A stretch of DNA of 64,000 bases from Microbacterium sp. LWO12-1.2 (GTDB lineage: Bacteria; Actinomycetota; Actinomycetes; Actinomycetales; Microbacteriaceae): positions 2,294,001 to 2,358,000 of the forward strand of contig NZ_JBEGII010000001.1 in assembly GCF_040675875.1 (NCBI RefSeq). Direction: 5' to 3'. Under the pieces are notes generated by a model. It ran no database searches and was not told the origin of the DNA. It was given only the letters and a program-made list of their open reading frames with translations. Below are positions 1 to 64,000 of the stretch, in pieces. The first letter of the stretch is position 1. Every line of letters starts with the position of its first letter. The position numbers were made by a program, and so were the translations under genes.

Positions 1-945
1 GCGCAGACGGCCGACCTCTCCGCGGAACCACTCGGATGACGTCGCCAGGTCGTCGAGCGGCACGACCCGCAGCCGCTCACCGCGCAGGTTCGCGATCACG
101 ATCCGGTCGCCCAGCACCGCGATGCCGCTCGGGCTGGCGTCCGACGGCGCCCACTGCTGGACGGGGTCGATGTAGTCCTCGTCACCGGCGATGCCCTCGA
201 CGGCGGGCCACCCATAGTTGCCCCCCGCCTCGATCACGTTCAGCTCGTCCCACGTGTCCTGCCCGAACTCGCTCGCGTACATCGTCCCCGCCGCATCCCA
301 GGCGATGCCCTGCGGGTTCCGGTGACCGTAGCTGTACACGGGCGAGCCGTCGAACGGGTTGTCGTCCGGCACGTCACCGTCGGGCGTGAGCCGCAGGATC
401 TTTCCCGACAGGGCATCGCGATCCTGTGCGCTGTCGCGGTCCCCCGCATCGCCCGCCGTGACGTACAGCATGCCGTCCGGTCCGAAGGCGATGCGGCCGC
501 CGTTGTGAGTGCCGGCCGAGGGGATGCCGTCGAACACGGTCGTGGGTGGGCCGAGCGCGAGCGCTCCTGGATCGCCGAGGATCTCACGGCTCTCGATGCG
601 GTTCCCGTCGGCGGCCGTGAAGTACGTATAGAGGTCGCCGCCGTGCACCGCGAGCCCGAGGAGCCCGCCCTCGCCCCCGCCGGCCACACCATCGATGACG
701 GCGACCTCGCGGACTGCGCCGTCGTCGCCGAGCTCGAGCACGCGGCCACTGTCGCGTTCGCTCACGAGCGGGATACCGTCGTGGAACACGATCGACCACG
801 GCGCCTCCAGCCCCTCGGCGACGACCTCGGATGACGGCTCTGGATCGTTTCCGGCAGGGGCGGATCCCGGCTGCGGCGTGCATGCGGCGAGCGCCAGCAT
901 CGCGACGGTCATCGCCGCGAGCATCCCGCCCCGCCTCATCGCCAT
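1..945 (-). CDS. PQQ-dependent sugar dehydrogenase-like lipoprotein (3' end outside window)
   Basis: Continuous reading frame of 315 codons from an ATG at 945 running off the left edge with no stop, so the C-terminus is missing. A strong Shine-Dalgarno (ggaggagggagg) precedes the ATG. The N-terminus is a lipoprotein signal with lipobox LAAC and Cys at residue 22, so the protein should be anchored on the outer face of the membrane. Segments such as AFGPDGMLYVTAGDAGD and the Gly/Trp-rich stretch around NYGWP are typical of the six-bladed glucose/sorbosone dehydrogenase fold (GSDH family), which oxidises sugars with PQQ. The exact substrate cannot be read from sequence. Divergent from the gene at 1033. 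Confidence 0.88.
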   Translation of the reverse strand, partial: MAMRRGGMLAAMTVAMLALAACTPQPGSAPAGNDPEPSSEVVAEGLEAPWSIVFHDGIPLVSERDSGRVLELGDDGAVREVAVIDGVAGGGEGGLLGLAVHGGDLYTYFTAADGNRIESREILGDPGALALGPPTTVFDGIPSAGTHNGGRIAFGPDGMLYVTAGDAGDRDSAQDRDALSGKILRLTPDGDVPDDNPFDGSPVYSYGHRNPQGIAWDAAGTMYASEFGQDTWDELNVIEAGGNYGWPAVEGIAGDEDYIDPVQQWAPSDASPSGIAVLGDRIVIANLRGERLRVVPLDDLATSSEWFRGEVGRLR

Positions 946-1020
946 GAATCCTCCCTCCTCCATCCCACACCGAACGACGCTTTCGGGGAAGGGCGGATGT
1001 GCGCGCGCCGCCGCCCTCGC

Positions 1021-1026
1021 TACGCT
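1021..1026 (+). promoter_or_regulatory. TACGCT -10-like box, leaderless start of 1033 gene
   Basis: TACGCT ends 6 nt before the ATG at 1033. There is no clear Shine-Dalgarno, which fits a leaderless transcript. One member of a set of identically spaced boxes in this window. Confidence 0.5.
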
Positions 1027-1032
1027 GAGCGC

Positions 1033-3111
1033 ATGACCGAGGCGCGAACGCATACGCCGAACCCCGTGCTCTCCGTGATGAGGCGCATCCCGGCGACGCT
1101 GTCGATGGTGCTGCTGATCCTCGTGGTGGGCGTGGTCTGGCACGGACTGTGGACCCCGTTCGAGGACACGGCGCTGTTCCGCACCGTGGCCTACGGCCTG
1201 CCGAATCTCGCTGACGGCAAGTGGTGGACCCCGCTGACGGGCACGTTCTTCGTCAACCAGCCCTGGGTGTACATCTTCACGATCACCGGCTTCTGGGGCA
1301 TGGCGTACCTGGAGTTCCGGCGCGGATCGCGCGTGGCACTCGCGTACTACTGGATCGGCCAGCTCTTCGCGATCTTCGCCACCGCGCTTCTCCTGCTCGC
1401 GCTCTCGCAGTTCCCCTGGGCGTGGGCGACGGCGCAGGCGCAGGCGCTCGACGTCGGAGCCTCCGGCGGCACGATGGCCTGCATCGCGGCAGCGGTCGGC
1501 CTCTTCCGCCCGCCGTGGCGGGTGCGCGGCTGGCTGATCCTGCTCGGCTTCGTGTTCATCGCGATGCTGTTCTGGGGCAAGCTCGCCGACCTCGAGCACC
1601 TGCTGGCAGTCCTGCTCATCCTGGTCGTCGACCGGTCGCTCCGGGTGCGGCACACCACCGTGCGGGAGCAGCGGCTCATCGCCGTCGTGGCGATCCTCGT
1701 GCTCGGAGCTGTCGAGATCATCACGACCTTCGTGGCGACCGACGGCCCGTTCGGCCCGACCGACCCCGCCTCGGGTGGGTTCATCGATCTCGCGATCGAC
1801 CTCGTCGTGATCCTCGTGCTGGTGAACGGTCTGCGTCGGGGCCGGCGCTTCGCCTGGGTGCTCGCGATCCTGCTGGGTCTGTACAACCTGCTGGGTGCCG
1901 CGCTGGTTCTGACCCTCATCATCCTGACCAGCCAGGCGGAGCTCGATCTGCGCTGGGACGGCGAGACCGAGCTCGTGATGGCCAACGGCTTCCTCTGGCT
2001 GATCATGATCATCTATCTCGTATGGGTGCGCCGCGCCTTCCGGGCCAAGAGACGGTCGACCCTGGGCATCCAGCCGCCGCCCATGATCGACGACGTGAAG
2101 ACAGAACTGCGCGCACACGGTGGGGGCACCCTGTCGTGGATGACCACGTGGGACGGCAACAGCTACGCGCGCGCCAACGGCGGCATCGTCGCCTATCAGC
2201 GGCGCAACGGCGTGGCGCTGGCTCTCGCCGATCCGATCGGCCCCGCCCCGCTGCGGGCCACTGCCGTCGAGGAGTTCATCCGCGACGCCGAGCAGGCGGG
2301 CCTGGTGCCCTGCTTCTTCAGCGCGGACGAAGCCACCCGCGCCGCGGTGCCGGCGACCTGGCGCAGCATCGTGGTCGCCGACGACACGATCGTCGACCTG
2401 CCAGGTCTCACCTTCACCGGCAAGCGCTGGAACTCCGTGCGCACCTCGCTCAACAAGGCGGGCCGCGAGGACATGACCTTCCGGATGACGCACCTGAAGT
2501 CCGAATCATGGGGTGTGCAGCAGCAGTTGCGAGCGATCTCCGAGGCCTGGGTCGGCGACAAGGATCTGCCCGAGATGCGCTTCACGCTGGGCACGCTGGA
2601 GGAGGCGGAGGACCCCGAGGTGCGACTCGCCCTTGCCATCGCACCCAACGGCGACGTCGACGGCTTCCTCTCCTGGCTCCCGGTGTACGGCGAGGGCGGC
2701 ACGGTGCACGGCTGGACCCTCGACCTGATGCGGCGGCGCGATGGCGGCTTCGGGCCGGTGATGGAGTACCTGATCGGATCATCGGCGCAACAGTTCTCGG
2801 AAGAGGGCGCCGCGATCATGTCACTGTCGGGGGCGCCGCTCGCGCACGACTACCCGCCGGACGCCGGAGTGATCGCGGCGCTGAGCGATCGGCTCGCCGA
2901 GGCACTCGAGCCCGTCTACGGTTTCGGCTCGCTGCACCGGTTCAAGCAGAAGTTCCACCCGCGCTACGAGACCATGTACCTGCTGTTCCGCGACGAGAGC
3001 GACCTCACCCGGATCGGTGGGGCGCTGACGCGGGCGTTCCTGCCGGATGCGACGCTGCGGCAGTTCGCGGGTGCCGGGCTGGAGCTGGTGCGCGGCGGCG
3101 ACAAGGACTGA
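1033..3111 (+). CDS. Rhomboid-like/DUF2156 phosphatidylglycerol lysyltransferase-like membrane protein
   Basis: 692 aa. The first ~340 residues are a polytopic membrane region. The C-terminal ~340 residues match the DUF2156/LPG-synthase catalytic domain of the MprF family (WDGNSYARANGG, then ALADPIG, then the LHRFKQKFHPRYE tail). Known MprF-type enzymes transfer an amino acid from aminoacyl-tRNA to phosphatidylglycerol, lowering surface charge and resistance to cationic peptides. Here the role is inferred and the amino acid unknown. Unlike mycobacterial LysX there is no fused lysyl-tRNA synthetase. The ATG at 1033 was preferred over an upstream start at 997 because a TACGCT box sits 6 nt before it. 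Confidence 0.82.
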   Translation: MTEARTHTPNPVLSVMRRIPATLSMVLLILVVGVVWHGLWTPFEDTALFRTVAYGLPNLADGKWWTPLTGTFFVNQPWVYIFTITGFWGMAYLEFRRGSRVALAYYWIGQLFAIFATALLLLALSQFPWAWATAQAQALDVGASGGTMACIAAAVGLFRPPWRVRGWLILLGFVFIAMLFWGKLADLEHLLAVLLILVVDRSLRVRHTTVREQRLIAVVAILVLGAVEIITTFVATDGPFGPTDPASGGFIDLAIDLVVILVLVNGLRRGRRFAWVLAILLGLYNLLGAALVLTLIILTSQAELDLRWDGETELVMANGFLWLIMIIYLVWVRRAFRAKRRSTLGIQPPPMIDDVKTELRAHGGGTLSWMTTWDGNSYARANGGIVAYQRRNGVALALADPIGPAPLRATAVEEFIRDAEQAGLVPCFFSADEATRAAVPATWRSIVVADDTIVDLPGLTFTGKRWNSVRTSLNKAGREDMTFRMTHLKSESWGVQQQLRAISEAWVGDKDLPEMRFTLGTLEEAEDPEVRLALAIAPNGDVDGFLSWLPVYGEGGTVHGWTLDLMRRRDGGFGPVMEYLIGSSAQQFSEEGAAIMSLSGAPLAHDYPPDAGVIAALSDRLAEALEPVYGFGSLHRFKQKFHPRYETMYLLFRDESDLTRIGGALTRAFLPDATLRQFAGAGLELVRGGDKD

Positions 3112-3154
3112 CCGCGACAGGTCCGGGTGAGCGGGGCTGTGTGCTGCGGCGCCC

Positions 3155-3236
3155 GCGACGTGCAGGAAGAAGTGCGAGGTGCAGGAGCATCCGCCGTGGT
3201 TTTCTCCTGCACGTCGCGGATGGTCCTGCACGTCGC
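3155..3236. repeat. Four-part intergenic repeat, 19-nt period (element a)
   Basis: GCGACGTGCAGGA at 3155 and a 12/13 copy at 3174, followed by its reverse complement TCCTGCACGTCGC at 3205 and 3224. Both direct and inverted pairs are spaced exactly 19 nt. It can fold into a long two-step hairpin and lies between the convergent genes at 1033 and 3716. Confidence 0.85.
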
Positions 3237-3275
3237 GCCCGGAACGGGCGGGTGTGACGCGTCCGGATGCCGGCC

Positions 3276-3716
3276 TCAGGAGTCGCGGGGGCGCTGACGC
3301 AGCTGCTTGACGTCTGTGCGCCGCTGCTTCGCCTTCAGACGACGCTCCTTCGAGCCGCGACTCGGCTTCGTGGCTCTGCGCGGCGGAGCCGGAGGACGCA
3401 GTGCCTCACTCACCAGCGCCACGAGTCGTTCCCGCGCGGCATCCCTGTTGCGCAGCTGCGCGCGATGCTCGGAGGCCGCGATCGTCAGCACGCCGTCGAC
3501 CAGACGACCACCGAGGCGCTCGAGAAGCCGCTCGCGCTGCGCCGGAGACAGCGCGGTCGAGGCGGCGGCGTCCCACACGAGCTCCGCCCGGGAATCGGCG
3601 GTGTTCACGCCCTGACCGCCGGGCCCGGACGACCGCGAGAATCGCCACGACAGCTCGGACTCGGGGATCGTGACCCCGGCCGAGACGCGAAGACCGGGGC
3701 GGTGGGCGGAGGGCAT
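3276..3716 (-). CDS. arfB: ArfB/YaeJ-like peptidyl-tRNA hydrolase
   Basis: 146 aa, the usual ArfB length. It has the release-factor catalytic GGQ within SGPGGQGVNTADSRAEL near residues 27-43. A Lys/Arg-rich C-terminal tail (SKERRLKAKQRR) is the part that in ArfB enters the empty mRNA channel of stalled ribosomes. Known role of the family: hydrolysing peptidyl-tRNA on non-stop ribosomes. There is no codon-recognition domain, which separates it from RF1/RF2. Start at 3716 chosen because family homology begins just downstream; the longer upstream frame is not conserved-looking. Confidence 0.88.
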   Translation of the reverse strand: MPSAHRPGLRVSAGVTIPESELSWRFSRSSGPGGQGVNTADSRAELVWDAAASTALSPAQRERLLERLGGRLVDGVLTIAASEHRAQLRNRDAARERLVALVSEALRPPAPPRRATKPSRGSKERRLKAKQRRTDVKQLRQRPRDS

Positions 3717-3759
3717 GCTTCCATCATCCTCCGCCCACGCCCCCGGGGCGAGTGCGGCG

Positions 3760-5031
3760 TCAGGCGAGGGCTTCCACCTGGTCGACTGGAGTCTGGTCCG
3801 GTGCGGCCTTCGCCGTGTTGGCGATGTGCGCACGGGCGACCACGATCGCAGCGACCACCATGAGCGCAGCACCGAGCCAGTACGGAGCCGCATGGCTGAC
3901 GGTGACGTACAGCGCTCCGGCGATCAGCGGGGCCGCGGTGTTCATGGCGGCGGCGAGGGACTGCGTCGCCCCGCCGAGCCAGCCCTGCTCGTCGTCGCCG
4001 ACGGCGTTGGACATCGCCCCGTCCATCGCGGCGGTCGACGCGCCCTGACCCGCGGCGAGCATGAGCGCGCCGACGATGAACACCCACGGCTGGGCGAAGA
4101 CCGAGGCGACGATGGCGAGACCGATGAGACCGATCATCTGCGCGATGATGGCGCTCACGATCACCCCGCGTTCGCCGATGCGCGGGAGCAGGATGCCGAG
4201 CAGCACGCCCTGGATCAGGATGTCGATGATGCCGACAGCCGCCGTCAACAGACCGATCTGCGTCGGGCCCCACTGGATCGCGTCGAAGGCGAGCACGCTG
4301 AAGTTGTTCACGAAGAAGCCGAACGGCAGCGCGAGCACGCCGAACGCGATCATCAGGCCGCGCAGCTCCTTGCGCCCGAACGCTTCCTTGAAGACGCCGA
4401 AAGGCTGGATCTCGCGCAGGGCGATCCGCGGGATGCGGTTCTCCGGCTTGAGGCTCTCGGGGAGCAGGAAGATGCTGAGGATCGCGATCACGAGACCGAC
4501 GCCGGCAGTGACGAAGACCGGGAGCTGGATGCTCACCGCCGCGAGGAGACCGCCGACGGCCGGGCCGATCATCATGCCGATGCCGGTGAGGGCTCCGAGC
4601 AGACCGAACCGCCGGGCGCGCTGCTCAGGAGGCGTGATGTCGGCGAGGTAGGCGAACAGTGCCGGCAGGTCACCGGCGGTCAGCCCCTGGATGACGCGCG
4701 CGAGCACCAGCACCCAGAGCGCACCGCCGATGCCGAAGAGCGCCATGGCGAATGCGGCACCGAACGCGGCGCCGATGATGACCGGGCGACGGCCGAAGCG
4801 GTCGGAGAGCCGACCGAGGAACGGCGCGACGAGGAAGGCGCACAGGCCGTTGACCGCCTCGAGGATGCCGACCCAGATCGCGAGGTCCTTCTCCTCCGAC
4901 ACGTACTGCAGCACGACGAAGGGAAGGACGGGGAGGACGACCGTCATCCCGATGACGGTGAGCATCGTCAGCACGACGAGCATGATCCAGGCGCGGTTCA
5001 CGTCGCGCAGAGAGGAAATGAGTGAAGTCAT
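3760..5031 (-). CDS. MFS multidrug/TetA-type efflux transporter
   Basis: 423 aa, about 12 hydrophobic segments. MFS motif A (GRLSDRFGRRP) is at residues 73-83, and an antiporter-type motif C (GIGMMIGPAVGGLLA) lies in the fifth helix, so a proton-driven drug exporter of the TetA/DHA1 group is likely; the substrate is unknown. Divergent from the TetR gene at 5102, with an inverted-repeat operator between them overlapping its own -35 box, so repression by that TetR is the natural reading. The mRNA appears leaderless. Confidence 0.87.
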   Translation of the reverse strand: MTSLISSLRDVNRAWIMLVVLTMLTVIGMTVVLPVLPFVVLQYVSEEKDLAIWVGILEAVNGLCAFLVAPFLGRLSDRFGRRPVIIGAAFGAAFAMALFGIGGALWVLVLARVIQGLTAGDLPALFAYLADITPPEQRARRFGLLGALTGIGMMIGPAVGGLLAAVSIQLPVFVTAGVGLVIAILSIFLLPESLKPENRIPRIALREIQPFGVFKEAFGRKELRGLMIAFGVLALPFGFFVNNFSVLAFDAIQWGPTQIGLLTAAVGIIDILIQGVLLGILLPRIGERGVIVSAIIAQMIGLIGLAIVASVFAQPWVFIVGALMLAAGQGASTAAMDGAMSNAVGDDEQGWLGGATQSLAAAMNTAAPLIAGALYVTVSHAAPYWLGAALMVVAAIVVARAHIANTAKAAPDQTPVDQVEALA

Positions 5032-5037
5032 ACCGAA

Positions 5038-5065
5038 AGTGTAGTGATACCAGTTTTGGTGTCAA
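5038..5065 (-). promoter_or_regulatory. Promoter of MFS gene (TTGACA -16- TACACT)
   Basis: On the minus strand TTGACA (5065-5060) and TACACT (5043-5038) are separated by 16 bp. The -10 box ends 6 nt before the ATG at 5031, so transcription should start at or next to the start codon. Confidence 0.68.
5046..5063. promoter_or_regulatory. TetR-type operator, 18-bp imperfect palindrome
   Basis: GATACCAGTTTTGGTGTC matches its reverse complement at 14 of 18 positions. It fills the MFS promoter spacer and overlaps its -35, and lies about 40 bp upstream of the tetR-like start. Confidence 0.65.
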
Positions 5066-5089
5066 GCCAGTATTGTATCGAGTGCACGA

Positions 5090-5095
5090 TAGGCT
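5090..5095 (+). promoter_or_regulatory. TAGGCT -10-like box, leaderless start of 5102 gene
   Basis: TAGGCT, then 6 nt, then ATG at 5102. No Shine-Dalgarno is visible. Confidence 0.5.
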
Positions 5096-5101
5096 GGAAT
5101 C

Positions 5102-5725
5102 ATGACGAGCACCGAGCCGATGGGGCGCCGCGAGCGGAAGAAGGCGGCGACCCGCAAAGCGATCTCCGATGTCGCGACGATGATGTTCCTCGAGCGCGGC
5201 TTCGACAACGTGAGCATCCGGGAGGTCGCGGATGCCGCCGACGTCTCCCCCACCACCGTCTTCGCGCACTTCCCACAGAAGGAGGCACTGGTCTTCGACG
5301 AGGATGACGAGCAGCGGGACCGGCTCGTCTCCGCCGTGCGCGATCGCCCTTCTGGGAGCACGATCAACCGCGCGATCCACGACTTCTACGCCACGGAGCT
5401 CCGCGCCAACGTCGACGAGCACGGCGACGACGTCACCCGCATCTTCATGAAATTCCTGAATGAGACCCCGGCGCTGCGCGACTACGCGGCGCGCATGTGG
5501 CTCCGCCACGAAGACGCTCTCTCGGATGCGATCGCCGATGAGCTCGGCCTGTCGGAGCCGACCGCCGAGGTCCGCGTCTACGCGCGCTTCATCCTGCAGA
5601 TACAGCTCCTCGTCAACGACTCGGACGACCAGCTCGGCACACTCGACGCCGGGTTCGCGATCCTGGACAGCGGATGGTCGCCGATCGAGGCACGATTGGC
5701 GAGCGCGAGCGACGAAGCACGATGA
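5102..5725 (+). CDS. TetR-family transcriptional regulator
   Basis: 207 aa. The N-terminal helix-turn-helix spans residues ~15-66, with the recognition segment VSIREVADAADVSPTTVF followed by the typical HFPQKEAL. The C-terminal ligand/dimer domain is divergent. The divergent pump and the palindrome at 5046 make it the probable local repressor of the MFS gene. Its stop overlaps the ATG of the next gene (ATGA), so both regulators are probably co-translated. Confidence 0.86.
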   Translation: MTSTEPMGRRERKKAATRKAISDVATMMFLERGFDNVSIREVADAADVSPTTVFAHFPQKEALVFDEDDEQRDRLVSAVRDRPSGSTINRAIHDFYATELRANVDEHGDDVTRIFMKFLNETPALRDYAARMWLRHEDALSDAIADELGLSEPTAEVRVYARFILQIQLLVNDSDDQLGTLDAGFAILDSGWSPIEARLASASDEAR

Positions 5726-6564
5726 ACGCGTACCGGCAGGATGACTGGGACGCGAGCCCGGAGCATCCGTCGACCGTGGTCGCGCCGTATCTGATGGGGA
5801 CAGGTGTCGTCACCGGAGACGACACCGGCACCCGCCCGCTCTCCCCTCCGCACTCCCACGCCGACGCGATGCTCGCCTGGTGCTACCGCGGCACCGTGTG
5901 GGTGCACCTGCAGGACGCGATGTGGCGCCTCGCTCCCGGCCAGGGCGTCTGGATCCCCGCACGGACGCCGCACACGGCACACCACGAGCGGGACTCCGTC
6001 GGCTGCTACACCTATCTGCCCGCGACATCCGCGATCGCACCGATCGATGACATCACCCGGGTCCTCGTGCCGCGGGCCGTGCAGGAGATGCTGCTGCATC
6101 TCGGCATCAACGACATGCCCACCGACCTGCGCGTCCGTATCCAGTCCACGCTGATCGAGATGCTGCAGCAGCCGGCTCCTGAGGCACTCGACGGCTGGGG
6201 CGAGGTCCCGCTGCCCACCGACGAGCGCGTGCGCGCCCTGGTGCAGGCGGTGCTGGACGATCCGGGCGACCAGCGCAGCGCCGGCGAGCTCTTCCTCGCC
6301 CACGGCCTGCACGAGCGCACCGTCCTGCGCATCTTCCAGAACGACGTCGGCATGACGTTCGGCCGGTGGCGCACCGGCGTGCGGATGACCCTCGGCGCCC
6401 GCCTGATCGTCGACGGCACCCCGATCGGCGCTGCCGCCCACCGCTGCGGCTACGCCACGACCAGCGCCTTCTCCGCGAGCTTCAAGGAGCGGTTCGGACT
6501 CACGCCGCGTCAACACGTCGCCCGCGTGCAGGCCGACTCCGCGCACCACCTCTACTGGCGCTGA
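5722..6564 (+). CDS. AraC-family regulator with N-terminal cupin
   Basis: 280 aa. The N-terminal cupin-like sensor (SHADAMLAWCYRGTVWVHLQ, then PGQGVWIPARTPHTA) is followed by a C-terminal double helix-turn-helix including GYATTSAFSASFKERFGLTP. The start at 5722 overlaps the preceding TGA. It sits between a pump-type TetR regulator and the siderophore operon, so it could act on either. Family members such as YbtA sense siderophores, but nothing in the sequence proves that ligand here. Confidence 0.83.
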   Translation: MNAYRQDDWDASPEHPSTVVAPYLMGTGVVTGDDTGTRPLSPPHSHADAMLAWCYRGTVWVHLQDAMWRLAPGQGVWIPARTPHTAHHERDSVGCYTYLPATSAIAPIDDITRVLVPRAVQEMLLHLGINDMPTDLRVRIQSTLIEMLQQPAPEALDGWGEVPLPTDERVRALVQAVLDDPGDQRSAGELFLAHGLHERTVLRIFQNDVGMTFGRWRTGVRMTLGARLIVDGTPIGAAAHRCGYATTSAFSASFKERFGLTPRQHVARVQADSAHHLYWR

Positions 6565-6659
6565 CTCTCGCGCCCATCCGACGCAATCTGTCCGTTTCGC
6601 GACACAAGTCGTCCGTCGATCGACACTGGCCAGGGCATCCGCGTTCTAGCATCGTTCTG

Positions 6660-6678
6660 TTAGGGCATGCTTACCTAA
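6660..6678. promoter_or_regulatory. DtxR/IdeR-type iron box
   Basis: TTAGGGCATGCTTACCTAA matches the 19-bp DtxR/IdeR consensus (TWAGGTWAGSCTWACCTWA) at 16 of 19 positions. It lies 54 bp before the siderophore-binding-protein start, next to a possible -10 TAGCAT at 6647. Predicted result: repression of the 6732-15103 operon when Fe(II) is plentiful. Confidence 0.85.
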
Positions 6679-6731
6679 CTTCTCGCCGCGTTGACGCGGC
6701 ACTCCCCTCCCCATCTCTCTGAAGGAGAACC

Positions 6732-7799
6732 ATGTCGCACGCTCTCGCGCGCCCGAAGATCCGGCGAGGCTCCGCGCTCGTCGCCGCGGCCATCGCCGCC
6801 GCTCTCACCCTGGCCGGGTGCTCGACCACCGGCGACAGCGCCGAATCCGCCCCGTCGTCGACATCCACCGACGGCGTGGTCATCGAGCACGGCCACGGCG
6901 AGACCGTGATCCCCGAGAAGCCCCAGCGCGTCGTCGCCCTCGGCTGGATGACGCCCGACATCGTCGCCGCCCTCGGCACCAACCCCGTCGGCATCGAAGA
7001 GGTCTGGGGCGCCGGCGAGAGCGGCTACCAGCCCTGGTTCGAGGACTTCGTCACCGAAGAGTACGGCGAGACCCCCGAGATCATCCCGTTCACCGAGGAC
7101 GGCCCCAACTACGAGGCGATCAAGGCCCTCAAGCCCGACCTGATCCTCAGCCTGTACTCCGGCGTGAGCGACATCGAGTACGAGCGCCTCAGCGAGATCG
7201 CGCCGACCGTGCCCTACATCGAAGGCCCCTGGAACCCCGGCACCTGGGAGGGCATGACGCGCACCGTCGGCAAGGCGCTGTCGGAGGATGCCAAGGCCGA
7301 AGAGCTGATCGCCGAGACCGAGGAGCAGATCACCACCCTCGCCGGCGAGCATCCCGAGTTCCAGGACAAGACCTTCGTCTGGGGCCTGACCCTGAACGAG
7401 GGCGGCACCGACCTCGGCGTCTACCTGGAGTACGACCCCCGTGTACGCATCACCGAGGCGCTCGGCTTCACCTCCACCTCCTCGATGGACAGCTTCCTCG
7501 CGAGCGCCGAGGGCGACAACTGGTACACCGGCGTCAGCCTGGAGAAGCTCTACGACGTGCAGGCCGATCTGTTCGCCGCCTGGGGCAGCACCGCAGCCGA
7601 GGGCGAGTACACAGTCGAGAACAAGGTCGTCTCGCGCTGGAACCCGATCGCCAACGGTTCCTACGTGATCTACGCGGATGCCGCAGAGGCCTCCGCGATC
7701 AGCGCCCCGACCGTGCTGTCGCTGAAGTACATCCTCCCGAAGTACGTCGACGACCTCGCAGCCGCGCTGCAGGGCGAGCCGACCATCGCAGGAGAGTGA
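6732..7799 (+). CDS. Iron-siderophore ABC transporter substrate-binding lipoprotein
   Basis: 355 aa. Arg-rich signal peptide with lipobox LAGC (Cys at residue 36), then the FecB/TroA-like periplasmic-binding fold: HGETVIPEKPQRVVALGW, then IKALKPDLILSLYSGVS. First gene of the iron operon. It should capture ferri-siderophores outside the cell and deliver them to the two FecCD permeases downstream. Good Shine-Dalgarno (gaaggagaacc). The siderophore cannot be predicted; no siderophore biosynthesis gene is visible, so the compound may be made elsewhere or scavenged. Confidence 0.9.
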   Translation: MSHALARPKIRRGSALVAAAIAAALTLAGCSTTGDSAESAPSSTSTDGVVIEHGHGETVIPEKPQRVVALGWMTPDIVAALGTNPVGIEEVWGAGESGYQPWFEDFVTEEYGETPEIIPFTEDGPNYEAIKALKPDLILSLYSGVSDIEYERLSEIAPTVPYIEGPWNPGTWEGMTRTVGKALSEDAKAEELIAETEEQITTLAGEHPEFQDKTFVWGLTLNEGGTDLGVYLEYDPRVRITEALGFTSTSSMDSFLASAEGDNWYTGVSLEKLYDVQADLFAAWGSTAAEGEYTVENKVVSRWNPIANGSYVIYADAAEASAISAPTVLSLKYILPKYVDDLAAALQGEPTIAGE

Positions 7800-7807
7800 C
7801 CACCGAG

Positions 7808-8881
7808 ATGTCCCTGGCGACGAAAGACGGCACGGACGTCTCGAACACAGGTGCGGGGAGTCGTGCACACGGCTCCCCGCACCGGCGCGGGACGATGGTG
7901 GTGGGACTGATCGTCTCGGCAGTGGTGCTGGTGCTCGCCGCCATCGCCTCGCTCGCCGTCGGCAACCGCGCGATCGATCCTGTGACCGTGCTGCGGTCCC
8001 TCTTCGCCTACGACGATGAGAACGCGCTGCACCTCATGGTCATGGAGCTGCGTGTTCCCCGCACGCTGCTCGGCATCGTCGTCGGCGCCGCTCTGGCCGT
8101 GTGCGGCGGTCTCATCCAGGCCTTCACCCGCAATCCCCTGGCCGATCCCGGCATCCTCGGTGTCAACGCCGGTGCGTCCTTCGCCGTCACCTTCGCGGTC
8201 GGCGTGCTCGGGCTCACCACCCCCGGCGCCTATGTGCCCTTCGCGCTGGCCGGCGCCTTCGTGCTCACCATCCTCGTGTACGCTCTGGGCTCGTTCGGAG
8301 CCTCCGGCGCGACTCCGATGAAGCTGACGCTCGCCGGGGTCGCCCTCGGCGCGGCGTTCACGGGCCTCACCACCGCGATCGTGCTGCGCGACCTGGGCAC
8401 TCTTCAGGTCATGCGCTTCTGGGGCGTCGGCTCGATCGGCGGACGCACCCTCGACCAGCTCGCCTGGGCCGCGCCGCTGATCATCGCCGGTCTCCTTATC
8501 GGGCTGCTCTGCGCCCGTTCGCTGAACGCGCTGGCGCTCGGCGACGACCTGGCGCAGGCGTTGGGCGCCCGGGTGCGCGTCACCCGCGTGCTCGTGATCA
8601 TCGCGGTCACCCTGCTGGCCGGCACGAGTGTCGCCGCCGCCGGCCCCATCGCCTTCGTGGGGCTGATGATCCCCCACATCGTCCGCTGGTTCACGGGCCC
8701 GGATCAGCGCTGGGTGCTGACGTACTCGATGATCATCGGCCCCGCCTTCCTGCTGCTCGCCGACATCCTGGGCCGCATCGTGCTCCCCAGCGGCGAGCTG
8801 CGCGTCGGGATCGTCACGGCTCTGCTGGGCGCTCCCATCCTGATCGCGCTCGTGCGCCGCAAGCGGGTGAGCGGACTGTGA
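7808..8881 (+). CDS. FecCD-family iron-siderophore ABC permease (subunit 1)
   Basis: 357 aa with a hydrophobic FecCD core of about ten helices. Family landmarks include RVPRTLLGIVVGAALAVCGG, FTRNPLADPGILGVNAGAS and, near the C-terminus, GPIAFVGLMIPHIVRWFTG. The start is uncertain: ATG at 7808 is used, but an in-frame GTG at 7796 overlaps the upstream stop (GTGA) as other junctions in this operon do. Pairs with the next permease to make the membrane channel. Confidence 0.88.
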   Translation: MSLATKDGTDVSNTGAGSRAHGSPHRRGTMVVGLIVSAVVLVLAAIASLAVGNRAIDPVTVLRSLFAYDDENALHLMVMELRVPRTLLGIVVGAALAVCGGLIQAFTRNPLADPGILGVNAGASFAVTFAVGVLGLTTPGAYVPFALAGAFVLTILVYALGSFGASGATPMKLTLAGVALGAAFTGLTTAIVLRDLGTLQVMRFWGVGSIGGRTLDQLAWAAPLIIAGLLIGLLCARSLNALALGDDLAQALGARVRVTRVLVIIAVTLLAGTSVAAAGPIAFVGLMIPHIVRWFTGPDQRWVLTYSMIIGPAFLLLADILGRIVLPSGELRVGIVTALLGAPILIALVRRKRVSGL

Positions 8882-9978
8882 GCGTAGATCAGCGTCCCGC
8901 GGCTCCCGCCACCGCCCCGGACGGCACGGAGTTCACCCCGGTCGATCACGGACGCCGTCAGCTCCGGATCGACACCGCCCGCATCGCGACACTCATCCCG
9001 GTGCGCTCGATCATCGTCTGCGTCGCGCTCGCCGTCGTGATCATCGCCGCGGGTCTCGCGTCGATGACGATCGGCGCCTACGAGGTGGACTTCGGCTCGG
9101 TCATCCGGGCCATCGTCGACCCGTCCGCCGACCCCGACATCCGCCAGGTTGTGTTCGAGTGGCGCCTGCCGCGCGTGCTGTTCGCTGTGCTGTGCGGGGC
9201 GGCCCTCGCCCTCGCCGGCGGCATCTTCCAGTCGCTCACCCGCAATCCGCTCGGATCCCCCGACATCATCGGCTTCGGCATCGGCGCGCAGTTCGGGGTG
9301 ACGCTCATGATGGTCGTGCTGGAGCTGAACACCTACATGTTCAAGGCGGTCGGTGCGCTCATCGGCGGTCTGCTCACCGCCCTGCTCGTCTACGTGCTGG
9401 CGAGCAAGAACACCCTGTCGTCGTTCCGCCTGATCATCGTCGGTATCGGCGTCTCGGCCGGACTCGGATCGCTCACCTCCTGGATCCTGATCTCGGTGAG
9501 TGTCGAGAAAGCGATGATGGCCGCCACCTGGGGTGCGGGTTCACTCGCCTCGCTCGGCTTCGACCAGCTGATCCCCGCCTCGATCGTGTTCGCGATCGTC
9601 ACCCTGCTGTCGCTCCCGCTGAACCGCACGCTGCCGGTGCTCGAGATGGGAGACGACGCGGCGACCGCTCTGGGCGTCAGCCCCGGTCGCACACGACTCG
9701 CGGCGATGGTGTTCGGCGTCGCCCTGGTCGCACTGGTGACGGCGGCGGCCGGCCCCATCTCGTTCATCGCGCTCGCAGCTCCGCAGATCTCGCAGCGCCT
9801 CACCCGTTCGAACACCCCGATGGGGACAGTGCCCGTGATGCTCACCGGTGCCGCTCTCGTCGTCGTGTCCGATGCCGTCGCCCAGCTCGTCGCCGTGCCC
9901 GTCGGCGTCGTCACGGTCTCGGTCGGCGGCATCTATCTCGCCTGGCTGCTGGCCGCCCAGTACGCGCGCCGCACTTGA
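8878..9978 (+). CDS. FecCD-family iron-siderophore ABC permease (subunit 2)
   Basis: 366 aa. GTG start at 8878 overlapping the upstream TGA (GTGA), so translationally coupled. The hydrophilic N-terminal ~45 residues precede the FecCD core: EWRLPRVLFAVLCGAALALA, LTRNPLGSPDIIGFGIGA, AGPISFIALAAPQISQRL. Heterodimer partner of subunit 1, likely fed by the lipoprotein at 6732 and powered by the ATPase at 9990. Confidence 0.88.
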   Translation: MSVDQRPAAPATAPDGTEFTPVDHGRRQLRIDTARIATLIPVRSIIVCVALAVVIIAAGLASMTIGAYEVDFGSVIRAIVDPSADPDIRQVVFEWRLPRVLFAVLCGAALALAGGIFQSLTRNPLGSPDIIGFGIGAQFGVTLMMVVLELNTYMFKAVGALIGGLLTALLVYVLASKNTLSSFRLIIVGIGVSAGLGSLTSWILISVSVEKAMMAATWGAGSLASLGFDQLIPASIVFAIVTLLSLPLNRTLPVLEMGDDAATALGVSPGRTRLAAMVFGVALVALVTAAAGPISFIALAAPQISQRLTRSNTPMGTVPVMLTGAALVVVSDAVAQLVAVPVGVVTVSVGGIYLAWLLAAQYARRT

Positions 9979-9989
9979 AAGGAACACGC

Positions 9990-10778
9990 ATGACCGCTTC
10001 GCTGCTGGCCCGCGACATCACGCTGGGCTACGGGGAGACCCCGATCATCTCCGACCTGTCTCTCGAGGTGCCCGACAACTCGTTCACGATCATCATCGGG
10101 CCGAACGCGTGCGGCAAGTCGACCCTGCTCCGAGGGTTCGCCCGGCTGCTGCGTCCGACCACCGGGGCCGTCCTCCTCGACGGCGCGGAACTGCGCTCCC
10201 TCAAGCCGAAGGAGGCGGCCCGCAAGCTCGGGCTCCTCCCCCAGTCGTCGATCGCCCCCGACGGGATCACGGTCGCCGACCTCGTCGGGCGCGGCCGGTT
10301 CCCGCACCAGAGCGCGATGCGCACCTGGAGCAGCGCCGATGAGCGCGCTGTCTCCGAGGCGATGGCTGCGACCGGGGTGACCGATCTGTCGCGTCGCCTG
10401 GTCGACGAGCTCTCGGGCGGCCAGCGGCAGCGAGTGTGGGTGGCGATGGCCCTCGCTCAGCAGACCAAGCACCTACTGCTCGACGAGCCGACGACCTTCC
10501 TCGACATCGCGCATCAGATCGACCTGATGGAGCTGTTCGCGGATCTGCATCGCGACGGCACCACGCTCGTCGCGGTCCTGCACGATCTCAACCACGCCGC
10601 CCGCTACGCGACCCATCTCGTGGCGATGCGCGACGGAGCCATCGTGGCGCAGGGCGACCCGCGCGAGATCATCACGGCCGAGCTCGTGCAGGCCGTGTAC
10701 GACCTGCCCTGCAAGGTCATCACCGATCCCGTCTCGGGCACCCCGCTCGTTCTCCCGCTCGGCCGGAGGACGCCGTGA
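9990..10778 (+). CDS. Iron-siderophore ABC transporter ATPase (FepC/FecE type)
   Basis: 262 aa. Walker A GPNACGKST at 37-45, signature LSGGQ at 141-145, Walker B LLLDEP at 162-167, then the usual FLDIAHQ and a switch histidine in AVLHDLNHAAR. Canonical, catalytically complete importer ATPase. A clear Shine-Dalgarno (gaaagga) precedes the ATG. Its stop overlaps the GTG of the next gene, so the importer is translationally linked to the exporter-fold ABC pair. Confidence 0.92.
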   Translation: MTASLLARDITLGYGETPIISDLSLEVPDNSFTIIIGPNACGKSTLLRGFARLLRPTTGAVLLDGAELRSLKPKEAARKLGLLPQSSIAPDGITVADLVGRGRFPHQSAMRTWSSADERAVSEAMAATGVTDLSRRLVDELSGGQRQRVWVAMALAQQTKHLLLDEPTTFLDIAHQIDLMELFADLHRDGTTLVAVLHDLNHAARYATHLVAMRDGAIVAQGDPREIITAELVQAVYDLPCKVITDPVSGTPLVLPLGRRTP

Positions 10779-12415
10779 CGAACACCCCGCGGCGGCTCTT
10801 CGGGATCGCGCTGAGGACGGAGGGACGCGGCATCGCCCTCGCCGGTGCGACGGCGCTGCTCATCGTGCACGCGCTGGCCGAGGCCACGATCCCCGTCATC
10901 ATCGGTGCGACGATCGACCGCGCGGTGCTCCCCGCCGACGCCGTGGCGCTCGCGATCTGGCTCGGCGTGCTGGTCGCGACGTTCCTCGTGTTGACCGTGA
11001 GCTACCAGTCGGCATCCCGCCTGATGGTCTCGATCTACGGGTATGGCGAGCAGGCGCTGCGCCACCTCGCCCTGTCGCGAATGCTGCGCCCCCGGCTCTC
11101 CCGCCGCACGGTGACCCCGGGTGAGGCGTTGACCTACGTGACCTCCGACACCTATCGCGTGGCCGGTGTGGCCTGGTCCGTGGCGCAGCAGTGCTCCACG
11201 ATCGCCGCGATCCTGGGAGCAGGGCTCGCGATGCTGGTCATCTCGCCCGTCGCGACCCTCGTCGTGTTCGGCTCCACGATCGCGATGATGTTCGTGATGC
11301 AGGTCGTCTCGCGTCCCCTCGAGCGTCGGGGGTTCGCTGAGCAGCACGCGGCCACCGAGGCCGGAGCCGTCGCCGCGGACTTCATGAGCGGTTTCCGCGT
11401 GCTCGTGGGCATCGGCGCGCGTGAGGAGGCGGTGCGGCGCTACATCGCCGCGAGCGACACCTCACGCCGCGCCGCGACGGCGGCCGGTCGATCCCTCGCC
11501 TCGTACGAGGCGATCAGCAGCACGCTGGCCGCGGTCGCGACGACCGCGCTCGCGGGCATGTCGGCCTGGTTCGCTGCCGAGGGCCGCATCAGCATCGGCG
11601 AGCTGGTCACGGTGCTCGGCCTCGCCCAGTTCATCAGCGGCTACCTCGCCTACGCGGGCTCGTTCCCCTCGAACTGGATCCACAAGCTCGCCTCGGCCAA
11701 GCGGCTCGCCGAGGTCATCGATGCCGAAGACCTTCTCGGCGGCCCGGTCGCGCACGAGGGTCGCGCAGACCCGGCGGATGACGTCGTGCTGGCCTTCCGT
11801 GCGGGCGCGGCGTACGAGTCGCTCGTGGAGGTGCGGGAGGGGGAGCTGCTCGGCATCCGCCCCGCCGACAGCGACAGCGCACGGGCCCTCTCCCGGGTTC
11901 TCGGCCTGCGCACGCCGCCTGAGCGCGGCAGGGTCCAGCTCGCCGTCGACGGTGAGCGCCGGGATCTGACGGAGTGGGATCCGGTCGAGTACCGCCGCCG
12001 CGTCGTCGCCCCGCCCCACGGGCAGACGATCGTGAGCGGAACCCTGCGCGAGGCCGTGCGCGGGCACGGTATCGACGGATCGCCCCACCCCGCCCTCGTC
12101 GACATGGCAGCCCTTCAGGACACCGTCGTGCAGGTCGGCGGTTGGGAGTCGGAGGTGGGTGAAGCCGGCCGGCGCCTCTCGGGCGGACAGCGCCAGCGCA
12201 TCGGGATCGCGCGGGCGCTGCACGCCGACGCCGACGTGCTCGTGCTGGATGAGCCGACCTCGGCGGTCGACGCCGTGACCGAGGCGCACATCGCCCGTTC
12301 GCTCGCGGAGCACACCGACACCGTCATCGTGATCACCACCTCCCCTGTTCTCCTCGGCGCCTGCGACCGTGTCATCGAACTCCCCTCCCCTGGATCGGAT
12401 GCTCGCCATGAGTGA
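10775..12415 (+). CDS. Exporter-fold ABC half-transporter, IrtA/YbtP-like, degenerate Walker A
   Basis: 546 aa: membrane domain (~residues 15-310) fused to a nucleotide-binding domain. The signature LSGGQRQR (468-475) and Walker B VLVLDEPTS are intact. The Walker A position reads GIRPADSDSARA, with no Gly-Lys-Ser/Thr, and the switch histidine is replaced (VIVITTSP). It therefore cannot by itself form a consensus ATP site around its own P-loop. Context (FecCD importer before it, siderophore-interacting protein after it) suggests import of a ferri-siderophore as shown for IrtAB and YbtPQ. GTG start overlapping the upstream stop. Confidence 0.83.
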   Translation: MTNTPRRLFGIALRTEGRGIALAGATALLIVHALAEATIPVIIGATIDRAVLPADAVALAIWLGVLVATFLVLTVSYQSASRLMVSIYGYGEQALRHLALSRMLRPRLSRRTVTPGEALTYVTSDTYRVAGVAWSVAQQCSTIAAILGAGLAMLVISPVATLVVFGSTIAMMFVMQVVSRPLERRGFAEQHAATEAGAVAADFMSGFRVLVGIGAREEAVRRYIAASDTSRRAATAAGRSLASYEAISSTLAAVATTALAGMSAWFAAEGRISIGELVTVLGLAQFISGYLAYAGSFPSNWIHKLASAKRLAEVIDAEDLLGGPVAHEGRADPADDVVLAFRAGAAYESLVEVREGELLGIRPADSDSARALSRVLGLRTPPERGRVQLAVDGERRDLTEWDPVEYRRRVVAPPHGQTIVSGTLREAVRGHGIDGSPHPALVDMAALQDTVVQVGGWESEVGEAGRRLSGGQRQRIGIARALHADADVLVLDEPTSAVDAVTEAHIARSLAEHTDTVIVITTSPVLLGACDRVIELPSPGSDARHE

Positions 12416-14216
12416 CGCCATCGACACCACCACCCCCCTGTTGCCGATCGCCTCCGGTGCCCGCGTGCGCGCCGCGGTCGGGGCGCTGCTGCGGCAGCAT
12501 CCGGGCAGGGCGATCGGGGTCGCCGTGCTGTTCCTCGCCGCATCCGCTCTGGGCATCGTGATGCCCGCGTGCCTGGGGCGCATCGTCGACGCCGTGTCGT
12601 CCGACGCGGGGTTCGCGACCATCACGGGCTGGGTCGTCGGCGCCGGGGCCGGCGCGATCGGCGCTGCCGTCGTGATGCTGTGGGCCGTGCGGGTACTCAC
12701 CGGTCTCGTGCAGGACATGCTCGCCAGCCTGCGCGAAGACGTGTTCACCTCGGCCATGCGCCTGCCGGTGAGCGCGGTCGACGACGGGGAGAGCGCCGAC
12801 CTGCTCTCCCGCGTCACAGGTGATGTCGACGCCGTGGCGGAGGCCGGAGGGAACGTCGCGCCGACCCTGTTGTCGGCCGCCTTCGCGATCGCCGTCTCGG
12901 TGGTCGCGCTGACCGCGCTCGACCCGTGGCTCGCGCTCGCGGGCATCGCCTCTGCCCCCTTCTACGTGCTCGGCACCCGCGCGTTCCTGCGGAGGTCGCG
13001 CGTGGTGTTCCGCGAGGTGCGCGTGCGCGAGGCGGCGCGCAGTCAGGCCGTGCTCGATGCGGTCGAGGGCATCGACACCCTCACCGCTTTCAACGAGCAG
13101 GACCACGCGCTCGCCCGCGTCTCCGCGCGCGCAGAGGCATCGATCCAGATGCAGATCGAAGGCGTGCGCGTGACGAACCGGCTGTTCCGGTGGATCAACG
13201 GCGGCGAACTGGTCGGTCTCGCCGCGATCCTCGGCACCGGCTTCCTGCTGCAGTCCGCCGGCGCGATCACCGTCGGCATGGTGACGACCGCCGCGCTGCT
13301 CTTCCACCGCCTGTTCGGCCCGGTCGGTCAGCTGATCTTCGGTCTCGACGACATCCAGCGCGCGGCGATCGGGCTCGCGCGCCTGGTGGGCGTCATCGAC
13401 CTCGCCCCTGCGATCGCGAGCACACGGGGCGCGGATGCGGATGCGGCACCGACCGCATCTGCGGGCATCGAGGTGCGCGACCTGACGTTCTACTACCCGA
13501 CGACCGGCCGCGGCATCAGCGACGTGAACCTGCGGGTCGCGGCCGGCACGACCACTGCGCTGGTCGGCACCTCGGGGTCGGGCAAGAGCACCCTCGCCCG
13601 GGTGATCGCCGGCCACCACCCGCCGACCTCGGGCGGCGTGCACCTGGCCGCGACCACGGATGCGCCCTACTACCTGTCGCAGGAGCTGCATCAGTTCCGC
13701 GGCACGATCGCCGACAACCTGCGACTGGTCGCGCCGGAGGCGAGCCACGACCAGATGGTCGCCGCACTGCGGGCGGTCGGCGCGGAGTGGGCCGTCGACG
13801 CGCTGAACCGCGGGGCCGGCGACGCAGACTCGTCAGACGAGCCCGCAGTGCCGATGGACGAAGGCCGCATCCAGCAGCTCGCGGTCGCTCGGGCGTTCCT
13901 GGCCGACCCCTCCGTGGTGATCCTCGACGAGGCGACCGCCGACGTCGGACTGCATCACCGCGACGCGGTGGAGGACGCCATCGCCGCACTGCGCAGAGGC
14001 CGCACGGCGCTGCTCATCGCGCATCGGCTAGAGCAGGCCGTCACGGCCGAGCAGATCGTCGTCTTCGCCGACGGTCGACCGACGCAGCGCGGCACGCACG
14101 AGGAGCTCCTCGCCGCCGAGGGTCTCTACCGCGACGCCTGGCTCGCCCAGACCGCGCACGCCCCGACCTCCCCCGCTCACTCCCCCACCCCGAACGAAGA
14201 GACGGAGATTCCGTGA
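12408..14216 (+). CDS. Exporter-fold ABC half-transporter, IrtB/YbtQ-like, degenerate signature
   Basis: 602 aa, membrane plus nucleotide-binding domains. Walker A GTSGSGKST (387-395), Walker B VVILDEATA and switch His (LLIAHRLEQ) are intact. The signature motif is lost: VPMDEGRIQQLAVARA stands where LSGGQ should be (PMDEG at 482-486). Its defects are complementary to those of the preceding protein, so a heterodimer would have one consensus ATP site (this Walker A with the partner LSGGQ) and one dead site. Start ATG at 12408 overlaps the upstream gene end by 8 bp; in-frame ATGs at 12369 and 12399 are alternatives. Confidence 0.85.
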   Translation: MSDAIDTTTPLLPIASGARVRAAVGALLRQHPGRAIGVAVLFLAASALGIVMPACLGRIVDAVSSDAGFATITGWVVGAGAGAIGAAVVMLWAVRVLTGLVQDMLASLREDVFTSAMRLPVSAVDDGESADLLSRVTGDVDAVAEAGGNVAPTLLSAAFAIAVSVVALTALDPWLALAGIASAPFYVLGTRAFLRRSRVVFREVRVREAARSQAVLDAVEGIDTLTAFNEQDHALARVSARAEASIQMQIEGVRVTNRLFRWINGGELVGLAAILGTGFLLQSAGAITVGMVTTAALLFHRLFGPVGQLIFGLDDIQRAAIGLARLVGVIDLAPAIASTRGADADAAPTASAGIEVRDLTFYYPTTGRGISDVNLRVAAGTTTALVGTSGSGKSTLARVIAGHHPPTSGGVHLAATTDAPYYLSQELHQFRGTIADNLRLVAPEASHDQMVAALRAVGAEWAVDALNRGAGDADSSDEPAVPMDEGRIQQLAVARAFLADPSVVILDEATADVGLHHRDAVEDAIAALRRGRTALLIAHRLEQAVTAEQIVVFADGRPTQRGTHEELLAAEGLYRDAWLAQTAHAPTSPAHSPTPNEETEIP

Positions 14217-15103
14217 ACATCCACCGCGGCATCGTCAGCAGCACGGCCACCCTCACCCCGAATCTGGTACGCATCACCCTCGGCGGTGAGGGCGTCGCCG
14301 ACTTCCTCAGCACCGGCGTCGGCGACGAGTACGTGCGCGTGTTCTTCCCGCACGGCGACGACCCCACCGACGTCTCACTGCCCGTGCCCGCGGGCGACTG
14401 GTGGGAGACCCCGGAGGGCGCGCCGGAGGCTCCGATGCGCACGTACACGATCAGCGGCGTGCGTCCGGATGCCGGTGAGCTCGACATCGACTTCGTGACG
14501 CATGAGGCGGGGGTCGCGGGCCCGTGGGCGCTCCGCGCCGAGCCCGGCCACGTGCTCGGGTTGAACGCGCCGACCGGTCTGTACGCACCCCCGGCCGACA
14601 TCACCTGGCAGGTGCTCGTGGCCGACCTGACCGGCCTGCCCGCCGTCGCACGCATCGCCGCGGATGCCCCGGAGGGCGTGCGCACCCGCGTCGTGCTGGA
14701 GGTGCCCACCGCGCACGATCAGGTCGCGTTCGCGGTCGGCCCCGACGTCGAGGTCACCTGGGTCGTCGGCGGCAACGGGCACGGGCCGAGCGCTCTCGGT
14801 CAGCTGGTGCGCGGCATCGTCGATGAACGTCTCGCCCTCGATGAGGGATACGTCTGGGTGGCGGGCGAGACCGTGGCCCTGCGCGATGTGCGCAAGTACC
14901 TGCGCAAGGAGCTCGGCCTCCCCGCGACGCGCTTCAAGGTCGTCGGCTACTGGACCCCGATCGCCGCCTGGGATGAGAAGTTCGCCGCCCTGCCCGAGTC
15001 GGTGCAGAAGGAGCTCGACGCGATCTGGACCGAGATCGAAGACGACGAACCGGAAGACGTGCAGGTGCGGTTCGAGGAGAGGCTCGACCAGCTCGGGCTC
15101 TGA
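14213..15103 (+). CDS. Siderophore-interacting protein (FAD ferric-siderophore reductase)
   Basis: 296 aa, last gene of the iron operon. N-terminal FAD-binding half with the RTYTISGVRPDAGELDIDFV flavin-binding segment (about residues 75-95) and HEAGVAGPWA. The C-terminal SIP domain ends in an acidic tail. Members of the ViuB/SIP family reduce Fe(III)-siderophores in the cytoplasm to release iron. In mycobacterial IrtA this domain is fused to the ABC protein; here it is separate but translationally coupled to it (GTGA overlap). Confidence 0.9.
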   Translation: MNIHRGIVSSTATLTPNLVRITLGGEGVADFLSTGVGDEYVRVFFPHGDDPTDVSLPVPAGDWWETPEGAPEAPMRTYTISGVRPDAGELDIDFVTHEAGVAGPWALRAEPGHVLGLNAPTGLYAPPADITWQVLVADLTGLPAVARIAADAPEGVRTRVVLEVPTAHDQVAFAVGPDVEVTWVVGGNGHGPSALGQLVRGIVDERLALDEGYVWVAGETVALRDVRKYLRKELGLPATRFKVVGYWTPIAAWDEKFAALPESVQKELDAIWTEIEDDEPEDVQVRFEERLDQLGL

Positions 15104-15195
15104 CGGTGCGGGGGGTCCGCGCCGGCAACTGTTGCCGAGCGCGGAACCTTCGCCGTACGGTTGTCGCACACACGACAAGCCCCCTTGGAGATGAC

Positions 15196-15855
15196 ATGTC
15201 CCTCGTCCGCGTGCACAACTTCTCGGTCTCGCTGGACGGCTTCGGTGCCGGCGCAGGGCAGACCCTCGAGGCGCCGTTCGGCCACGCCGACATGCGCCTG
15301 ATGCAGTGGGCGTTCGGCACGCGCACGTTCCGCGAGATGGGGCTGCCGGGTCCGACCCCGGGGTCCACCGGCGTCGACGATGCCTTCGCCCGCCAGTGGG
15401 GTCCCGGCATCGGTGCGGAGATCATGGGGCGCAACAAGTTCGGCCCGCAGCGCGGTGCCTGGGAGGCCGAGGAGTGGAAGGGGTGGTGGGGCGATGAGCC
15501 CGTCTTCCGCACCCCGGTCGTGGTGCTGACGCATCACCCGCGACCGACGCTCGAGATGGCCGGGGGCACCACGTTCCACTTCGTCGACGCCGACCCCGTC
15601 GACGCCCTGGCGCAGGCCCGCGCTCTGGCCGGCGATCGTGACATCCGCATCGGCGGCGGCGTGGACACGGTGCGGCAGTTCCTCGCCGCCGATCTGATCG
15701 ACCACTTGCACATCGTGCTCGTGCCGATCGTGCTCGGCCGCGGCGAGCGCCTGTGGGACGGCTTGGAAGGGCTTGAGGAGCGCTTCGACATCGAGGCGAC
15801 GCCGTCACCTTCCGGCGTGGTGCACCTGGTGTTCACACGGCGCGATGTGGAGTGA
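15196..15855 (+). CDS. Dihydrofolate reductase/RibD C-terminal family protein
   Basis: 219 aa. Matches the RibD_C/DHFR-like reductase fold: VRVHNFSVSLDGFGAGAG at the N-terminus, the GRNKFGPQRG loop, VVVLTHHPRPTLEMAGGTTF and the NADPH-binding IGGGVDTVRQFLAADLIDHL. Probably an NADPH-dependent reductase of unknown substrate, not true folate DHFR. Shine-Dalgarno ttggag upstream. Separate from the iron operon (92-bp gap). Confidence 0.82.
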   Translation: MSLVRVHNFSVSLDGFGAGAGQTLEAPFGHADMRLMQWAFGTRTFREMGLPGPTPGSTGVDDAFARQWGPGIGAEIMGRNKFGPQRGAWEAEEWKGWWGDEPVFRTPVVVLTHHPRPTLEMAGGTTFHFVDADPVDALAQARALAGDRDIRIGGGVDTVRQFLAADLIDHLHIVLVPIVLGRGERLWDGLEGLEERFDIEATPSPSGVVHLVFTRRDVE

Positions 15856-15887
15856 CGACCTGACGACCGGGAGGGGTCGTCAGGTCG
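15856..15887. terminator. Hairpin terminator 1 (13-bp perfect stem)
   Basis: Stem CGACCTGACGACC / GGTCGTCAGGTCG with a 6-nt loop, starting on the base after the 15855 stop. No U-tract, as is common in actinobacteria. Confidence 0.7.
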
Positions 15888-15903
15888 CGAGGCGTCACGC
15901 CAC

Positions 15904-15940
15904 CCGTGGGTGGTCGCGGTGACGCTGCGACCACCCACGG
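15904..15940. terminator. Hairpin terminator 2 (14-bp perfect stem)
   Basis: Stem CCGTGGGTGGTCGC / GCGACCACCCACGG with a 9-nt loop between convergent genes; can serve both strands. Confidence 0.72.
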
Positions 15941-15949
15941 AACGGGGTC

Positions 15950-15969
15950 GGGCCCGTTCGCGCGGGCCC
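15950..15969. terminator. Hairpin terminator 3 (7-bp GC stem)
   Basis: GGGCCCG, 6-nt loop, CGGGCCC, 8 bp beyond the Hsp20 stop on the minus strand; likely terminates hsp20. Confidence 0.62.
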
Positions 15970-15976
15970 CGCCGGG

Positions 15977-16405
15977 TCAGGCCGTCACAGCCTTGGAGCT
16001 GTGAGAGCCGACAGACTCGACCTGGATCTTGCGCGGCTTGGCACGCTCAGCGATCGGGATCACCACGCTGAGCACGCCGTTGTCATAAGCGGCGCTGATG
16101 CCCTGCGCGTCTACGTCGTCACCGATCGTGAAGCGGCGGACATAGGAACCGAACGGACGCTCCTGTGCCAGCCACCGCGAGTTGTCACGGTTCGCCTCGG
16201 TGCGTTCTGCGCGGATCGTCAGGAGGTGACCATCGACGTCGACATCGACCGATCCGGGGTCCACCCCGGGGAGGTCGGCGTTGAGGACGTAGCGGTCGCC
16301 TTCACGGAACAGGTCCACCGGCATCAGGCGCGGTTGCCGACTGGTGTCGAAGACGCTCTGGGCGATTCGGTCCAGCTGGCTGAAAGGATCAAATGACATC
16401 GACAT
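15977..16405 (-). CDS. hsp20: Hsp20/alpha-crystallin small heat-shock protein
   Basis: 142 aa. Alpha-crystallin domain from about residue 34 (MPVDLFREGDRYVLNADLPG) through the SVVIPIAERAKPRKIQVES end, which contains an I-x-V anchoring motif. ATP-independent holdase that keeps unfolding proteins soluble. Start ATG at 16405 chosen because an aaggag Shine-Dalgarno lies ~11 nt upstream; the ATG at 16426 would put that sequence inside the gene. A MerR-family gene with HspR-like features is divergently encoded about 490 bp away, suggesting heat-responsive control. Confidence 0.88.
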   Translation of the reverse strand: MSMSFDPFSQLDRIAQSVFDTSRQPRLMPVDLFREGDRYVLNADLPGVDPGSVDVDVDGHLLTIRAERTEANRDNSRWLAQERPFGSYVRRFTIGDDVDAQGISAAYDNGVLSVVIPIAERAKPRKIQVESVGSHSSKAVTA

Positions 16406-16438
16406 GGTGAAAGATTCTCCTTCCAATGGAGGACGGCG

Positions 16439-16750
16439 TCAGGAGCCGTCCTGTCGTAGCGGGTGATGAGAACGGCCGCGCGCGGCGGCCCCACGCGGAG
16501 GCGCCCGCACACGTTCGGAGAGCGCTCGGACCCACAGGTCGACGAAAGGAACGGTCCGGGGGCTTCGGAGAACGCCGTGATCCGCGGCGGGACGCGGCAC
16601 GGTGGCCGTTGCGGTGGACTCGGTCATGAGCACGGCCACGATCTGCGCGAACTCCGACGCGACCCACTCCGCATCCGCGGACACGATGTCCGCGAACTCC
16701 TCCTGCGCAGCATCCGCCTGCGAGCTATCCGCCTGGCACATCGCCGCCAT
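16439..16750 (-). CDS. Small hypothetical protein upstream of hsp20
   Basis: 103 aa frame in the hsp20 direction. The first ~50 residues look protein-like (acidic helix EEFADIVSADAEWVASEFAQIVA); the last ~30 are Arg/Pro-rich and less convincing. It may be the first gene of an hsp20 transcript starting near 16838. A G-rich element precedes the ATG (tggaggtgatcgcgg). No family recognised; a shorter real product or none is possible. Confidence 0.45.
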   Translation of the reverse strand: MAAMCQADSSQADAAQEEFADIVSADAEWVASEFAQIVAVLMTESTATATVPRPAADHGVLRSPRTVPFVDLWVRALSERVRAPPRGAAARGRSHHPLRQDGS

Positions 16751-16844
16751 CCGCGATCACCTCCATACCTGTCGTCGCCTGCTGTCGCGGTGCCGTGCGT
16801 CGTGGTACCGCGACCCGGAAAGATCTGGATCAACTGATGCATAT

Positions 16845-16873
16845 TTTCTACACCCAGGTTTGACGAAATGCAA
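16845..16873 (-). promoter_or_regulatory. Minus-strand promoter TTGCAT -17- TAGAAA with overlapping inverted repeat
   Basis: TTGCAT (16873-16868), 17 bp, TAGAAA (16850-16845) reading toward the small ORF and hsp20. Overlapping it are arms GGTTTG (16857-16862) and CAAGCC (16871-16876), 5/6 complementary, 8 bp apart: a candidate binding site for the adjacent MerR/HspR-like protein. Confidence 0.45.
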
Positions 16874-16895
16874 GCCCGTGGGGGAAGCTCTCTCC

Positions 16896-17237
16896 ATGGA
16901 CCCGACTTCCCGCACCGTGCCGGTGTACACCATGAGCGTTGCGGCCGAACTCCTCGACCTGCCTCCTGCGACGCTGCGGCTGTACGAGCGGAAGGGTCTG
17001 GTCCTCCCGGCGCGCACCGACGGCGGAACCCGGCGATACAGCGCTGATGACATCGACCGCATGCGCCGCATCGCCGATCACCAGACCGACGGCATCAATC
17101 TGGCCGGCATCAGAACGGTCATGGGCCTCGAGGACGAGAACGCGGAGCTCAGGGCGACGCTCGACCGGCGCGATCCCGACCCCGACACGTTCGAAAAGGA
17201 CGACGCGGCACCCGAGGCTCACGGCCGGAGACGGTAG
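16896..17237 (+). CDS. MerR-family regulator, HspR-like
   Basis: 113 aa. A MerR winged helix-turn-helix fills residues ~10-80: YTMSVAAELLDLPPATLRLY, then GLVLPARTDGGTRRYSADDI. A short polar C-terminus (NAELRATLDRRD) may be a coiled-coil start. HspR, the actinobacterial heat-shock repressor, has this size and architecture, and the divergent hsp20 supports that role. No dnaK operon is adjacent and no canonical HAIR operator is present, so the identification as HspR is an inference. Confidence 0.75.
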   Translation: MDPTSRTVPVYTMSVAAELLDLPPATLRLYERKGLVLPARTDGGTRRYSADDIDRMRRIADHQTDGINLAGIRTVMGLEDENAELRATLDRRDPDPDTFEKDDAAPEAHGRRR

Positions 17238-17249
17238 CCGGTCGATTCG

Positions 17250-17897
17250 TCAGGGCCGGATGGGCAACCGACGTCGCGCCGCCAGCGCGATCGCCACGAT
17301 GCCCAGCACCACGGCGGCGATCAGGAGAGCCACCCCTCCTCCGAGCCGGTGAGCGGCGGCCCCCACCACCGCTCCGCCCGCGAGCGAGCCCCACAACAAC
17401 AGGGGGCGCTGCCACGCAGTACGGGAGCGCCCGGTCACCAGTGCCGCGAGCGCCAGCCCGAGGCTCACCAGCGTGCCGGTGGCATAGGTGATCGCGACCC
17501 GCGCGCGCCCTTCCGAGAGGTACAGGGTGTTCAGCGCGCCCATCGCCGCCGCGAGCAGCAGAAACCGCCACGGTCCGTCGGGCTGCAGGAACGAGAGCCC
17601 CGCGCTGATCGCGACGGCAGCGGCGGATGCGGCAACGGCCCAGGCCCGCCGTTGCCCCTGCCGACCGAGAAGAGCCCCGGCGGTGACCCCGGCGACGAAG
17701 GCCGCGACGAGTGACAGCGGCAAGATCACCGCCGTCGCTCCCTGTTCGATGGCCTCGACACCGGCCTGGGTGGAGTTGCCGCTCATGAACGAGACGAACA
17801 GGCCGCCCGTCTCGATGAAGCCGATCGCGTCGACATAGCCGGCGACACCTCCGAGCAACAACGAGAGCAGCAGGCCGCGACGCGTCACGTCTCTCAT
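17250..17897 (-). CDS. DUF1275/YoaK-family membrane protein
   Basis: 215 aa, about six hydrophobic helices. DUF1275 hallmarks: GGVAGYVDAIGFIETGGLFV followed by SFMSGNSTQAG in the first helices, and ALNTLYLSEGRARVAITYAT midway. The family function is unknown, possibly transport. Start chosen at 17897 (MRDVTRRG) with a gagg element 8 nt upstream; the longer frame reaching 18761 overlaps the divergent gene and is noise. Confidence 0.85.
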   Translation of the reverse strand: MRDVTRRGLLLSLLLGGVAGYVDAIGFIETGGLFVSFMSGNSTQAGVEAIEQGATAVILPLSLVAAFVAGVTAGALLGRQGQRRAWAVAASAAAVAISAGLSFLQPDGPWRFLLLAAAMGALNTLYLSEGRARVAITYATGTLVSLGLALAALVTGRSRTAWQRPLLLWGSLAGGAVVGAAAHRLGGGVALLIAAVVLGIVAIALAARRRLPIRP

Positions 17898-17953
17898 GCC
17901 AGGAGCCTCATGCTGCGAGTCTAGGAGCGCGAGCCACCCGTCGACCCTGCTCG

Positions 17954-17959
17954 TAGGCT
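17954..17959 (+). promoter_or_regulatory. TAGGCT -10-like box, leaderless start of 17967 gene
   Basis: TAGGCT followed 7 nt later by the ATG at 17967; no ribosome binding site visible. Confidence 0.5.
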
Positions 17960-17966
17960 GTGTGAC

Positions 17967-18782
17967 ATGCAGTCCCAGACGCACGACCTCCGTTTCACCG
18001 ACACGGAGGTGCGGAAGAGGTTCCTCAGCTGGGCTGACGGGGAGGCAGACCGCGAGTGGAGATGCCTCCGCGTCATCGCAGAACAGGCGCCGGGGATCGC
18101 GCCGCGACCGTTGCGGCAGGAGACCGCAGACGGCCACCCTGTCGTGGTCATGGAGCGGCTCGCCGGAGAGCCCCTCGGGGGCACGCCGCTCACGGCCGCG
18201 CAGACGGCATCCCTCGGACGCACGTTGCGACGCCTCTACGACATCCCTCACGAGCACATCACCGCGGCAGGGATCGGCGAGCGACGCTTCGGCCCGTCGA
18301 CGCTTCCGCCCGCACTCAGCCACTGGCTGGACGAACCGCACGACCTGTCCCCCTGCCAGGACCCCGCGCAGGTGCGAGCCGCGATCGACGCGACGCGGGA
18401 GTGGCTGGCTCGGCCCGATGCGCTTCTGGCAACGCGACTCGTCGCGCTCGGGATAGCCGACCTCAACCCCGCGAACATCCTCTGGGATGGCCGGACGTGC
18501 CGGCTCGTGGATTTCGAGGACGGGGGCCTCACCGATCCGGCCTACGATCTGGCCGATCATGTCGAGCACCTCGCCGGTCGCCTCACCGGCGTCTTCGACC
18601 CCGCGGCGCTCTCCGCCGCCGTCGGACTGTCCGAAGACGAGCGGGAGCGGATGGATGCCTACCGCCCGCTCTGGGCGGCGTTCTGGCTCGTGATGCTCCT
18701 GCCAGGCAACGGCGGCTTCCGCCGAAACCCAGCCGGCACGACGGAGGCCCAAGCCGCACACCTGCTGACCCTCATCCGCTGA
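17967..18782 (+). CDS. Phosphotransferase/kinase-like protein (APH fold)
   Basis: 271 aa. The C-terminal half carries the APH/choline-kinase catalytic loop: GIADLNPANILWDG supplies the catalytic Asp and metal-binding Asn, and LVDFEDGGLTDPAYDLADHV supplies the DFG-equivalent DFE. The usual His before the catalytic Asp is replaced (IAD instead of HGD). An N-terminal lobe with VVVMERLAGEPLGG supports a small-molecule kinase. Substrate unknown; fructosamine-, choline- or aminoglycoside-type are all possible. Confidence 0.75.
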   Translation: MQSQTHDLRFTDTEVRKRFLSWADGEADREWRCLRVIAEQAPGIAPRPLRQETADGHPVVVMERLAGEPLGGTPLTAAQTASLGRTLRRLYDIPHEHITAAGIGERRFGPSTLPPALSHWLDEPHDLSPCQDPAQVRAAIDATREWLARPDALLATRLVALGIADLNPANILWDGRTCRLVDFEDGGLTDPAYDLADHVEHLAGRLTGVFDPAALSAAVGLSEDERERMDAYRPLWAAFWLVMLLPGNGGFRRNPAGTTEAQAAHLLTLIR

Positions 18783-18783
18783 A

Positions 18784-18803
18784 GGTCGCGGCCCCCGGCG
18801 ACC
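18784..18803 (+). terminator. Hairpin after 17967 gene
   Basis: GGTCGC, 8-nt loop, GCGACC, starting 2 nt after the stop codon. Confidence 0.45.
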
Positions 18804-18858
18804 GTCACGTCGCTCCGCGCCTCGCGCCTCGCGCCGGGAAACGGCTCGGCTGAACGGC

Positions 18859-18900
18859 GAAGCCCCGCCGGCCCTGAACCATCAGGACGAGCGGGGCTTC
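18859..18900. terminator. Nested hairpin terminator
   Basis: GAAGCCCCGC (18859-18868) pairs perfectly with GCGGGGCTTC (18891-18900); an inner stem CCTGA/TCAGG closes on ACCA. It lies 5 bp beyond the CCA end of the minus-strand tRNA-like sequence and can also terminate the plus-strand kinase gene. Confidence 0.7.
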
Positions 18901-18905
18901 CGAAG

Positions 18906-18981
18906 TGGACGCGACGGCGGGAGTCGAACCCGCAACGCCAACAGGTATGAGCTGAGGCCCGGGACCGCCCGGATCGCCGCG
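18906..18981 (-). tRNA. tRNA-like sequence (76 nt with CCA), possible degenerate tRNA-Met(CAU)
   Basis: Read on the minus strand the 76 nt include a 7-bp acceptor stem (CGCGGCG with CGTCGCG, one G-U), discriminator T and an encoded CCA. The T arm is perfect (GCGGG-TTCGACT-CCCGC) at standard positions 49-65. The middle holds a CCGGG-CGGT-CCCGG hairpin in place of the D arm and a CAG-CTCATAC-CTG hairpin whose loop would present CAU after T33. Against a normal tRNA: A instead of T8, non-standard D arm, only 3 continuous anticodon-stem pairs. It is either a decayed tRNA or a non-canonical tRNA-like RNA. Confidence 0.45.
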
Positions 18982-19048
18982 ATGAGAACGACGTTACCGG
19001 GCCGTGATCTGCAAAGCCAGGGACGGCACCTGAAATAACGCCATGAGT

Positions 19049-19077
19049 CGACGGATGACACCAGGTGTCATCCGTCG
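19049..19077 (-). terminator. 14-bp near-perfect palindrome after oxidoreductase gene
   Basis: CGACGGATGACACC, one base, GGTGTCATCCGTCG. It begins 5 nt after the minus-strand stop at 19082; likely terminator of the SDR-oxidoreductase unit. Confidence 0.65.
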
Positions 19078-19081
19078 GACC

Positions 19082-20080
19082 TCACTCGGCGACCGTGATC
19101 ACGGTCTTGCCGCGGCTCCCTCCCCCGGCGAGCCCGGCCAGCGCTTCCGGCAGTCGCGCGAACGGATACGTCTGCGCGACCACCGGCCGCAGCGCGCCCT
19201 GATCGACGAGGGCGGCGATCTCTCCGAGTTGCGCACCGTCGGCCCGCATGAACAGGAACTCGTACGTCACCCCGAGCTTCTTCGCCTGCCGACGGATCCT
19301 GCGGCTGAGCGCGGCGATCGCCAGGCGCAGGAACGCGTTCATGCCCCGTGCGGCCGCGAACGCGGGATCGGGCGGACCGGAGATGCCGATCGCCGTACCG
19401 CCCGGCTTCAGCACGCGCAGCGACTTCTCGAGGTTCTCGCCACCGAGGCTGTCGAGCACGAGGTCGTAGCCCGACAGCTCCTCCGCGAAGTCCTGCGCGC
19501 GATAGTCGATCACGACGTCGGCGCCGAGCTCGCGCACGAAGTCGGCGTTCGCTGCACTCGCCGTGGTGGCCACCGTCGCCCCCAAGTGCGCGGCGAGCTG
19601 GATCGCGATCGAACCGACTCCCCCAGCGCCCGCGTGGATGAGCACCTTCTGCCCCGGCCCGATCTTGCCCCGCTCCACCAGCGCCTGCCATGCCGTGAGC
19701 GCGACCAAGGGCAGCGAGCCCGCCTCGACCATCGAGATGCTCGTGGGCATGAGGGCGAGGTCGGCCTCAGCGACCGCGATCCGCTCGGCGAACGCCCCGA
19801 TGCGGGAGTCGTCGGGCCGCGCGAAGACACCGTCGCCCGGCTGGAAGCGCCGCACCAGCCGTCCGACACGGATCACTGTCCCTGCCACGTCGTTGCCCAG
19901 GATCAGAGGCAGCCCGTAGGGGAGGATCTGCGCGAACTCGCCGCTGCGGATCTTCTCGTCCAGCTGGTTGAGCCCCGCCGCTTCGATCCGCACCAGCACG
20001 TCCCGCTCCCCCACGACGGGTTCCGGAACGTCTCTGAGGACCAGCGGCTGCTTGTACTTCTCTACGACGAATGCGCGCAT
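19082..20080 (-). CDS. NADP-dependent alcohol/quinone oxidoreductase (MDR superfamily)
   Basis: 332 aa. GroES-like N-terminal half (VLRDVPEPVVGERDVLVRIE, GNDVAGTVIRVG) and Rossmann half with the nucleotide motif HAGAGGVGSIAIQLAAHLGA. The cysteines that bind zinc in classical alcohol dehydrogenases are absent, which places it with the zinc-free quinone-reductase-like enzymes. Start ATG at 20080 (MRAFVVEKYK), 38 bp after the SDR stop. The upstream SDR and a divergent TetR regulator suggest an inducible detoxification pair. Confidence 0.87.
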   Translation of the reverse strand: MRAFVVEKYKQPLVLRDVPEPVVGERDVLVRIEAAGLNQLDEKIRSGEFAQILPYGLPLILGNDVAGTVIRVGRLVRRFQPGDGVFARPDDSRIGAFAERIAVAEADLALMPTSISMVEAGSLPLVALTAWQALVERGKIGPGQKVLIHAGAGGVGSIAIQLAAHLGATVATTASAANADFVRELGADVVIDYRAQDFAEELSGYDLVLDSLGGENLEKSLRVLKPGGTAIGISGPPDPAFAAARGMNAFLRLAIAALSRRIRRQAKKLGVTYEFLFMRADGAQLGEIAALVDQGALRPVVAQTYPFARLPEALAGLAGGGSRGKTVITVAE

Positions 20081-20118
20081 GACTCCGTGCTCTCCTGTGC
20101 TCGATCGACGTTCGCGGA

Positions 20119-20832
20119 TCAGGCCGATGCAGCCCGAAGCTGCGGGTAGAGCGCCTCCAGCGGCGCACTCAGGCCCGCCTTGACCTGTACCGAGGTCTCG
20201 TCGGCGAGCACTTCGTACTCGCCGCGCTCGGTCGCGTCCAGGACGGCACGCACCAGATCGGCGGGGTCGGTCTTCGGGTCGTCGACGTGCGCGGCCATCG
20301 CGGTGTCGACGTAGCCGACGTGCACTCCGACGACGTGCACGCCCGCCGGCGCCAGCTCGAGCCGCAGCGAGTTCGTCACCGACCACAGCGCCGCCTTCGT
20401 GGCGCTGTAGATCCCGCCCACCGCGAACCACGAGAGCGCGGAGTGGATGTCGATGATCGTGGCACCGGGGCGACCGGCGAGGAGCGGGGCGTACGCACGA
20501 GCGAGGAACAGCGGGCCGAGGAAGTTGGTCTCGACGTTGCTGCGGATGTCGTCATCCGAATGGGTCAGGATGCCGGCCGTGGGCACGGATGCTCCCGCGT
20601 TGTTGATCAGCACGGTCACATCGGGCGCGGCCTCCACGACGGCGCTGATCGATGCGGGGTCGGTGACGTCGAGGACGAGAGGGACCACGCGCTCGTCATC
20701 CCAGGTCCGCGGCGTACGGGCCGTCGCGTAGACCTTGGCGGCACCGCGCGCGAGCACCTCGGCGACGAACTGCGTGCCGATGCCTCCGTTCGCTCCGGTG
20801 ATGAGGACGACGGCTCCGGTGAGTGAAGGCAT
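20119..20832 (-). CDS. Short-chain dehydrogenase/reductase
   Basis: 237 aa, classical SDR. Cofactor loop TGANGGIG at residues 12-19, NNAG motif, and catalytic Ser with the Tyr-x-x-x-Lys pair in YSATK. Start at 20832 selected for homology and the gagagaacag element just upstream; the frame extends to 20907 but would overlap the operator. Co-transcribed with the oxidoreductase at 19082. Substrate unknown. Confidence 0.87.
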   Translation of the reverse strand: MPSLTGAVVLITGANGGIGTQFVAEVLARGAAKVYATARTPRTWDDERVVPLVLDVTDPASISAVVEAAPDVTVLINNAGASVPTAGILTHSDDDIRSNVETNFLGPLFLARAYAPLLAGRPGATIIDIHSALSWFAVGGIYSATKAALWSVTNSLRLELAPAGVHVVGVHVGYVDTAMAAHVDDPKTDPADLVRAVLDATERGEYEVLADETSVQVKAGLSAPLEALYPQLRAASA

Positions 20833-20895
20833 GGACTGTTCTCTCTTCTTTGCGACAATGGATATCTGAGTGCGCACGTAAGCGACTTCACTCAT

Positions 20896-20913
20896 AACTG
20901 AGCGCACTCAGTT
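20896..20913. promoter_or_regulatory. TetR operator: perfect 7-bp inverted repeat
   Basis: AACTGAG-CGCA-CTCAGTT, 19 bp before the TetR start at 20932 and 64 bp from the SDR start. A second partial copy, CTGAG-TGCG-CAC, lies at 20866-20877. It should coordinate both divergent transcripts. Confidence 0.75.
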
Positions 20914-20931
20914 TCTATTCCCGGGGGTTCC

Positions 20932-21531
20932 ATGTCGACTGCAGCAGCCGTCACACGCCGTGAGCGGAACAAGCAGCAGAAGCTCGAGCGGATCACCGCG
21001 GCAGCCGCCGAACTCTTCGCGGAGCGCGGCATCGACGATGTCACGACGCAGCAGATCGCCGAACGGGCGGATGTCGGCACCGGCACGCTGTTCCTCTACG
21101 CCAAGACCAAGGGCGAGCTCCTGCTGCTCGTGCAGAACGCCCACTACGCTGCCGCGCTCGAGTCGGGCATCGCGACGGCCGCGCGCATCTCGGACACTCT
21201 CGATGCGCTCATGGCGCTGCTGCGTCCGATCTTCGAGTGCAACCGCGTGCAGATCGACAACGGTCGCGTCTACGTGCGCGAGATGGTGTTCGGCGATCCC
21301 ACGGATGCGCACCACGCCGAAGCGCTGCGCATAGTCGCGGAGACGGAGGAGGCGGCTGCCGCCATCCTGCATCGCGATCCCGCGATCGCCGAGGACGACG
21401 CCGCCTCGCTGGCGCGGATCGTCTCGGCGATCATGTTCCTGACGATGGGTGCGAGCATCAACGTCGGCCTGAGCATCGACGAACTCGCCGACGACGTGCG
21501 CCGACAGATCGGCGCCCTGCTCGCCCGCTAG
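20932..21531 (+). CDS. TetR-family regulator, divergent from SDR/oxidoreductase
   Basis: 199 aa. N-terminal helix-turn-helix at ~13-60 (ERITAAAAELFAERG, then VTTQQIAERADVGTGTLFLY). The effector domain has no recognised ligand. The perfect operator at 20896 overlaps its promoter region, so autorepression plus control of the SDR-oxidoreductase pair is likely. Its stop lies 3 bp before the beginning of the duplicated 3'-end repeat at 21535, so the cassette boundary directly abuts this gene. Confidence 0.87.
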   Translation: MSTAAAVTRRERNKQQKLERITAAAAELFAERGIDDVTTQQIAERADVGTGTLFLYAKTKGELLLLVQNAHYAAALESGIATAARISDTLDALMALLRPIFECNRVQIDNGRVYVREMVFGDPTDAHHAEALRIVAETEEAAAAILHRDPAIAEDDAASLARIVSAIMFLTMGASINVGLSIDELADDVRRQIGALLAR

Positions 21532-21534
21532 TAC

Positions 21535-21619
21535 CTACCGCCGGATCGAGTCCTGGAACGGGTTCGGCTCGAGCGTGTAGTCGGTTGAGGCGTCGGACCA
21601 GGTCCCCCCGTCGGCCGGC
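21535..21619. repeat. Left copy of 85-bp direct repeat flanking the RelA/SpoT gene
   Basis: Matches 22902-22986 at 84 of 85 positions in the same orientation, 1,367 bp away. It lies in the 3' coding end of the DUF6716 family gene. Confidence 0.9.
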
Positions 21620-21660
21620 AGGCGTCGGCGGCGCAGCGCGGCGAGCGCTCCGGTGACCGG
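21535..21660 (-). pseudogene. Orphan 3'-end copy of the DUF6716 gene
   Basis: Encodes about 42 C-terminal codons homologous to the end of the intact gene at 22902 (VTGALAALRRRR, then the identical tail DASTDYTLEPNPFQDSIRR and stop). There is no plausible start and no upstream homology, so this is a gene fragment. The last 85 bp match the intact copy except one base; further upstream the match drops to scattered differences. It marks the left boundary of the RelA/SpoT cassette. Confidence 0.85.
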
Positions 21661-21799
21661 AACGCCGAGCACACTCGAAGGGTGCTGCTCGACGACTCTC
21701 CTGAGTGCAGACCATAACGTCCGTGACCCCGTGGACTGAGTCGCGCCGGACGCCCCGGAGCGCATCGACGGCCGACGGCTGCCACCCAGTCCGCGAGCA

Positions 21800-22843
21800 C
21801 TAGTTGAGCGGGACCCGACTGCGATAGTCCTGGAATACTCTGTCCTCCTCCGGATACTTATCCGAGGCGTATCGAGCACTTGCGATAGCGAGGCCCGTAC
21901 GAGCTAGACCTATAGGGGAAAACAAGTAGAGCCCATCGTCCTCACTTTGGCCAGGCGGGTACTCGGACTCATACTCGTATGCGAGAGCGAGGACGGGCGT
22001 AAGCAGATCATCGAGCTGCTCGACCGTCTCAACACCGAGCTCGCTGATCTCCTCTACAAGGTCAGATACCGCCCATTCCTCGACCGGCCTTATCGCTTGA
22101 CGCTCTCGCATCTTCAAGACGAGATAGGCCTGCACAGTAGAGCGATCAATGGGCATGTCAATCCACAGAGAAGCAGAACTCGACGTCTCAGTGATGAGGA
22201 TGGCCGCCTCCTCATCCGCGCGACGTGACCGTTCAGCGAGGATCTCGAAGTGCGAGTCGGCGATGTGGAACAACGCGGCCAACGCATGGAAATCGCGCTT
22301 CAATGCCCTCGGAATACTCGCTTCACCTTTATAGGCGAGATGGTGAGAGACATTCGCCCACGCATCCATCAAGATGGTCCGGCATTGTATTTCGAACGCA
22401 AGTCCGTGAAGTCCCTCATACCTCGGACCGGCGCTCGTCGCGGGTAGACGACAGACGTAGTGGACTGACATATAGCCGAACGCCTCGCTTGGCCCGGAGT
22501 TGACTTTGTCCTCATGTTCGATCACTTCGAACAGAGACTCTACGACTTCGCCAAGCTTCGGCAGATCGGAGGCATAAAGGCACACGATTCTCGCCCCGAC
22601 GAGGTCTTGCACCTCGCTCTGCGGATCGTTGTAGTTCTTGCGAGCGATCTTCTCCAGATAACTGGTCTGATCCTTCACTCGGACGGTCACTCCGTGCAGC
22701 TTGATACCTGAACTGCTCAACGCGTGGGCCAGCGCGAATTGCACTTCTGTCGCAAGCCGCTCGAGCGATGGAAGCTGGTTTTTGTAGTGCTGCTCGGCGT
22801 CAAAGGGCACGCGTTCGCCTGCGCTTTTACCATTCGATGTCAC
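21800..22843 (-). CDS. RelA/SpoT-domain (p)ppGpp-synthetase-like protein in a transferred cassette
   Basis: 347 aa, GTG start. The RelA_SpoT nucleotidyltransferase domain spans ~25-175 with all usual landmarks: RVKDQTSYLEK (55-65), catalytic Asp in QDLVGARI (79-86), substrate-binding Tyr in GYMSVHY (123-129), EIQCRT (151-156) and Trp162. There is no HD hydrolase, TGS or ACT domain, so it is not a housekeeping Rel. The ~135-residue acidic C-terminal extension is unlike RelQ/RelP. Visibly lower GC and rarer codons than neighbours, and direct repeats on both sides, indicate horizontal gain. Relatives include toxSAS toxins and CapRel-type phage sensors, but no antitoxin gene is adjacent; function is open. 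Confidence 0.85.
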   Translation of the reverse strand: MTSNGKSAGERVPFDAEQHYKNQLPSLERLATEVQFALAHALSSSGIKLHGVTVRVKDQTSYLEKIARKNYNDPQSEVQDLVGARIVCLYASDLPKLGEVVESLFEVIEHEDKVNSGPSEAFGYMSVHYVCRLPATSAGPRYEGLHGLAFEIQCRTILMDAWANVSHHLAYKGEASIPRALKRDFHALAALFHIADSHFEILAERSRRADEEAAILITETSSSASLWIDMPIDRSTVQAYLVLKMRERQAIRPVEEWAVSDLVEEISELGVETVEQLDDLLTPVLALAYEYESEYPPGQSEDDGLYLFSPIGLARTGLAIASARYASDKYPEEDRVFQDYRSRVPLN

Positions 22844-22849
22844 CCCTGA

Positions 22850-22855
22850 ACCCTA
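22850..22855 (-). promoter_or_regulatory. TAGGGT -10-like box, leaderless start of RelA/SpoT gene
   Basis: On the minus strand TAGGGT, 6 nt, then GTG at 22843. The cassette gene therefore carries its own promoter with the host's leaderless spacing, inside the 58-bp gap to the upstream gene. Confidence 0.5.
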
Positions 22856-22901
22856 TCGGGCGACGAGTGCGGGACGGGTTTGGTCGCAGCGCCCACGCGC
22901 G

Positions 22902-22986
22902 CTACCGCCGGATCGAGTCCTGGAACGGGTTCGGCTCGAGCGTGTAGTCGGTGGAGGCGTCGGACCAGGTCCCCCCGTCGGCCGGC
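22902..22986. repeat. Right copy of 85-bp direct repeat
   Basis: The 3' end of the intact DUF6716 gene; 84/85 identical to 21535-21619. Confidence 0.9.
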
Positions 22987-24332
22987 TGGCGTCGCCGCCG
23001 CACCGCGGCGAGCGCACCCGTGAACGGAACACCGACCGCGAGCGCCGCCACTCCCTGCACCGTGCGATCTTCGGCGCCGAGCACGCTCGCGCGATGCCAG
23101 GCGTCATGCAGCGCGCCGCCGCGTGCCGCCGGTAGGCGCTTCGGCGGCAGCGCCCCGGCCCGGCGCAGGGCGACGAGCTGCTCGACTCGCTCCCACCACG
23201 TCGACTCGGATTCGGGGTGGAAGTAGTTGTCGCGCAGCCAGTCCGGATGCGGATGCCGGAACCGCCCGGCGACGACCTCGCTCCGCCCGCCGAGGAGCCC
23301 ACTGCCGACGAACACGGTGTTCAGCAGGCTCTTGCTCACGCCGAACGAGTCGAGCGCGATCACAGGGATGCCGAGCGCAGTCGCCTCGATCGCCGCCGTG
23401 GAGCTCACGGTGACGAGCCCTGCCGCGCTGTCGAGTGCCGATGCCATCGACTCGTAGGAGAAGACCAGGTTCTCGGGCCGCCGCTCCGGCAGCAGCTCCG
23501 CATACGGCGCGCGCTCGAGGTGCGTCTCGGACTCGCCCGGCCGGGAGCGCAGCTTCACGACCACGCGCCTTCCCGGATCGGCCTCGGCCGCGCGCACCAG
23601 CATCGCCGCGATCTCGGCACGTTCCTCGCGCTCGACCGGGACGAGGGCCTGCGCGGCGAACACGATGTCGGTGGCCGGGGGTCGCACCGCGACCGGCGTC
23701 GGCGGACGTTCGGCCACCACGACCGCGCCCTGGCTCCGCGCCACGGCATCCACACGCACGTGCTCCGGCTTCAGCATCCGCTGTCGCCGCCGCGCAAAAG
23801 GCAGCGTCGCGAGCGCCGTGGGAAGGGGGACGCCGATGCGCCGCCCGAGCTCCGCGAAAGCACGCTCCTCGCGGTGGGAGTGCAGGATGAGCAGGTCGGT
23901 GTGCCGGCGATACTCCAGGGCGCCGCGCTGCGCGGGTACGGCCATGCCCGGCAGCCCGGAGATCGTGACGGGTCGGTGCGTGAGGGTGTCGATCACTCGA
24001 CCCAGCAGCCGCACGAACGGCCCGCGTCCGGCGAGCAGCACGACATCAGGCCGCTGCCCTTCCAACCAGGCCTGCACCTCGGTGAAGCGCACCCGAGTGA
24101 CCGCATCCGCCGCCAGGCCGGTGCCGGCGAGTGCCGTGCGCTGCTGATCGACGCTCGCCGTCAACGGTGTGCGCACCAGCAGCAGGTGCGCACGGATGCC
24201 CGGCACCGAGCCGAGCAAGGAGGCGGACCACTTCACGAAGGAGTCTGCGTCGGCGATCGCGACGACCCGCAGACCGTCGCGGTCCAGGCGGCCGCTCGTC
24301 ATGGATTCCCCGCTCATGGATTCTCCGCTCAT
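22902..24332 (-). CDS. DUF6716-type putative glycosyltransferase
   Basis: 476 aa. Resembles the actinobacterial DUF6716 group of GT-B-like proteins found in capsule or sialic-acid loci: VVVKLRSRPGESETH, then the donor-site-like LVTVSSTAAIEATALGIPVI and ALDSFGVSK. Last gene of the nonulosonic-acid operon. The start at 24332 overlaps the NeuB stop (ATGA). The first ten residues are a perfect tandem duplication (MSGES MSGES, then MTSG), giving three in-frame ATGs at 24332, 24317 and 24302. The 3' end is duplicated at 21535. Specific transfer reaction unknown. Confidence 0.78.
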   Translation of the reverse strand: MSGESMSGESMTSGRLDRDGLRVVAIADADSFVKWSASLLGSVPGIRAHLLLVRTPLTASVDQQRTALAGTGLAADAVTRVRFTEVQAWLEGQRPDVVLLAGRGPFVRLLGRVIDTLTHRPVTISGLPGMAVPAQRGALEYRRHTDLLILHSHREERAFAELGRRIGVPLPTALATLPFARRRQRMLKPEHVRVDAVARSQGAVVVAERPPTPVAVRPPATDIVFAAQALVPVEREERAEIAAMLVRAAEADPGRRVVVKLRSRPGESETHLERAPYAELLPERRPENLVFSYESMASALDSAAGLVTVSSTAAIEATALGIPVIALDSFGVSKSLLNTVFVGSGLLGGRSEVVAGRFRHPHPDWLRDNYFHPESESTWWERVEQLVALRRAGALPPKRLPAARGGALHDAWHRASVLGAEDRTVQGVAALAVGVPFTGALAAVRRRRQPADGGTWSDASTDYTLEPNPFQDSIRR

Positions 24333-25201
24333 GCGGTGACGCGACGCAGCTTCGCCATGGGGGCGCGCTCGCTGTCGAAGACGCGCTTGACGCCGTCCCC
24401 CAGAGCGGTCTCGATGACCCGGATGTCGCGCACGAGGTGCTCGAGCCCCGTCGGCTCCAGCGAGGCCGCGTGATCGGAGCCCCACATCGTGCGGTCGAGC
24501 GTGATGTGCCGCTCGACCGCGACCGCGCCGATGGCCACGGCTGCCAGCGAGATCTGCAGTCCGCGCTCGTGCCCCGAGTAGCCGATCGGGATACCGGGGT
24601 AGCGGTCACGCAGCGTGGCGATCGCCCGGAGGTTCGCCTCCTCCGGCTCCAGCGGATACGTGGAGGTCGCGTGCATGAGCACCACCCGGTCGGTGCCGAG
24701 CGTCTCGAGCGCGCGGTCGATCTGCGCGATCGTCGACATGCCGGTGGAGAGGATCACGGGCTTGCCGGTCGCCCGCAGCGCCTGCAGCAGCTCGGTGTCG
24801 GTGAGGCTGGCCGAGGCGACCTTGTGAGCGACCACGTTCAGGTCTTCCAGGAAGTCGACGCTCGGCACGTCCCACGGCGAGGCGAACCAGTCGAGCCCCT
24901 GCAGCGTGGCGTGGTCGCCGATCGCGACATACTCGTCACGCCCGAATTCCACCCGGCGGCGGTAGTCCAGGTAGCTCATCGTGCCCCACGGCGTCTCGCG
25001 CGGCACGTCGCGCATGTGCTCCGGCGTGGAGATCTCGGGGGTGCGCTTCTGGAACTTCACCGCATCGGCGCCTGCACGCGCGGCGACGTCGATCAGACGC
25101 TTGGCGATGTCGACATCACCGTTGTGATTCAGTCCGATCTCGGCGATGACGTAGGCGGGATGACCGCCTCCGATGACGCGCGATCCGATGCTGACAGTCA
25201 T
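24329..25201 (-). CDS. neuB: NeuB-type nonulosonic acid synthase, lacking the C-terminal SAF domain
   Basis: 290 aa. TIM-barrel NeuB signatures: VIAEIGLNHNGD (~18-29), DAVKFQKRTPE, LSTGMST, ATSTYPLEPEE, GYSGHE and a closing ITLDRTMWGSDHAASLEP. Condenses phosphoenolpyruvate with a mannose-type sugar to a nonulosonic acid. Typical bacterial NeuB is ~345 aa with an antifreeze-like SAF domain that covers the neighbouring active site; here the protein stops right after the barrel. Good Shine-Dalgarno (ccggaggaatc). Substrate form (free or 6-phosphorylated sugar) is discussed under the NeuA-HAD fusion. Confidence 0.88.
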   Translation of the reverse strand: MTVSIGSRVIGGGHPAYVIAEIGLNHNGDVDIAKRLIDVAARAGADAVKFQKRTPEISTPEHMRDVPRETPWGTMSYLDYRRRVEFGRDEYVAIGDHATLQGLDWFASPWDVPSVDFLEDLNVVAHKVASASLTDTELLQALRATGKPVILSTGMSTIAQIDRALETLGTDRVVLMHATSTYPLEPEEANLRAIATLRDRYPGIPIGYSGHERGLQISLAAVAIGAVAVERHITLDRTMWGSDHAASLEPTGLEHLVRDIRVIETALGDGVKRVFDSERAPMAKLRRVTA

Positions 25202-25272
25202 GATTCCTCCGGTCGTCGAGCGGTCTGAAATCCCCGCCCCTCCTGGCTACGCCTCGCGGGTGAACACCATGC

Positions 25273-25297
25273 GACCGGGGAGTTACCGGCACCGGTC
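25273..25297 (-). other. Hairpin in the NeuA-NeuB gap
   Basis: The 94-bp gap 25202-25295 is the only sizeable gap within the operon. GACCGG (25273-25278) pairs with CCGGTC (25292-25297), overlapping the NeuA-HAD stop. It may tune downstream expression; no promoter is evident. Confidence 0.35.
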
Positions 25298-26498
25298 AGC
25301 TCGACAACACCCGCTCGATGAGCTCCCGCACGGCCCCATGCCCTCCGCGCCGGGTGAGCACCGCACGCGCTTCCTCGAGCACGAGCGGATGCGCGTCGGC
25401 GACGGCCACCGGCCACCCCACGATCCGCATCGCAGGAAGGTCGTTGACGTCGTTGCCGAGGTAGGCGATGTCGGCCAGCGCGACGCCGACCTCCTCGGCC
25501 CATCCGCGCAGCGCCGACTCCTTGTCGTCGATGCCGTGCAGCACGGGCACCCGCAGCTTCTCGGCCCGCGACCGCACCACCGGGTTCACCTCGGTGGAGA
25601 GGATCAGCATCGGCAGCCCGGCCCGGCGCAGCAGCGCGACCCCCATCCCGTCCTCGCGGCTCACCCGCACGCGCTCGCGCCCGTCCGCATCGACGAGGGC
25701 GGTGTCATCGGTGTGCACGCCATCGAAGTCGGTCACGACCGCCTGCACGTTCATCCGCTCGACCGCATCATGCCGCACAGCGAGCGCCCTGGCGATCCCG
25801 AGCTGCTGGTCATCGTCGATCTCGATCGCCGACCACTCCGGGACCTCGGCGATGCGGATCCGGCCGAAGAAACGATGCCGGCTCTGGCGGAATCCCGCGA
25901 CACGGAACACATAGAACGCGCCGGTCTCGAGGTGGTGCGGCTCCCGATCCTGACGCCGGGGACGATGGGCGGCCTCGTGGTTGACCGCGACCGCCACCTC
26001 GTCCGCATCCTGACGCCAGAGGAAGCCGTAGGTCTCGTACGCCGAGAACACGCTGTCGGCACGATCCGCCGCGACCTCGGCGACGGCGGCGGCGAGCGCG
26101 TCGCTCGGGATGAACGGGGACGTCGCCTGCAGGAAGGCCACGATGTCGTAGTGCTCGCCGGCGCTCTCCAGCTCGTCGAGCGCGTGCAGGATCGCGCTCT
26201 CGGACGACGCCGTGTCACCCGAGAGCTCGGCGGGGCGGTGGATCACCCGTGCTCCCGCGGATGCCGCGACGCCTGCGATCTCGTCGTCGTCGGTCGACAC
26301 GACGACCAGCTCGACGCCCGCCGCTGCAGCCGCTCTGACCGCGCGCGCGACCAGAGCCACGCCGCCCACGCGCTGCAGGTTCTTGCGCGGCACGCCCTTC
26401 GACCCTCCACGGGCCGGGATGATCGCCACGGTCCTCGGGGGTGCATCGGCCTGCGGGGACGCATCCGTCGTCACGTGCTCGTCGATCTCGGTCATCAT
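25296..26498 (-). CDS. neuA: CMP-nonulosonate cytidylyltransferase fused to HAD (KdsC-like) phosphatase
   Basis: 400 aa in two domains. Residues ~23-235 are an acylneuraminate cytidylyltransferase with the CTP loop IIPARGGSKGVPRKNL (26-41), STDDDEIA, the FLQATSPF motif and a late EIDDDQQLGIA. Residues ~245-400 are a HAD phosphatase: nucleophile Asp in VVTDFDGVHTDD, ILSTEVNPVVRSRAEKLRVP, and GNDVNDLPAM as motif IV. The fusion suggests the pathway passes through a 9-phosphate that the HAD half removes before CMP activation. Start at 26498 overlaps the upstream stop (ATGA); a second ATG follows at once. Confidence 0.87.
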   Translation of the reverse strand: MMTEIDEHVTTDASPQADAPPRTVAIIPARGGSKGVPRKNLQRVGGVALVARAVRAAAAAGVELVVVSTDDDEIAGVAASAGARVIHRPAELSGDTASSESAILHALDELESAGEHYDIVAFLQATSPFIPSDALAAAVAEVAADRADSVFSAYETYGFLWRQDADEVAVAVNHEAAHRPRRQDREPHHLETGAFYVFRVAGFRQSRHRFFGRIRIAEVPEWSAIEIDDDQQLGIARALAVRHDAVERMNVQAVVTDFDGVHTDDTALVDADGRERVRVSREDGMGVALLRRAGLPMLILSTEVNPVVRSRAEKLRVPVLHGIDDKESALRGWAEEVGVALADIAYLGNDVNDLPAMRIVGWPVAVADAHPLVLEEARAVLTRRGGHGAVRELIERVLSS

Positions 26499-27856
26499 CG
26501 TCCTCGCATCACTCGCCACACTCGTCCTGCGCGGTTGCGCGCTCCGAGAGCCGTCAGCCGCCACTGCTCCACCCGTCCCGCTCCCCCGGCGGAGCGCAGC
26601 ATCCGTCGTACCGGGCCCTCCACCGGCGCACCGGGCAGACGCAGGAGCGACAGACGTTCGGGGGCGAAGTAGCGGTCGCGCTCAGACGCGTCCAGCGTGC
26701 GCAGCAGCAGTTCGGCACGCGGTCGCAGGTGTACCGCGATCTCCGGCTGCATCGTGTGACCGACCGCGTCGATCAGCAGCTGGAGGCGTGCGGGATCCGC
26801 GTGCGCAGAGTCGTCGCGGGTGAGCGCATCGACCAGGACCAGGGGCACGCGGTTGCTGTTCTCGAACGGCGCCAGACCCGCGAGGAGGCGCGCCGTCCCC
26901 GCCGACCCCACGGGAATGCCGAGGGTCGCGCGCACCGTCGGCAGCGCGGTCGAGAACCCCGCCACCACGGCCACCGCATCGATCCGCTCTGCGAGCACCT
27001 CGGCGGGCAGCGCTCCGCGGTATTCGGCGTACTCGAGCCCGAGCGAGAGCGCCCGTTCCCGCACGGCGTCGGACTGCAGCGGCGGCGCTGCGGGGTGCGG
27101 CTTGAACACGACCCTCTGCGGCGACCAGGTCATCGCGCGATCGATCAGGTCACGGTGCAGGGCCGCCTCCTCGCGCACGGTCAGCAGCCCGAGCGCCGAC
27201 AGGTACTGGCCCAGCACGAGCGCGGTCGGCACCGTGTCGTCCAGCGCCGCACCCGAGGCATCGACCACCGGGGCGCCGGAATCGCTCTCGCGCAGCACCT
27301 GCTGGAAGCGCGCCGGCGGCACCGGGAGCGGGGTCGCGAAAGGCGATCCGACCAGCGGTCGCACTCCCGGCACCACGTCGGCGTAGACGACCTGCCCGAT
27401 CCGCGCGGCGACCGATCGGCCGAGCGCGACCCGCATCGGCGAGTACGTCATCAGTCCGTCACCGATGATCGACAGCCGTGCGCGAGGGAAGATCGACATC
27501 AGGGTGCGCGCCGGCGCGACCTGGGGACTCTGCACGAACAGCTCCAGGTCGTCGGGGTCGATGCCCCAGGCCCGTATGAACAGTCTCTCCAGCAGGGGCA
27601 GATCCGCGTCGGCCGGCTGCCAGTCGCTCGGATGCAGGGCTCCCAGCAGCGCCCCGAGGTCTTCGACGCGGTCGAATCGCCCACGCAGCGACTCCAGTGA
27701 CGGGTCGACACCGATGCCGACGACGGTCTCGGGCACCCGGGCCGACACGAAGGGCACGAGCACGCGGTCTGCGGAGTCGCCGAGGAGACCTTCGTCGATC
27801 GCCGCGGCGGCGGTCGCGAGTCCGTAGGCACTGTGCAGCGCGAACATCTGGGTCAT
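26495..27856 (-). CDS. Polysialyltransferase-family glycosyltransferase
   Basis: 453 aa. Begins MTQMFALHSAYGLATAAAAI, the N-terminal pattern of the alpha-2,8-polysialyltransferase family (PF07388), and contains FPRARLSIIGDGLMTYSP and VVFKPHPAAPP, the latter like the HP donor-binding motif of bacterial sialyltransferases. Likely polymerises or adds CMP-activated nonulosonic acid onto a cell-wall or capsule glycan. Overlaps both neighbours by ATGA, so tightly coupled to GT2 and NeuA-HAD. Family assigned by pattern, linkage unknown. Confidence 0.8.
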   Translation of the reverse strand: MTQMFALHSAYGLATAAAAIDEGLLGDSADRVLVPFVSARVPETVVGIGVDPSLESLRGRFDRVEDLGALLGALHPSDWQPADADLPLLERLFIRAWGIDPDDLELFVQSPQVAPARTLMSIFPRARLSIIGDGLMTYSPMRVALGRSVAARIGQVVYADVVPGVRPLVGSPFATPLPVPPARFQQVLRESDSGAPVVDASGAALDDTVPTALVLGQYLSALGLLTVREEAALHRDLIDRAMTWSPQRVVFKPHPAAPPLQSDAVRERALSLGLEYAEYRGALPAEVLAERIDAVAVVAGFSTALPTVRATLGIPVGSAGTARLLAGLAPFENSNRVPLVLVDALTRDDSAHADPARLQLLIDAVGHTMQPEIAVHLRPRAELLLRTLDASERDRYFAPERLSLLRLPGAPVEGPVRRMLRSAGGAGRVEQWRLTALGARNRAGRVWRVMRGR

Positions 27857-28833
27857 CGCGTGTGCCCCGCTCTGCGGAGGCTGGAGGCCAGCACACGCCG
27901 ACGAGGGCCATCGAGCCGAGCAACGGCGGCCACCACCTCCGCGTGCGGCAGACGCTCGAGCAGACCGCGGATGGCTGCGCGCATCTCGAGGCGCAGGGCG
28001 CGGGGCATCCGTCGCGATCTCACCAGGTGATGCGAGCTGAGGGCGAGCGCCGTCCACACCGCCTTGGGGAGGAACCGCTCGGCCTCCGGATCGATCTCGA
28101 CGAGGTCGACGACCTCCGACATCGCCCGCGCGAAATCCAGCTGCCGTCGATCGCGCACCTGGGTGAGGGAGGTCGAGACACCGCGACGATAGAGCAGAGC
28201 CGGGGCGTCCACCACCGCGAAGGACTGTGCCTGCAGGTGCAGGCGCCAGATCCAGGGCCGGTCCTCCGCCGTGAACAGCCCTGGCGAGAACGCCGCCAGG
28301 CCATGGTCGATCATCCGGCGATGGAAGATCCCGGCCCAGGCGAAGGGGTAGTCGACCATCGTCGTCTCCGCATCCGGGAGGATCGCCTCGCGCGGCGGCA
28401 CCACCTGCTCGCGCCACGGATGCGGGGCCCGCACGAGCGTGCGCGCCCCATCCCGCACCGTCACATGGTCGGTACGGAGGAAATCGGCGTCCAGCTCCCG
28501 CAACCGCGACGACAGCACCGGCAGTCGCCCCGGCTGCATCCAGTCGTCGCCGTCCACGAAGCAGAACGTCTCGGCCTCCACGAGCGCGAGGCCCTGGTTG
28601 CGCGCGCTCGCGAGCCCGCGCGGCGAAGCGTTGACGATCACGTCGGCGTTCGGGAACCGAGCGGCGTACCGGCGCATGAGGTCGCCGGTCCCGTCGCGGG
28701 AACCGTCGTCGATCGCGACCAGCTGCAGCGCCGAGGGGTCGTCGAACTGCCGCAACAGGGTCTCCAGCGTCGTCGCGATGTAGGCGCCGGCGTCCTTTGC
28801 GGGCAGGATGACGGTGACGAGCGGTCTGCGCAC
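27853..28833 (-). CDS. Family 2 glycosyltransferase
   Basis: 326 aa, first gene of the nonulosonic-acid operon. GT-A fold: VTVILPAKDAGAYIATTLET at the N-terminus, LVAIDDGSRDGT, ASARNQGLALV and the metal-binding FVDGDDWM. Probably transfers a hexose or primer sugar to start or extend the polymer. GTG at 28833 chosen because cgggag lies 5-9 nt upstream; an in-frame ATG at 28878 would add 15 unconvincing residues. Confidence 0.85.
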   Translation of the reverse strand: MRRPLVTVILPAKDAGAYIATTLETLLRQFDDPSALQLVAIDDGSRDGTGDLMRRYAARFPNADVIVNASPRGLASARNQGLALVEAETFCFVDGDDWMQPGRLPVLSSRLRELDADFLRTDHVTVRDGARTLVRAPHPWREQVVPPREAILPDAETTMVDYPFAWAGIFHRRMIDHGLAAFSPGLFTAEDRPWIWRLHLQAQSFAVVDAPALLYRRGVSTSLTQVRDRRQLDFARAMSEVVDLVEIDPEAERFLPKAVWTALALSSHHLVRSRRMPRALRLEMRAAIRGLLERLPHAEVVAAVARLDGPRRRVLASSLRRAGHTR

Positions 28834-28953
28834 GGAACTCCCGAGGTGGACGGTGCCCGCATGATCGCAGCTGCGCATTGCCGGATGCCGACGCCGCGGT
28901 GAACGCGGGGTGTCCTGGTCACGGGACCCGCGCGGATCGGCGACGATGGACAG

Positions 28954-29847
28954 ATGTTCTGGTCTCGGCACTCGCACGGACGCCCGATGCGCCGACGCGT
29001 GCGCGAGACGGACGAGTTCCGCTGGTTCACGGCCCGCGCCTGGACCACCCGCTGGTATCCGCAGGGCGTCGATGTCGGCTCCTGGCGCGGTCGGCGCACC
29101 CTCGCGGTGAGCTGGTTCCGGCAGGACAGGAGCGGCAGTCACCTCGCCTCGCGCGTCGTGCTGATCGATCTGCAGCGCTCCCGCCACATCGACATCGCCC
29201 TCGCGATCGAGGAGGACGGCGAACTGCAGCCCGCCCGCATCCACACCGGCGGGATCGCCTGGTTCGGCGATCGGCTGTTCGCCGCCGCGACGGGGCAGGG
29301 CATCTGGGAGTTCGACCTCGGCGAGGTGTGCGAGGTGCGCGGCGCCGTCGCCCGCCGCCTTCGCGGGATCTCCGGGCGTCGCCCCGGGGCGAGGTCGCTC
29401 GTGGCCGTGCGGACGCAGGTGCATCCGGTCGCCCTGCGCTGCTCGTTCCTTGGCCGCCTGTACGACGAGGACGGCACCCCCCTGCCGCGGGTGCTGATCG
29501 GCGAGTTCCGTGCCGACGACCGCGGCCGCATCGGCGAGTTCGCGCTGCCGGAGGGAGAGGGCGGCCGCTTCGAGGAGAGGGACCGCTTCGCGCCGGGCAT
29601 CGGTCACATGCAGGGCGCCGTGCGCTGGGGCGACCGTGTCTTCGTGTCGCAGTCCGACGGCATGAGACCCGGCACGCTGTGGTCGGGTCCGGTCGGAGCT
29701 CTGGCCCCGCACCCGACTGCGCTGCCCGTCGGCTGCGAGGATCTGGCGCTCGACCCGGAGGCGAGGATGCTGTGGTCGCTCGGGGAGCATCCGCGGCGAC
29801 GCGTGGTCCGGGGGATCCCCTTCGCGCGGATCGGGCTCGAAGGCTGA
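28954..29847 (+). CDS. Conserved-looking hypothetical protein (possible beta-propeller)
   Basis: 297 aa, no recognised family. Repeated short beta-rich units such as GGIAWFGDRLFAAATGQGIW and GAVRWGDRVFVSQSDGM, each with a [GA]-x-x-W-x-G-D-R-[LV]-F core, look like propeller blades. No signal peptide or membrane helix is evident, so a cytoplasmic location is possible. Divergent from the nonulosonic-acid operon. GACGAT lies 6 nt before the ATG, a weak version of the leaderless box. Confidence 0.65.
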   Translation: MFWSRHSHGRPMRRRVRETDEFRWFTARAWTTRWYPQGVDVGSWRGRRTLAVSWFRQDRSGSHLASRVVLIDLQRSRHIDIALAIEEDGELQPARIHTGGIAWFGDRLFAAATGQGIWEFDLGEVCEVRGAVARRLRGISGRRPGARSLVAVRTQVHPVALRCSFLGRLYDEDGTPLPRVLIGEFRADDRGRIGEFALPEGEGGRFEERDRFAPGIGHMQGAVRWGDRVFVSQSDGMRPGTLWSGPVGALAPHPTALPVGCEDLALDPEARMLWSLGEHPRRRVVRGIPFARIGLEG

Positions 29848-29863
29848 GCGGCGGCGGCGCGTT

Positions 29864-29869
29864 TAGACT
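29864..29869 (+). promoter_or_regulatory. TAGACT -10-like box, leaderless start of 29876 gene
   Basis: TAGACT, 6 nt, GTG at 29876. Confidence 0.5.
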
Positions 29870-29875
29870 GGTGGA

Positions 29876-30208
29876 GTGAAGCCTGCACCCCTCCTCGTCT
29901 ACACCGTGTTGCGGCTGCTGGCGTTCCTCGTCCCCCTCGCGATCATGTGGTTCTTCTTCCCGATCTTCCGGGAGTTCTGGTGGCTCGCCGCGATCTTCGC
30001 CGCGCTCATCGGCACCAGCATCTCGATGCTCTTCCTGCGCGCGCCGCTCTCGAAGGCGTCCGCCGAGCTGCACGAGCGTCGTGAGGGACGCACCTCGGGC
30101 CGTCAGGCCGACGCCGAAGCGGAAGACGCCGCCGTGGAGGATGCGGCATCCGAAGGTGCGGCATCCGAAGGCGCGACCGCGCAGGATGGCGCCACCCCGC
30201 GCGACTGA
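29876..30208 (+). CDS. DUF4229 membrane protein
   Basis: 110 aa, GTG start. Two N-terminal membrane helices (YTVLRLLAFLVPLAIMWFF and WWLAAIFAALIGTSISMLF) followed by a charged tail rich in Glu and Ala (residues ~70-110). It is often next to menA in actinobacteria, as here (convergent neighbour at 30303), but its role is unknown. Confidence 0.8.
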   Translation: MKPAPLLVYTVLRLLAFLVPLAIMWFFFPIFREFWWLAAIFAALIGTSISMLFLRAPLSKASAELHERREGRTSGRQADAEAEDAAVEDAASEGAASEGATAQDGATPRD

Positions 30209-30302
30209 CTGGTCGCACATCGTCGCATCCGCACCCGCGAAGCGACAACATGCGCCCATCTGCGCGCCTCGGTGACGGAGGATGACGCCGCCACAACGCG
30301 CG

Positions 30303-31283
30303 TCAGCCGGCGAACGCCCAGAACAGTGCGCCGGCGTAGAGCAGCGACGTCAGCGAGGTCAGCGCGAGGGCGATCACGAGTTCGCGCGGCTGCCGGTACG
30401 TCCAGACGATCAGCACCGCGGGCAGTCCGGCGAGCAGCGCGAGCAGCGCGATCCACGCGATCGGGAACACGAGCGCGAGGAACACAGCGATCGCGAAGGG
30501 CACCAGCATGAACAGCGTGAACAGCACCTGGGTCGCGCGGCGGCCGATCAGCACGGTCAGGGTGCGCTTGCCGACCTCGCGGTCCTGATCGATGTCGCGC
30601 AGGTTGTTGGCCAGCAGCACGGCACAGGCGAACAGGCCGGCAGCGACCGCCCCGAGCCAGGCCTGCTGCGGCAGCTGGAACACCTGCACCCAGGTGGTGC
30701 CGAGTGTGGCGACGAGGCCGAAGAACACGAAGACGAAGACCTCGCCGAGGCCCGCGTAGCCATAGGGCCGCTTGCCGCCGGTGTAGAACCACGCGGCGAC
30801 GATGCACACGGCGCCGACCGCCAGCATCCACCACTGCTCGGTGCGTACGACGATCGCGAGGCCGACGAGAGCCGCGAGCGCGAAGAAGCTCAGCCCGATG
30901 ATCAGCACGGTGCGGGGCTTCACGCGCCCGGAAGCGGTCAGGCGCGCCGGCCCGACGCGCACGGCGTCGGTGCCGCGGATGCCGTCGCTGTAGTCGTTCG
31001 TGAAGTTCACGCCGATCTGCAGCAGCACCGCGACCGCCAGGCACGCGAGCGCGATCACCCAGTGGAACTCCGGGCCCGTGCTGCGGGCCGCGCCGGAGCC
31101 GATGATGACCGGAGCCGCGGCGAGCGGCAGCGTGCGCAGTCGTGCAGCGCCGATCCAGTCCCCCACCGTGACCGGGCCGGCCTCGACGATGGGGCGTCGG
31201 GCCGGGTTGCCGCTGGTGCGACTCGGGGTACGCGGGGTGCTCTTGGTGCGCGCAGAACTCTTGCGCTTCGACGATGCTGCCAC
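30303..31283 (-). CDS. menA: 1,4-dihydroxy-2-naphthoate polyprenyltransferase (MenA)
   Basis: 326 aa, GTG start. A Lys/Arg-rich cytoplasmic N-terminus precedes a UbiA-type membrane domain. The first Asp-rich motif is NFTNDYSDGIRGTD and the second is NNLRDIDQDREVGKRT, both needed to bind Mg-prenyl diphosphate. Prenylates 1,4-dihydroxy-2-naphthoate in menaquinone synthesis. GTG at 31283 is preferred over ATG at 31364 because a TAGGAT box lies 7 nt before it and homology starts downstream. Confidence 0.9.
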   Translation of the reverse strand: MAASSKRKSSARTKSTPRTPSRTSGNPARRPIVEAGPVTVGDWIGAARLRTLPLAAAPVIIGSGAARSTGPEFHWVIALACLAVAVLLQIGVNFTNDYSDGIRGTDAVRVGPARLTASGRVKPRTVLIIGLSFFALAALVGLAIVVRTEQWWMLAVGAVCIVAAWFYTGGKRPYGYAGLGEVFVFVFFGLVATLGTTWVQVFQLPQQAWLGAVAAGLFACAVLLANNLRDIDQDREVGKRTLTVLIGRRATQVLFTLFMLVPFAIAVFLALVFPIAWIALLALLAGLPAVLIVWTYRQPRELVIALALTSLTSLLYAGALFWAFAG

Positions 31284-31290
31284 GCTCGGA

Positions 31291-31296
31291 ATCCTA
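31291..31296 (-). promoter_or_regulatory. TAGGAT -10-like box, leaderless start of menA
   Basis: Minus-strand TAGGAT, 7 nt, GTG at 31283. Confidence 0.5.
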
Positions 31297-31360
31297 CTGG
31301 GCGCGCTGATGACGGCCGTCGACGCCGTCGGGGATTCGCGCGTGGAACTCGCGCGACGTC

Positions 31361-31651
31361 TCACGCGTCGGGGTTGGAGTCCTTGCCTTCGAGCCAGAGC
31401 GTGTCACTCTTGTCGCCGTGCGCACCGGGCTTGCCGACGTGCTTGTCGCCGATCTTCGGCCCCTTGGTGATGACGTGCACCAGTGCCATCGCGTGGCCCT
31501 GGCCCAGCTGGTACTCCTCTTTCAGCCACGCGACGATGGGGGTGGCCTTGGTCGTCTCGTCGAACCCCCTCTCCTTGGCGAGTTCGATGAACTGGCGCGG
31601 GGTGAGGCCGGTCTTGGTCTCGATGTTGTCGAGGTAAGCCTGGAAGGACAT
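31361..31651 (-). CDS. DUF4287 small protein
   Basis: 96 aa. SFQAYLDNIETKTGLTPRQF, the ATPIVAWLKEEYQLGQGHAM segment and VHVITKGPKIGDKHVG match DUF4287-containing proteins, which are short alpha-helical proteins of unknown role. Start at 31651 has a clear caggaga Shine-Dalgarno. Confidence 0.82.
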   Translation of the reverse strand: MSFQAYLDNIETKTGLTPRQFIELAKERGFDETTKATPIVAWLKEEYQLGQGHAMALVHVITKGPKIGDKHVGKPGAHGDKSDTLWLEGKDSNPDA

Positions 31652-31753
31652 GAGGTCTCCTGTGTCGAGCGGTGCGAGAGCCATCATGGCCGAGCGCGCA
31701 GCGGATGACAATGCTGCAGGTCGACAACGCTGCCGGATCACGCGGAGCGGTCG

Positions 31754-32224
31754 TCAGCCCTCGATCGCGTCCTCCGTGCCCAGCGGCAGGATCGGCCGGT
31801 GCTCATAGTAGGTCTGCAGCACGACGGTCGTACGGGTGCTGACGGATGCCGCCGTGCGGATGTCGCGGACGAGTTCCTCCAGCGCGCGGGGCGAGGCCAC
31901 ACGCACGAAGAGCATGTAGCTGGCATCACCGGCGATGGAGTGGCAGGCCTCGATCGCGTCGAGGTGCTCCAGCAGCTCGGGGGCGTTGTCGGGCTGCGCG
32001 GGGTCGAGCGGGGTGATCTCGATGAAGGCGGAGAGGGGCGTGCCCACCAGCTCGGGGTCGAGGATCGCTCGGTAGCCGGTGATCACGCCGCGGGTCTCGA
32101 GCCGCCGGAGCCGCGACTGCACGGCCGACACCGAGAGGCCGACGGCATCCGAGAGCTGGGAGAGCGTCGCGCGTCCGTCACGAGCGATCTCCGCGACGAT
32201 CGCGCGGTCGACAGAATCATCCAC
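31754..32224 (-). CDS. Lrp/AsnC-family regulator
   Basis: 156 aa. N-terminal helix-turn-helix (VDRAIVAEIARDGRATLSQL, then LSVSAVQSRLRRLETRGVI, YRAILDPELVG) and C-terminal RAM ligand domain (CHSIAGDASYMLFVRVASP). Members of the Lrp family respond to amino acids. It is divergent from the DUF6421-SDR pair with only 72 bp between starts, so control of that unit is plausible. A TAATCT box lies 11 nt before its ATG. Confidence 0.88.
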   Translation of the reverse strand: MDDSVDRAIVAEIARDGRATLSQLSDAVGLSVSAVQSRLRRLETRGVITGYRAILDPELVGTPLSAFIEITPLDPAQPDNAPELLEHLDAIEACHSIAGDASYMLFVRVASPRALEELVRDIRTAASVSTRTTVVLQTYYEHRPILPLGTEDAIEG

Positions 32225-32296
32225 GGATGTAAGATTATCGTCAGTATCCCGTTATGACCGGAAAGTTTCCGGCATGCCGCATGATCGGAGGTCCCG

Positions 32297-33772
32297 ATGT
32301 CCATCATTTCCGCCCACAGCTCTGCTGCACAGGCCATCGTCGGCGAACCCGAGGTCGTCGAGGATGGGTCCCTGAGCCTCCCCGATGGGTCCCTGAGCCT
32401 GTCGAAGGGCGTGGAGAACTCCCCTGCTTGGGCCCAGCTCAAGGATGCCGCGATCGCGATCCGTGAGTTCCAGATCAAGGACGGCTCGATCCCGGATGCC
32501 GCGCACCACGCCACCGCGCGTGACCTCGTGAGCGCCATCACCGGAGCGATCCGCGCTCTCGCTCCTGCCTTCCCTCACGACGCGGAGTACCTGGCCGCCT
32601 CGATCGTCGACTTCGACCGCTGGGTCGCCTCGGGCTTCGGCGTGCCGGACTTCCTCGACTCGCTCGTGGCCTTCCAGCCGCAGCAGCACCGTGTCGACGG
32701 CATCCGCCACCTCGTCGTCTTCCCGATGTACACGCAGAACGGCTCGAGCGATCGCCTGGTCGAGGCGCTGATCGTGGAGACGATCTGGCCGGAGTTCATC
32801 GCTGCGCTCGAGGCCGGCGACTACGGCAACAAGCTGTTCGTCTCGCTGCGCCTGGTCGACTTCACGCCCGGCTACGACACCAACTCCGCCGTGCTGTTCC
32901 CCGAGACCGTCGCGATGCGCGAGATCCCGACCTTCACGTGGGGCGCGATCTTCCAGGACCGCGAGGCCGCCCGGTACCGCCGCGTCACCCGCGCCGCTGC
33001 CGAGATCACCAACCTCGACCTGCCGGAGCGCGCCGCCGCGATGCTCGACGACCAGCAGGTGGCCGAGAAGACCTTCGTGATGTGGGACATCATCCACGAC
33101 CGCACCCACATGCGCGGCGATCTGCCGTTCGACCCGTTCATGATCAAGCAGCGCATGCCGTTCTTCCTCTACTCGCTCGAGGAGATGCGCTGCGACATGA
33201 CGGCGTTCCGCGAATCGGTGAAGATCGAGCGTGCCCTCGCCGCGCGCATCGCGGCCGGCGAAGTGCTCACCGACACCGAGCAGGAGATGCACGACTACGC
33301 GCACCTCGTGCAGTACGCGGTGATCTTCGACCGGATCTTCCGTTTCTCGATCACAGGCACCCGCACGCGCAACTACGACGCGGTCGGCGGTCAGCTGCTG
33401 TTCGCGTGGCTGCACCAGCGCGGTGTGCTGCACTGGACCGACACCGCTCTCGCCTTCGACTGGGACAACGTGCCGGATGCCGTCGTGGCACTGGGCGACG
33501 CGATCGACGACCTGTACTGGCACTCGATCGACCGCCCCAAGGTCGCGCACTGGCTGGCGGCGTACGAGCTCGTCCGCGGCACCCTCACCCCGCACCCGGC
33601 GTCGCAGTGGGCGCGCGGTCTGTCCGACGAGATCCTCGCCGGCGCGCCGAAGGGCTACACGGATGCGGTGATGGACGACGAATTCCCGCTGTCGATGTTC
33701 TTCGAGACCCTCGACAAGAAGATGAAGCCCGTCATCGAGTCGACGGTCGGCATCCGCGGCACCGACGACTGA
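32297..33772 (+). CDS. DUF6421 family protein
   Basis: 491 aa, soluble, function unknown. Conserved-looking stretches include VVFPMYTQNGSSDRLVEALI, DIIHDRTHMRGDLPFDPFM with closely placed His/Asp, and DYAHLVQYAVIFDRIFRFS, which could form a metal or hydrolase site. Residues 23-42 hold an in-frame duplication (DGSLSL twice) created by a short dispersed repeat at 32364-32409 and probably disordered. Next to an atypical SDR; divergent from an Lrp-type regulator. Shine-Dalgarno cggaggtcccg. Confidence 0.78.
   Translation: MSIISAHSSAAQAIVGEPEVVEDGSLSLPDGSLSLSKGVENSPAWAQLKDAAIAIREFQIKDGSIPDAAHHATARDLVSAITGAIRALAPAFPHDAEYLAASIVDFDRWVASGFGVPDFLDSLVAFQPQQHRVDGIRHLVVFPMYTQNGSSDRLVEALIVETIWPEFIAALEAGDYGNKLFVSLRLVDFTPGYDTNSAVLFPETVAMREIPTFTWGAIFQDREAARYRRVTRAAAEITNLDLPERAAAMLDDQQVAEKTFVMWDIIHDRTHMRGDLPFDPFMIKQRMPFFLYSLEEMRCDMTAFRESVKIERALAARIAAGEVLTDTEQEMHDYAHLVQYAVIFDRIFRFSITGTRTRNYDAVGGQLLFAWLHQRGVLHWTDTALAFDWDNVPDAVVALGDAIDDLYWHSIDRPKVAHWLAAYELVRGTLTPHPASQWARGLSDEILAGAPKGYTDAVMDDEFPLSMFFETLDKKMKPVIESTVGIRGTDD
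32364..32409. repeat. Dispersed repeat GGGTCCCTGAGCC..., 1.5 copies inside DUF6421 gene
   Basis: GATGGGTCCCTGAGCCT at 32364 and again at 32384, the second continuing TGTCGAAGGG to 32409. Length keeps the frame; encodes DGSLSL-P-DGSLSL-SKG. Confidence 0.75.
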
Positions 33773-33819
33773 CCGGCACGCGCCTGAGGCGCGTACGGAT
33801 ACGGCGCTGGGGCGCATTG

Positions 33820-33893
33820 CTTCTGCGGCCAGAACCACTTTCTGCGGATCACTCCGCCGGTTCTGGCCGCAGAAGTGTCTTCCATCCGCGAAA
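33820..33893. repeat. Four-part intergenic repeat, 19-nt period (element c)
   Basis: CTTCTGCGGCCAGAACC (33820-33836) and its perfect reverse complement (33859-33875) form a 17-bp stem. A second TTCTGCGG lies exactly 19 nt after the first (33821, 33840). A decayed second inverted copy CCGCGAAA starts 19 nt after CCGCAGAA (33867, 33886). Inner stem GCGGA-TCAC-TCCGC. It sits between the DUF6421 and SDR genes. Confidence 0.75.
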
Positions 33894-33902
33894 GTGAGAG
33901 AC

Positions 33903-34556
33903 ATGACCGATCACCAGGACATCTCCGGCCGCACGGTTCTGCTCGCCGGAGCGACGAGCGCCGCAGGCCTCGCCGCGACCCGTACGCTGCGGTCTGCCGG
34001 CGCTCAGGTCATCGCGACCGGGCGCTCGACCGAACGGCTGCAGGAGTTGGCGGATGCCGGCGCGCAGATCGAGGTCGCCGATGCGACCTCCCTCGCCGAG
34101 ATGACGGATCTGGCAGCCCGCATCGGCCGCGTGGATGCCGTCGTGCCCCTGGTCGGCGGATGGCGCGGTGGTGGCGGGCTCGCCGGGCAGAGCGACGAGG
34201 ACTTCGCCGCGCTGCTCCCCGCGCTCGAGGCGGTGCGCGCGACCAGCCGCGCGTTCGACGCGGCACTGCAGGCGTCGGATGCCGGACGTTTCGCGATCGT
34301 GTCGTCCACCGCTGTCGCCCGCCCGCTCGCCGGTGGCGCGAACTATGCCGCGATCAAGGCCGCGAGCGAGGCGTGGGCCCGGGCGGTCGCGCAGGGCTTC
34401 GCGAAGGCAGCCCGCGAGTCCGGCGAACCGCTGCGCGCGGCATCCGTCGTGTACCGGGCGAAGTCCCTCGACCCGCAGAGTCTCGCCAGCCGCATCCGCG
34501 CCTTGTGGGACATGGATGCTGCGGACCTCAACGACCGTGTGATCGACCTCGCCTGA
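33903..34556 (+). CDS. Atypical short-chain dehydrogenase (SDR-like)
   Basis: 217 aa, shorter than usual. Nucleotide loop LLAGATSAAGLAATRTL departs from the classic TGxxxGxG. Asp-Ala-Thr after strand 3 (VADATSLAEM), STAVARPLAGG supplies a Ser and NYAAIKAAS keeps the Tyr-x-x-x-Lys pair. Probably an NAD(P)-binding protein working with DUF6421. ATG at 33903 has gagagac upstream; an in-frame GTG lies at 33894. Confidence 0.75.
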   Translation: MTDHQDISGRTVLLAGATSAAGLAATRTLRSAGAQVIATGRSTERLQELADAGAQIEVADATSLAEMTDLAARIGRVDAVVPLVGGWRGGGGLAGQSDEDFAALLPALEAVRATSRAFDAALQASDAGRFAIVSSTAVARPLAGGANYAAIKAASEAWARAVAQGFAKAARESGEPLRAASVVYRAKSLDPQSLASRIRALWDMDAADLNDRVIDLA

Positions 34557-34623
34557 CGCGCCCCCGGCGCACCCCGCAATCTTCAGGCGCCATCAACACG
34601 CGCCGTCATCCTGCGCCCTGCCA

Positions 34624-34662
34624 TCACCAGACGTCGTCACCAGACGTCGTCACCAGACGTCG
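34624..34662. repeat. 13-bp tandem repeat, three perfect copies
   Basis: TCACCAGACGTCG at 34624, 34637 and 34650, in the gap between the SDR and MFS stops. Confidence 0.8.
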
Positions 34663-34672
34663 TCGCCGGCCG

Positions 34673-36154
34673 TCACCGTGCGTCAGGCGGCATCCCTGGA
34701 ACGATCGGCGGGGCGTCAAACCTCCTGGCGCCGTCGCGCGACTCCCGGCCCGACGACACGGCATCCGGCAGCTCACCCTCTGCGGCGACCGACTCGGGGT
34801 CGTTCCCGGCATCCCTCTCGCCCTCTTGTTCAGGCACCGGATCCGGGGCGTTCGTGTACAGCTCGGTGAGCTGACGGTATGACTTCGTGAAGAACGCGAG
34901 CGTGCCGACCACGACCATGATCAGTCCCGCGAACAGGCAGATCAGCGCGATGCCGCGGGCCTCACCTTCACCGAGGAGCCACCCCCACTGCTGCTGCCCC
35001 TCCCGCGTCTTCATGTACGGGATGATCAGGAACTCGGCGATCGGCGCGATCAGGAATGCGGTGATCGGGGCTGCGGCCGCCTCCATCGCCGCAGCGACGC
35101 CGAACACGCGCCCCTGACGCTCGAACGGCACGACCTTCTGGATCACCGTCTGCTCCGCCGCCTCCACCGGGGGCACCAGCGCCATGTAGACCCACATGCC
35201 CAGCACATACAGCGGCCACCACTCGCGCAGCATGAAGACGGACCCCAGGAGCCCCATCGCGATCACGACGAGGAGCATCGTGCGCATCGGCTTCGCACCG
35301 AGACCGAACTTCGCCACCAGGAGTCCACCGATCAGGAACCCCGTCGAGGCGAAGGCCAGAGCGAAACCCCACATCTGCGCGTTGAACAGCGTGAGTCCGT
35401 AGGGATCCATGAGCGCCATGTAGACGCCGCCGATGAGGTTGTTGAAGGTCGAGAAGATGATCAGGGCGAACAGACCGGGCGCCAACCGGATCGCGCGCAC
35501 GCTCCCGCGGAAGTCCAGGGCACTCTTCGCCTCGGGGTCGGCTTCGGGGGTGCCCTCGGGAATACGGATGAAGAGCAGGTGCACGAAGGTGAACCCCATC
35601 GCGACGATCGCGATCGCGAGGGTCCACCCCATGCCGAGGAACCCGATCGAGAGTCCCGAGAAGACGCTCGTCACCAGGAAGGCGAGACCCTGCACGGTGC
35701 CGACGAGACCGTTGGCGTTCGCACGCTTGTCTTCAGGCACGAGCAGCGTGACCGTGGTCGACAGGGCGATGTTGCGCAGCTGCTCGATCACGCCGCCGAA
35801 GAGGATGACCGCTGAGAACAGCCAGAACCACGGTCCGCCGAGGTCGAGCAGCGCGCTCTCGGGCTGCCACACGTACAGCACGCCGGCCAGCAGGAACGCG
35901 ATGGCCGAGATGACGCTCGAGAGCAGCATGACGGTGTGTTTGCGGTGCCGATCGACGATCGTGCCGAAGAACATCGCGAAGAACGCGACCATCAACATGT
36001 ACGCGCCGCCGATGATTCCGGTGGCCAGCACGGACTGCGTCTCGATGTACACCCAGAACGTGAGCGCGAACCACAGGAAGCTCGTCGTGACGTTGGCGAT
36101 CAACGTGTTGACGAGGACATTCGCGAAGGCCGTCTTCGCTGCGGTGCGCTGCAT
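34673..36154 (-). CDS. MFS transporter with long acidic C-terminal tail
   Basis: 493 aa, about 12 helices, with MFS motif-A-like FGTIVDRHRKHTVML after helix 2, resembling the MFS_3 / enterobactin-exporter-type group. The central loop is charged. Residues ~450-493 form a Glu/Asp/Pro-rich tail ending PGMPPDAR. Substrate unknown. The start at 36154 (MQRTAAK) is 96 nt inside a longer frame and was chosen because TACCCT lies 6 nt upstream and the first helix begins right after it. Confidence 0.85.
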   Translation of the reverse strand: MQRTAAKTAFANVLVNTLIANVTTSFLWFALTFWVYIETQSVLATGIIGGAYMLMVAFFAMFFGTIVDRHRKHTVMLLSSVISAIAFLLAGVLYVWQPESALLDLGGPWFWLFSAVILFGGVIEQLRNIALSTTVTLLVPEDKRANANGLVGTVQGLAFLVTSVFSGLSIGFLGMGWTLAIAIVAMGFTFVHLLFIRIPEGTPEADPEAKSALDFRGSVRAIRLAPGLFALIIFSTFNNLIGGVYMALMDPYGLTLFNAQMWGFALAFASTGFLIGGLLVAKFGLGAKPMRTMLLVVIAMGLLGSVFMLREWWPLYVLGMWVYMALVPPVEAAEQTVIQKVVPFERQGRVFGVAAAMEAAAAPITAFLIAPIAEFLIIPYMKTREGQQQWGWLLGEGEARGIALICLFAGLIMVVVGTLAFFTKSYRQLTELYTNAPDPVPEQEGERDAGNDPESVAAEGELPDAVSSGRESRDGARRFDAPPIVPGMPPDAR

Positions 36155-36160
36155 GTTCCG

Positions 36161-36166
36161 AGGGTA
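36161..36166 (-). promoter_or_regulatory. TACCCT -10-like box, leaderless start of 34673-36154 MFS gene
   Basis: Minus-strand TACCCT, 6 nt, ATG at 36154. Confidence 0.5.
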
Positions 36167-36204
36167 GAGCGCACCTCCGACATCCGGAACCCCTCTCCCC
36201 CGGA

Positions 36205-36315
36205 CCGACGGTTCACGGACCTGTCGGAGCCGACGGTTCACGGAGACCACGATGATCGGCGGAGGTTCTCCCGTCGATCGGTCCGTGTTCCGTCCATTCG
36301 TCCGTGATCCGTCGG
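36205..36315. repeat. Four-part intergenic repeat (element d)
   Basis: CCGACGGTTCACGGA at 36205 and 36230 (25 nt apart), then inverted copies TCCGTGTTCCGTCCA at 36282 (weak) and TCCGTGATCCGTCGG at 36301 (14/15), 19 nt apart. Between divergent MFS and aldolase genes. Confidence 0.65.
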
Positions 36316-36331
36316 CAGCTCGAAGAATCCG

Positions 36332-36347
36332 CCCCCTGGACAGGGGG
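36332..36347. other. 6-bp GC hairpin upstream of threonine aldolase gene
   Basis: CCCCCT-GGAC-AGGGGG, about 40 bp before the TAGGCT box of the aldolase gene. Confidence 0.4.
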
Positions 36348-36387
36348 AATCAGAGGCCCGCACGCCGGTCGCCGCGGGCCAGGGCCT

Positions 36388-36393
36388 TAGGCT
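36388..36393 (+). promoter_or_regulatory. TAGGCT -10-like box, leaderless start of threonine aldolase gene
   Basis: TAGGCT, 6 nt, GTG at 36400. Confidence 0.5.
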
Positions 36394-36399
36394 GTATCG

Positions 36400-37467
36400 G
36401 TGAGCATCCAGCATGACCCCGCGATCCGGGGCTTCGCCAGCGACAACTATTCCGGCATCCACCCCGAGGTCCTCGCGGCCATCGCGGAGGCCAACGACGG
36501 GCACCAGGGTGCGTACGGCAGCGACGTCTACACGGCTCGGCTGCAGGAGGTCTTCCAGGAGCAGTTCGGCGACGGCGTCGAGGCGTTCCCCGTGTTCAAC
36601 GGAACCGGAGCGAACGTCACAGGACTCCAGTCGATGCTGCCGCGCTGGGGCGCCGTGATCGCGGCCTCCACGGCCCACATCAACGTCGACGAGGGTGGCG
36701 CCCCCGAGAAGATCGGCGGCTTCAAGCTGCTCACGGTCCCGACCGAGGACGGCAAGCTCACCCCCGAGCTCATCGACCGCGAGGCGTGGGGCTGGGGCGA
36801 CGAGCACCGGGCACAGCCGCTGGTCGTGTCGATCACGCAGTCGACCGAGCTCGGCACGCTGTACACCGCAGAAGAGATCCGTGCGATCGCCGACCACGCC
36901 CATGAGCGCGGTATGAAGCTGCACCTCGACGGTGCGCGACTGTCGAATGCCGCCGCCGCACTCGACCTGCCGCTGCGCGCCTTCACGCGCGACGCCGGCG
37001 TCGACGTGCTGAGCTTCGGCGGCACCAAGAACGGCGCCATGCTCGGCGAGGCGGTCGTGGTGCTGAACCCCGCGGCATCCGATGGACTCGTCTACTCCCG
37101 CAAGTTCAACATGCAGCTGTCGTCGAAGATGCGCTTCGTCTCGGCACAGCTGATCGCGCTGCTCGAGGGCGACCTGTGGCTGCGCAACGCCCGGCACGCG
37201 AACGCCATGGCCGCACGACTGCGCGGCGAGATCGAGGCCGGCATCGCGGCAGGCTCCATCAACGGCGTCTCGTTCACCCAGCCGACGCAGTCCAACGGCG
37301 TCTTCGCAACTGTCCCCGATGGTGTCGCCGATGCCCTGCGCGAGTCGTTCCGCTTCTACGACTGGGATGCGGCGCGCAATGAGGTGCGCTGGATGTGCAG
37401 CTTCGACACGCACGAGTCCGACGTCGACGCGTTCGTCACCGAGCTGTCGCGCCTCACCGCACCCTGA
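36400..37467 (+). CDS. Low-specificity L-threonine aldolase-like PLP enzyme
   Basis: 355 aa, GTG start. Fold-type I PLP enzyme of the beta-eliminating-lyase/threonine aldolase group: GFASDNYSGIHPEVLAAI at the N-terminus, LHLDGARLSNAAAAL for the cofactor Asp, and the Schiff-base Lys in LSFGGTKNGAMLGEAVVV. Cleaves L-threonine or allo-threonine to glycine and acetaldehyde. Regular length for the family. Monocistronic, between two structured intergenic repeats (d and b). Confidence 0.9.
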   Translation: MSIQHDPAIRGFASDNYSGIHPEVLAAIAEANDGHQGAYGSDVYTARLQEVFQEQFGDGVEAFPVFNGTGANVTGLQSMLPRWGAVIAASTAHINVDEGGAPEKIGGFKLLTVPTEDGKLTPELIDREAWGWGDEHRAQPLVVSITQSTELGTLYTAEEIRAIADHAHERGMKLHLDGARLSNAAAALDLPLRAFTRDAGVDVLSFGGTKNGAMLGEAVVVLNPAASDGLVYSRKFNMQLSSKMRFVSAQLIALLEGDLWLRNARHANAMAARLRGEIEAGIAAGSINGVSFTQPTQSNGVFATVPDGVADALRESFRFYDWDAARNEVRWMCSFDTHESDVDAFVTELSRLTAP

Positions 37468-37494
37468 CCCGCCCTCGGGCCGCGAATCGTGGGC

Positions 37495-37576
37495 GCCGAG
37501 TGCACGGCCTCGCGTCGAGTGCACGAGGTGCGTGCGTCACGACGTCGTGCACTCGGCAGCATCCCGTGCACTCGGC
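37495..37576. repeat. Four-part intergenic repeat, 19-nt period (element b)
   Basis: GCCGAGTGCACG at 37495 and an 11/12 copy at 37514; reverse complement CGTGCACTCGGC at 37546 and 37565. Both spacings are 19 nt. Lies between convergent aldolase and Nudix-like genes. Confidence 0.85.
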
Positions 37577-37601
37577 AGCAGCCACCGCGCACGGCGGGCC
37601 G

Positions 37602-38204
37602 TCAGCGCAGCAGGCCCAGGTTCGCGAGGGCCTGTCGGATCAGCGTGCCCCTGCCGCCCTCCATCTCGGCAGCGACCGCGTCGGATCCGGCGGCCTCCGG
37701 CGAGAACCAGGTGACCTCGAGAGCGTCCTGACGCGGCTCGCACGTGCCGGTGACGGGCACGACGAAGGCCAGCGAGACCGCGTGCTGACGGTCGTCGTGA
37801 TAGGCGCTGACGCCGGGGATGGGGAAGTACTCGGCGACCGTGAAGGGAAGCGGCTGCGGCGGCAGCAGCGGGAACGCCATGGGTCCGAGGTCGTTCTCGA
37901 CGTGGCGGAAGAGCGCATCGCGGATGGTCTCGCCGAAGCGCACGCGGCCGGAGACGATCGTCCGCGTCATCTCGCCCATCGGTGTGGACCGCAGCAGGAT
38001 GCCGATCTCGATCACCTGACCCGAGCCGTCGGTGCGTACGGGGATCGCCTCGACGTAGAGCATCGGCAGGTGCCGACGCGCCTCCGCGAGTTCGAACTCG
38101 CTCAGCCAGCCGGGGTTGGAGTCTCGGGTGGGCTGCTGCCCGTCGCCGTAAGCTCCGAGGCCGTCGTCGGGCTCAGGATCGGGATCAGGTGTGCGAACGG
38201 CCAT
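37602..38204 (-). CDS. DUF4916/Nudix-like protein with altered Nudix box
   Basis: 200 aa. The region GRVRFGETIRDALFRHVENDLG aligns with the Nudix box GX5EX7REUXEEXGU but reads RHVEND where RExxEE is expected, so the metal-binding glutamates are largely replaced and hydrolase activity is doubtful. The rest (YVEAIPVRTDGSGQVIEIGI, DALEVTWFSPE) fits the actinobacterial DUF4916 group. Possibly a binding or regulatory Nudix protein. Confidence 0.8.
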   Translation of the reverse strand: MAVRTPDPDPEPDDGLGAYGDGQQPTRDSNPGWLSEFELAEARRHLPMLYVEAIPVRTDGSGQVIEIGILLRSTPMGEMTRTIVSGRVRFGETIRDALFRHVENDLGPMAFPLLPPQPLPFTVAEYFPIPGVSAYHDDRQHAVSLAFVVPVTGTCEPRQDALEVTWFSPEAAGSDAVAAEMEGGRGTLIRQALANLGLLR

Positions 38205-38276
38205 GCGTCCTTTCTACCAGCCGCACCTCTCCGTCGACACAGTGTGGACGTCGGAGGGCCCTGGCAGGATGAAGGA

Positions 38277-38930
38277 GTGAGCGAGAAACTGACGATCGAC
38301 GACGCCGCGACGCGCTGGTCGACGCCCGACCGCGCCGGGATGCCGCTGGTGGTGCTGCTGCACGGCTACGGCGCCGACGAGCACGACCTGTTCGGGCTCG
38401 TCCCCCACCTGCCCGAGGGCATCGCCGCCGCATCCGTGGCCGCGCCGCTCACACCGCCATGGCCCATGCCCGGCCGCTCCTGGTACCCGATCGAGGGCCT
38501 CGACGGGCGCAGTGCAGATGCGGTGACCGCCGCCGCCGACGCCTTCCTCCGGTGGCTCGACACCGCGGCGACCGGGGCATCCTCCGTCGCCCTGCTGGGA
38601 TTCTCGCAGGGTGCAGCAGTGGCGCTGCAGGCCCTACGGCTGGCTCCGGAGCGCTTCGGCGCCGTGGCAGCCCTCAGTGGCTATGCGGCGCCGGGTGAGC
38701 TGCCGCACGACGACGATCTGAAGGAGCTGCGGCCGCCGGTGTTCTGGGGACGCGGTTCGCACGACGACGTCATCCCTCCGGCACTGATCGATCACACCGC
38801 GCAGTGGCTGCCCGAGCACTCCGAGCTGTCCGGCCGTGTCTACATCGGCCTCACCCACAGCATCTCCGAGGAGGAGCTCGTCGACGTGCGGCTGTTCCTG
38901 ACCAAGTGGGTCGAGGGCATCACGCCCTGA
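38277..38930 (+). CDS. Phospholipase/carboxylesterase-family alpha/beta hydrolase
   Basis: 217 aa, GTG start. Oxyanion loop LLHGYGADEHDLFGL, nucleophile Ser in GFSQG, acid Asp in GSHDDVIP and catalytic His in LTHSISEEE: the complete YpfH/carboxylesterase triad. No signal peptide, so cytoplasmic esterase. CAGGAT lies 6 nt before the GTG and gaagga overlaps that spacer. Confidence 0.87.
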   Translation: MSEKLTIDDAATRWSTPDRAGMPLVVLLHGYGADEHDLFGLVPHLPEGIAAASVAAPLTPPWPMPGRSWYPIEGLDGRSADAVTAAADAFLRWLDTAATGASSVALLGFSQGAAVALQALRLAPERFGAVAALSGYAAPGELPHDDDLKELRPPVFWGRGSHDDVIPPALIDHTAQWLPEHSELSGRVYIGLTHSISEEELVDVRLFLTKWVEGITP

Positions 38931-39190
38931 GACCCGCCGTCTCCGGTCAGGAACGAAACGACACGCCCGAGGGTTGCGAAGCGCGACACGCCCGGGTATC
39001 GTCGGGGAGTCCTGTCCGCCGTGTCTGGAAGTCCTTTGATCTGATCCGTCGCCTCCGCGCCTCTCTTTCCGCGCGCTGACCCGACGATCGCCGACTCACA
39101 CGGCCCGCACCGCCCTTCGAGGGCGTCGACTCTCGACGACCCCGCCGGTGCTCCGGTGTCAGTGCACCCTCGCACTCGACAGGAGACCTC
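38931..39190 (+). promoter_or_regulatory. 260-bp non-coding leader of the ABC-F gene with hairpins
   Basis: No convincing ORF. Contains CGCCC-TTCGA-GGGCG (39111-39125), directly followed by and sharing two bases with CGTCGA-CTC-TCGACG (39124-39138), plus GGTGC/GCACC further down before the caggaga ribosome site. Such long structured leaders on antibiotic-type ABC-F genes can act as ribosome-dependent attenuators; here this is only suggested. A tiny GTG frame (7 codons, from 39020) exists but is unsupported. Confidence 0.4.
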
Positions 39191-40900
39191 ATGTCCACCC
39201 CTACCCTTCACGCCTCGGTCACTCTGGACCGACTCACCTTCACCTGGCCCGACGGCTCGATCGCGCTGGATCAGGTGTCCGGCTCATTCGGCGCCGGTCG
39301 CACGGGCCTCGTCGGCCGCAACGGCTCCGGCAAGTCCACGCTGCTGCGCCTGATGGCGGGCGAGCTGACACCGACCGCCGGCGCGCTCAGCAGCAGCGGA
39401 GAGGTCGCCTACCTGCCGCAGCGGCTCACGCTCGACGTCGATCGCCGGGTCGCCGATCTCCTCGGCGTCGCGCCGGCGCTCGATGCAGTGCGTGCGATCA
39501 CCGCGGGCGACGTCGACCCTGTGCACTTCGACACGGTCGGCGACGACTGGGACATCGAGGCGCGCGCGGAGGTGTCGCTCGCCGAGGCCGGCCTCGCCCC
39601 GGACTTCCTCGACCGTCGTGTCGGCGAGCTCTCGGGCGGCGAGGCCGTGCTGGTGGCGATCGCCGGCATCCGCCTGCGTCGCGCACCCATCACGCTGCTC
39701 GATGAACCGACCAACAACCTCGACCGCGACGCGCGCGCGAAGCTCGCCGCCATGGTCGCGGCCTGGAAGGGCACCCTGATCGTGGTGAGCCACGATGTCT
39801 CGTTGCTGGAGCTGATGGACGACACCGCCGAGCTGTACGCGCACACGCTGAGCGTGTTCGGCGGACCGTACTCGCAGTGGCGCGCCTGGCTGGACGCCGA
39901 GCAGGATGCCGCGAAGCAGGCGGAGCGCGAAGCGGCGCAGTCCGTGCGCAAGGAGAAGCGGCAGCGCATCGAGGCCGAGACCAAGCTCGCGCATCGGGCA
40001 CGCACGGCGAAGAAGGCCGAGCGGGAGAAGCGTGTGCCGAAGATCGTGGCGCATGGTCGCAAGATGGCCGCGGAGGTGTCGGCAGGCAAGCTGCGCACCG
40101 AGGTCGGGGCGAAGGAGGATGCCGCCCGTGCCGCACACGACGAGGCCGGCCGCCGCATCCGCTCCGACGCCTCGATGAAGATCGAGCTCCCGGACCCACA
40201 GGTGTCCCGCACCCGACGCATCGCGACGATCGGCGACGGCGAGCGGTCGTGGGTGGTCCAGGGACCGGAGCGGGTGGCGCTGGTCGGGCGCAACGGCGCA
40301 GGGAAGACGACGCTGTTGGAGCGCCTGGTGGCGAGTGCGGGTGTCGTCGCCGACGGCGCGCGCGTTCATGACTCAGGAGAAACGGGGCTTCCGAGCCTCG
40401 AAACACCCGATTCCGCCGAAGATGGCCTGGATTTCCTGAGCTGCGAACGGCCGCCGTTGCAGGCGCGCGCACACACCGCGCTGGTCGCCTACCTGCCGCA
40501 GCGCGTGGACGGGCTCGAGGAAGGCCGCTCGGTGTTCGAGAACATCGCCGCGGCGGCGCCGCACGTACCGGAGAAGGAGCTGCGCAACCGGCTCGCGCGG
40601 TTCCTGATCCGCGGCGCGACGGCCGATCGGCCGATCGACTCGCTGTCGGGAGGCGAGCGGTTCCGGGTGGCGCTGGCGACGCTGCTCCTCGCGGATCCGG
40701 CGCCGCACCTCGTGGTGCTCGACGAACCGACCAACAACCTCGACATCGACACGGTCGACCAGCTCATCGAGGCGCTGCGCGCCTATCGCGGAGCAGTGCT
40801 GATCGTGAGCCACGACGACGCGTTCCTCGCGCGGCTCGACCTGGATCTACGGCTGGAGATCGACGCCGACGGCGCGCTGCGGGAGGCGGACGCGAGCTGA
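39191..40900 (+). CDS. ABC-F family ATPase (ribosome-associated)
   Basis: 569 aa, two ABC domains without membrane segments. NBD1: GRNGSGKST, LSGGEAVLVAIAG, LLDEPTNNLD. A charged linker follows (~residues 235-330, many Lys/Arg/Glu). NBD2: GRNGAGKTT, LSGGERFRVALA, VLDEPTNNLD. ABC-F proteins bind the ribosomal E site, in translation rescue or antibiotic protection; which applies is unknown. NBD2 has an unusual ~30-residue insertion after Walker A that coincides with an 85-bp palindromic DNA element at 40364-40448. Confidence 0.88.
   Translation: MSTPTLHASVTLDRLTFTWPDGSIALDQVSGSFGAGRTGLVGRNGSGKSTLLRLMAGELTPTAGALSSSGEVAYLPQRLTLDVDRRVADLLGVAPALDAVRAITAGDVDPVHFDTVGDDWDIEARAEVSLAEAGLAPDFLDRRVGELSGGEAVLVAIAGIRLRRAPITLLDEPTNNLDRDARAKLAAMVAAWKGTLIVVSHDVSLLELMDDTAELYAHTLSVFGGPYSQWRAWLDAEQDAAKQAEREAAQSVRKEKRQRIEAETKLAHRARTAKKAEREKRVPKIVAHGRKMAAEVSAGKLRTEVGAKEDAARAAHDEAGRRIRSDASMKIELPDPQVSRTRRIATIGDGERSWVVQGPERVALVGRNGAGKTTLLERLVASAGVVADGARVHDSGETGLPSLETPDSAEDGLDFLSCERPPLQARAHTALVAYLPQRVDGLEEGRSVFENIAAAAPHVPEKELRNRLARFLIRGATADRPIDSLSGGERFRVALATLLLADPAPHLVVLDEPTNNLDIDTVDQLIEALRAYRGAVLIVSHDDAFLARLDLDLRLEIDADGALREADAS
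40364..40448. repeat. 85-bp palindromic element embedded in the ABC-F gene
   Basis: Ends GTTCATGACTCAGGA and TCCTGAGCTGCGAAC are inverted copies (outer GTTC/GAAC and inner CTCAGGA/TCCTGAG perfect). Base composition is more AT-rich than the surrounding gene. It encodes part of a segment absent from normal ABC-F NBD2 and leaves the frame open. Confidence 0.65.
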
Positions 40901-40975
40901 GGTGGTCCGCACCGGGCGACGGTGTGGCGGGTCAGTACGGCGCCGGCGAAACTGCCGGCTCCCTGGTGACACCCG

Positions 40976-42613
40976 TCACACCGTCCCCCGCGTCAGTGCG
41001 GAGAGGGCGGCCCGATTCGAGTCGAACTCGACGACGCCGTCCAACAGATCGAACCGTGCGAACCGCTCTCGCAACCCCGGACGCAGACGCGACACAGCGA
41101 TCGTGATGCCGGCACCACGCAGCGACCGCTCAATCCCCCGCAGCGCCTCCGCCCCTGTGACATCGACGTCCGTGATGCCCTCCGCGTCGATCACGACCGC
41201 GTGCAGACCGGGCCCCGCAGCGTGCACGATCTCGGCAACGCGGTCGACGAGCACGGCACCGTTCGCGAAGAACAGTGGCGCCGCGAAGCGGATCACGAGG
41301 ACGCCGGCCACACCGGCCGTCGGCACTCCGACGACAGGTGTCTGCTGCGGATCCTCGGACGCGTGGAGCACGTCGATCTCCGGATTCGACGCTCTGCGCG
41401 CCAGGTTGACGAGCGCCAAGAAGAAGGCGAGGAACAGGCCGCCGAGCGGTCCGATGATCAGCACCCCGAGCAGGCAGGCCACGGCGATGCCGAACTCGTA
41501 GCGCGAGAGCCGGAAGAAAGCGCGCAGCTCTCCCAGCCCGATCAGCTTGATCACGGCCACGGCGACGACCGCACCGATCACCGGGGACGGTATCTGGGCG
41601 AGAAGTTCGGTGCCGACCAGCAGCAGTATCAGCGATCCACCCGCCAGGACAAGGCTCGGCAGCTGCGTGCGCGAGCCGAGTTGATCCATCGCCGCCGTCC
41701 GTGAGGTCGAGGACCCCATCGAGAAGGACATCGACATCCCCGCCGCGACATTCGCCGCGCCGAAGGCAAGCAGATCGCGATCGGCGGACACTGGATACCC
41801 GCGTTTGTCCGCATACGACCGCGATATCAGCACGCCCTCCGCCATCGTGATCATGGCCAGCGCAAGGGCAGAAGGGACGAGCGCCAGCCATTGCGCCCAT
41901 CCCAGTGCGGGGAACGCGAACTCCGGCGGACCTCCGTCGATGACGCCGAGCACAGCGACTCCTGCCTCGTCGAGGCGCAGTGCGACGGTGAGGACCGTGG
42001 CTCCCACCAGTACGACGAGCGCACCGGGAACGGACGGCACGAACCGTCGTCCGAGAAGCAGCAACGTGACGGCCGCCGCGCTCATCGCCAGGGAGACCCA
42101 TGACGTCTCCCCGATCCGTAGAGCCAGATCGAGCGCCTGCGCGAAGAACTCCTCGTCAGCCGCGAGACGGATGCCGAGCATCTTGGCGACCTGGCTGAGG
42201 AGCACCTCCAGCGCCAGACCCGAGACGAAACCGACCAGGATGGGCCGCGAGAGGAAGTTCGCGAGGAACCCCAGACGCAGCACCGACGCTGCGACCAGGA
42301 AGACGCCGCACAGGATCGCCTGTGCGGCCGCCATCGAGGCGAAGTCATCACCGGCGATGCCGAGCCCGGTCAAGGATGCGAATACGAGAGCGGCAGCCGC
42401 GGCGTCCGGCGATGCCACGACCTGTCTCGATGAGACCAGCAGGGCGTAGACGATCGTCGGGACGACGAGGGCGTAGAGCCCGGCGACCGGGGCCAGCCCG
42501 GCGATCTGTGCGTAGCCGATGTTCAACGGAACGGCGATCGCGAGCAACGTCACGCCCGCGAGCGCTTCTCGCACGAAGTTCTCTCGTGTCACACCGGGCA
42601 GGGGGGTCCGCAT
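40976..42613 (-). CDS. SulP-family anion transporter with STAS domain
   Basis: 545 aa. Membrane core of the SLC26/SulP family (AGVTLLAIAVPLNIGYAQIA, then GLYALVVPTIVYALLVSSRQ and a late SFSMGSSTSRTAAMDQLGSR) followed by a cytoplasmic STAS domain from ~440 (FFANGAVLVDRVAEIVHAAG, AVVIDAEGITDVDVTGAEAL). Could carry sulfate, bicarbonate or dicarboxylates. Start at 42613 has a strong gaggagg Shine-Dalgarno. Divergent from the large LuxR-family regulator. Confidence 0.88.
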   Translation of the reverse strand: MRTPLPGVTRENFVREALAGVTLLAIAVPLNIGYAQIAGLAPVAGLYALVVPTIVYALLVSSRQVVASPDAAAAALVFASLTGLGIAGDDFASMAAAQAILCGVFLVAASVLRLGFLANFLSRPILVGFVSGLALEVLLSQVAKMLGIRLAADEEFFAQALDLALRIGETSWVSLAMSAAAVTLLLLGRRFVPSVPGALVVLVGATVLTVALRLDEAGVAVLGVIDGGPPEFAFPALGWAQWLALVPSALALAMITMAEGVLISRSYADKRGYPVSADRDLLAFGAANVAAGMSMSFSMGSSTSRTAAMDQLGSRTQLPSLVLAGGSLILLLVGTELLAQIPSPVIGAVVAVAVIKLIGLGELRAFFRLSRYEFGIAVACLLGVLIIGPLGGLFLAFFLALVNLARRASNPEIDVLHASEDPQQTPVVGVPTAGVAGVLVIRFAAPLFFANGAVLVDRVAEIVHAAGPGLHAVVIDAEGITDVDVTGAEALRGIERSLRGAGITIAVSRLRPGLRERFARFDLLDGVVEFDSNRAALSALTRGTV

Positions 42614-42795
42614 CGGCTGCGCCTCCTCAGAAAAACGACGGGCCGCCGGTCGCGTTCCCCCTCCACATTGCTCCGCGGGGACCGTGACCCGGAAGAATCG
42701 AGAGCCGATCTCATCACCTAAGGATGAGGGCATCGGTGTCGCGGCTCGTCCCCGTCCGCCCCTCGACCGACCGCACATCGATATCATGTGGCTCT

Positions 42796-45402
42796 ATGGA
42801 TGGCTACCCCGCGACCCTTCGGGCACCGTCTCCGTGGTTCCTCACCTCCCCACCGCAGACCACGGCGGGGACCATCGCGCGCACGCGGCTGCTTTCCCTG
42901 CTGTCCGATTCTCTCGCCACCAGTCAGGTCACTCTGCTGGCGGCACCCTCCGGATACGGAAAGACCGTCCTGCTCGCGGAATGGGCAAGCCACCACCCGT
43001 CCACGACGGCCTGGCTCACGCTGACCCCGCACGATCACGGGGATGACACGCTGGTGCTCTCCGGCATCCTGAGCGCGATGCGACGACTCGCCGAGCTCGC
43101 CCCCGACGCCGCCGTCCGAGGAATGCCGGCACCGGATGCGGATGCCCGCGCCATCATCGGTCGGATCGCAGAGACCATGGGCGCACTCGATGAGACGATC
43201 GTCGTCGTGATCGATGACGCACATCACGCCGGCCCCTCGCTCGCCGGCGGCGTGGTCGACGTGCTGACCGCACTGACGGCAGGACGGCTCCGATTCGCTC
43301 TCGCCGGCACGCCCGAACTGTCGAGCTGGTTCTCGCGGTCGCTCGTGAGCCGGGAGGCCGCTGTCCTGACCGGTGCCGACCTCGCCCTGACCGCGGCCGA
43401 CATCGCGCAGGACGCCCCGTCTGCCATCGATGAGGCCGATGCGGAAGCCCTGCTCGACGCGACAGGAGGCTGGCCGATCGCGGTGCAGCTTCGCCGGCTC
43501 GCCGGCCACGCCGGCCCCGCTCTGATCGGTTCCGATGTGCTGCTGACCGACTACATCGCCGGGAACGTGCTACCCCGCCTGCGCCCGGACCTGGAACGGT
43601 TCGTGCTCGCCACGAGCGTATGCTCCCGGCTGACGCCCGCTCTCGCCCGCGCGCTCAGCGGTGTCGATGAGAGCGAGTCACTCCTCGAAGAATGCATCGC
43701 ACAAGGGCTCTTCCTCGACCGCTACCTCGACCCCGACGGCGCCCGCGTGTACCGCTGGCATGATGAGTTCGCCGCGCGCTGCCGGGAGATCCTGACACGC
43801 GCGAGCGGGGCGCGTCGACGCGCTCTGGAGGTCATCGCGGCGCGCTGGATGGCACCGTATTATCCCGCGGAGGCTGTCGGCCACGCCCTGCGGGCTGACG
43901 AGCCCGCCCTGGCGATCGACATCATCCGTTCGTCCTGGCTCCGGGTGATCGTCGACGACGGGGCGAAGGCGCTGCGCACCCTGTGCGTCGCACTGCCACC
44001 GCATCTCGCCGAACATCCGGAGATCCTGCTGATCCGCGCCTGTTGCCTGGATCAGCTCGACGACCGGACCGGCGCTGCCCTGCTCGCCTCGAAAGCGGCC
44101 ACGCTCGGGGCACTCGCTCCCGCCCATGAGGCGACCAACGCGTTCGCGGCGCTGTTCCTCGCACACGAGCACACCGCGCTGTCCGCGGCGGCCGACAGCG
44201 CCCGCGCAGTGCTCGAGCGCGGTGACATTCCGGCGTCGATGCAGGCGTACTCCCTGTTCCTCCTCGGCTGGGCCGAGTTGCGCCTGCGCCGCGACCCGCC
44301 GCGCGCCGTCCGACTGCTCGAATCCGCGAAGCAGGAGGCGATCGCCACCCGCCGCGCCGTCCTCGCCAGACGCGCATCGACCAATCTGCTCTTCTCCCTC
44401 AGCTACGGCGGCTCCCTCTCCGCCGCACGACGGCTGATCGAGGACCATCGCGCGCGCGACGACGATGCCGACGACTGGCAGTACTACGACGGCGGCATCG
44501 AGCTGTTCGCCCGTGCATTCACCGACTATTGGCAGGACCGGATGGCGGATGCCGAGGCCGGTTTCGGCGTGCTGGTCGCCGAGGGCGGGCACGACGCGTC
44601 GTACACCGCCCTCGCCCGGGTCTACCTCGCGTTCTGCGCCGCACGGGAGGGGAGCCCCGCAGCACTGAGCGCGGCACGAAAACTGATCTCGCGCGTGAGC
44701 ACGCGGGAGACGCGCGGCGTGCCGTGGCCCGCCTACCGGAGCATCGCGAACGCCGCGCTGCTCGCGTCCGCCGGGGATTTCGACCGCGCGATGACGGCGA
44801 TCGAACCCCTCCGTCCGCTGAAGAACATCCCCGGCGTTCGCATCGAGGCGGCCGAGATCGCTCGTCGTGCCGGCCGTATCGCCGATGCCACCGAATTGCT
44901 CGCCGCACTCACCGCTCCGGAACTGTCGATCTCGTATGTGGCCGCGTCGGCCCGGGTCACGGCCGCGCTCATCGCCGACGAGCGCGGCGACCCGCGTCAG
45001 GCGCACCGGCGGATCGAGAGCGCTCTCGACGCCGGTGCCGCCGACGGCGTGGTCCTGCCCTTCTCCCGGAACGACGGGCGCCTGAGGGAGCTCCTGGTCC
45101 GGCACGCCGCCACCGGCACCGCTCACGAGGCCTTCCTCGCCGCGCGTGTCGCCGAAGATGACCGGCGAGCGCCTGCGGCTCTCGATCTCGGGACCATGCT
45201 CTCGGCACGCGAGTGGGAGATCTACGCGTATCTGGGCACCACGATGACGGCGATCGAGATCGGTGCTGCGTTGTTCGTATCGGTCAACACGATCCGCACC
45301 CACCAGCGGTCGATCTACCGCAAGCTCGGGGTGGCGAACCGCCGTGAAGCCGTCCGTCTGCGACTGCGCGAGGGCATCACTGCGCGCGCAGCGGCACCCT
45401 GA
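42796..45402 (+). CDS. LuxR-family large ATP-binding regulator (MalT/LAL-like)
   Basis: 868 aa. N-terminal AAA/STAND-like ATPase with Walker A APSGYGKT near residue 55 and a Walker B-like TIVVVIDDAHH. A long helical repeat region follows, then a C-terminal LuxR helix-turn-helix (LSAREWEIYAYLGTTMTAIE, then NTIRTHQRSIYRKLG). Signal-sensing activator architecture like MalT. The divergent SulP transporter is a possible target. The start at 42796 has TATCAT 8 nt upstream. Its last 26 bp overlap the end of the convergent HerA-like gene. Confidence 0.87.
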   Translation: MDGYPATLRAPSPWFLTSPPQTTAGTIARTRLLSLLSDSLATSQVTLLAAPSGYGKTVLLAEWASHHPSTTAWLTLTPHDHGDDTLVLSGILSAMRRLAELAPDAAVRGMPAPDADARAIIGRIAETMGALDETIVVVIDDAHHAGPSLAGGVVDVLTALTAGRLRFALAGTPELSSWFSRSLVSREAAVLTGADLALTAADIAQDAPSAIDEADAEALLDATGGWPIAVQLRRLAGHAGPALIGSDVLLTDYIAGNVLPRLRPDLERFVLATSVCSRLTPALARALSGVDESESLLEECIAQGLFLDRYLDPDGARVYRWHDEFAARCREILTRASGARRRALEVIAARWMAPYYPAEAVGHALRADEPALAIDIIRSSWLRVIVDDGAKALRTLCVALPPHLAEHPEILLIRACCLDQLDDRTGAALLASKAATLGALAPAHEATNAFAALFLAHEHTALSAAADSARAVLERGDIPASMQAYSLFLLGWAELRLRRDPPRAVRLLESAKQEAIATRRAVLARRASTNLLFSLSYGGSLSAARRLIEDHRARDDDADDWQYYDGGIELFARAFTDYWQDRMADAEAGFGVLVAEGGHDASYTALARVYLAFCAAREGSPAALSAARKLISRVSTRETRGVPWPAYRSIANAALLASAGDFDRAMTAIEPLRPLKNIPGVRIEAAEIARRAGRIADATELLAALTAPELSISYVAASARVTAALIADERGDPRQAHRRIESALDAGAADGVVLPFSRNDGRLRELLVRHAATGTAHEAFLAARVAEDDRRAPAALDLGTMLSAREWEIYAYLGTTMTAIEIGAALFVSVNTIRTHQRSIYRKLGVANRREAVRLRLREGITARAAAP

Positions 45403-46465
45403 CGTCGCCGCCGGCCTCTTCGGTGATACGGGCCCCCATCTGCACGAACGTCGGCTCGGAGATGAACCCGCCGGCGAACAGCGCCTGCCCCTGCGCGAAA
45501 CCGGAGGAGCGACGGATGGCTTCATCCGACGCGAACCCGAACACGTCGGCGATCTCCGCGAGGTCACGCGGCGCGTTCACCCGCATCAGGGCGAGGTTGT
45601 CGCACTGGGAGAGCACGTTCGGGTGGATCTTGGTCGGACGTTGGGTCGACAGGAGCAGCCAGAGGCCGAACTTCCGGCCCTCCGCGGCGATCTGCACGAG
45701 CTGCGCGGTGAGAGCGCGCTCGACAGCGGTCTGCGGGTTCGGCGAGCAGATGTTGTGGGCCTCGTCGATGACGATCAGCACGGGACGGCGCTCCTCACGG
45801 CGCGCCCAGAGGTGCTCGAGCACCGCGAGGGCAGCGACCTTCGGCTCGACGGGATGCGCGAACCCGCCCAGGTCGAGGACGGTGGCATGAGGACGTTCGT
45901 CGATGGCCTCGAGCACGGTCGACGCACCGCGGGCCCACAGATCCCACTCCAGCACCTGGAGATTCTCCATCCGGTTCGCGAGTCGCGCCTGCCCCGGATC
46001 ACCCGAGGCGCGCAGTCGCGACAGCAGATGCCCGGGGTCGAAGTCCTGGGCGTCGGCGCCGGCGTGCAGCAGCACGTTGTACTCATCGGCATCCGCGATC
46101 GGGTCCAGCTGGAGCACCGCCGCCTTCGACGCCACGGAGAGCTCGGTGTAGCGCACGTGCAGGGGCTCGCCACCGGAAGGCCCGGAGCGGAACACGCGGA
46201 TGTCCCGCTCGGAGATCGTCGATGCATCGTCGCCCTGCGCCGATGGACGTGTCTCGCGCAGCCGGGTGTAGTCGCCGTTCGGGTCGAGGATGAGCAGCGG
46301 CAGCTCCGTCTTCAGCAGGAGCTGTTCCAGCACGACGCCCAGCGCATATGTCTTGCCGCTGCCGCTCTGGCCGCACCAGAAGGTGTGCCGGTTGAATCGT
46401 CGGGCGTCGAGGTGGACGGGGATCTCGGGGTCGCCGAAGGCACTCCCGATCGTGAGATTCGTCAT
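45377..46465 (-). CDS. HerA/DUF87-like ATPase
   Basis: 362 aa. HerA-like P-loop ATPase: GQSGSGKTYALGVVLEQLL (Walker A), ILDPNGDY, VLIVIDEAHNICSP (Walker B with Glu) and LSTQRPTKIHP (sensor). Such proteins form hexameric DNA translocases, but no NurA or other nuclease gene is nearby, so it may act alone or with an unlinked partner. Start at 46465 (MTNLTIG) preferred; in-frame ATGs at 46507 and 46531 would add a poorly coding N-terminus. Confidence 0.8.
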   Translation of the reverse strand: MTNLTIGSAFGDPEIPVHLDARRFNRHTFWCGQSGSGKTYALGVVLEQLLLKTELPLLILDPNGDYTRLRETRPSAQGDDASTISERDIRVFRSGPSGGEPLHVRYTELSVASKAAVLQLDPIADADEYNVLLHAGADAQDFDPGHLLSRLRASGDPGQARLANRMENLQVLEWDLWARGASTVLEAIDERPHATVLDLGGFAHPVEPKVAALAVLEHLWARREERRPVLIVIDEAHNICSPNPQTAVERALTAQLVQIAAEGRKFGLWLLLSTQRPTKIHPNVLSQCDNLALMRVNAPRDLAEIADVFGFASDEAIRRSSGFAQGQALFAGGFISEPTFVQMGARITEEAGGDVRVPLRAQ

Positions 46466-46618
46466 CGTGCGATGTGCCTTTCGTTCGCGCTGCGCACCCC
46501 AGTACATCCCGTGCGACTGCGCACTCACCAATTCTCCTGATCGAGATCATCCTCGTTTGATGATGCGCACGCCACTGCGGATACCCCAGGATGGTCGCAC
46601 ACCCGACGAAAGGCCGCC

Positions 46619-47572
46619 ATGTCCGACTCCTCCGTCCACGTCACGTTCGAGAACTTCGTCCGCGTCGAGAGTGCCCGCATGTTCGCCGGCATCGCCGCCG
46701 CGGCCGGCGGATCGAACATCTGGAACCACTACCGGACGCCGACGCCGATCGACCAGCAGACCGTCATCCGCATGAATCGCGACACGCTCTACAGCGCGGC
46801 CATCATCGATGTGTCCCAGGGCGCGACCATCACGATCCCGGATGCCGGTGAGCGCTACATCTCGGTCATGTTCGTGAACGAGGACCACTACATCAACCTC
46901 GTGCTGCACTCCGGCGGCACGTACGACCTGACCGCCGACGCGCTCGGCAGCGACTTCGTGCTCGCGGCCGCGCGGGTGCTGGTCGACCCGGAGGATCCGG
47001 CGGATGTCGCGGCCGTGAACGCGCTGCAGGATCAGCTGGCGCTCTCCTCTGTCGCGGGCGGTCAGTTCGCCCCTGCCCCATATGACGAGGCCTCCTTCGC
47101 GGCGACGCGCGGCGCGATCCTCGAGCTCGCGAAGGGACTGGGAGGATTCGACCGCGCCTTCGGCAGGAAGGAGGACGTCGACCCGATCCGCCACCTCCTC
47201 GGTGCCGCGGCAGGATGGGGCGGCCTGCCGGAGACCGAGGCGTTCTACATCAACGTCAACCCGGAGCTGCCGGTCGGCGAGTACACGCTGACGATCGGAG
47301 ATGTCCCGGTCGACGGCTTCTGGTCGATCTCGCTGTACAACGCCGACGGCTACTTCGAGGCGAACCCATCCGGCGCCTACAGCGTGAACAACATCACGGG
47401 GCAGCGCGAGGACGACGGCACGATCACGGTGCACTTCGGCGGCGATCCGTCGGCGCCCAATGCGCTGCCGATCACGGAGGGCTGGAACTACCTGGTGCGG
47501 TTGTATCGCCCGCGCCCCGAGGTGCTGAACGGCTCCTGGACCTTCCCTGGCATCGCGGGAGCCGGATCATGA
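46619..47572 (+). CDS. DUF1254/DUF1214 domain protein
   Basis: 317 aa. N-terminal DUF1254 (VIRMNRDTLYSAAIIDVSQG, then ERYISVMFVNEDHYINLVLH) and C-terminal DUF1214 (EYTLTIGDVPVDGFWSISLY, NNITGQREDDGTITVHFGG). Function of these domains is not established. No signal peptide is visible, although many relatives are exported. Shine-Dalgarno gaaagg. First gene of a four-gene run reaching 49052, coupled to the next by ATGA. Confidence 0.82.
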   Translation: MSDSSVHVTFENFVRVESARMFAGIAAAAGGSNIWNHYRTPTPIDQQTVIRMNRDTLYSAAIIDVSQGATITIPDAGERYISVMFVNEDHYINLVLHSGGTYDLTADALGSDFVLAAARVLVDPEDPADVAAVNALQDQLALSSVAGGQFAPAPYDEASFAATRGAILELAKGLGGFDRAFGRKEDVDPIRHLLGAAAGWGGLPETEAFYINVNPELPVGEYTLTIGDVPVDGFWSISLYNADGYFEANPSGAYSVNNITGQREDDGTITVHFGGDPSAPNALPITEGWNYLVRLYRPRPEVLNGSWTFPGIAGAGS

Positions 47573-48021
47573 CGTCATCCGGGTTCGCCTATGGTCCGAT
47601 CGAGGTGTATGTCGTGGAGTTCGAGGGAGAGGGCCTCGCCCCCGCCGTCCTCGATGCGCTCCTGACGCTGTCGGCATCCGGCACAGTACGCGTGGTCGAC
47701 CTCGTCGTGGTCGCCCGGCGCGCGGACGGATCGGTCCACCTCACCGAACTCCGGGAGGATGCCGCGCACGCGCTCTCGGGGATAGGACTCGAGCTGGAGA
47801 TCGAAGGCCTCATCGGCGAGGACGACATCGCGGAGTCCATCGCGCACACCGCGCCCGGTTTCGGTGTGGCCATCGCCGCGATCGAGATGCGCTGGGCAAC
47901 GGAACTCGCCTCCCGACTCGCCTCCGAGGGCGGGCGAGTGGTGCGCACGGAGAGAGTGCCCGCGCCATTGGTGAACGAGCTCGTATCGGCCGCCCTGGTC
48001 GCCACCGGAGAGGACATCTGA
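47569..48021 (+). CDS. DUF6325 family protein
   Basis: 150 aa. GPIEVYVVEFEGEGLAPAVL, VDLVVVARRADGSVHLTEL and AIEMRWATELASRLASEGG match DUF6325, a small actinobacterial family typically next to SHOCT proteins, as here. Start overlaps the DUF1254 stop (ATGA). Function unknown. Confidence 0.8.
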   Translation: MTSSGFAYGPIEVYVVEFEGEGLAPAVLDALLTLSASGTVRVVDLVVVARRADGSVHLTELREDAAHALSGIGLELEIEGLIGEDDIAESIAHTAPGFGVAIAAIEMRWATELASRLASEGGRVVRTERVPAPLVNELVSAALVATGEDI

Positions 48022-48022
48022 C

Positions 48023-48361
48023 ATGCCATTGATGCGAAGAGGAGGCCGCCCCGGTCTCCTGGGGATGGCCGCACGGACAGCCGTGGTCGCCGGAACCGCG
48101 ACAGCCGTGAGCGGTGCCGTCGCCCAGCGCCAGCACGCCAGAGCCGCCGAGCAGCAGGCACTCCAGCACCAGCAGCAGGCCGCATACGCACAGCAGGCGG
48201 CCGCCGCTCCCCTGGCCCCACCCGCACCGGCACCCGCTGCCGCAGCCGCTGCTCCGATCGACCTCGTCGCGCGGCTCCAGCAGCTCGCCGAACTCCAGCA
48301 GCAGGGCCTGCTGTCCGCGGACGAGTTCGCTCTGGCGAAGCGTCAGCTTCTCGGCTCCTGA
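48023..48361 (+). CDS. SHOCT-domain protein
   Basis: 112 aa. N-terminal helix (MAARTAVVAGTATAVSGAVA), a Gln/Ala/Pro-rich low-complexity linker (~35-78) and a C-terminal SHOCT helix pair (ARLQQLAELQQQGLLSADEF, AKRQLLGS). SHOCT is a short oligomerisation motif. Starts 1 nt after the DUF6325 stop, so the two are likely partners. Confidence 0.82.
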   Translation: MPLMRRGGRPGLLGMAARTAVVAGTATAVSGAVAQRQHARAAEQQALQHQQQAAYAQQAAAAPLAPPAPAPAAAAAAPIDLVARLQQLAELQQQGLLSADEFALAKRQLLGS

Positions 48362-48377
48362 GCAGAGCGGACAGAAG

Positions 48378-49052
48378 ATGCTGGATGTCCTGGGCACTAC
48401 GCTGCCCTCTGCGGTCGCGATCGCGATCAGCCCCCTCCCGATCATCGCCGTGATCCTGATGCTGATGTCCCCTCGGTCGAAGCAGCTGGGACTCGGCTTC
48501 CTGCTCGGCTGGATCGTCGGTGTACTCGTCGCGACGACGACGTTCGTGCTGCTCGCCGGCGCCGTGCCGGAGCCGGACGCATCGGGAGGATCGGAGCCGG
48601 TCATCGGGACGTTCCAGCTGGTCCTGGGCGCGCTGCTCCTCCTGCTCGCGGTGCGCCAGTGGCGGTCGCGTCCCGCTCCGGGCCTCACCGCGGAGCTGCC
48701 CTCGTGGATGTCGAAGATCGACTCGATGAAGCCGCTCGCCGCGATCGGTCTCGGCTTCGCGCTCGCCGCCGTGAATCCGAAGAACCTGATGATGGCGGCT
48801 GCAGCCGGAGCCACCATCGGACGAGGCTCGCTCGATGCCGGCGCGATGGCACTCACCACCGTGGTCTTCACGGTGATCGCCGCGCTCAGCGTGACCGTGC
48901 CCGTCCTCACCGCGGTCGCGGCTCCCGCACGAGCAGCCACCGTGCTCGCCGGCATCCGCATCTGGCTCACCGCGAACAACGCGACCATCATGACGATCCT
49001 GTTCATCGTGCTCGGCGCGCAGTTGCTGGGCAAGGGCATCGCCAGCTTCTGA
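48378..49052 (+). CDS. GAP-family (SfLAP-like) membrane protein
   Basis: 224 aa, six helices, with the first pattern AIAISPLPIIAVILMLMSPR and later AAVNPKNLMMAAAAGATIG typical of the GAP/PF11139 family related to the sulfolipid-associated Sap protein and LysE-like exporters. Probably exports a small or lipid-linked metabolite. Last gene of the DUF1254-DUF6325-SHOCT-GAP run. Confidence 0.8.
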   Translation: MLDVLGTTLPSAVAIAISPLPIIAVILMLMSPRSKQLGLGFLLGWIVGVLVATTTFVLLAGAVPEPDASGGSEPVIGTFQLVLGALLLLLAVRQWRSRPAPGLTAELPSWMSKIDSMKPLAAIGLGFALAAVNPKNLMMAAAAGATIGRGSLDAGAMALTTVVFTVIAALSVTVPVLTAVAAPARAATVLAGIRIWLTANNATIMTILFIVLGAQLLGKGIASF

Positions 49053-49097
49053 GTCCCCGACCACCCGGATGTCGGTGGGAGGCGTGATGATGGAGGG

Positions 49098-52000
49098 ATG
49101 AGCGACGTGCTCGACCGCTTCACCCCCGCCACGCAGGACTGGTTCCGGGGGGCGTTCCCCGCGCCCACTCCCGCGCAGGCCGGCGCATGGACGGCGATCT
49201 CGGCCGGCAAGCACGCCCTCGTGGTCGCTCCGACCGGTTCGGGAAAGACGCTCTCGGCGTTCCTCTGGGCGATCGACAGCGTGTTCCGCGAGCGCACGAG
49301 CGCGACAGAAGCTCCCGCGAAGAGCGAGCCCCGCACGCGCATCCTCTACATCTCGCCGCTGAAGGCACTGGGCGTCGACGTCGAGCGCAACCTGCGCTCT
49401 CCCCTGATCGGCATCGGTCAGTCCGCCCGTCGCCTGGGCATCCCTGCTCCTGCCGTCACGGTGGGGGTGCGCTCCGGCGACACGACATCGAGCGATCGGC
49501 GCAAGCTGGTCTCCGATCCGCCCGACATCCTGATCACCACGCCCGAATCGCTGTATCTGATGCTCACCAGCCGCGCCGGCGAGACCCTGCGCGGGGTGCA
49601 CACCGTCATCATCGACGAGGTGCACGCCGTGGCTGCGACCAAGCGCGGTGCCCACCTGGCCGTGAGCCTGGAGCGTCTGGACGCGCTGCGTCGCTCACAT
49701 GCCCTTCAACAGGCTCAGGAACCCAGCGAGTTCACGGCGGCCCAGCGCATCGGGCTGTCGGCGACGGTGCGCCCCATCGACGAGGTCGCCCGGTTCCTCG
49801 GCGGATCGGCGCCGGTCGAGATCGTCGCGCCGCCTGCGTCGAAGACCTTCGAGCTCTCGGTGGTCGTGCCGATGGACGACATGACCAATCCGCCTCCGCC
49901 TCCCGGCCCGTCGACGGGCTCAGGGACCCCACCGCATGCGGGAGACGCGGAGTACACCGAGGTCACCGGCTCGGTGTGGCCGCATGTCGAGGAGGCGATC
50001 GTCGACCGCATCCTGCAGAACAACTCGACCATCGTGTTCTCGAACTCGCGGCGCCTGGCCGAGCGATTGACCGGTCGCCTGAACGAGATCTACTCCGAGC
50101 GCATCGGCGCCCCGCTCCCCGAGACCACCGTGCCCGCACAGATGATGGCGCAGGCAGGGGCGACGGCCGGTGCCGACCCCGTGCTGGCGAAAGCCCACCA
50201 CGGATCGGTGTCGAAGGAACAGCGCGCCCTCGTCGAGGAGGAGCTCAAATCGGGTGTGCTGCGGTGCGTGGTGGCGACCAGCAGCCTCGAGCTCGGCATC
50301 GACATGGGCGCGGTCGACCTCGTGATCCAGGTCGAGGCGCCGCCGTCGGCCGCATCAGGGCTGCAACGAGTGGGACGTGCCGGTCACCAGGTCGGCGAGA
50401 TCAGCCGCGCCGCGCTGTTCCCCAAGCACCGCGGCGATGTGCTGCACACCGCGATCGTCACCGAGCGGATGCTGGCCGGCAAGATCGAGGCGATCCAGGT
50501 GCCGCGCAATCCGCTCGACATCCTCGCCCAGCAGACCGTGGCCGCCAGTGCTCTCGGGGCGATCAGCGTCGAGGAGTGGTTCGAGACGGTGCGCCGTTCT
50601 GCGCCTTTCCAGTCGCTGCCGCGCTCGGCGTATGAGGCCACGCTCGATCTGCTGGCCGGACGCTTCCCCTCCGACGAGTTCGCCGAACTCCGCCCCCGAC
50701 TGGTGTGGGACCGCGACGCCGGAACGCTCACCGGCCGCCCCGGCGCCCAGCGCATCGCCGTGACGAGCGGTGGCACCATCCCCGACCGCGGTCTCTTCGG
50801 CGTCTTCGTGGCGGGCGAGACCACCGGCGCCCGGGTGGGCGAGCTCGACGAGGAGATGGTCTACGAATCGCGCGTGGGCGACGTGTTCACGCTCGGTACC
50901 ACGAGCTGGCGGATCGCCGAGATCACGCACGACCGCGTCAACGTGATCCCCGCGTACGGCCAGCCGGGCAAGGTGCCGTTCTGGCACGGCGACGGCATCG
51001 GGCGTCCGTTCGAACTCGGAGAGGCGCTCGGCAGGTTCTCGCGCGAGGTCTCGACGGCGACCCCGGAGAAGGCCACGCAGCGCCTGATCGAGGCGGGACT
51101 GGACGAGCAGGCCCGCACGAACCTCCTGGCGCATCTGAGCGAGCAGCGCGAGGCCACTGGCACACTCCCCACCGACCGCACGCTGACGGTCGAGCGCGGG
51201 CGCGACGAGGTCGGCGACTGGCGTGTGATCCTGCATTCCCCCTACGGCATGAAGGTGCACGCACCGTGGGCGCTGGCGATCAACGCCCGGGTGCGCGAAC
51301 GCCTCGGGGTCGAGGGGTCGGCGGTCGCGAGCGACGACGGCATCATCGTGCGCATCCCGGATGCCGAGGCCGAGCCTCCCGGCGCGGAGCTGTTCGTGTT
51401 CGACCCGGATGAGCTCGAACACCTCGTCACGGAGGAGGTCGGCGGGTCCGCGCTGTTCGCCTCGCGGTTCCGCGAGTGCGCCGCCCGCGCGCTGCTGATG
51501 CCGCGCACCAACCCGAACCGTCGATCCCCGCTGTGGCAGCAGCGGCAGCGCTCTGCGCAGTTGCTCGAGGTCGCGCGCCGGCATCCCACCTTCCCGGTCA
51601 TCCTGGAGACGTTGCGCGAGGTGCTGCAAGACGTCTACGACCTCCCCTCCCTGCGGCGTCTGGCGACCTCGATCGCCGACCGCCGGGTGCGCCTGGTCGA
51701 GACGCAGCCCGCCCAGCCCTCCCCTTATGCGCGCGATCTGCTGTTCGGATACGTCGGCGCATTCATGTACGAGGGCGACTCTCCGCTGGCCGAACGGCGG
51801 GCGGCGGCGCTCTCAGTCGACCCCGCGCTGCTCGGCGAGCTGCTGGGCACCGTCGAGCTGCGTGAGCTGCTCGACCCCGAAGTGATCGCGCAGTTCGAGC
51901 GCGAGGCTCAGCGTCTGGACCCCGAGCGTCGCGCCAGAGGGCTGGAAGGCGTCGCGGACCTCCTGCGCATGCTCGGACCGCTCGACGCCGTCGAAGTCGC

Positions 52001-53735
52001 CGCCCGACTCTCCCCTGAGAACGAGGCCGATGCCGACGTCGTGCGCATCGAGACCGCCGCCGCGCACCTCGATGCGCTCATCGCCGCACGGCGAGCGATC
52101 CCCGTCACGATCGCGGGCACGACCCGCGTCGCGGCGATCGAGGATGCGGGGCGCCTGCGCGATGCGCTCGGGGTCGCGCTGCCCACCGGCATCCCCGTCG
52201 CCTTCCTCGAACCGCTCGCCGACCCGCTGGGCGATCTCGTCGCTCGGCACGCCCGCACGCACGGCCCCTTCACGACGGATGCCATCGCGACCCGCTTCGG
52301 CATCGGCGCGGCGGTCGCACGGCACACGTTGCAACGGCTCGAGGCCGCAGGGCGCCTGACGAGCGGGTACTTCCTGCCCGAAGCGGCCGGCTCCGGCTCC
52401 GACATCGAGTGGTGCGACACCGAGGTCCTGCGGCGACTGCGGATGCGGTCGCTCGCGGCGATCCGGGGCAGCGTCGAGCCGGTATCGCCGGAGGCGTATG
52501 CGCGCTTCCTGCCCGACTGGCAGCATCTGGGCCGTCCGCTCGACGGCCTCGACGGTGTGATCAGCGTGATTGAGCAGTTCGCCGGTGTGCCGATCCCCGC
52601 GAGCGCGTGGGAGTCGTTGGTGCTCCCTTCGCGCGTGCGCGACTACTCCCCCGCGATGCTCGACGAGCTCACCGCGGCCGGCGAGGTCATCTGGTCGGGG
52701 CACGGCACGCTGCCGGGACGTGACGGCTGGGTATCGCTGCACCCCGCCGACCTCGCTCCGTTCACCCTCCCCGAACCGGATGCCGAGGTCGCCGCCGACT
52801 CTCTCGAGGCACGACTGCTCACGGCGCTGCAGGCGGGAGGCGCGTACTTCGCCGCCCAGCTGAAGGAGATGGCGGCGGCCGAGAACGAGCAGTCCGTGCT
52901 GGAGGCGCTGTGGTCGCTGACCTGGTCGGGGCACGTCACGAACGACACCTTCGCACCGATCCGCTCGCTGCTCGCCGGGGGTTCCCAGGCGCATCGCGTG
53001 ACCCGCAAGGCGCCGCGCACGCGCACGTACCGCGGCATGTCGCTGACGCGCACGGCCCCGCGCCCGACCTCGATCGGCGGCCGATGGTCGCTGCTGCCGA
53101 CCGTCGAGACCGACGCCGCGCGGCGCGCCACCGTCACCGCAGGGCTGCTGCTCGACCGCTACGGCGTCGTCACCCGCGGCGCCGTGCAGGCGGAGGGCGT
53201 GCCGGGCGGTTTCGCTCAGGCCTATCGTGTGCTCGCGGGCTTCGAGGAAGCCGGCCACTGTCGCCGCGGCTACGTGATCGAGAAGCTGGGTGCTGCGCAG
53301 TTCGCGGCATCGGCCACGGTCGACCGTCTGCGCACCTTCGCCGGACTCGCCGACCCCGCACCCCGCACGGCAGTGACCCTCGCGGCCACCGACCCCGCGA
53401 ACCCGTACGGCGCCGCGCTCGGGTGGCCCAAGCTCGACGAGGTGTCGCATCGCCCTGGGCGCAAGGCGGGTGGCCTGGTCGTGCTGGTCGACGGTGCCCT
53501 CGTGCTCTACCTCGAACGGGGCGGACGCACCGTGCTCTCGTTCAGTGACGATGGCGAGGTGCTGCGCGCCGCGGCCACCGACCTGGCCGCCACCGCTCGG
53601 GGTCGGCGCCTCGACACGCTCACGGTCGAGAAGGTCAACGGCGAAGGCGTCTACGGCACCGAACTCGCCCTCGCCCTGCAGGAAGCCGGATTCGTCGTCA
53701 CTCCCCGCGGCTACACCCTGCGCAAGGCGGTCTGA
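49098..53735 (+). CDS. lhr: Lhr-family large DEAD/DEAH helicase
   Basis: 1545 aa, the expected size of actinobacterial Lhr (long helicase-related). Helicase motif I APTGSGKTLSAF (residues ~46-57), II DEVHAV, V TSSLELGIDMGAVDL, VI QRVGRAGHQ, then the long Lhr C-terminal winged-helix and DUF4062/crosslink-like region. In mycobacteria Lhr takes part in DNA repair. Two short dispersed repeats are embedded in frame in the first 300 residues (49702, 49907), where the protein reads QQAQEP and STGSGTP and is presumably flexible. Shine-Dalgarno tggaggg. Confidence 0.92.
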   Translation: MSDVLDRFTPATQDWFRGAFPAPTPAQAGAWTAISAGKHALVVAPTGSGKTLSAFLWAIDSVFRERTSATEAPAKSEPRTRILYISPLKALGVDVERNLRSPLIGIGQSARRLGIPAPAVTVGVRSGDTTSSDRRKLVSDPPDILITTPESLYLMLTSRAGETLRGVHTVIIDEVHAVAATKRGAHLAVSLERLDALRRSHALQQAQEPSEFTAAQRIGLSATVRPIDEVARFLGGSAPVEIVAPPASKTFELSVVVPMDDMTNPPPPPGPSTGSGTPPHAGDAEYTEVTGSVWPHVEEAIVDRILQNNSTIVFSNSRRLAERLTGRLNEIYSERIGAPLPETTVPAQMMAQAGATAGADPVLAKAHHGSVSKEQRALVEEELKSGVLRCVVATSSLELGIDMGAVDLVIQVEAPPSAASGLQRVGRAGHQVGEISRAALFPKHRGDVLHTAIVTERMLAGKIEAIQVPRNPLDILAQQTVAASALGAISVEEWFETVRRSAPFQSLPRSAYEATLDLLAGRFPSDEFAELRPRLVWDRDAGTLTGRPGAQRIAVTSGGTIPDRGLFGVFVAGETTGARVGELDEEMVYESRVGDVFTLGTTSWRIAEITHDRVNVIPAYGQPGKVPFWHGDGIGRPFELGEALGRFSREVSTATPEKATQRLIEAGLDEQARTNLLAHLSEQREATGTLPTDRTLTVERGRDEVGDWRVILHSPYGMKVHAPWALAINARVRERLGVEGSAVASDDGIIVRIPDAEAEPPGAELFVFDPDELEHLVTEEVGGSALFASRFRECAARALLMPRTNPNRRSPLWQQRQRSAQLLEVARRHPTFPVILETLREVLQDVYDLPSLRRLATSIADRRVRLVETQPAQPSPYARDLLFGYVGAFMYEGDSPLAERRAAALSVDPALLGELLGTVELRELLDPEVIAQFEREAQRLDPERRARGLEGVADLLRMLGPLDAVEVAARLSPENEADADVVRIETAAAHLDALIAARRAIPVTIAGTTRVAAIEDAGRLRDALGVALPTGIPVAFLEPLADPLGDLVARHARTHGPFTTDAIATRFGIGAAVARHTLQRLEAAGRLTSGYFLPEAAGSGSDIEWCDTEVLRRLRMRSLAAIRGSVEPVSPEAYARFLPDWQHLGRPLDGLDGVISVIEQFAGVPIPASAWESLVLPSRVRDYSPAMLDELTAAGEVIWSGHGTLPGRDGWVSLHPADLAPFTLPEPDAEVAADSLEARLLTALQAGGAYFAAQLKEMAAAENEQSVLEALWSLTWSGHVTNDTFAPIRSLLAGGSQAHRVTRKAPRTRTYRGMSLTRTAPRPTSIGGRWSLLPTVETDAARRATVTAGLLLDRYGVVTRGAVQAEGVPGGFAQAYRVLAGFEEAGHCRRGYVIEKLGAAQFAASATVDRLRTFAGLADPAPRTAVTLAATDPANPYGAALGWPKLDEVSHRPGRKAGGLVVLVDGALVLYLERGGRTVLSFSDDGEVLRAAATDLAATARGRRLDTLTVEKVNGEGVYGTELALALQEAGFVVTPRGYTLRKAV
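49702..49724. repeat. Dispersed repeat copy inside lhr (degenerate)
   Basis: CCCTTCAACAGGCTCAGG then AACCC, two mismatches to the window consensus; the strand is opposite to the copy at 32387. Confidence 0.65.
49907..49929. repeat. Dispersed repeat copy inside lhr
   Basis: CCCGTCGACGGGCTCAGGGA then CCC, in frame (PSTGSGTP). Confidence 0.68.
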
Positions 53736-53796
53736 CCCTGCGCACTCCGATCCCGTCGGAGGCGCCGGCCACCGCGACGTCGGCCTCCCCGTCTCC

Positions 53797-53802
53797 TACG
53801 CT
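53797..53802 (+). promoter_or_regulatory. TACGCT -10-like box, leaderless start of EI24 gene
   Basis: TACGCT, 7 nt, ATG at 53810. Confidence 0.5.
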
Positions 53803-53809
53803 GAGAGTC

Positions 53810-54637
53810 ATGATCCGAGAGTTCAGCACCGGCGTGCGTCTCCTGCTGCGCGGCTTCGGGCTCTGGCGTACGCGGCCGGGTCTGATGGCCCTCGGCCTGA
53901 TCCCCGCAGTCATCGCGGTCATCGTGCTCGCCGCCGGGCTGGTGCCCCTCGTGCTCGGGACCGGGTCGATCTCGACCTGGATCACCCCGTTCGCCGACGG
54001 CTGGATCGAGCCGTGGCGCGGGCTGCTGCGCGGCGCGGTCAGTCTCGTCATCATCGCCGCGGGTCTCGCACTCGCCGGCGCCGTCTTCACCGCACTCACC
54101 CTCACGATCGGCGACCCGTTCTACCAGCGCATCTGGCATGCCGTGGAACGCGACCTCGGCGAGGCACCTCCAGCCGACGGCGGCAGCTTCTGGACGACGG
54201 TCGGCGAAGGCCTCCGGCTCGTGCTGCTGGGTCTGCTGATCGCGATCCTCGTGCTGTTCCTCGGGCTGGTCCCGCTGATCGGCGGCGCCCTCGGCCCCGT
54301 GGCCGGCATCGTGCTCTCCGGGCGGATGCTGGCACGCGAGCTCACCGGTCGCGCATTCGACGCCCGCGACTTCAGTCCTGCCGTCCGCGCTGCGCTGTTC
54401 GGCGGCAGCAGGGCGCGGGTGCTCGGCTTCGGCGTGGCGACCCAGCTGTGCTTCCTCATCCCCGGCGGCGCGGTCGCGGTGATGCCGGCTGCGGTCGCCG
54501 GCGCCACGATGCTCGCCCGCACCATGACGGAGCGCACGCCGGCCCCGGTCCCCACCACTTCGACAGGCTCAGGGACCCACCTCCCCGCCCCTTCGGCAGG
54601 CTCAGGGACCCACGAACCACCGACCGGACTCCGCTGA
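53810..54637 (+). CDS. EI24/CysZ-like membrane protein
   Basis: 275 aa. Four or more helices (LMALGLIPAVIAVIVLAAGL, VSLVIIAAGLALAGAVFTAL, LLGLLIAILVLFLGLVPLIG and a fourth near 220) with TIGDPFYQRIWHAVE, the EI24-type signature. The family includes the sulfate permease CysZ. The C-terminal ~25 residues come from two dispersed-repeat copies (TSTGSGTH, SAGSGTH) and are likely a disordered tail. Its TGA shares one base with the next ATG. Confidence 0.83.
   Translation: MIREFSTGVRLLLRGFGLWRTRPGLMALGLIPAVIAVIVLAAGLVPLVLGTGSISTWITPFADGWIEPWRGLLRGAVSLVIIAAGLALAGAVFTALTLTIGDPFYQRIWHAVERDLGEAPPADGGSFWTTVGEGLRLVLLGLLIAILVLFLGLVPLIGGALGPVAGIVLSGRMLARELTGRAFDARDFSPAVRAALFGGSRARVLGFGVATQLCFLIPGGAVAVMPAAVAGATMLARTMTERTPAPVPTTSTGSGTHLPAPSAGSGTHEPPTGLR
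54555..54611. repeat. Two dispersed repeat copies at the 3' end of the EI24 gene
   Basis: CCACTTCGACAGGCTCAGGG (54555-54578 with ACCC) and CCCCTTCGGCAGGCTCAGGG (54588-54611 with ACCC), 33 bp apart and both in frame. Confidence 0.75.
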
Positions 54638-55410
54638 TGCCCGAGGGCGACACCGTCTTCCGCACGGCCCGGCTTCTCGACGAAGCACTGGCCGGGGCGA
54701 CGGCCACCCGCTTCGACCTGCGCGTCCCTCAGGCCGCCACGGTCGATCTGACCGGTCAGCCGATCCACGGCGTGGCGGCCCGCGGCAAGCACCTGCTGCT
54801 GCGGATCGGCGACAGCACTCTGCATTCGCACCTGCGCATGGACGGCGCCTGGTTCGTCTACCGGCCGGGCGAGAAATGGCGGCATCCGGCCTTCAAGGTG
54901 CGCGCGATCGTCGGCACCGCTGAGCGTGAGGCGGTCGGGGTCGACATCGCCGAGATCGAGGTCGTGCCCACGCGCGACGAGAGTCAGCTGGTGGGTCATC
55001 TGGGCCCCGATCCATTGGCTCCGGACTGGGACGCGGCCGAAGCGGTACGCCGTCTCAGCGCCGACACCCGCAGCATCCACGTGGCGCTCCTCGACCAGCG
55101 CAACGTCGCGGGCTTCGGCAACGAGTACGCCGCAGAACTCCTGTTCCTCCGCGGAATCCTGCCCACCACGCCGACGCCCGAGGTCGACACCGCGGCTCTG
55201 ATCGACCTGGGCGTGCGCACCATCCGCGCCAACCGCGACCGCACAGGACGCACGTTCACCGGCATCGATCGCCCCGGCCAGGCCACGTGGGTCTACGGAC
55301 GCGCCGGGCGGCCATGCCGGCGCTGCGGAACCCGTATCCGGCGAGGCGAGCAGGGCGCCGATCCGACGCGCGAACGGATCACTTTCTGGTGCCCCTCGTG
55401 CCAGCGGTGA
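54637..55410 (+). CDS. nei: Fpg/Nei-family DNA glycosylase (endonuclease VIII-like)
   Basis: 257 aa. Catalytic Pro2 and Glu3 (MPEGDT; actinobacterial Nei keeps the N-terminal Pro after Met removal), Lys in RGKHLLLRIGDSTLHSHLRM, the helix-two-turn-helix QRNVAGFGNEYAAEL, and a C-terminal zinc finger CRRCG...CPSC. Excises oxidised bases and nicks the strand. Adjacent to lhr and EI24; start overlaps the EI24 stop by one base. Confidence 0.92.
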   Translation: MPEGDTVFRTARLLDEALAGATATRFDLRVPQAATVDLTGQPIHGVAARGKHLLLRIGDSTLHSHLRMDGAWFVYRPGEKWRHPAFKVRAIVGTAEREAVGVDIAEIEVVPTRDESQLVGHLGPDPLAPDWDAAEAVRRLSADTRSIHVALLDQRNVAGFGNEYAAELLFLRGILPTTPTPEVDTAALIDLGVRTIRANRDRTGRTFTGIDRPGQATWVYGRAGRPCRRCGTRIRRGEQGADPTRERITFWCPSCQR

Positions 55411-55492
55411 ACAGCATCCCTGCGAGGGAATGAATTCACCAGTCCCATGGTTGTGCATATATCCGGGGAATCTCCGGAGCACGGGAGGAATC

Positions 55493-55900
55493 GTGGGCAA
55501 GAACTACATCGACATCGAGAACGACCAGGGCGCCACGCTGCGATACCGCAAGCACGCGAACGGTCGAGGTCTCGTCGCGCACGGCGCGAAGGTGCACCCC
55601 AAGGCGCACATCGAAGCCGGCGCCTACATCGAACCGGGCGCGCGCATCGGCGCCGGTGCGACGATCGCACGAGGTGCGTGGATCGAACCGGATGCCGTGA
55701 TCGGCGAAGGGGCGCACATCGAGGCGCACGCGCACATCGGTCAGGGCGCGGCGATCGGCGACAACGCGTATGTCGGAGTCCGCACCGAGGTCGGCGCTGG
55801 CGCACGCATCGTTCGAGGAGCCCGCATCGGCGACGACGAGACGGTCGCGGCCGGTCTCACGGTGGCCACGAACCCCAAGGGTCTCTGGCTCGCCGCCTGA
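55493..55900 (+). CDS. Left-handed beta-helix hexapeptide-repeat protein
   Basis: 135 aa, GTG start with a gggagg Shine-Dalgarno. Nearly the whole chain is hexapeptide repeats of the [LIV]-G-x4 type (AHIEAGAYIEPGARIGAGAT, IEAHAHIGQGAAIGDNAYVG), as in trimeric acyltransferases and gamma-carbonic anhydrase-like proteins. No acceptor domain is attached and no catalytic residues can be assigned. The 82-bp gap before it shows nothing distinct. Confidence 0.78.
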   Translation: MGKNYIDIENDQGATLRYRKHANGRGLVAHGAKVHPKAHIEAGAYIEPGARIGAGATIARGAWIEPDAVIGEGAHIEAHAHIGQGAAIGDNAYVGVRTEVGAGARIVRGARIGDDETVAAGLTVATNPKGLWLAA

Positions 55901-55942
55901 TCCGTTCCGGCACTGCCGTGGCGGCCTCACGGGCACGGCGCT

Positions 55943-56602
55943 CTAGAGCAGCCGTCGCTCCGAGGCCCACACCGTCAGCTCATGTCGTGAGGAGAGCTGC
56001 AGTTTGCGCAGCACGGCGGAGACGTGCGTCTCGACCGTCTTGATCGAGATGAACAGCTCTGCGGCGACCTCTTTGTAGGCGTACCCGCGGGCGATGAGCC
56101 GCATGACCTCCTGCTCGCGCGCCGAGAGGCGGTCCAGCTCGTCGTTCGCGGTCGCGGTCTCGCCCGACACCGCACCGAATGCGTCGAGGACGAACCCGGC
56201 CAGCCGCGGCGAGAACACCGCATCACCGCCGGCCACCGCATGCACGGCGCTGCTGACCTCGACGCCGGACGACCCCTTGGTGATATACCCGCGCGCCCCG
56301 GCCCGGATGACCCTGACCACGTCGGATGCCGCATCCGAGACACTCAGTGCCAGGAACTTCGACGTCGTGGGCGCGCTGCCGCGGATCACGGCCTCTCCGC
56401 CGCTCGCGTCATCACCGCCCCCACCCGGAAGGTGCACGTCGAGCAGCACGATGTCGGGCGCCGTCTCGCGGATCACAGCGATCGCTGAGGGCACGTCGGC
56501 CGCTTCCCCCACGACGTCGACGCTGTCGTCGAGATCGGCGCGGAGGCCGGAGCGGAAGATCGAATGATCGTCGACGATCACCACGCGCACGCGGTCAGAC
56601 AC
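55943..56602 (-). CDS. LuxR-type two-component response regulator
   Basis: 219 aa. Receiver domain with acidic VDD near residues 10-12, phospho-acceptor Asp in DIVLLDVHLPG (~55), a glycine-rich insert, and Lys in GYITKGSS. C-terminal LuxR helix-turn-helix (LSAREQEVMRLIARGYAYKE, then SIKTVETHVSAVLRKL). Overlaps the kinase gene by 8 bp, so encoded with it; likely activates envelope-stress genes. Confidence 0.9.
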   Translation of the reverse strand: MSDRVRVVIVDDHSIFRSGLRADLDDSVDVVGEAADVPSAIAVIRETAPDIVLLDVHLPGGGGDDASGGEAVIRGSAPTTSKFLALSVSDAASDVVRVIRAGARGYITKGSSGVEVSSAVHAVAGGDAVFSPRLAGFVLDAFGAVSGETATANDELDRLSAREQEVMRLIARGYAYKEVAAELFISIKTVETHVSAVLRKLQLSSRHELTVWASERRLL

Positions 56603-57842
56603 GGTTCTCCCCCGTCGTCGTGAAGGTCAGGTGCACCTCGGTGCCTGTGGCGGTGCTGCGCACGGTGGCGCTGCCGCCGGCGCGGCGCATGCGCCCGATG
56701 ATCGACTGCCTGACACCGAGCCGATCGCTCGGAACCGCGTCGAGGTCGAACCCGGTGCCGCGGTCGCGGATGAACACGTCGACTCCTGAGACGCTGCCCT
56801 CGATGTAGACCGAGATCTCACCACCCGCATGCCGCGCGGCGTTCACCATCGCCTCGCGTGCGGCAGCGGCCAGCTCCCCGCTCGCGCGCTCCGCAGACAG
56901 CCCGGCGGAGACCACATCGATCCGCACCGGATAGTCGAGCTCCAGCGCGCCTGCGTAGTCGCGCAGGTCGGTGGGCAGGTCGCTGTCGGCGGGCGCATCG
57001 CCGTCGTACAGCCAGGCGCGGAGCTCGCGCTCCTGCGCCCTGGCCAGGCGAGCCGCCTCGCTCGAGGCTCCGGCCCGGTTCTGGATGAGTGCGAGCGTCT
57101 GCAGCACCGAGTCATGCAGATGCGCGGCCATCTCGCTGCGCTGCTCCTCCCGGATGCGACGGGTGCGCTCTCCGGCGAGCTCCCGCCAGCGATGGATGAG
57201 CGTCGATGAGGCGACAGCCAGAATGCCGGCCAGCGGCAGCAGCGCGATCAGGAACTCGATACCCCCGGCGGCGCGGGACAGCAGCACGAAGAAGAGCACC
57301 ACGAGCAGGGCGACGGAAAGTATGCGGACCACGGCGGTGTGGCGGGGGCCGCGGGCGGTGTCCGTACGGTCGATCAGCGTCGCCCACAGCCCTGCGGCCG
57401 TCGCGAGAGCCACCGATGCCGTCGCCGTCAGCACAGCCGGTGCCTGCGAGAGCACACTGTCGGTGGGACTCCCGCCCACCGACCACGATGCGAGGATCAG
57501 CACCCCGAGCGCGGCCGGCGCGAGCAGGATCCAGGCCACCGGCACCCGTCGAGACGGGGCGGATCCGCCGTCGGTGGCTGCCTCACCCGTGGGCTCGACC
57601 TCGGTCCACGGCGTGAACACCCAGCACCACGCGTAGAGCAGCACACCCGCACCGCCGCACAGCGTGAGCGCGACGAACAGCGCGCGGATCATCCAGACCG
57701 GCGCCCCCAGGTGACGAGCCAGGCCCGCGCTGACACCCGACACCAGGCACTCGCGGTCCCTGGTGAGCGCCGGACGCGGGGGCGCGGCGACTCGGGGAGG
57801 GCGCGCGGAGGCGGGCGGCGCGGAAGAGGACATGTCGCCCAT
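56595..57842 (-). CDS. PspC-domain sensor histidine kinase
   Basis: 415 aa. N-terminal PspC domain (VSGVSAGLARHLGAPVWMIR, LCGGAGVLLYAWCWVFTPW), several helices, then a HisKA_3 dimerisation box with phospho-His in EMAAHLHDSVLQTLALIQNR and a C-terminal HATPase (EAMVNAARHAGG, RDRGTGFDLDAVPSDRLGVR). LiaS/DesK-like kinase sensing membrane state, partner of the adjacent response regulator. Start ATG at 57842, with another at 57833. Confidence 0.9.
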   Translation of the reverse strand: MGDMSSSAPPASARPPRVAAPPRPALTRDRECLVSGVSAGLARHLGAPVWMIRALFVALTLCGGAGVLLYAWCWVFTPWTEVEPTGEAATDGGSAPSRRVPVAWILLAPAALGVLILASWSVGGSPTDSVLSQAPAVLTATASVALATAAGLWATLIDRTDTARGPRHTAVVRILSVALLVVLFFVLLSRAAGGIEFLIALLPLAGILAVASSTLIHRWRELAGERTRRIREEQRSEMAAHLHDSVLQTLALIQNRAGASSEAARLARAQERELRAWLYDGDAPADSDLPTDLRDYAGALELDYPVRIDVVSAGLSAERASGELAAAAREAMVNAARHAGGEISVYIEGSVSGVDVFIRDRGTGFDLDAVPSDRLGVRQSIIGRMRRAGGSATVRSTATGTEVHLTFTTTGENRV

Positions 57843-57948
57843 CCAATCACCCGCCGCCGCCCTGAGGGGATTCCCGCGGACAAGATCAGGGGTCGCTCAG
57901 GGGTTCACCCCATGGCCGGAGCACCCCCGCGGCGGACAGTATCGAAGC

Positions 57949-59523
57949 ATGACGATTCCGACAGCGCCCCCGCCTGCCGCCGACGCGACCGATCCGGCCG
58001 CCGACAGCCGCACGACGCACGCCACATCTCCCTCTGCCGAGCGCTTCTTCCTCTGGTGCGCCGGTCTCGGTATCGCGCGCTCCGACGGCTGGCTCGGCGG
58101 CATCGCAGCGGGCATCGCCGCCCGTCTGCGCATCGATCCGCTGATCGTCCGCGGCGTGCTGGTGATCGCCGCCCTCTTCGGGCTGCCGGTGATCTTCCTG
58201 TATGCGCTTGCCTGGGCGCTGCTGCCGGATGCCGACGGGCGGATCCACGCCCGCGATCTGCTCAACCGGGACTTCCAGCCCGTGCAGCTCGGCATCCTCG
58301 GCATGGCGGTCGTCGGTCTCATCCCGACGGCACCACTGAGCGGTCGCCTGTTCGGCCTCGGCTACGAGAGCTGGTCGGCCCTGTCGGTCTTCGGTTGGAT
58401 CGCCGGACTGATCCTGGTCGGTGGCCTGCTCTTCCTGATCGTGCGCGCTGCGAGCCGCACCCCGGATGTCTCCGCGTCGAGTGGGCAGGCTTCGCCCGGC
58501 TCCGCGGCTCCGGGAGCATCCGCGACCCTCGGCGATTCGGGTACTGCCGAGGGCGCGGGTGCGACATCCCCGCTCCCCTTCGTGCCTTCTCCCGCGGCCG
58601 ACGCCGCCGACGCCGCCGGAGGACACGCATTCCCCGCCGCCGGGCGACCGGCCGTACCCGTCCTCCTCGCCGAGAACGCGCAGAACCCGGAAGAGCTCGC
58701 TGCGTGGCGCACGCAGCATGCGGCCTGGCGAGAGCAGGATCAGGCCTGGCGCCGACAGCAGCAGGATGCCGAGCGTGCCGCCCGTGACCAGATGCGTCGG
58801 GAGCGCCAGGCGGCCGCCGCGACCTTCGCGACCGAAGCCTCGGAACGCCGCCGCATCCGCCGCGCATCGAACCCGCGGGCGAGCTTCGCTTTCGTCGCCT
58901 CCGCGATGGGGCTGGCCCTGGCGGTCGGCGCGGCCGTCGGACTCACCGGCGGCCCCACGGCAGGCGCACTGGGCCTGCTGTCCGCGGCACTCGTGCTCGC
59001 GGTAGGCATGATCGTCGCCGGCCTGTTCTGCCGTCGCAGCGGCTTCCTCGCCTTCCTCACCATGCTCACCCTGGCCGGAGGAGTGACGGCGGGGTCCGTC
59101 GCCACCTTCGACGACCTGACGCTCGGCTGGGCCTCGGTGTCGAACGTCGAGTCGACGCACGTGCGCCAGCCGTTCGGCGATCTGAACGTCACGCTCCTGC
59201 CTCATGACGATGCGCCGCGTCCGATCGTGATCGACAAGGGAACCGGTCAGACATGGATCGACGTGCAGCCAGGGGTGGAGCTCGAACTCAGCGCGACCTT
59301 CGGAACAGGAGACGTGTCCTGGGTGCGGGTCGACGCTGAAACCGGGGCGACCCTCGACCACGGCACCTGGCCCCTGGTCAGCCAGAACGACGGGACCTTC
59401 ACCGCCTCCGAACGTGCGGCGGCAGAGAACACCCCCGTGGTCACCCGGCAGCCCGTCACGATCACCCAGACCTCCGGCAACGTCGAGGTCACCATCTACG
59501 AGAGCGCGGAGGAAGAACGATGA
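57949..59523 (+). CDS. PspC-domain membrane protein with adhesin-like C-terminal half
   Basis: 524 aa. PspC domain (GIARSDGWLGGIAAGIAARL, then VIAALFGLPVIFLYALAWAL), a Pro/Ala/Gly-rich linker (~178-230), a Gln/Arg-rich coiled region, a four-helix membrane block and a C-terminal beta-rich segment (LELSATFGTGDVSWVRVDAE, VTITQTSGNVEVTIYESAEE). Divergent from the PspC kinase, suggesting one envelope-stress module. CAGTAT lies 6 nt before the ATG. Overlaps the next gene by ATGA. Confidence 0.82.
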   Translation: MTIPTAPPPAADATDPAADSRTTHATSPSAERFFLWCAGLGIARSDGWLGGIAAGIAARLRIDPLIVRGVLVIAALFGLPVIFLYALAWALLPDADGRIHARDLLNRDFQPVQLGILGMAVVGLIPTAPLSGRLFGLGYESWSALSVFGWIAGLILVGGLLFLIVRAASRTPDVSASSGQASPGSAAPGASATLGDSGTAEGAGATSPLPFVPSPAADAADAAGGHAFPAAGRPAVPVLLAENAQNPEELAAWRTQHAAWREQDQAWRRQQQDAERAARDQMRRERQAAAATFATEASERRRIRRASNPRASFAFVASAMGLALAVGAAVGLTGGPTAGALGLLSAALVLAVGMIVAGLFCRRSGFLAFLTMLTLAGGVTAGSVATFDDLTLGWASVSNVESTHVRQPFGDLNVTLLPHDDAPRPIVIDKGTGQTWIDVQPGVELELSATFGTGDVSWVRVDAETGATLDHGTWPLVSQNDGTFTASERAAAENTPVVTRQPVTITQTSGNVEVTIYESAEEER

Positions 59524-59996
59524 GCACCGAGAACACCCCGGACGCATCCGCGGACGACACGACGGCTGCGATGCCCGAGCCGATCGAGCATGCCTCAGCC
59601 TCCGCGTCCTCCACACGGGGCGACGACCAGGCGGAGTACACACCGCCTCTCCCCTCGCTGGAAGCGGCACCTCCCGTCCCCGTCGCCGCCACGGCGGCGG
59701 TGTCATCCGCTGCTGCCGAACCTGCCGCCGCATCCGCGGCTCCCGCAGAGCCGACAGCTCCCCGCACGCGCGGAGCCGCGATCGTGTGGGGACTGCTGTT
59801 CGCCGCGATCGCCGCGTTCGGGATCTGGACCCTCACCGATGACGACCGTCGCGAGAGCACGGCCGGATGGATCACCACCCTGACTCCGAACACGGTCTAC
59901 TCGCTTGTGCTCCTGACGATCGGTGTGCTGATCCTGGTGAGCGGCGCGATCGGTCTGATCCGCCACGCCCAGCGCCGGGCTGCTCCACAGCGTTGA
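59520..59996 (+). CDS. Two-helix membrane protein with Ala/Pro-rich N-terminus
   Basis: 158 aa. Residues 1-82 are Ala/Pro/Glu-rich and low complexity; two helices (AAIVWGLLFAAIAAFGIWTL, VYSLVLLTIGVLILVSGAIG) end in basic RHAQRRAAPQR. Start overlaps the PspC protein stop, so the two are probably co-translated. Function unknown. Confidence 0.75.
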   Translation: MSTENTPDASADDTTAAMPEPIEHASASASSTRGDDQAEYTPPLPSLEAAPPVPVAATAAVSSAAAEPAAASAAPAEPTAPRTRGAAIVWGLLFAAIAAFGIWTLTDDDRRESTAGWITTLTPNTVYSLVLLTIGVLILVSGAIGLIRHAQRRAAPQR

Positions 59997-60021
59997 CGCG
60001 GATGCGCCGCCCGGCGCCCGA

Positions 60022-60027
60022 TACTCT
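60022..60027 (+). promoter_or_regulatory. TACTCT -10-like box, leaderless start of 60035 gene
   Basis: TACTCT, 7 nt, ATG at 60035. Confidence 0.5.
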
Positions 60028-60034
60028 GGATCGC

Positions 60035-60778
60035 ATGGCGACTCAGGGACGGCGACCGGCGCGGCGCACCGGCGGAGCGACGCCTGCGCGTCGCGGCAAG
60101 GCGGGGGCCGCGCAGAAGCCCTCCTCGAAATCCCGCAAGGCGGCACAGGACAAGGTCGTGTTCGACGCGCCACGGAGCACTCCGGAGGAGCCGCGGATCT
60201 TCCGGCTCGGTGCCGTGCCCGGCGCGACGCCCGGCCGATGGATCGACGCGTGGAAGCAGCGAATGCCCCACGTGCGACTCGAGCTCGTCCCGATCTCGGC
60301 CGCGCAGCAGCGCGAGGCACTCGCAGATCTCGATGCGGCGCTGGTCCGGCTGCCGCTGGTCGACCCGACGCTGCACATCATCCCGCTCTACGACGAGGTT
60401 CCCGTAGTGGTCGCCGGCACGGACTCGCACCTCTTGGCGGTCGACGAGCTCTCCACGACCGATCTCTCCGGCGAGGTCGTGATCATCCCCGGCGACGACG
60501 TACTCGGCCTGCAGGAGCTCCCCGGCACCGTCACCCCGAACTTCCCCACCCTCGCGACCACGGCAGATGCCATCGCGACCGCGGCCTCGGGAGCCGGCAT
60601 CGTGATCGTGCCGATGTCGCTGGCACGTCTGCACCACCGCAAGGACGCCGACCACCGCCCGCTGATCGACGGACCGACGTCGACCGTGGCCCTGGTCTGG
60701 CCGCGCGACCGGACGACCGACGACGTCGAGACCTTCGTGGGCATCGTCCGCGGCCGCACGGCGAACTCCTCGCGCTGA
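60035..60778 (+). CDS. LysR substrate-binding-domain protein without the LysR helix-turn-helix
   Basis: 247 aa. Residues ~55-247 resemble the effector domain of LysR regulators (FRLGAVPGATPGRWIDAWKQ, LELVPISAAQQREALADLDA, AGTDSHLLAVDELSTTDLSG, SGAGIVIVPMSLARLH). The usual LysR winged helix is missing: the first ~50 residues are basic and low complexity (RRPARRTGG, KSRKAAQDK). It may be a co-sensor or use the basic tail to bind DNA. Monocistronic. Confidence 0.72.
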   Translation: MATQGRRPARRTGGATPARRGKAGAAQKPSSKSRKAAQDKVVFDAPRSTPEEPRIFRLGAVPGATPGRWIDAWKQRMPHVRLELVPISAAQQREALADLDAALVRLPLVDPTLHIIPLYDEVPVVVAGTDSHLLAVDELSTTDLSGEVVIIPGDDVLGLQELPGTVTPNFPTLATTADAIATAASGAGIVIVPMSLARLHHRKDADHRPLIDGPTSTVALVWPRDRTTDDVETFVGIVRGRTANSSR

Positions 60779-60847
60779 CCGGGCGTTCGCAACTCGGCCA
60801 TCCAGAACTCGGCCGTTCACCACTCAGGAGATCCGCGCCGGATCGGC

Positions 60848-60911
60848 GTCCGCACGGCAGGAAAGCGCCCCGAGCGCTCGGTTCTTCCTGAGCAATGGAC
60901 GCGGTGCGGAC
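60848..60911. terminator. Nested hairpin between 60778 and 60957 genes
   Basis: Outer GTCCGCAC/GTGCGGAC, middle CAGGAA/TTCCTG and inner palindrome CCGAGCGCTCGG. Also two AACTCGGCC copies upstream at 60791 and 60806 and GATCCG-CGC-CGGATC at 60833. No U-tract. Confidence 0.45.
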
Positions 60912-60944
60912 GTCACCGCGTTCTCGGCAGCGCTCTCCGCTCGT

Positions 60945-60950
60945 TAGAAT
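60945..60950 (+). promoter_or_regulatory. TAGAAT -10-like box, leaderless start of 60957 gene
   Basis: TAGAAT, 6 nt, ATG at 60957. Confidence 0.52.
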
Positions 60951-60956
60951 CGCCGG

Positions 60957-61673
60957 ATGGCTTCGCTTCTCTATGTCTGCGTGCGTCCGGAGCGCGGGGC
61001 GGCGGATGCCGAACATGCGTCCTTCCGTCGTGCGCTCGGTGTCGAGGTGGTGGATCGGCTCGATCTGCTGGAAGAAGCCCTCGACCCTGCACGTCTGGCG
61101 CGCTACCGGGGCGTCGTCGTCGGCGGCTCTCCGTTCAACGTCACCGACTCCGACAAGGACGCCGTGCAGTTGCGGGTCGAGTCCGATCTGCGACGCATCG
61201 CGCATCGGGCGATCGACGGTGACGTCGCCGCGTTCTTCACGTGCTTCAGCATCGGTGTCGTGACGCAGATGCTGGGCGGCGAGGTGACCACCGCGACACC
61301 CGAGGCCGCGAGTGCCACGGTGATCCGCACAACGGCCGACGGCGCTGTCGATCCGGTCTTCGGTCCCAGCTCCCCTGCGCTCACCGTCTTCACCGCCCAC
61401 AAGGAGAGCGCGGTCGCACTGCCCGCCGGCGCCACCCTGCTCGCGACGAACGAGTCCTGCCCCGTGCAGGCGTACCGCGTGGGAACGCACCTGTACACGG
61501 CGCAGTTCCACCCGGAGCCCACCCCGCGCGACTTCGCCGACCGGATGACGTTCTACCGCACGACCGGGTACTTCGACCCCGAGGAGTTCGACCGTGTGCA
61601 GGACCAGGTGCTGTCGGCATCCGTGACCGAAGGTGCCGCGCTGCTGCGCCGGTTCGCCGACACCTTCGCCTGA
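60957..61673 (+). CDS. Class I glutamine amidotransferase-like protein
   Basis: 238 aa. GATase fold: candidate nucleophile Cys in FFTCFSIGVVTQML and the His-x-Glu in AQFHPEPTPRDF. The elbow reads T-C-F-S instead of the usual G-x-C-x-G, so amidase activity is uncertain. No synthetase domain is attached and no acceptor enzyme is adjacent. Resembles stand-alone GMP-synthase-like GATases of actinobacteria. Confidence 0.78.
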   Translation: MASLLYVCVRPERGAADAEHASFRRALGVEVVDRLDLLEEALDPARLARYRGVVVGGSPFNVTDSDKDAVQLRVESDLRRIAHRAIDGDVAAFFTCFSIGVVTQMLGGEVTTATPEAASATVIRTTADGAVDPVFGPSSPALTVFTAHKESAVALPAGATLLATNESCPVQAYRVGTHLYTAQFHPEPTPRDFADRMTFYRTTGYFDPEEFDRVQDQVLSASVTEGAALLRRFADTFA

Positions 61674-61706
61674 GACCGAGCCCCGGCTCCGTCCGCAGTC
61701 CCGGTC

Positions 61707-62171
61707 TCAGACCACGGGACCCCGCAGCAGCTCGACCCGTTCACGCAGGTATGCCTCCAGCGGCATGTACCCGCCTGCGGTGCTCCAACGCACCTTCGGC
61801 ACACCGTCGATCAGCGCGAGCGGACCGGAGGATCCACCGGCGTCCACCGCGTCGACATCGATGATGCTCCAGCCGACGTGCACGACCTCGCCCTGGTCGA
61901 AGCCTCCCCGCAGCGCCTCCTCGCGACGTGCCGCGCGCTCCCGCGCCGACTCAGCGGTGTAACCCCGACGACCGGGGTCCGCTGCGCGCAGCACCTCTGC
62001 GGTCGCAAGGGCGTGCGTCTCGGTGAGCAGCAGCACGCCCAGGTGCCATGCCGCCCCGACGCGCACGATGCGGCGACCGCGCCACCGGGATTCGCGTTCT
62101 TCGCCCAGCCCTTCCTGCGGGGCGCCGGCGAGATCGTGGACTGCCTGCGTCAGCAGAGCGGATGCCGTCAT
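61707..62171 (-). CDS. Hypothetical protein encoded with the CPA2 antiporter
   Basis: 154 aa, no recognised family. Mixed alpha/beta composition; LLLTETHALATAEVLRAAD and VVHVGWSIIDVDAVDAGG are the clearest structured pieces. ATG at 62171 shares one base with the antiporter stop and has an aaggag site; a GTG at 62174 is the alternative. Coupling suggests a role with the antiporter. Confidence 0.68.
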   Translation of the reverse strand: MTASALLTQAVHDLAGAPQEGLGEERESRWRGRRIVRVGAAWHLGVLLLTETHALATAEVLRAADPGRRGYTAESARERAARREEALRGGFDQGEVVHVGWSIIDVDAVDAGGSSGPLALIDGVPKVRWSTAGGYMPLEAYLRERVELLRGPVV

Positions 62172-63385
62172 CACAGTTCTCCTTGCGGAAGTTCATCGGC
62201 GGGACGCGGGCCGGCGATCCGGTCGCGGTCTCCGCGCAGCAGCATCCCGAGCACCGGGAAGAACAGCACCGACAGCATGCCGGCGCCGACGAGGGCGGCC
62301 GCGGTGCCCGTGTCGATCATCTTCTCATCCACGCCGATCGCGGTGACGGCGACGATGATCGGCAGACCGGTCGCGGTGAGCAGCCCGAGAGCGGCGCGGT
62401 CTCGACCGGTCGCGCCGGCCGGAGCCGAGAGCTGTGCGGCAGAGCCGCGAATGACCAGCAGCGCGATCAGGAACAGCGGCACCAGCGCCATCGAGGCCGG
62501 CGAGGTCAGCAGCGCCTGCAGATCGAAGTTCACGCCGGTGTACAGGAAGAAGATCGGCACGAGGAAGCCGAAGGCGATCCCTTCGAGCTTGCTCTCCACC
62601 GCCTCCGCGTCCTTCTTCGGGGCGCGTGCCATGATGATCCGCCACACGGCGCCGGCGACGAAGGCACCGAGCAGCATGTCGAGGTCGAGCATCACGCTGA
62701 GGCCGACGAGCGCCGCGATCAGCAGCAGCACGAACCGCACGCCGAACTGATCCGAGGTGTGCAGCGTGGCGCGCACGATCGCGTGCAGGCGTCCGTGTGA
62801 CACCCGATGGGCAGCCACGACCGCCAGCACCGCGAGCAGCACGAAGGAGAGCAGGACGATGGCGGCGATCATCGTCGTGCGGGTGCTGAGGAAGATCGAG
62901 ATCGCGATCAGCGGCAGGAACTCCCCGACGGCCCCGATGGCCGTGAGCGCCTTGCCGAACGGCGTGTCGAGCTCGCGGGCATCCCGCAGGATCGGCATCA
63001 AAGTGCCGAGTGCAGTGGAACTCAGCGCGATGCCGATCACCACCATGCCCTCGCCCGGGGCGAAGAAGAACCCGACACCGATGCCGAGCGCGACGCTCAT
63101 CACCCAGCCGAGCGACGCGCGCACCACGGGTCGTCCGGCCACGGCCCGGAAGTCGATCTCGGAGCCGGCGATGAAGAACAGCATCGCCAGGCCGAAGTCG
63201 CTGAGCTTCTCGAGCAGGGCGTGCGGCTCGACCCAGCCGAGCACGGCGGGTCCGACGAGGATGCCGAGCACGAGCTCGAACACGATGATCGGGACCCGCA
63301 CGATCGGTCTGACACCGCGTGCCAGCAGGGGTGCGGCGACCGCGAGCAAGGGAATCAGCACCAGTCCTACGTCGCCCGCGTTCAC
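62171..63385 (-). CDS. CPA2-family cation:proton antiporter
   Basis: 404 aa, GTG start, about 12 helices. KefB/NapA-like features: FELVLGILVGPAVLGWVEPH, the helix-unwinding ALSSTALGTLMPILRD and a late LLGAFVAGAVWRIIM. There is no TrkA nucleotide-binding domain, so a simple Na+(K+)/H+ exchanger is likely. Leaderless TACTCT box 6 nt upstream. Divergent from purU. Confidence 0.87.
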   Translation of the reverse strand: MNAGDVGLVLIPLLAVAAPLLARGVRPIVRVPIIVFELVLGILVGPAVLGWVEPHALLEKLSDFGLAMLFFIAGSEIDFRAVAGRPVVRASLGWVMSVALGIGVGFFFAPGEGMVVIGIALSSTALGTLMPILRDARELDTPFGKALTAIGAVGEFLPLIAISIFLSTRTTMIAAIVLLSFVLLAVLAVVAAHRVSHGRLHAIVRATLHTSDQFGVRFVLLLIAALVGLSVMLDLDMLLGAFVAGAVWRIIMARAPKKDAEAVESKLEGIAFGFLVPIFFLYTGVNFDLQALLTSPASMALVPLFLIALLVIRGSAAQLSAPAGATGRDRAALGLLTATGLPIIVAVTAIGVDEKMIDTGTAAALVGAGMLSVLFFPVLGMLLRGDRDRIAGPRPADELPQGEL

Positions 63386-63391
63386 GGACTC

Positions 63392-63397
63392 AGAGTA
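63392..63397 (-). promoter_or_regulatory. TACTCT -10-like box, leaderless start of the antiporter gene
   Basis: Minus-strand TACTCT, 6 nt, GTG at 63385. Confidence 0.5.
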
Positions 63398-63468
63398 TCG
63401 ACTCGGTCGCGATTCGCCCGGTGGCGCGCATCCACGGCAGAATCGAGGGACACCCCCGAGGAGCGTTC

Positions 63469-64000
63469 ATGTCACAGCCCGATACCGCCCGCCTCCTGAT
63501 CGCCTGCGACGACCAGCCCGGCATCGTCGCAGCCGTGGCCGGCGTGCTCTCCGCGCACGGCGCGAACATCATCTCGCTCGACCAGCACTCGACCGACTCC
63601 GAAGGCGGGCGCTTCTTCCAGCGCACCGTCATCCACCTCGAGGGCTTGTCGGCCGCGCGCCCCGCTCTCGAGGCGGACATCGCCCAGGTCGCCGAGCGCT
63701 TCGGCATGGAGTGGTCGCTGCACGACACCGCCCGTCGCAAGCGGGTGGCGATCTTCGTCTCGAAGTACGACCACTGCCTGATGGAGCTGCTGTGGCGCAC
63801 GCAGCGGGGCCAGCTCGACATCGACATCACGATGGTGGTGTCCAACCACCCCGACCTCGCCGAGTCCGTGCGGTCGTTCGGGGTGCCGTTCGTGCACATC
63901 CCCTCGGGCGACAAGCAGTCCATGGAGCAGCGTCAGCTCGAGCTCCTGCGCGGCAACGTCGATCTGGTCGTGCTCGCGCGCTACATGCAGATCCTCACCG
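63469..64000 (+). CDS. purU: Formyltetrahydrofolate deformylase (3' end outside window)
   Basis: 177 codons visible. N-terminal ACT domain (LLIACDDQPGIVAAVAGVLS, HGANIISLDQHS) and the start of the formyltransferase-like catalytic domain (KRVAIFVSKYDHCLMELL, VSNHPDLAESVRSFGVPF, GDKQSMEQRQLELL and an unfinished VVLARYMQIL). Hydrolyses 10-formyl-THF to formate for purine synthesis and one-carbon balance. Shine-Dalgarno gaggag before the ATG at 63469. Confidence 0.93.
   Translation, partial: MSQPDTARLLIACDDQPGIVAAVAGVLSAHGANIISLDQHSTDSEGGRFFQRTVIHLEGLSAARPALEADIAQVAERFGMEWSLHDTARRKRVAIFVSKYDHCLMELLWRTQRGQLDIDITMVVSNHPDLAESVRSFGVPFVHIPSGDKQSMEQRQLELLRGNVDLVVLARYMQILT

Follow-up and report, generated by a model that had tools for sequence, protein, structure and literature searches.

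The inserted gene and its site

The window, meaning the whole stretch of 64,000 nucleotides that we analyzed, covers positions 2,294,001 to 2,358,000 of contig 1 in the 4.1-Mb genome of Microbacterium sp. LWO12-1.2. Within it, a single RelA/SpoT-domain gene is bracketed by a duplicated 3' end of the DUF6716 gene, a putative glycosyltransferase gene. The features of the locus are as follows:

20932..21531, plus strand: gene for a TetR-family regulator (Pfam TetR_N), the left neighbor of the insertion site, convergent with DUF6716
21535..21668, minus strand: left repeat copy, an orphan DUF6716 3' end of about 44 codons with its stop codon at 21535-21537 (alignment)
21669..21799, no strand assigned: insert-specific DNA after the RelA gene, absent from 246 other genomes of the genus
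21800..22843, minus strand: RelA/SpoT-domain gene of 347 codons, open from the GTG at 22843 to the stop codon at 21800, with a synthetase domain at about residues 15-205 and a helical C-terminal domain at about 210-346 (open frame, Pfam, and structure prediction)
22850..22855, minus strand: TAGGGT, resembling a -10 element and separated from the GTG by 6 nt in a leaderless layout (sequence, without a chance control)
22902..23035, minus strand: right repeat copy, which closes the intact DUF6716 gene at its 3' end (alignment)
22902..24341, minus strand: intact DUF6716 putative glycosyltransferase gene, start codon provisional (Pfam E 2e-124)

The RelA/SpoT-domain gene is poor in GC (56% versus 70%), as an initial annotation of this DNA had stated. 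Its GC content of 0.564 and GC3 of 0.654 are below those of both neighbors (0.72 and 0.88 for DUF6716, 0.675 and 0.875 for the TetR gene), and it is the GC-poorest of 22 open reading frames picked in 23 kb. The TAGGGT-6-GTG layout described in that annotation is likewise present, and we read it by what we take to be the actinobacterial leaderless-promoter pattern. At five of the 14 loci of the protein family described below, a start codon close to the beginning of the open reading frame is preceded at 6-7 nt by a TANNNT element; this count carries no chance control and leaves out one locus (L074) with a TANNNT 99 nt inside the frame. No integrase or transposase was recognized between the repeats, in agreement with the first reading; the other open reading frames of at least 80 codons there overlap the gene or the repeats, and four of these frames gave no match in a Pfam scan. 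The neighboring window genes that were scanned are not defense genes. In a search for a donor, the insert DNA 21669-21799 occurred in just one of 247 genomes of the genus, the window's own. A plasmid search with 21669-22901 and a phage search with the DUF6716 tail gave no match, and a 20-mer of the tail hit no viral contig. The host genome also encodes a long Rel, with an open frame of 755 codons, as well as a canonical-loop small synthetase.

The direct repeat around the gene had been reported as 84 of 85 nucleotides identical (21535-21619 versus 22902-22986, at the stop-codon end) and derived from the DUF6716 3' end. This proved correct, and the alignable repeat is longer, with 21535-21668 and 22902-23035 matching over 134 nt at 93% (BLAST E 3.6e-54). 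The block of near-identity stops exactly at the stop codon in both copies. Of the nine mismatches, one falls within the 85-nt block next to the stop codon and eight in the following 49 nt; finding at most one of nine inside the 85 nt would have a probability of about 0.0014 if they were evenly spread, for a boundary that was picked post hoc. The left copy had been called an orphan fragment with diverged upstream codons. The orphan tail is there, but upstream of it we detected no DUF6716 coding: in three frames, 21669-21799 did not resemble the DUF6716 C-terminus, and among the matches listed those below the full orphan were shuffled controls alone. The fragment is therefore about 44 codons long. 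A longer candidate fragment, matching residues 397/398-479 at 59-60%, was rejected, as the match is carried by the 134-nt tail and its upstream part did not rise above shuffles.

Comparison of the locus in related strains revealed the site before insertion. In the two closest species (G260 and G207) there is one uninterrupted DUF6716 tail and no insert, and the TetR stop codon follows 4 or 12 nt on; the corresponding gap in the window, from the left repeat copy to the TetR gene, is 3 nt. The flanks of the empty site are 87-91% identical to the window, and the DUF6716 gene is 92% (G260) and 91% (G207) identical over almost its full length. Because the site is empty in both sister species, we conclude that the segment 21535-22901 (1,367 bp) is a horizontal insertion, as had been proposed. 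It is also recent: the two species match the window copies at just 76-78 of 85 nt, so that the near-identity of the copies to one another does not reflect conservation. Two further candidate explanations of the repeat were tried and ruled out, a conserved duplication by the single tail and adjacent TetR gene of the sister species, and natural conservation of the 85 nt by the divergence just given.

The wider setting can be summarized briefly. A TetR gene lies 6-46 nt from DUF6716 at nine of 29 further loci, and none was seen within the 1.5 kb examined at the other 20. The insertion is at the edge of a cluster of NeuB, cytidylyltransferase, and DUF6716 genes (window 22902-26564), probably a surface glycan locus of the sialic-acid-like kind. 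The sole tRNA gene found in the window, for tRNA-Met (18906-18981, minus strand), lies outside the borders of the insertion, about 2.6 kb away.

The protein and its family

Pfam assigned the window protein to RelA_SpoT (E 3.9e-20) and to no other domain. RelA_SpoT was matched by all 42 members of our alignment, and no HD family was among the 23 families listed. With catalytic equivalences set by alignment to RelQ and CapRel, R54, K56, S60, K64, R67, D79, R84, Y123, E150, Q152, and R154 are conserved to at least 90%, or without exception, in the 42 sequences; the roles we assign them (ATP-site R/K/S, Mg aspartate, G-loop tyrosine, and E.Q.RT) are those we presume for RelQ. These results agree with the initial description of a 347-residue RelA/SpoT protein with synthetase motifs and no hydrolase domain. 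By its RelA/SpoT fold without a hydrolase and its preserved catalytic core, the protein is classed as a small alarmone synthetase, with predicted enzyme activity.

Two features set it apart from ordinary enzymes of this type. The acceptor loop reads (D/N)K...FGYMS, as against DYIA.PK.NGYKS in the common small synthetase of the genus. The altered loop is not unique, other short Microbacterium synthetases having DK...FGY with R or L in place of M. One sporadic group of such short synthetases (L005, L055-L057, L059-L061, and L063-L066) has the loop DKGxLL...FGYRSVQ. The other feature is the C-terminal extension, noticed previously, which forms the helical domain at about residues 210-346. Modeled alone, this domain gave a predicted fold with a pLDDT of 87.3, for which we found no convincing solved structural relative.

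The window protein belongs to a compact family that combines a RelQ-like synthetase domain with this helical domain. A profile scan returned 26 entries, representing 22 distinct genes, at 308-462 bits and covering almost the whole profile; a Vibrio filamentous phage protein came next at 248 bits, near full length, followed by a gap to 191 bits. Four loci of 172-191 bits were kept out of the family count, among them two (L166 and L167) that are near native GC and have neighbors in common. Close relatives are rare. Among 295 genomes of the genus, a relative of at least 50% identity occurs in two, the window's own and G193; 22 genomes pass E 1e-14, and apart from those two, identity is at most 37% and most matches stay within the synthetase part. 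At class rank 57 of 394 genomes pass 1e-25, and at family rank 19 of 398 pass; more than 400 bits is reached only by the window's own genome and one other in each search (G427 and G798, respectively).

The window protein, its Microbacterium counterpart, and two metagenome proteins group together (100/99) in a tree of synthetase domains. The labeled set (24 family rows and the Vibrio row) requires two label changes, and we therefore do not claim a single clade: 23 labeled rows fall together at 99/82, and the Mycobacterium abscessus phage and Vibrio phage rows fall outside, with host-type synthetases between, in a tree whose long branches (9.13 for CapRel) may join falsely. Judged from titles and abstract openings, none of the papers listed describes this synthetase family, nor did a literature search on M. 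abscessus, prophage, and GTP pyrophosphokinase find one.

Carriers and route of entry

Direct signs of mobility were seen at ten of 15 loci (14 family loci with surrounding DNA and the Vibrio phage), the two Microbacterium insertions being counted among the ten. The other carriers and neighborhoods include:

L072: Prescottella prophage, head protease and portal genes adjoining
L092: viral contig with a terminase gene
L108: M. abscessus prophage, plus a second record
L110, 5944-6954: Vibrio filamentous phage PQ189320, 8.1 kb (near full-length profile match)
L109: Streptomyces plasmid; a second plasmid encodes a protein under the same accession
L073, 9538-13376: Actinomadura, about 3.8 kb that holds the family gene, flanked by a tRNA-Pro 3' end repeated perfectly over 43 bp
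L071: integrase piece by tRNA-Val and an IS open reading frame
L163 (presumed identical to the L070 contig from its length of 34,887): large serine recombinase, resolvase, and bSEFIR-like genes near the family gene
L074: type IV restriction enzyme gene adjoining, the only neighbor sign at this locus, which is outside the ten

The Actinomadura stretch, in which three other open reading frames had no Pfam match and no integrase was recognized, looks like a decayed integrative element. At L070 (8428-11083; also L163) the family gene comes straight after bSEFIR-like and PDC-M34A-like genes, with the serine recombinase and resolvase nearby, in what is a possible defense island. The Vibrio phage is the smallest named phage genome with the family in this analysis. 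Among the 14 family loci, L075, L077, L081, and L162 showed no clear link to a mobile element in the stretch read. The family gene is GC-poorer than the 5-kb flanks on each side at all 14 loci and is the lowest-GC open reading frame picked at ten.

We looked for an antitoxin partner by comparing 139 neighbor open reading frames of at least 70 codons, from 18 loci (14 of them family loci), all against all. No conserved partner was recognized; common to family loci were only an IS transposase frame (L071 and L077) and ABC ATPases (L075 and L168), the latter a very common kind of gene. The proposal of a one-gene, antitoxin-free system is in line with this result, as is that of mobility with the relatives on phages, on plasmids, and in the integrative-element remnant. 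The comparisons thus support a gene that is solitary and mobile, with no recognized antitoxin gene.

In the second Microbacterium insertion (G193) the family gene, the only gene recognized there, has a 152-codon gene on one side and a radical-SAM gene on the other. In three relatives (G093, G020, and G024) 42, 63, and 83 nt separate the matched flanks, compared with 1,182 nt in G193. The borders carry no direct repeat, and weak repeats of 19-34 nt occur further out. The family therefore enters as a lone gene at unrelated sites, an argument against any dedicated exchange at 3' ends.

How, then, did the gene enter the window? The initial annotation envisaged a cassette that swaps at the 3'-end repeat, and a related route would be an integrative mini-element, a circle inserted by an integrase acting in trans at the DUF6716 3' end, which it regenerates. 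A gene's 3' end repeated directly at either border, an unoccupied site in relatives, an identity block that ends exactly at the stop codon, an intact regenerated DUF6716 gene, and the tRNA-anchored stretch of the Actinomadura relative all fit such an element. Against it, no integrase was recognized in the insert, the three tyrosine recombinases of the genome lie elsewhere, Pfam PF07508 found no large serine recombinase, and the repeat runs 49 diverged nucleotides past the identity block. A second DUF6716 tail is also confined, among the matches listed, to the window's own genome, both in a protein search of 149 genomes of the genus (89 with a DUF6716 match) and in a DNA search of 290 (best three candidates per genome), leaving none in the other 148 and 289; these searches are bounded by the many genomes that lack the gene, as 137 of the 290 had any DNA match, many of them short and weak. 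Together with the repeat-free insertion in G193, this counts against a swapping cassette and makes the mini-element, which concerns entry only and is compatible with any function, quite unlikely. Probably the gene arrived on transferred DNA that recombined in a homology-assisted, partly illegitimate way, or else the insert is what is left of an integrative element; a cassette active at the repeat is the less likely origin. One possible route is homology-facilitated illegitimate recombination (PMC3240628).

The insertion, then, is foreign, solitary, and mobile in nature. Microbacterium has two such single-gene insertions, with the corresponding site empty in relatives both times, and they make a clean case of a defense-type gene entering the chromosome without visible machinery.

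Predicted function and known systems

Because its relatives reside in phages, plasmids, and small insertions, the RelA/SpoT gene may be a phage-defense gene. We infer that its product is probably an anti-phage enzyme with its own regulatory domain that moves horizontally. In place of the GDP or GTP of RelQ, such an enzyme would use another acceptor for the pyrophosphate that it takes from ATP, as the replacement of the canonical acceptor loop suggests. By analogy with CapRel, the helical C-terminal domain would hold the enzyme off until a phage trigger arrives, so that a separate antitoxin would not be needed, and the activated enzyme would halt growth of the infected cell. A defense role with built-in control is our best inference, with about an even chance of being right; for the reading as a whole (a one-gene horizontal insertion, an acceptor other than GDP or GTP, and a self-controlled, phage-triggered growth arrest) we likewise consider the case evenly balanced. 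The difference in the acceptor loop makes the substrate directly testable.

The gene could instead be a metabolic accessory, a horizontally gained but ordinary small alarmone synthetase that adds a stress-responsive source of (p)ppGpp, with the C-terminal domain as an oligomerization or allosteric part and the phage link a matter of hitch-hiking. Such a plain role is conceivable, since the fold of the synthetase domain is nearest to RelQ and RelP; we consider it unlikely, given that the canonical acceptor loop is replaced, that the host is already equipped with both a long Rel and a canonical-loop small synthetase, and that carriage by phages and plasmids and low GC at every family locus fit defense-type cargo better. 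Or the gene might serve its carrier, in element maintenance or superinfection exclusion, the chromosomal copies being stranded cargo of no benefit to the host. That prophages, a filamentous phage, and plasmids carry family members agrees with this, and the Phrann-encoded PhRel system is stated in PMC9712102 to inhibit superinfection. The window and G193 copies are nonetheless open, though no phage gene was recognized among the scanned neighbors, and we regard service to the carrier as improbable. It differs from the favored defense reading in the beneficiary, not in the mechanism.

How does the family compare with known systems? Relative to the RelQ and RelP small alarmone synthetases, it has about 140 extra C-terminal residues and a replaced acceptor loop, and it is sporadic, GC-poor, and mobile. 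The PADLOC model PDC-S33, in which we take S to mean a single gene, describes a RelA/SpoT-type protein of similar length (349 positions), but the match to the window protein spans the synthetase part only (51-175 of 349, E 1.8e-10), as it does for five relatives, and no paper naming PDC-S33 was found among those searched. PHROG 9640, a phage family with no assigned function, matches residues 19-280 (E 4.2e-36) and is probably the same family.

The family can also be set beside the toxSAS enzymes. PhRel of Phrann is, like members of the family, a synthetase on an actinobacterial temperate phage; compared by its description in PMC9712102 rather than by the Phrann sequence, it works with an antitoxin gene, ATphRel, whereas no partner was recognized here. 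The same paper (Nature 2022) describes CapRel of phage SJ46, a fused toxSAS that resembles the window protein in joining an N-terminal RelA/SpoT synthetase to an added C-terminal domain in a single open reading frame, and resembles the family in being phage-borne without a separate antitoxin gene. The kinship with CapRel and toxSAS that had been suggested is shown for the synthetase domain only. The CapRel YXXY neutralization motif near the C-terminus is absent from the window protein, and Y..Y occurs in eight of 42 relatives at scattered columns, with at most four rows at any one column. We put forward tentatively, as a doubtful proposition, that the family forms a separate class of one-gene immunity enzymes that would combine an acceptor other than GDP or GTP with a built-in helical sensor or antitoxin domain that has no kinship to the pseudo-zinc-finger of CapRel. 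Members of such a class would move as single genes and extend from prophages of actinobacteria to a filamentous phage of Vibrio. Should the C-terminal domain prove to be a phage sensor, the family would represent a second way, apart from CapRel, of fusing sensing with an alarmone-type effector, one found even in an 8-kb filamentous phage.
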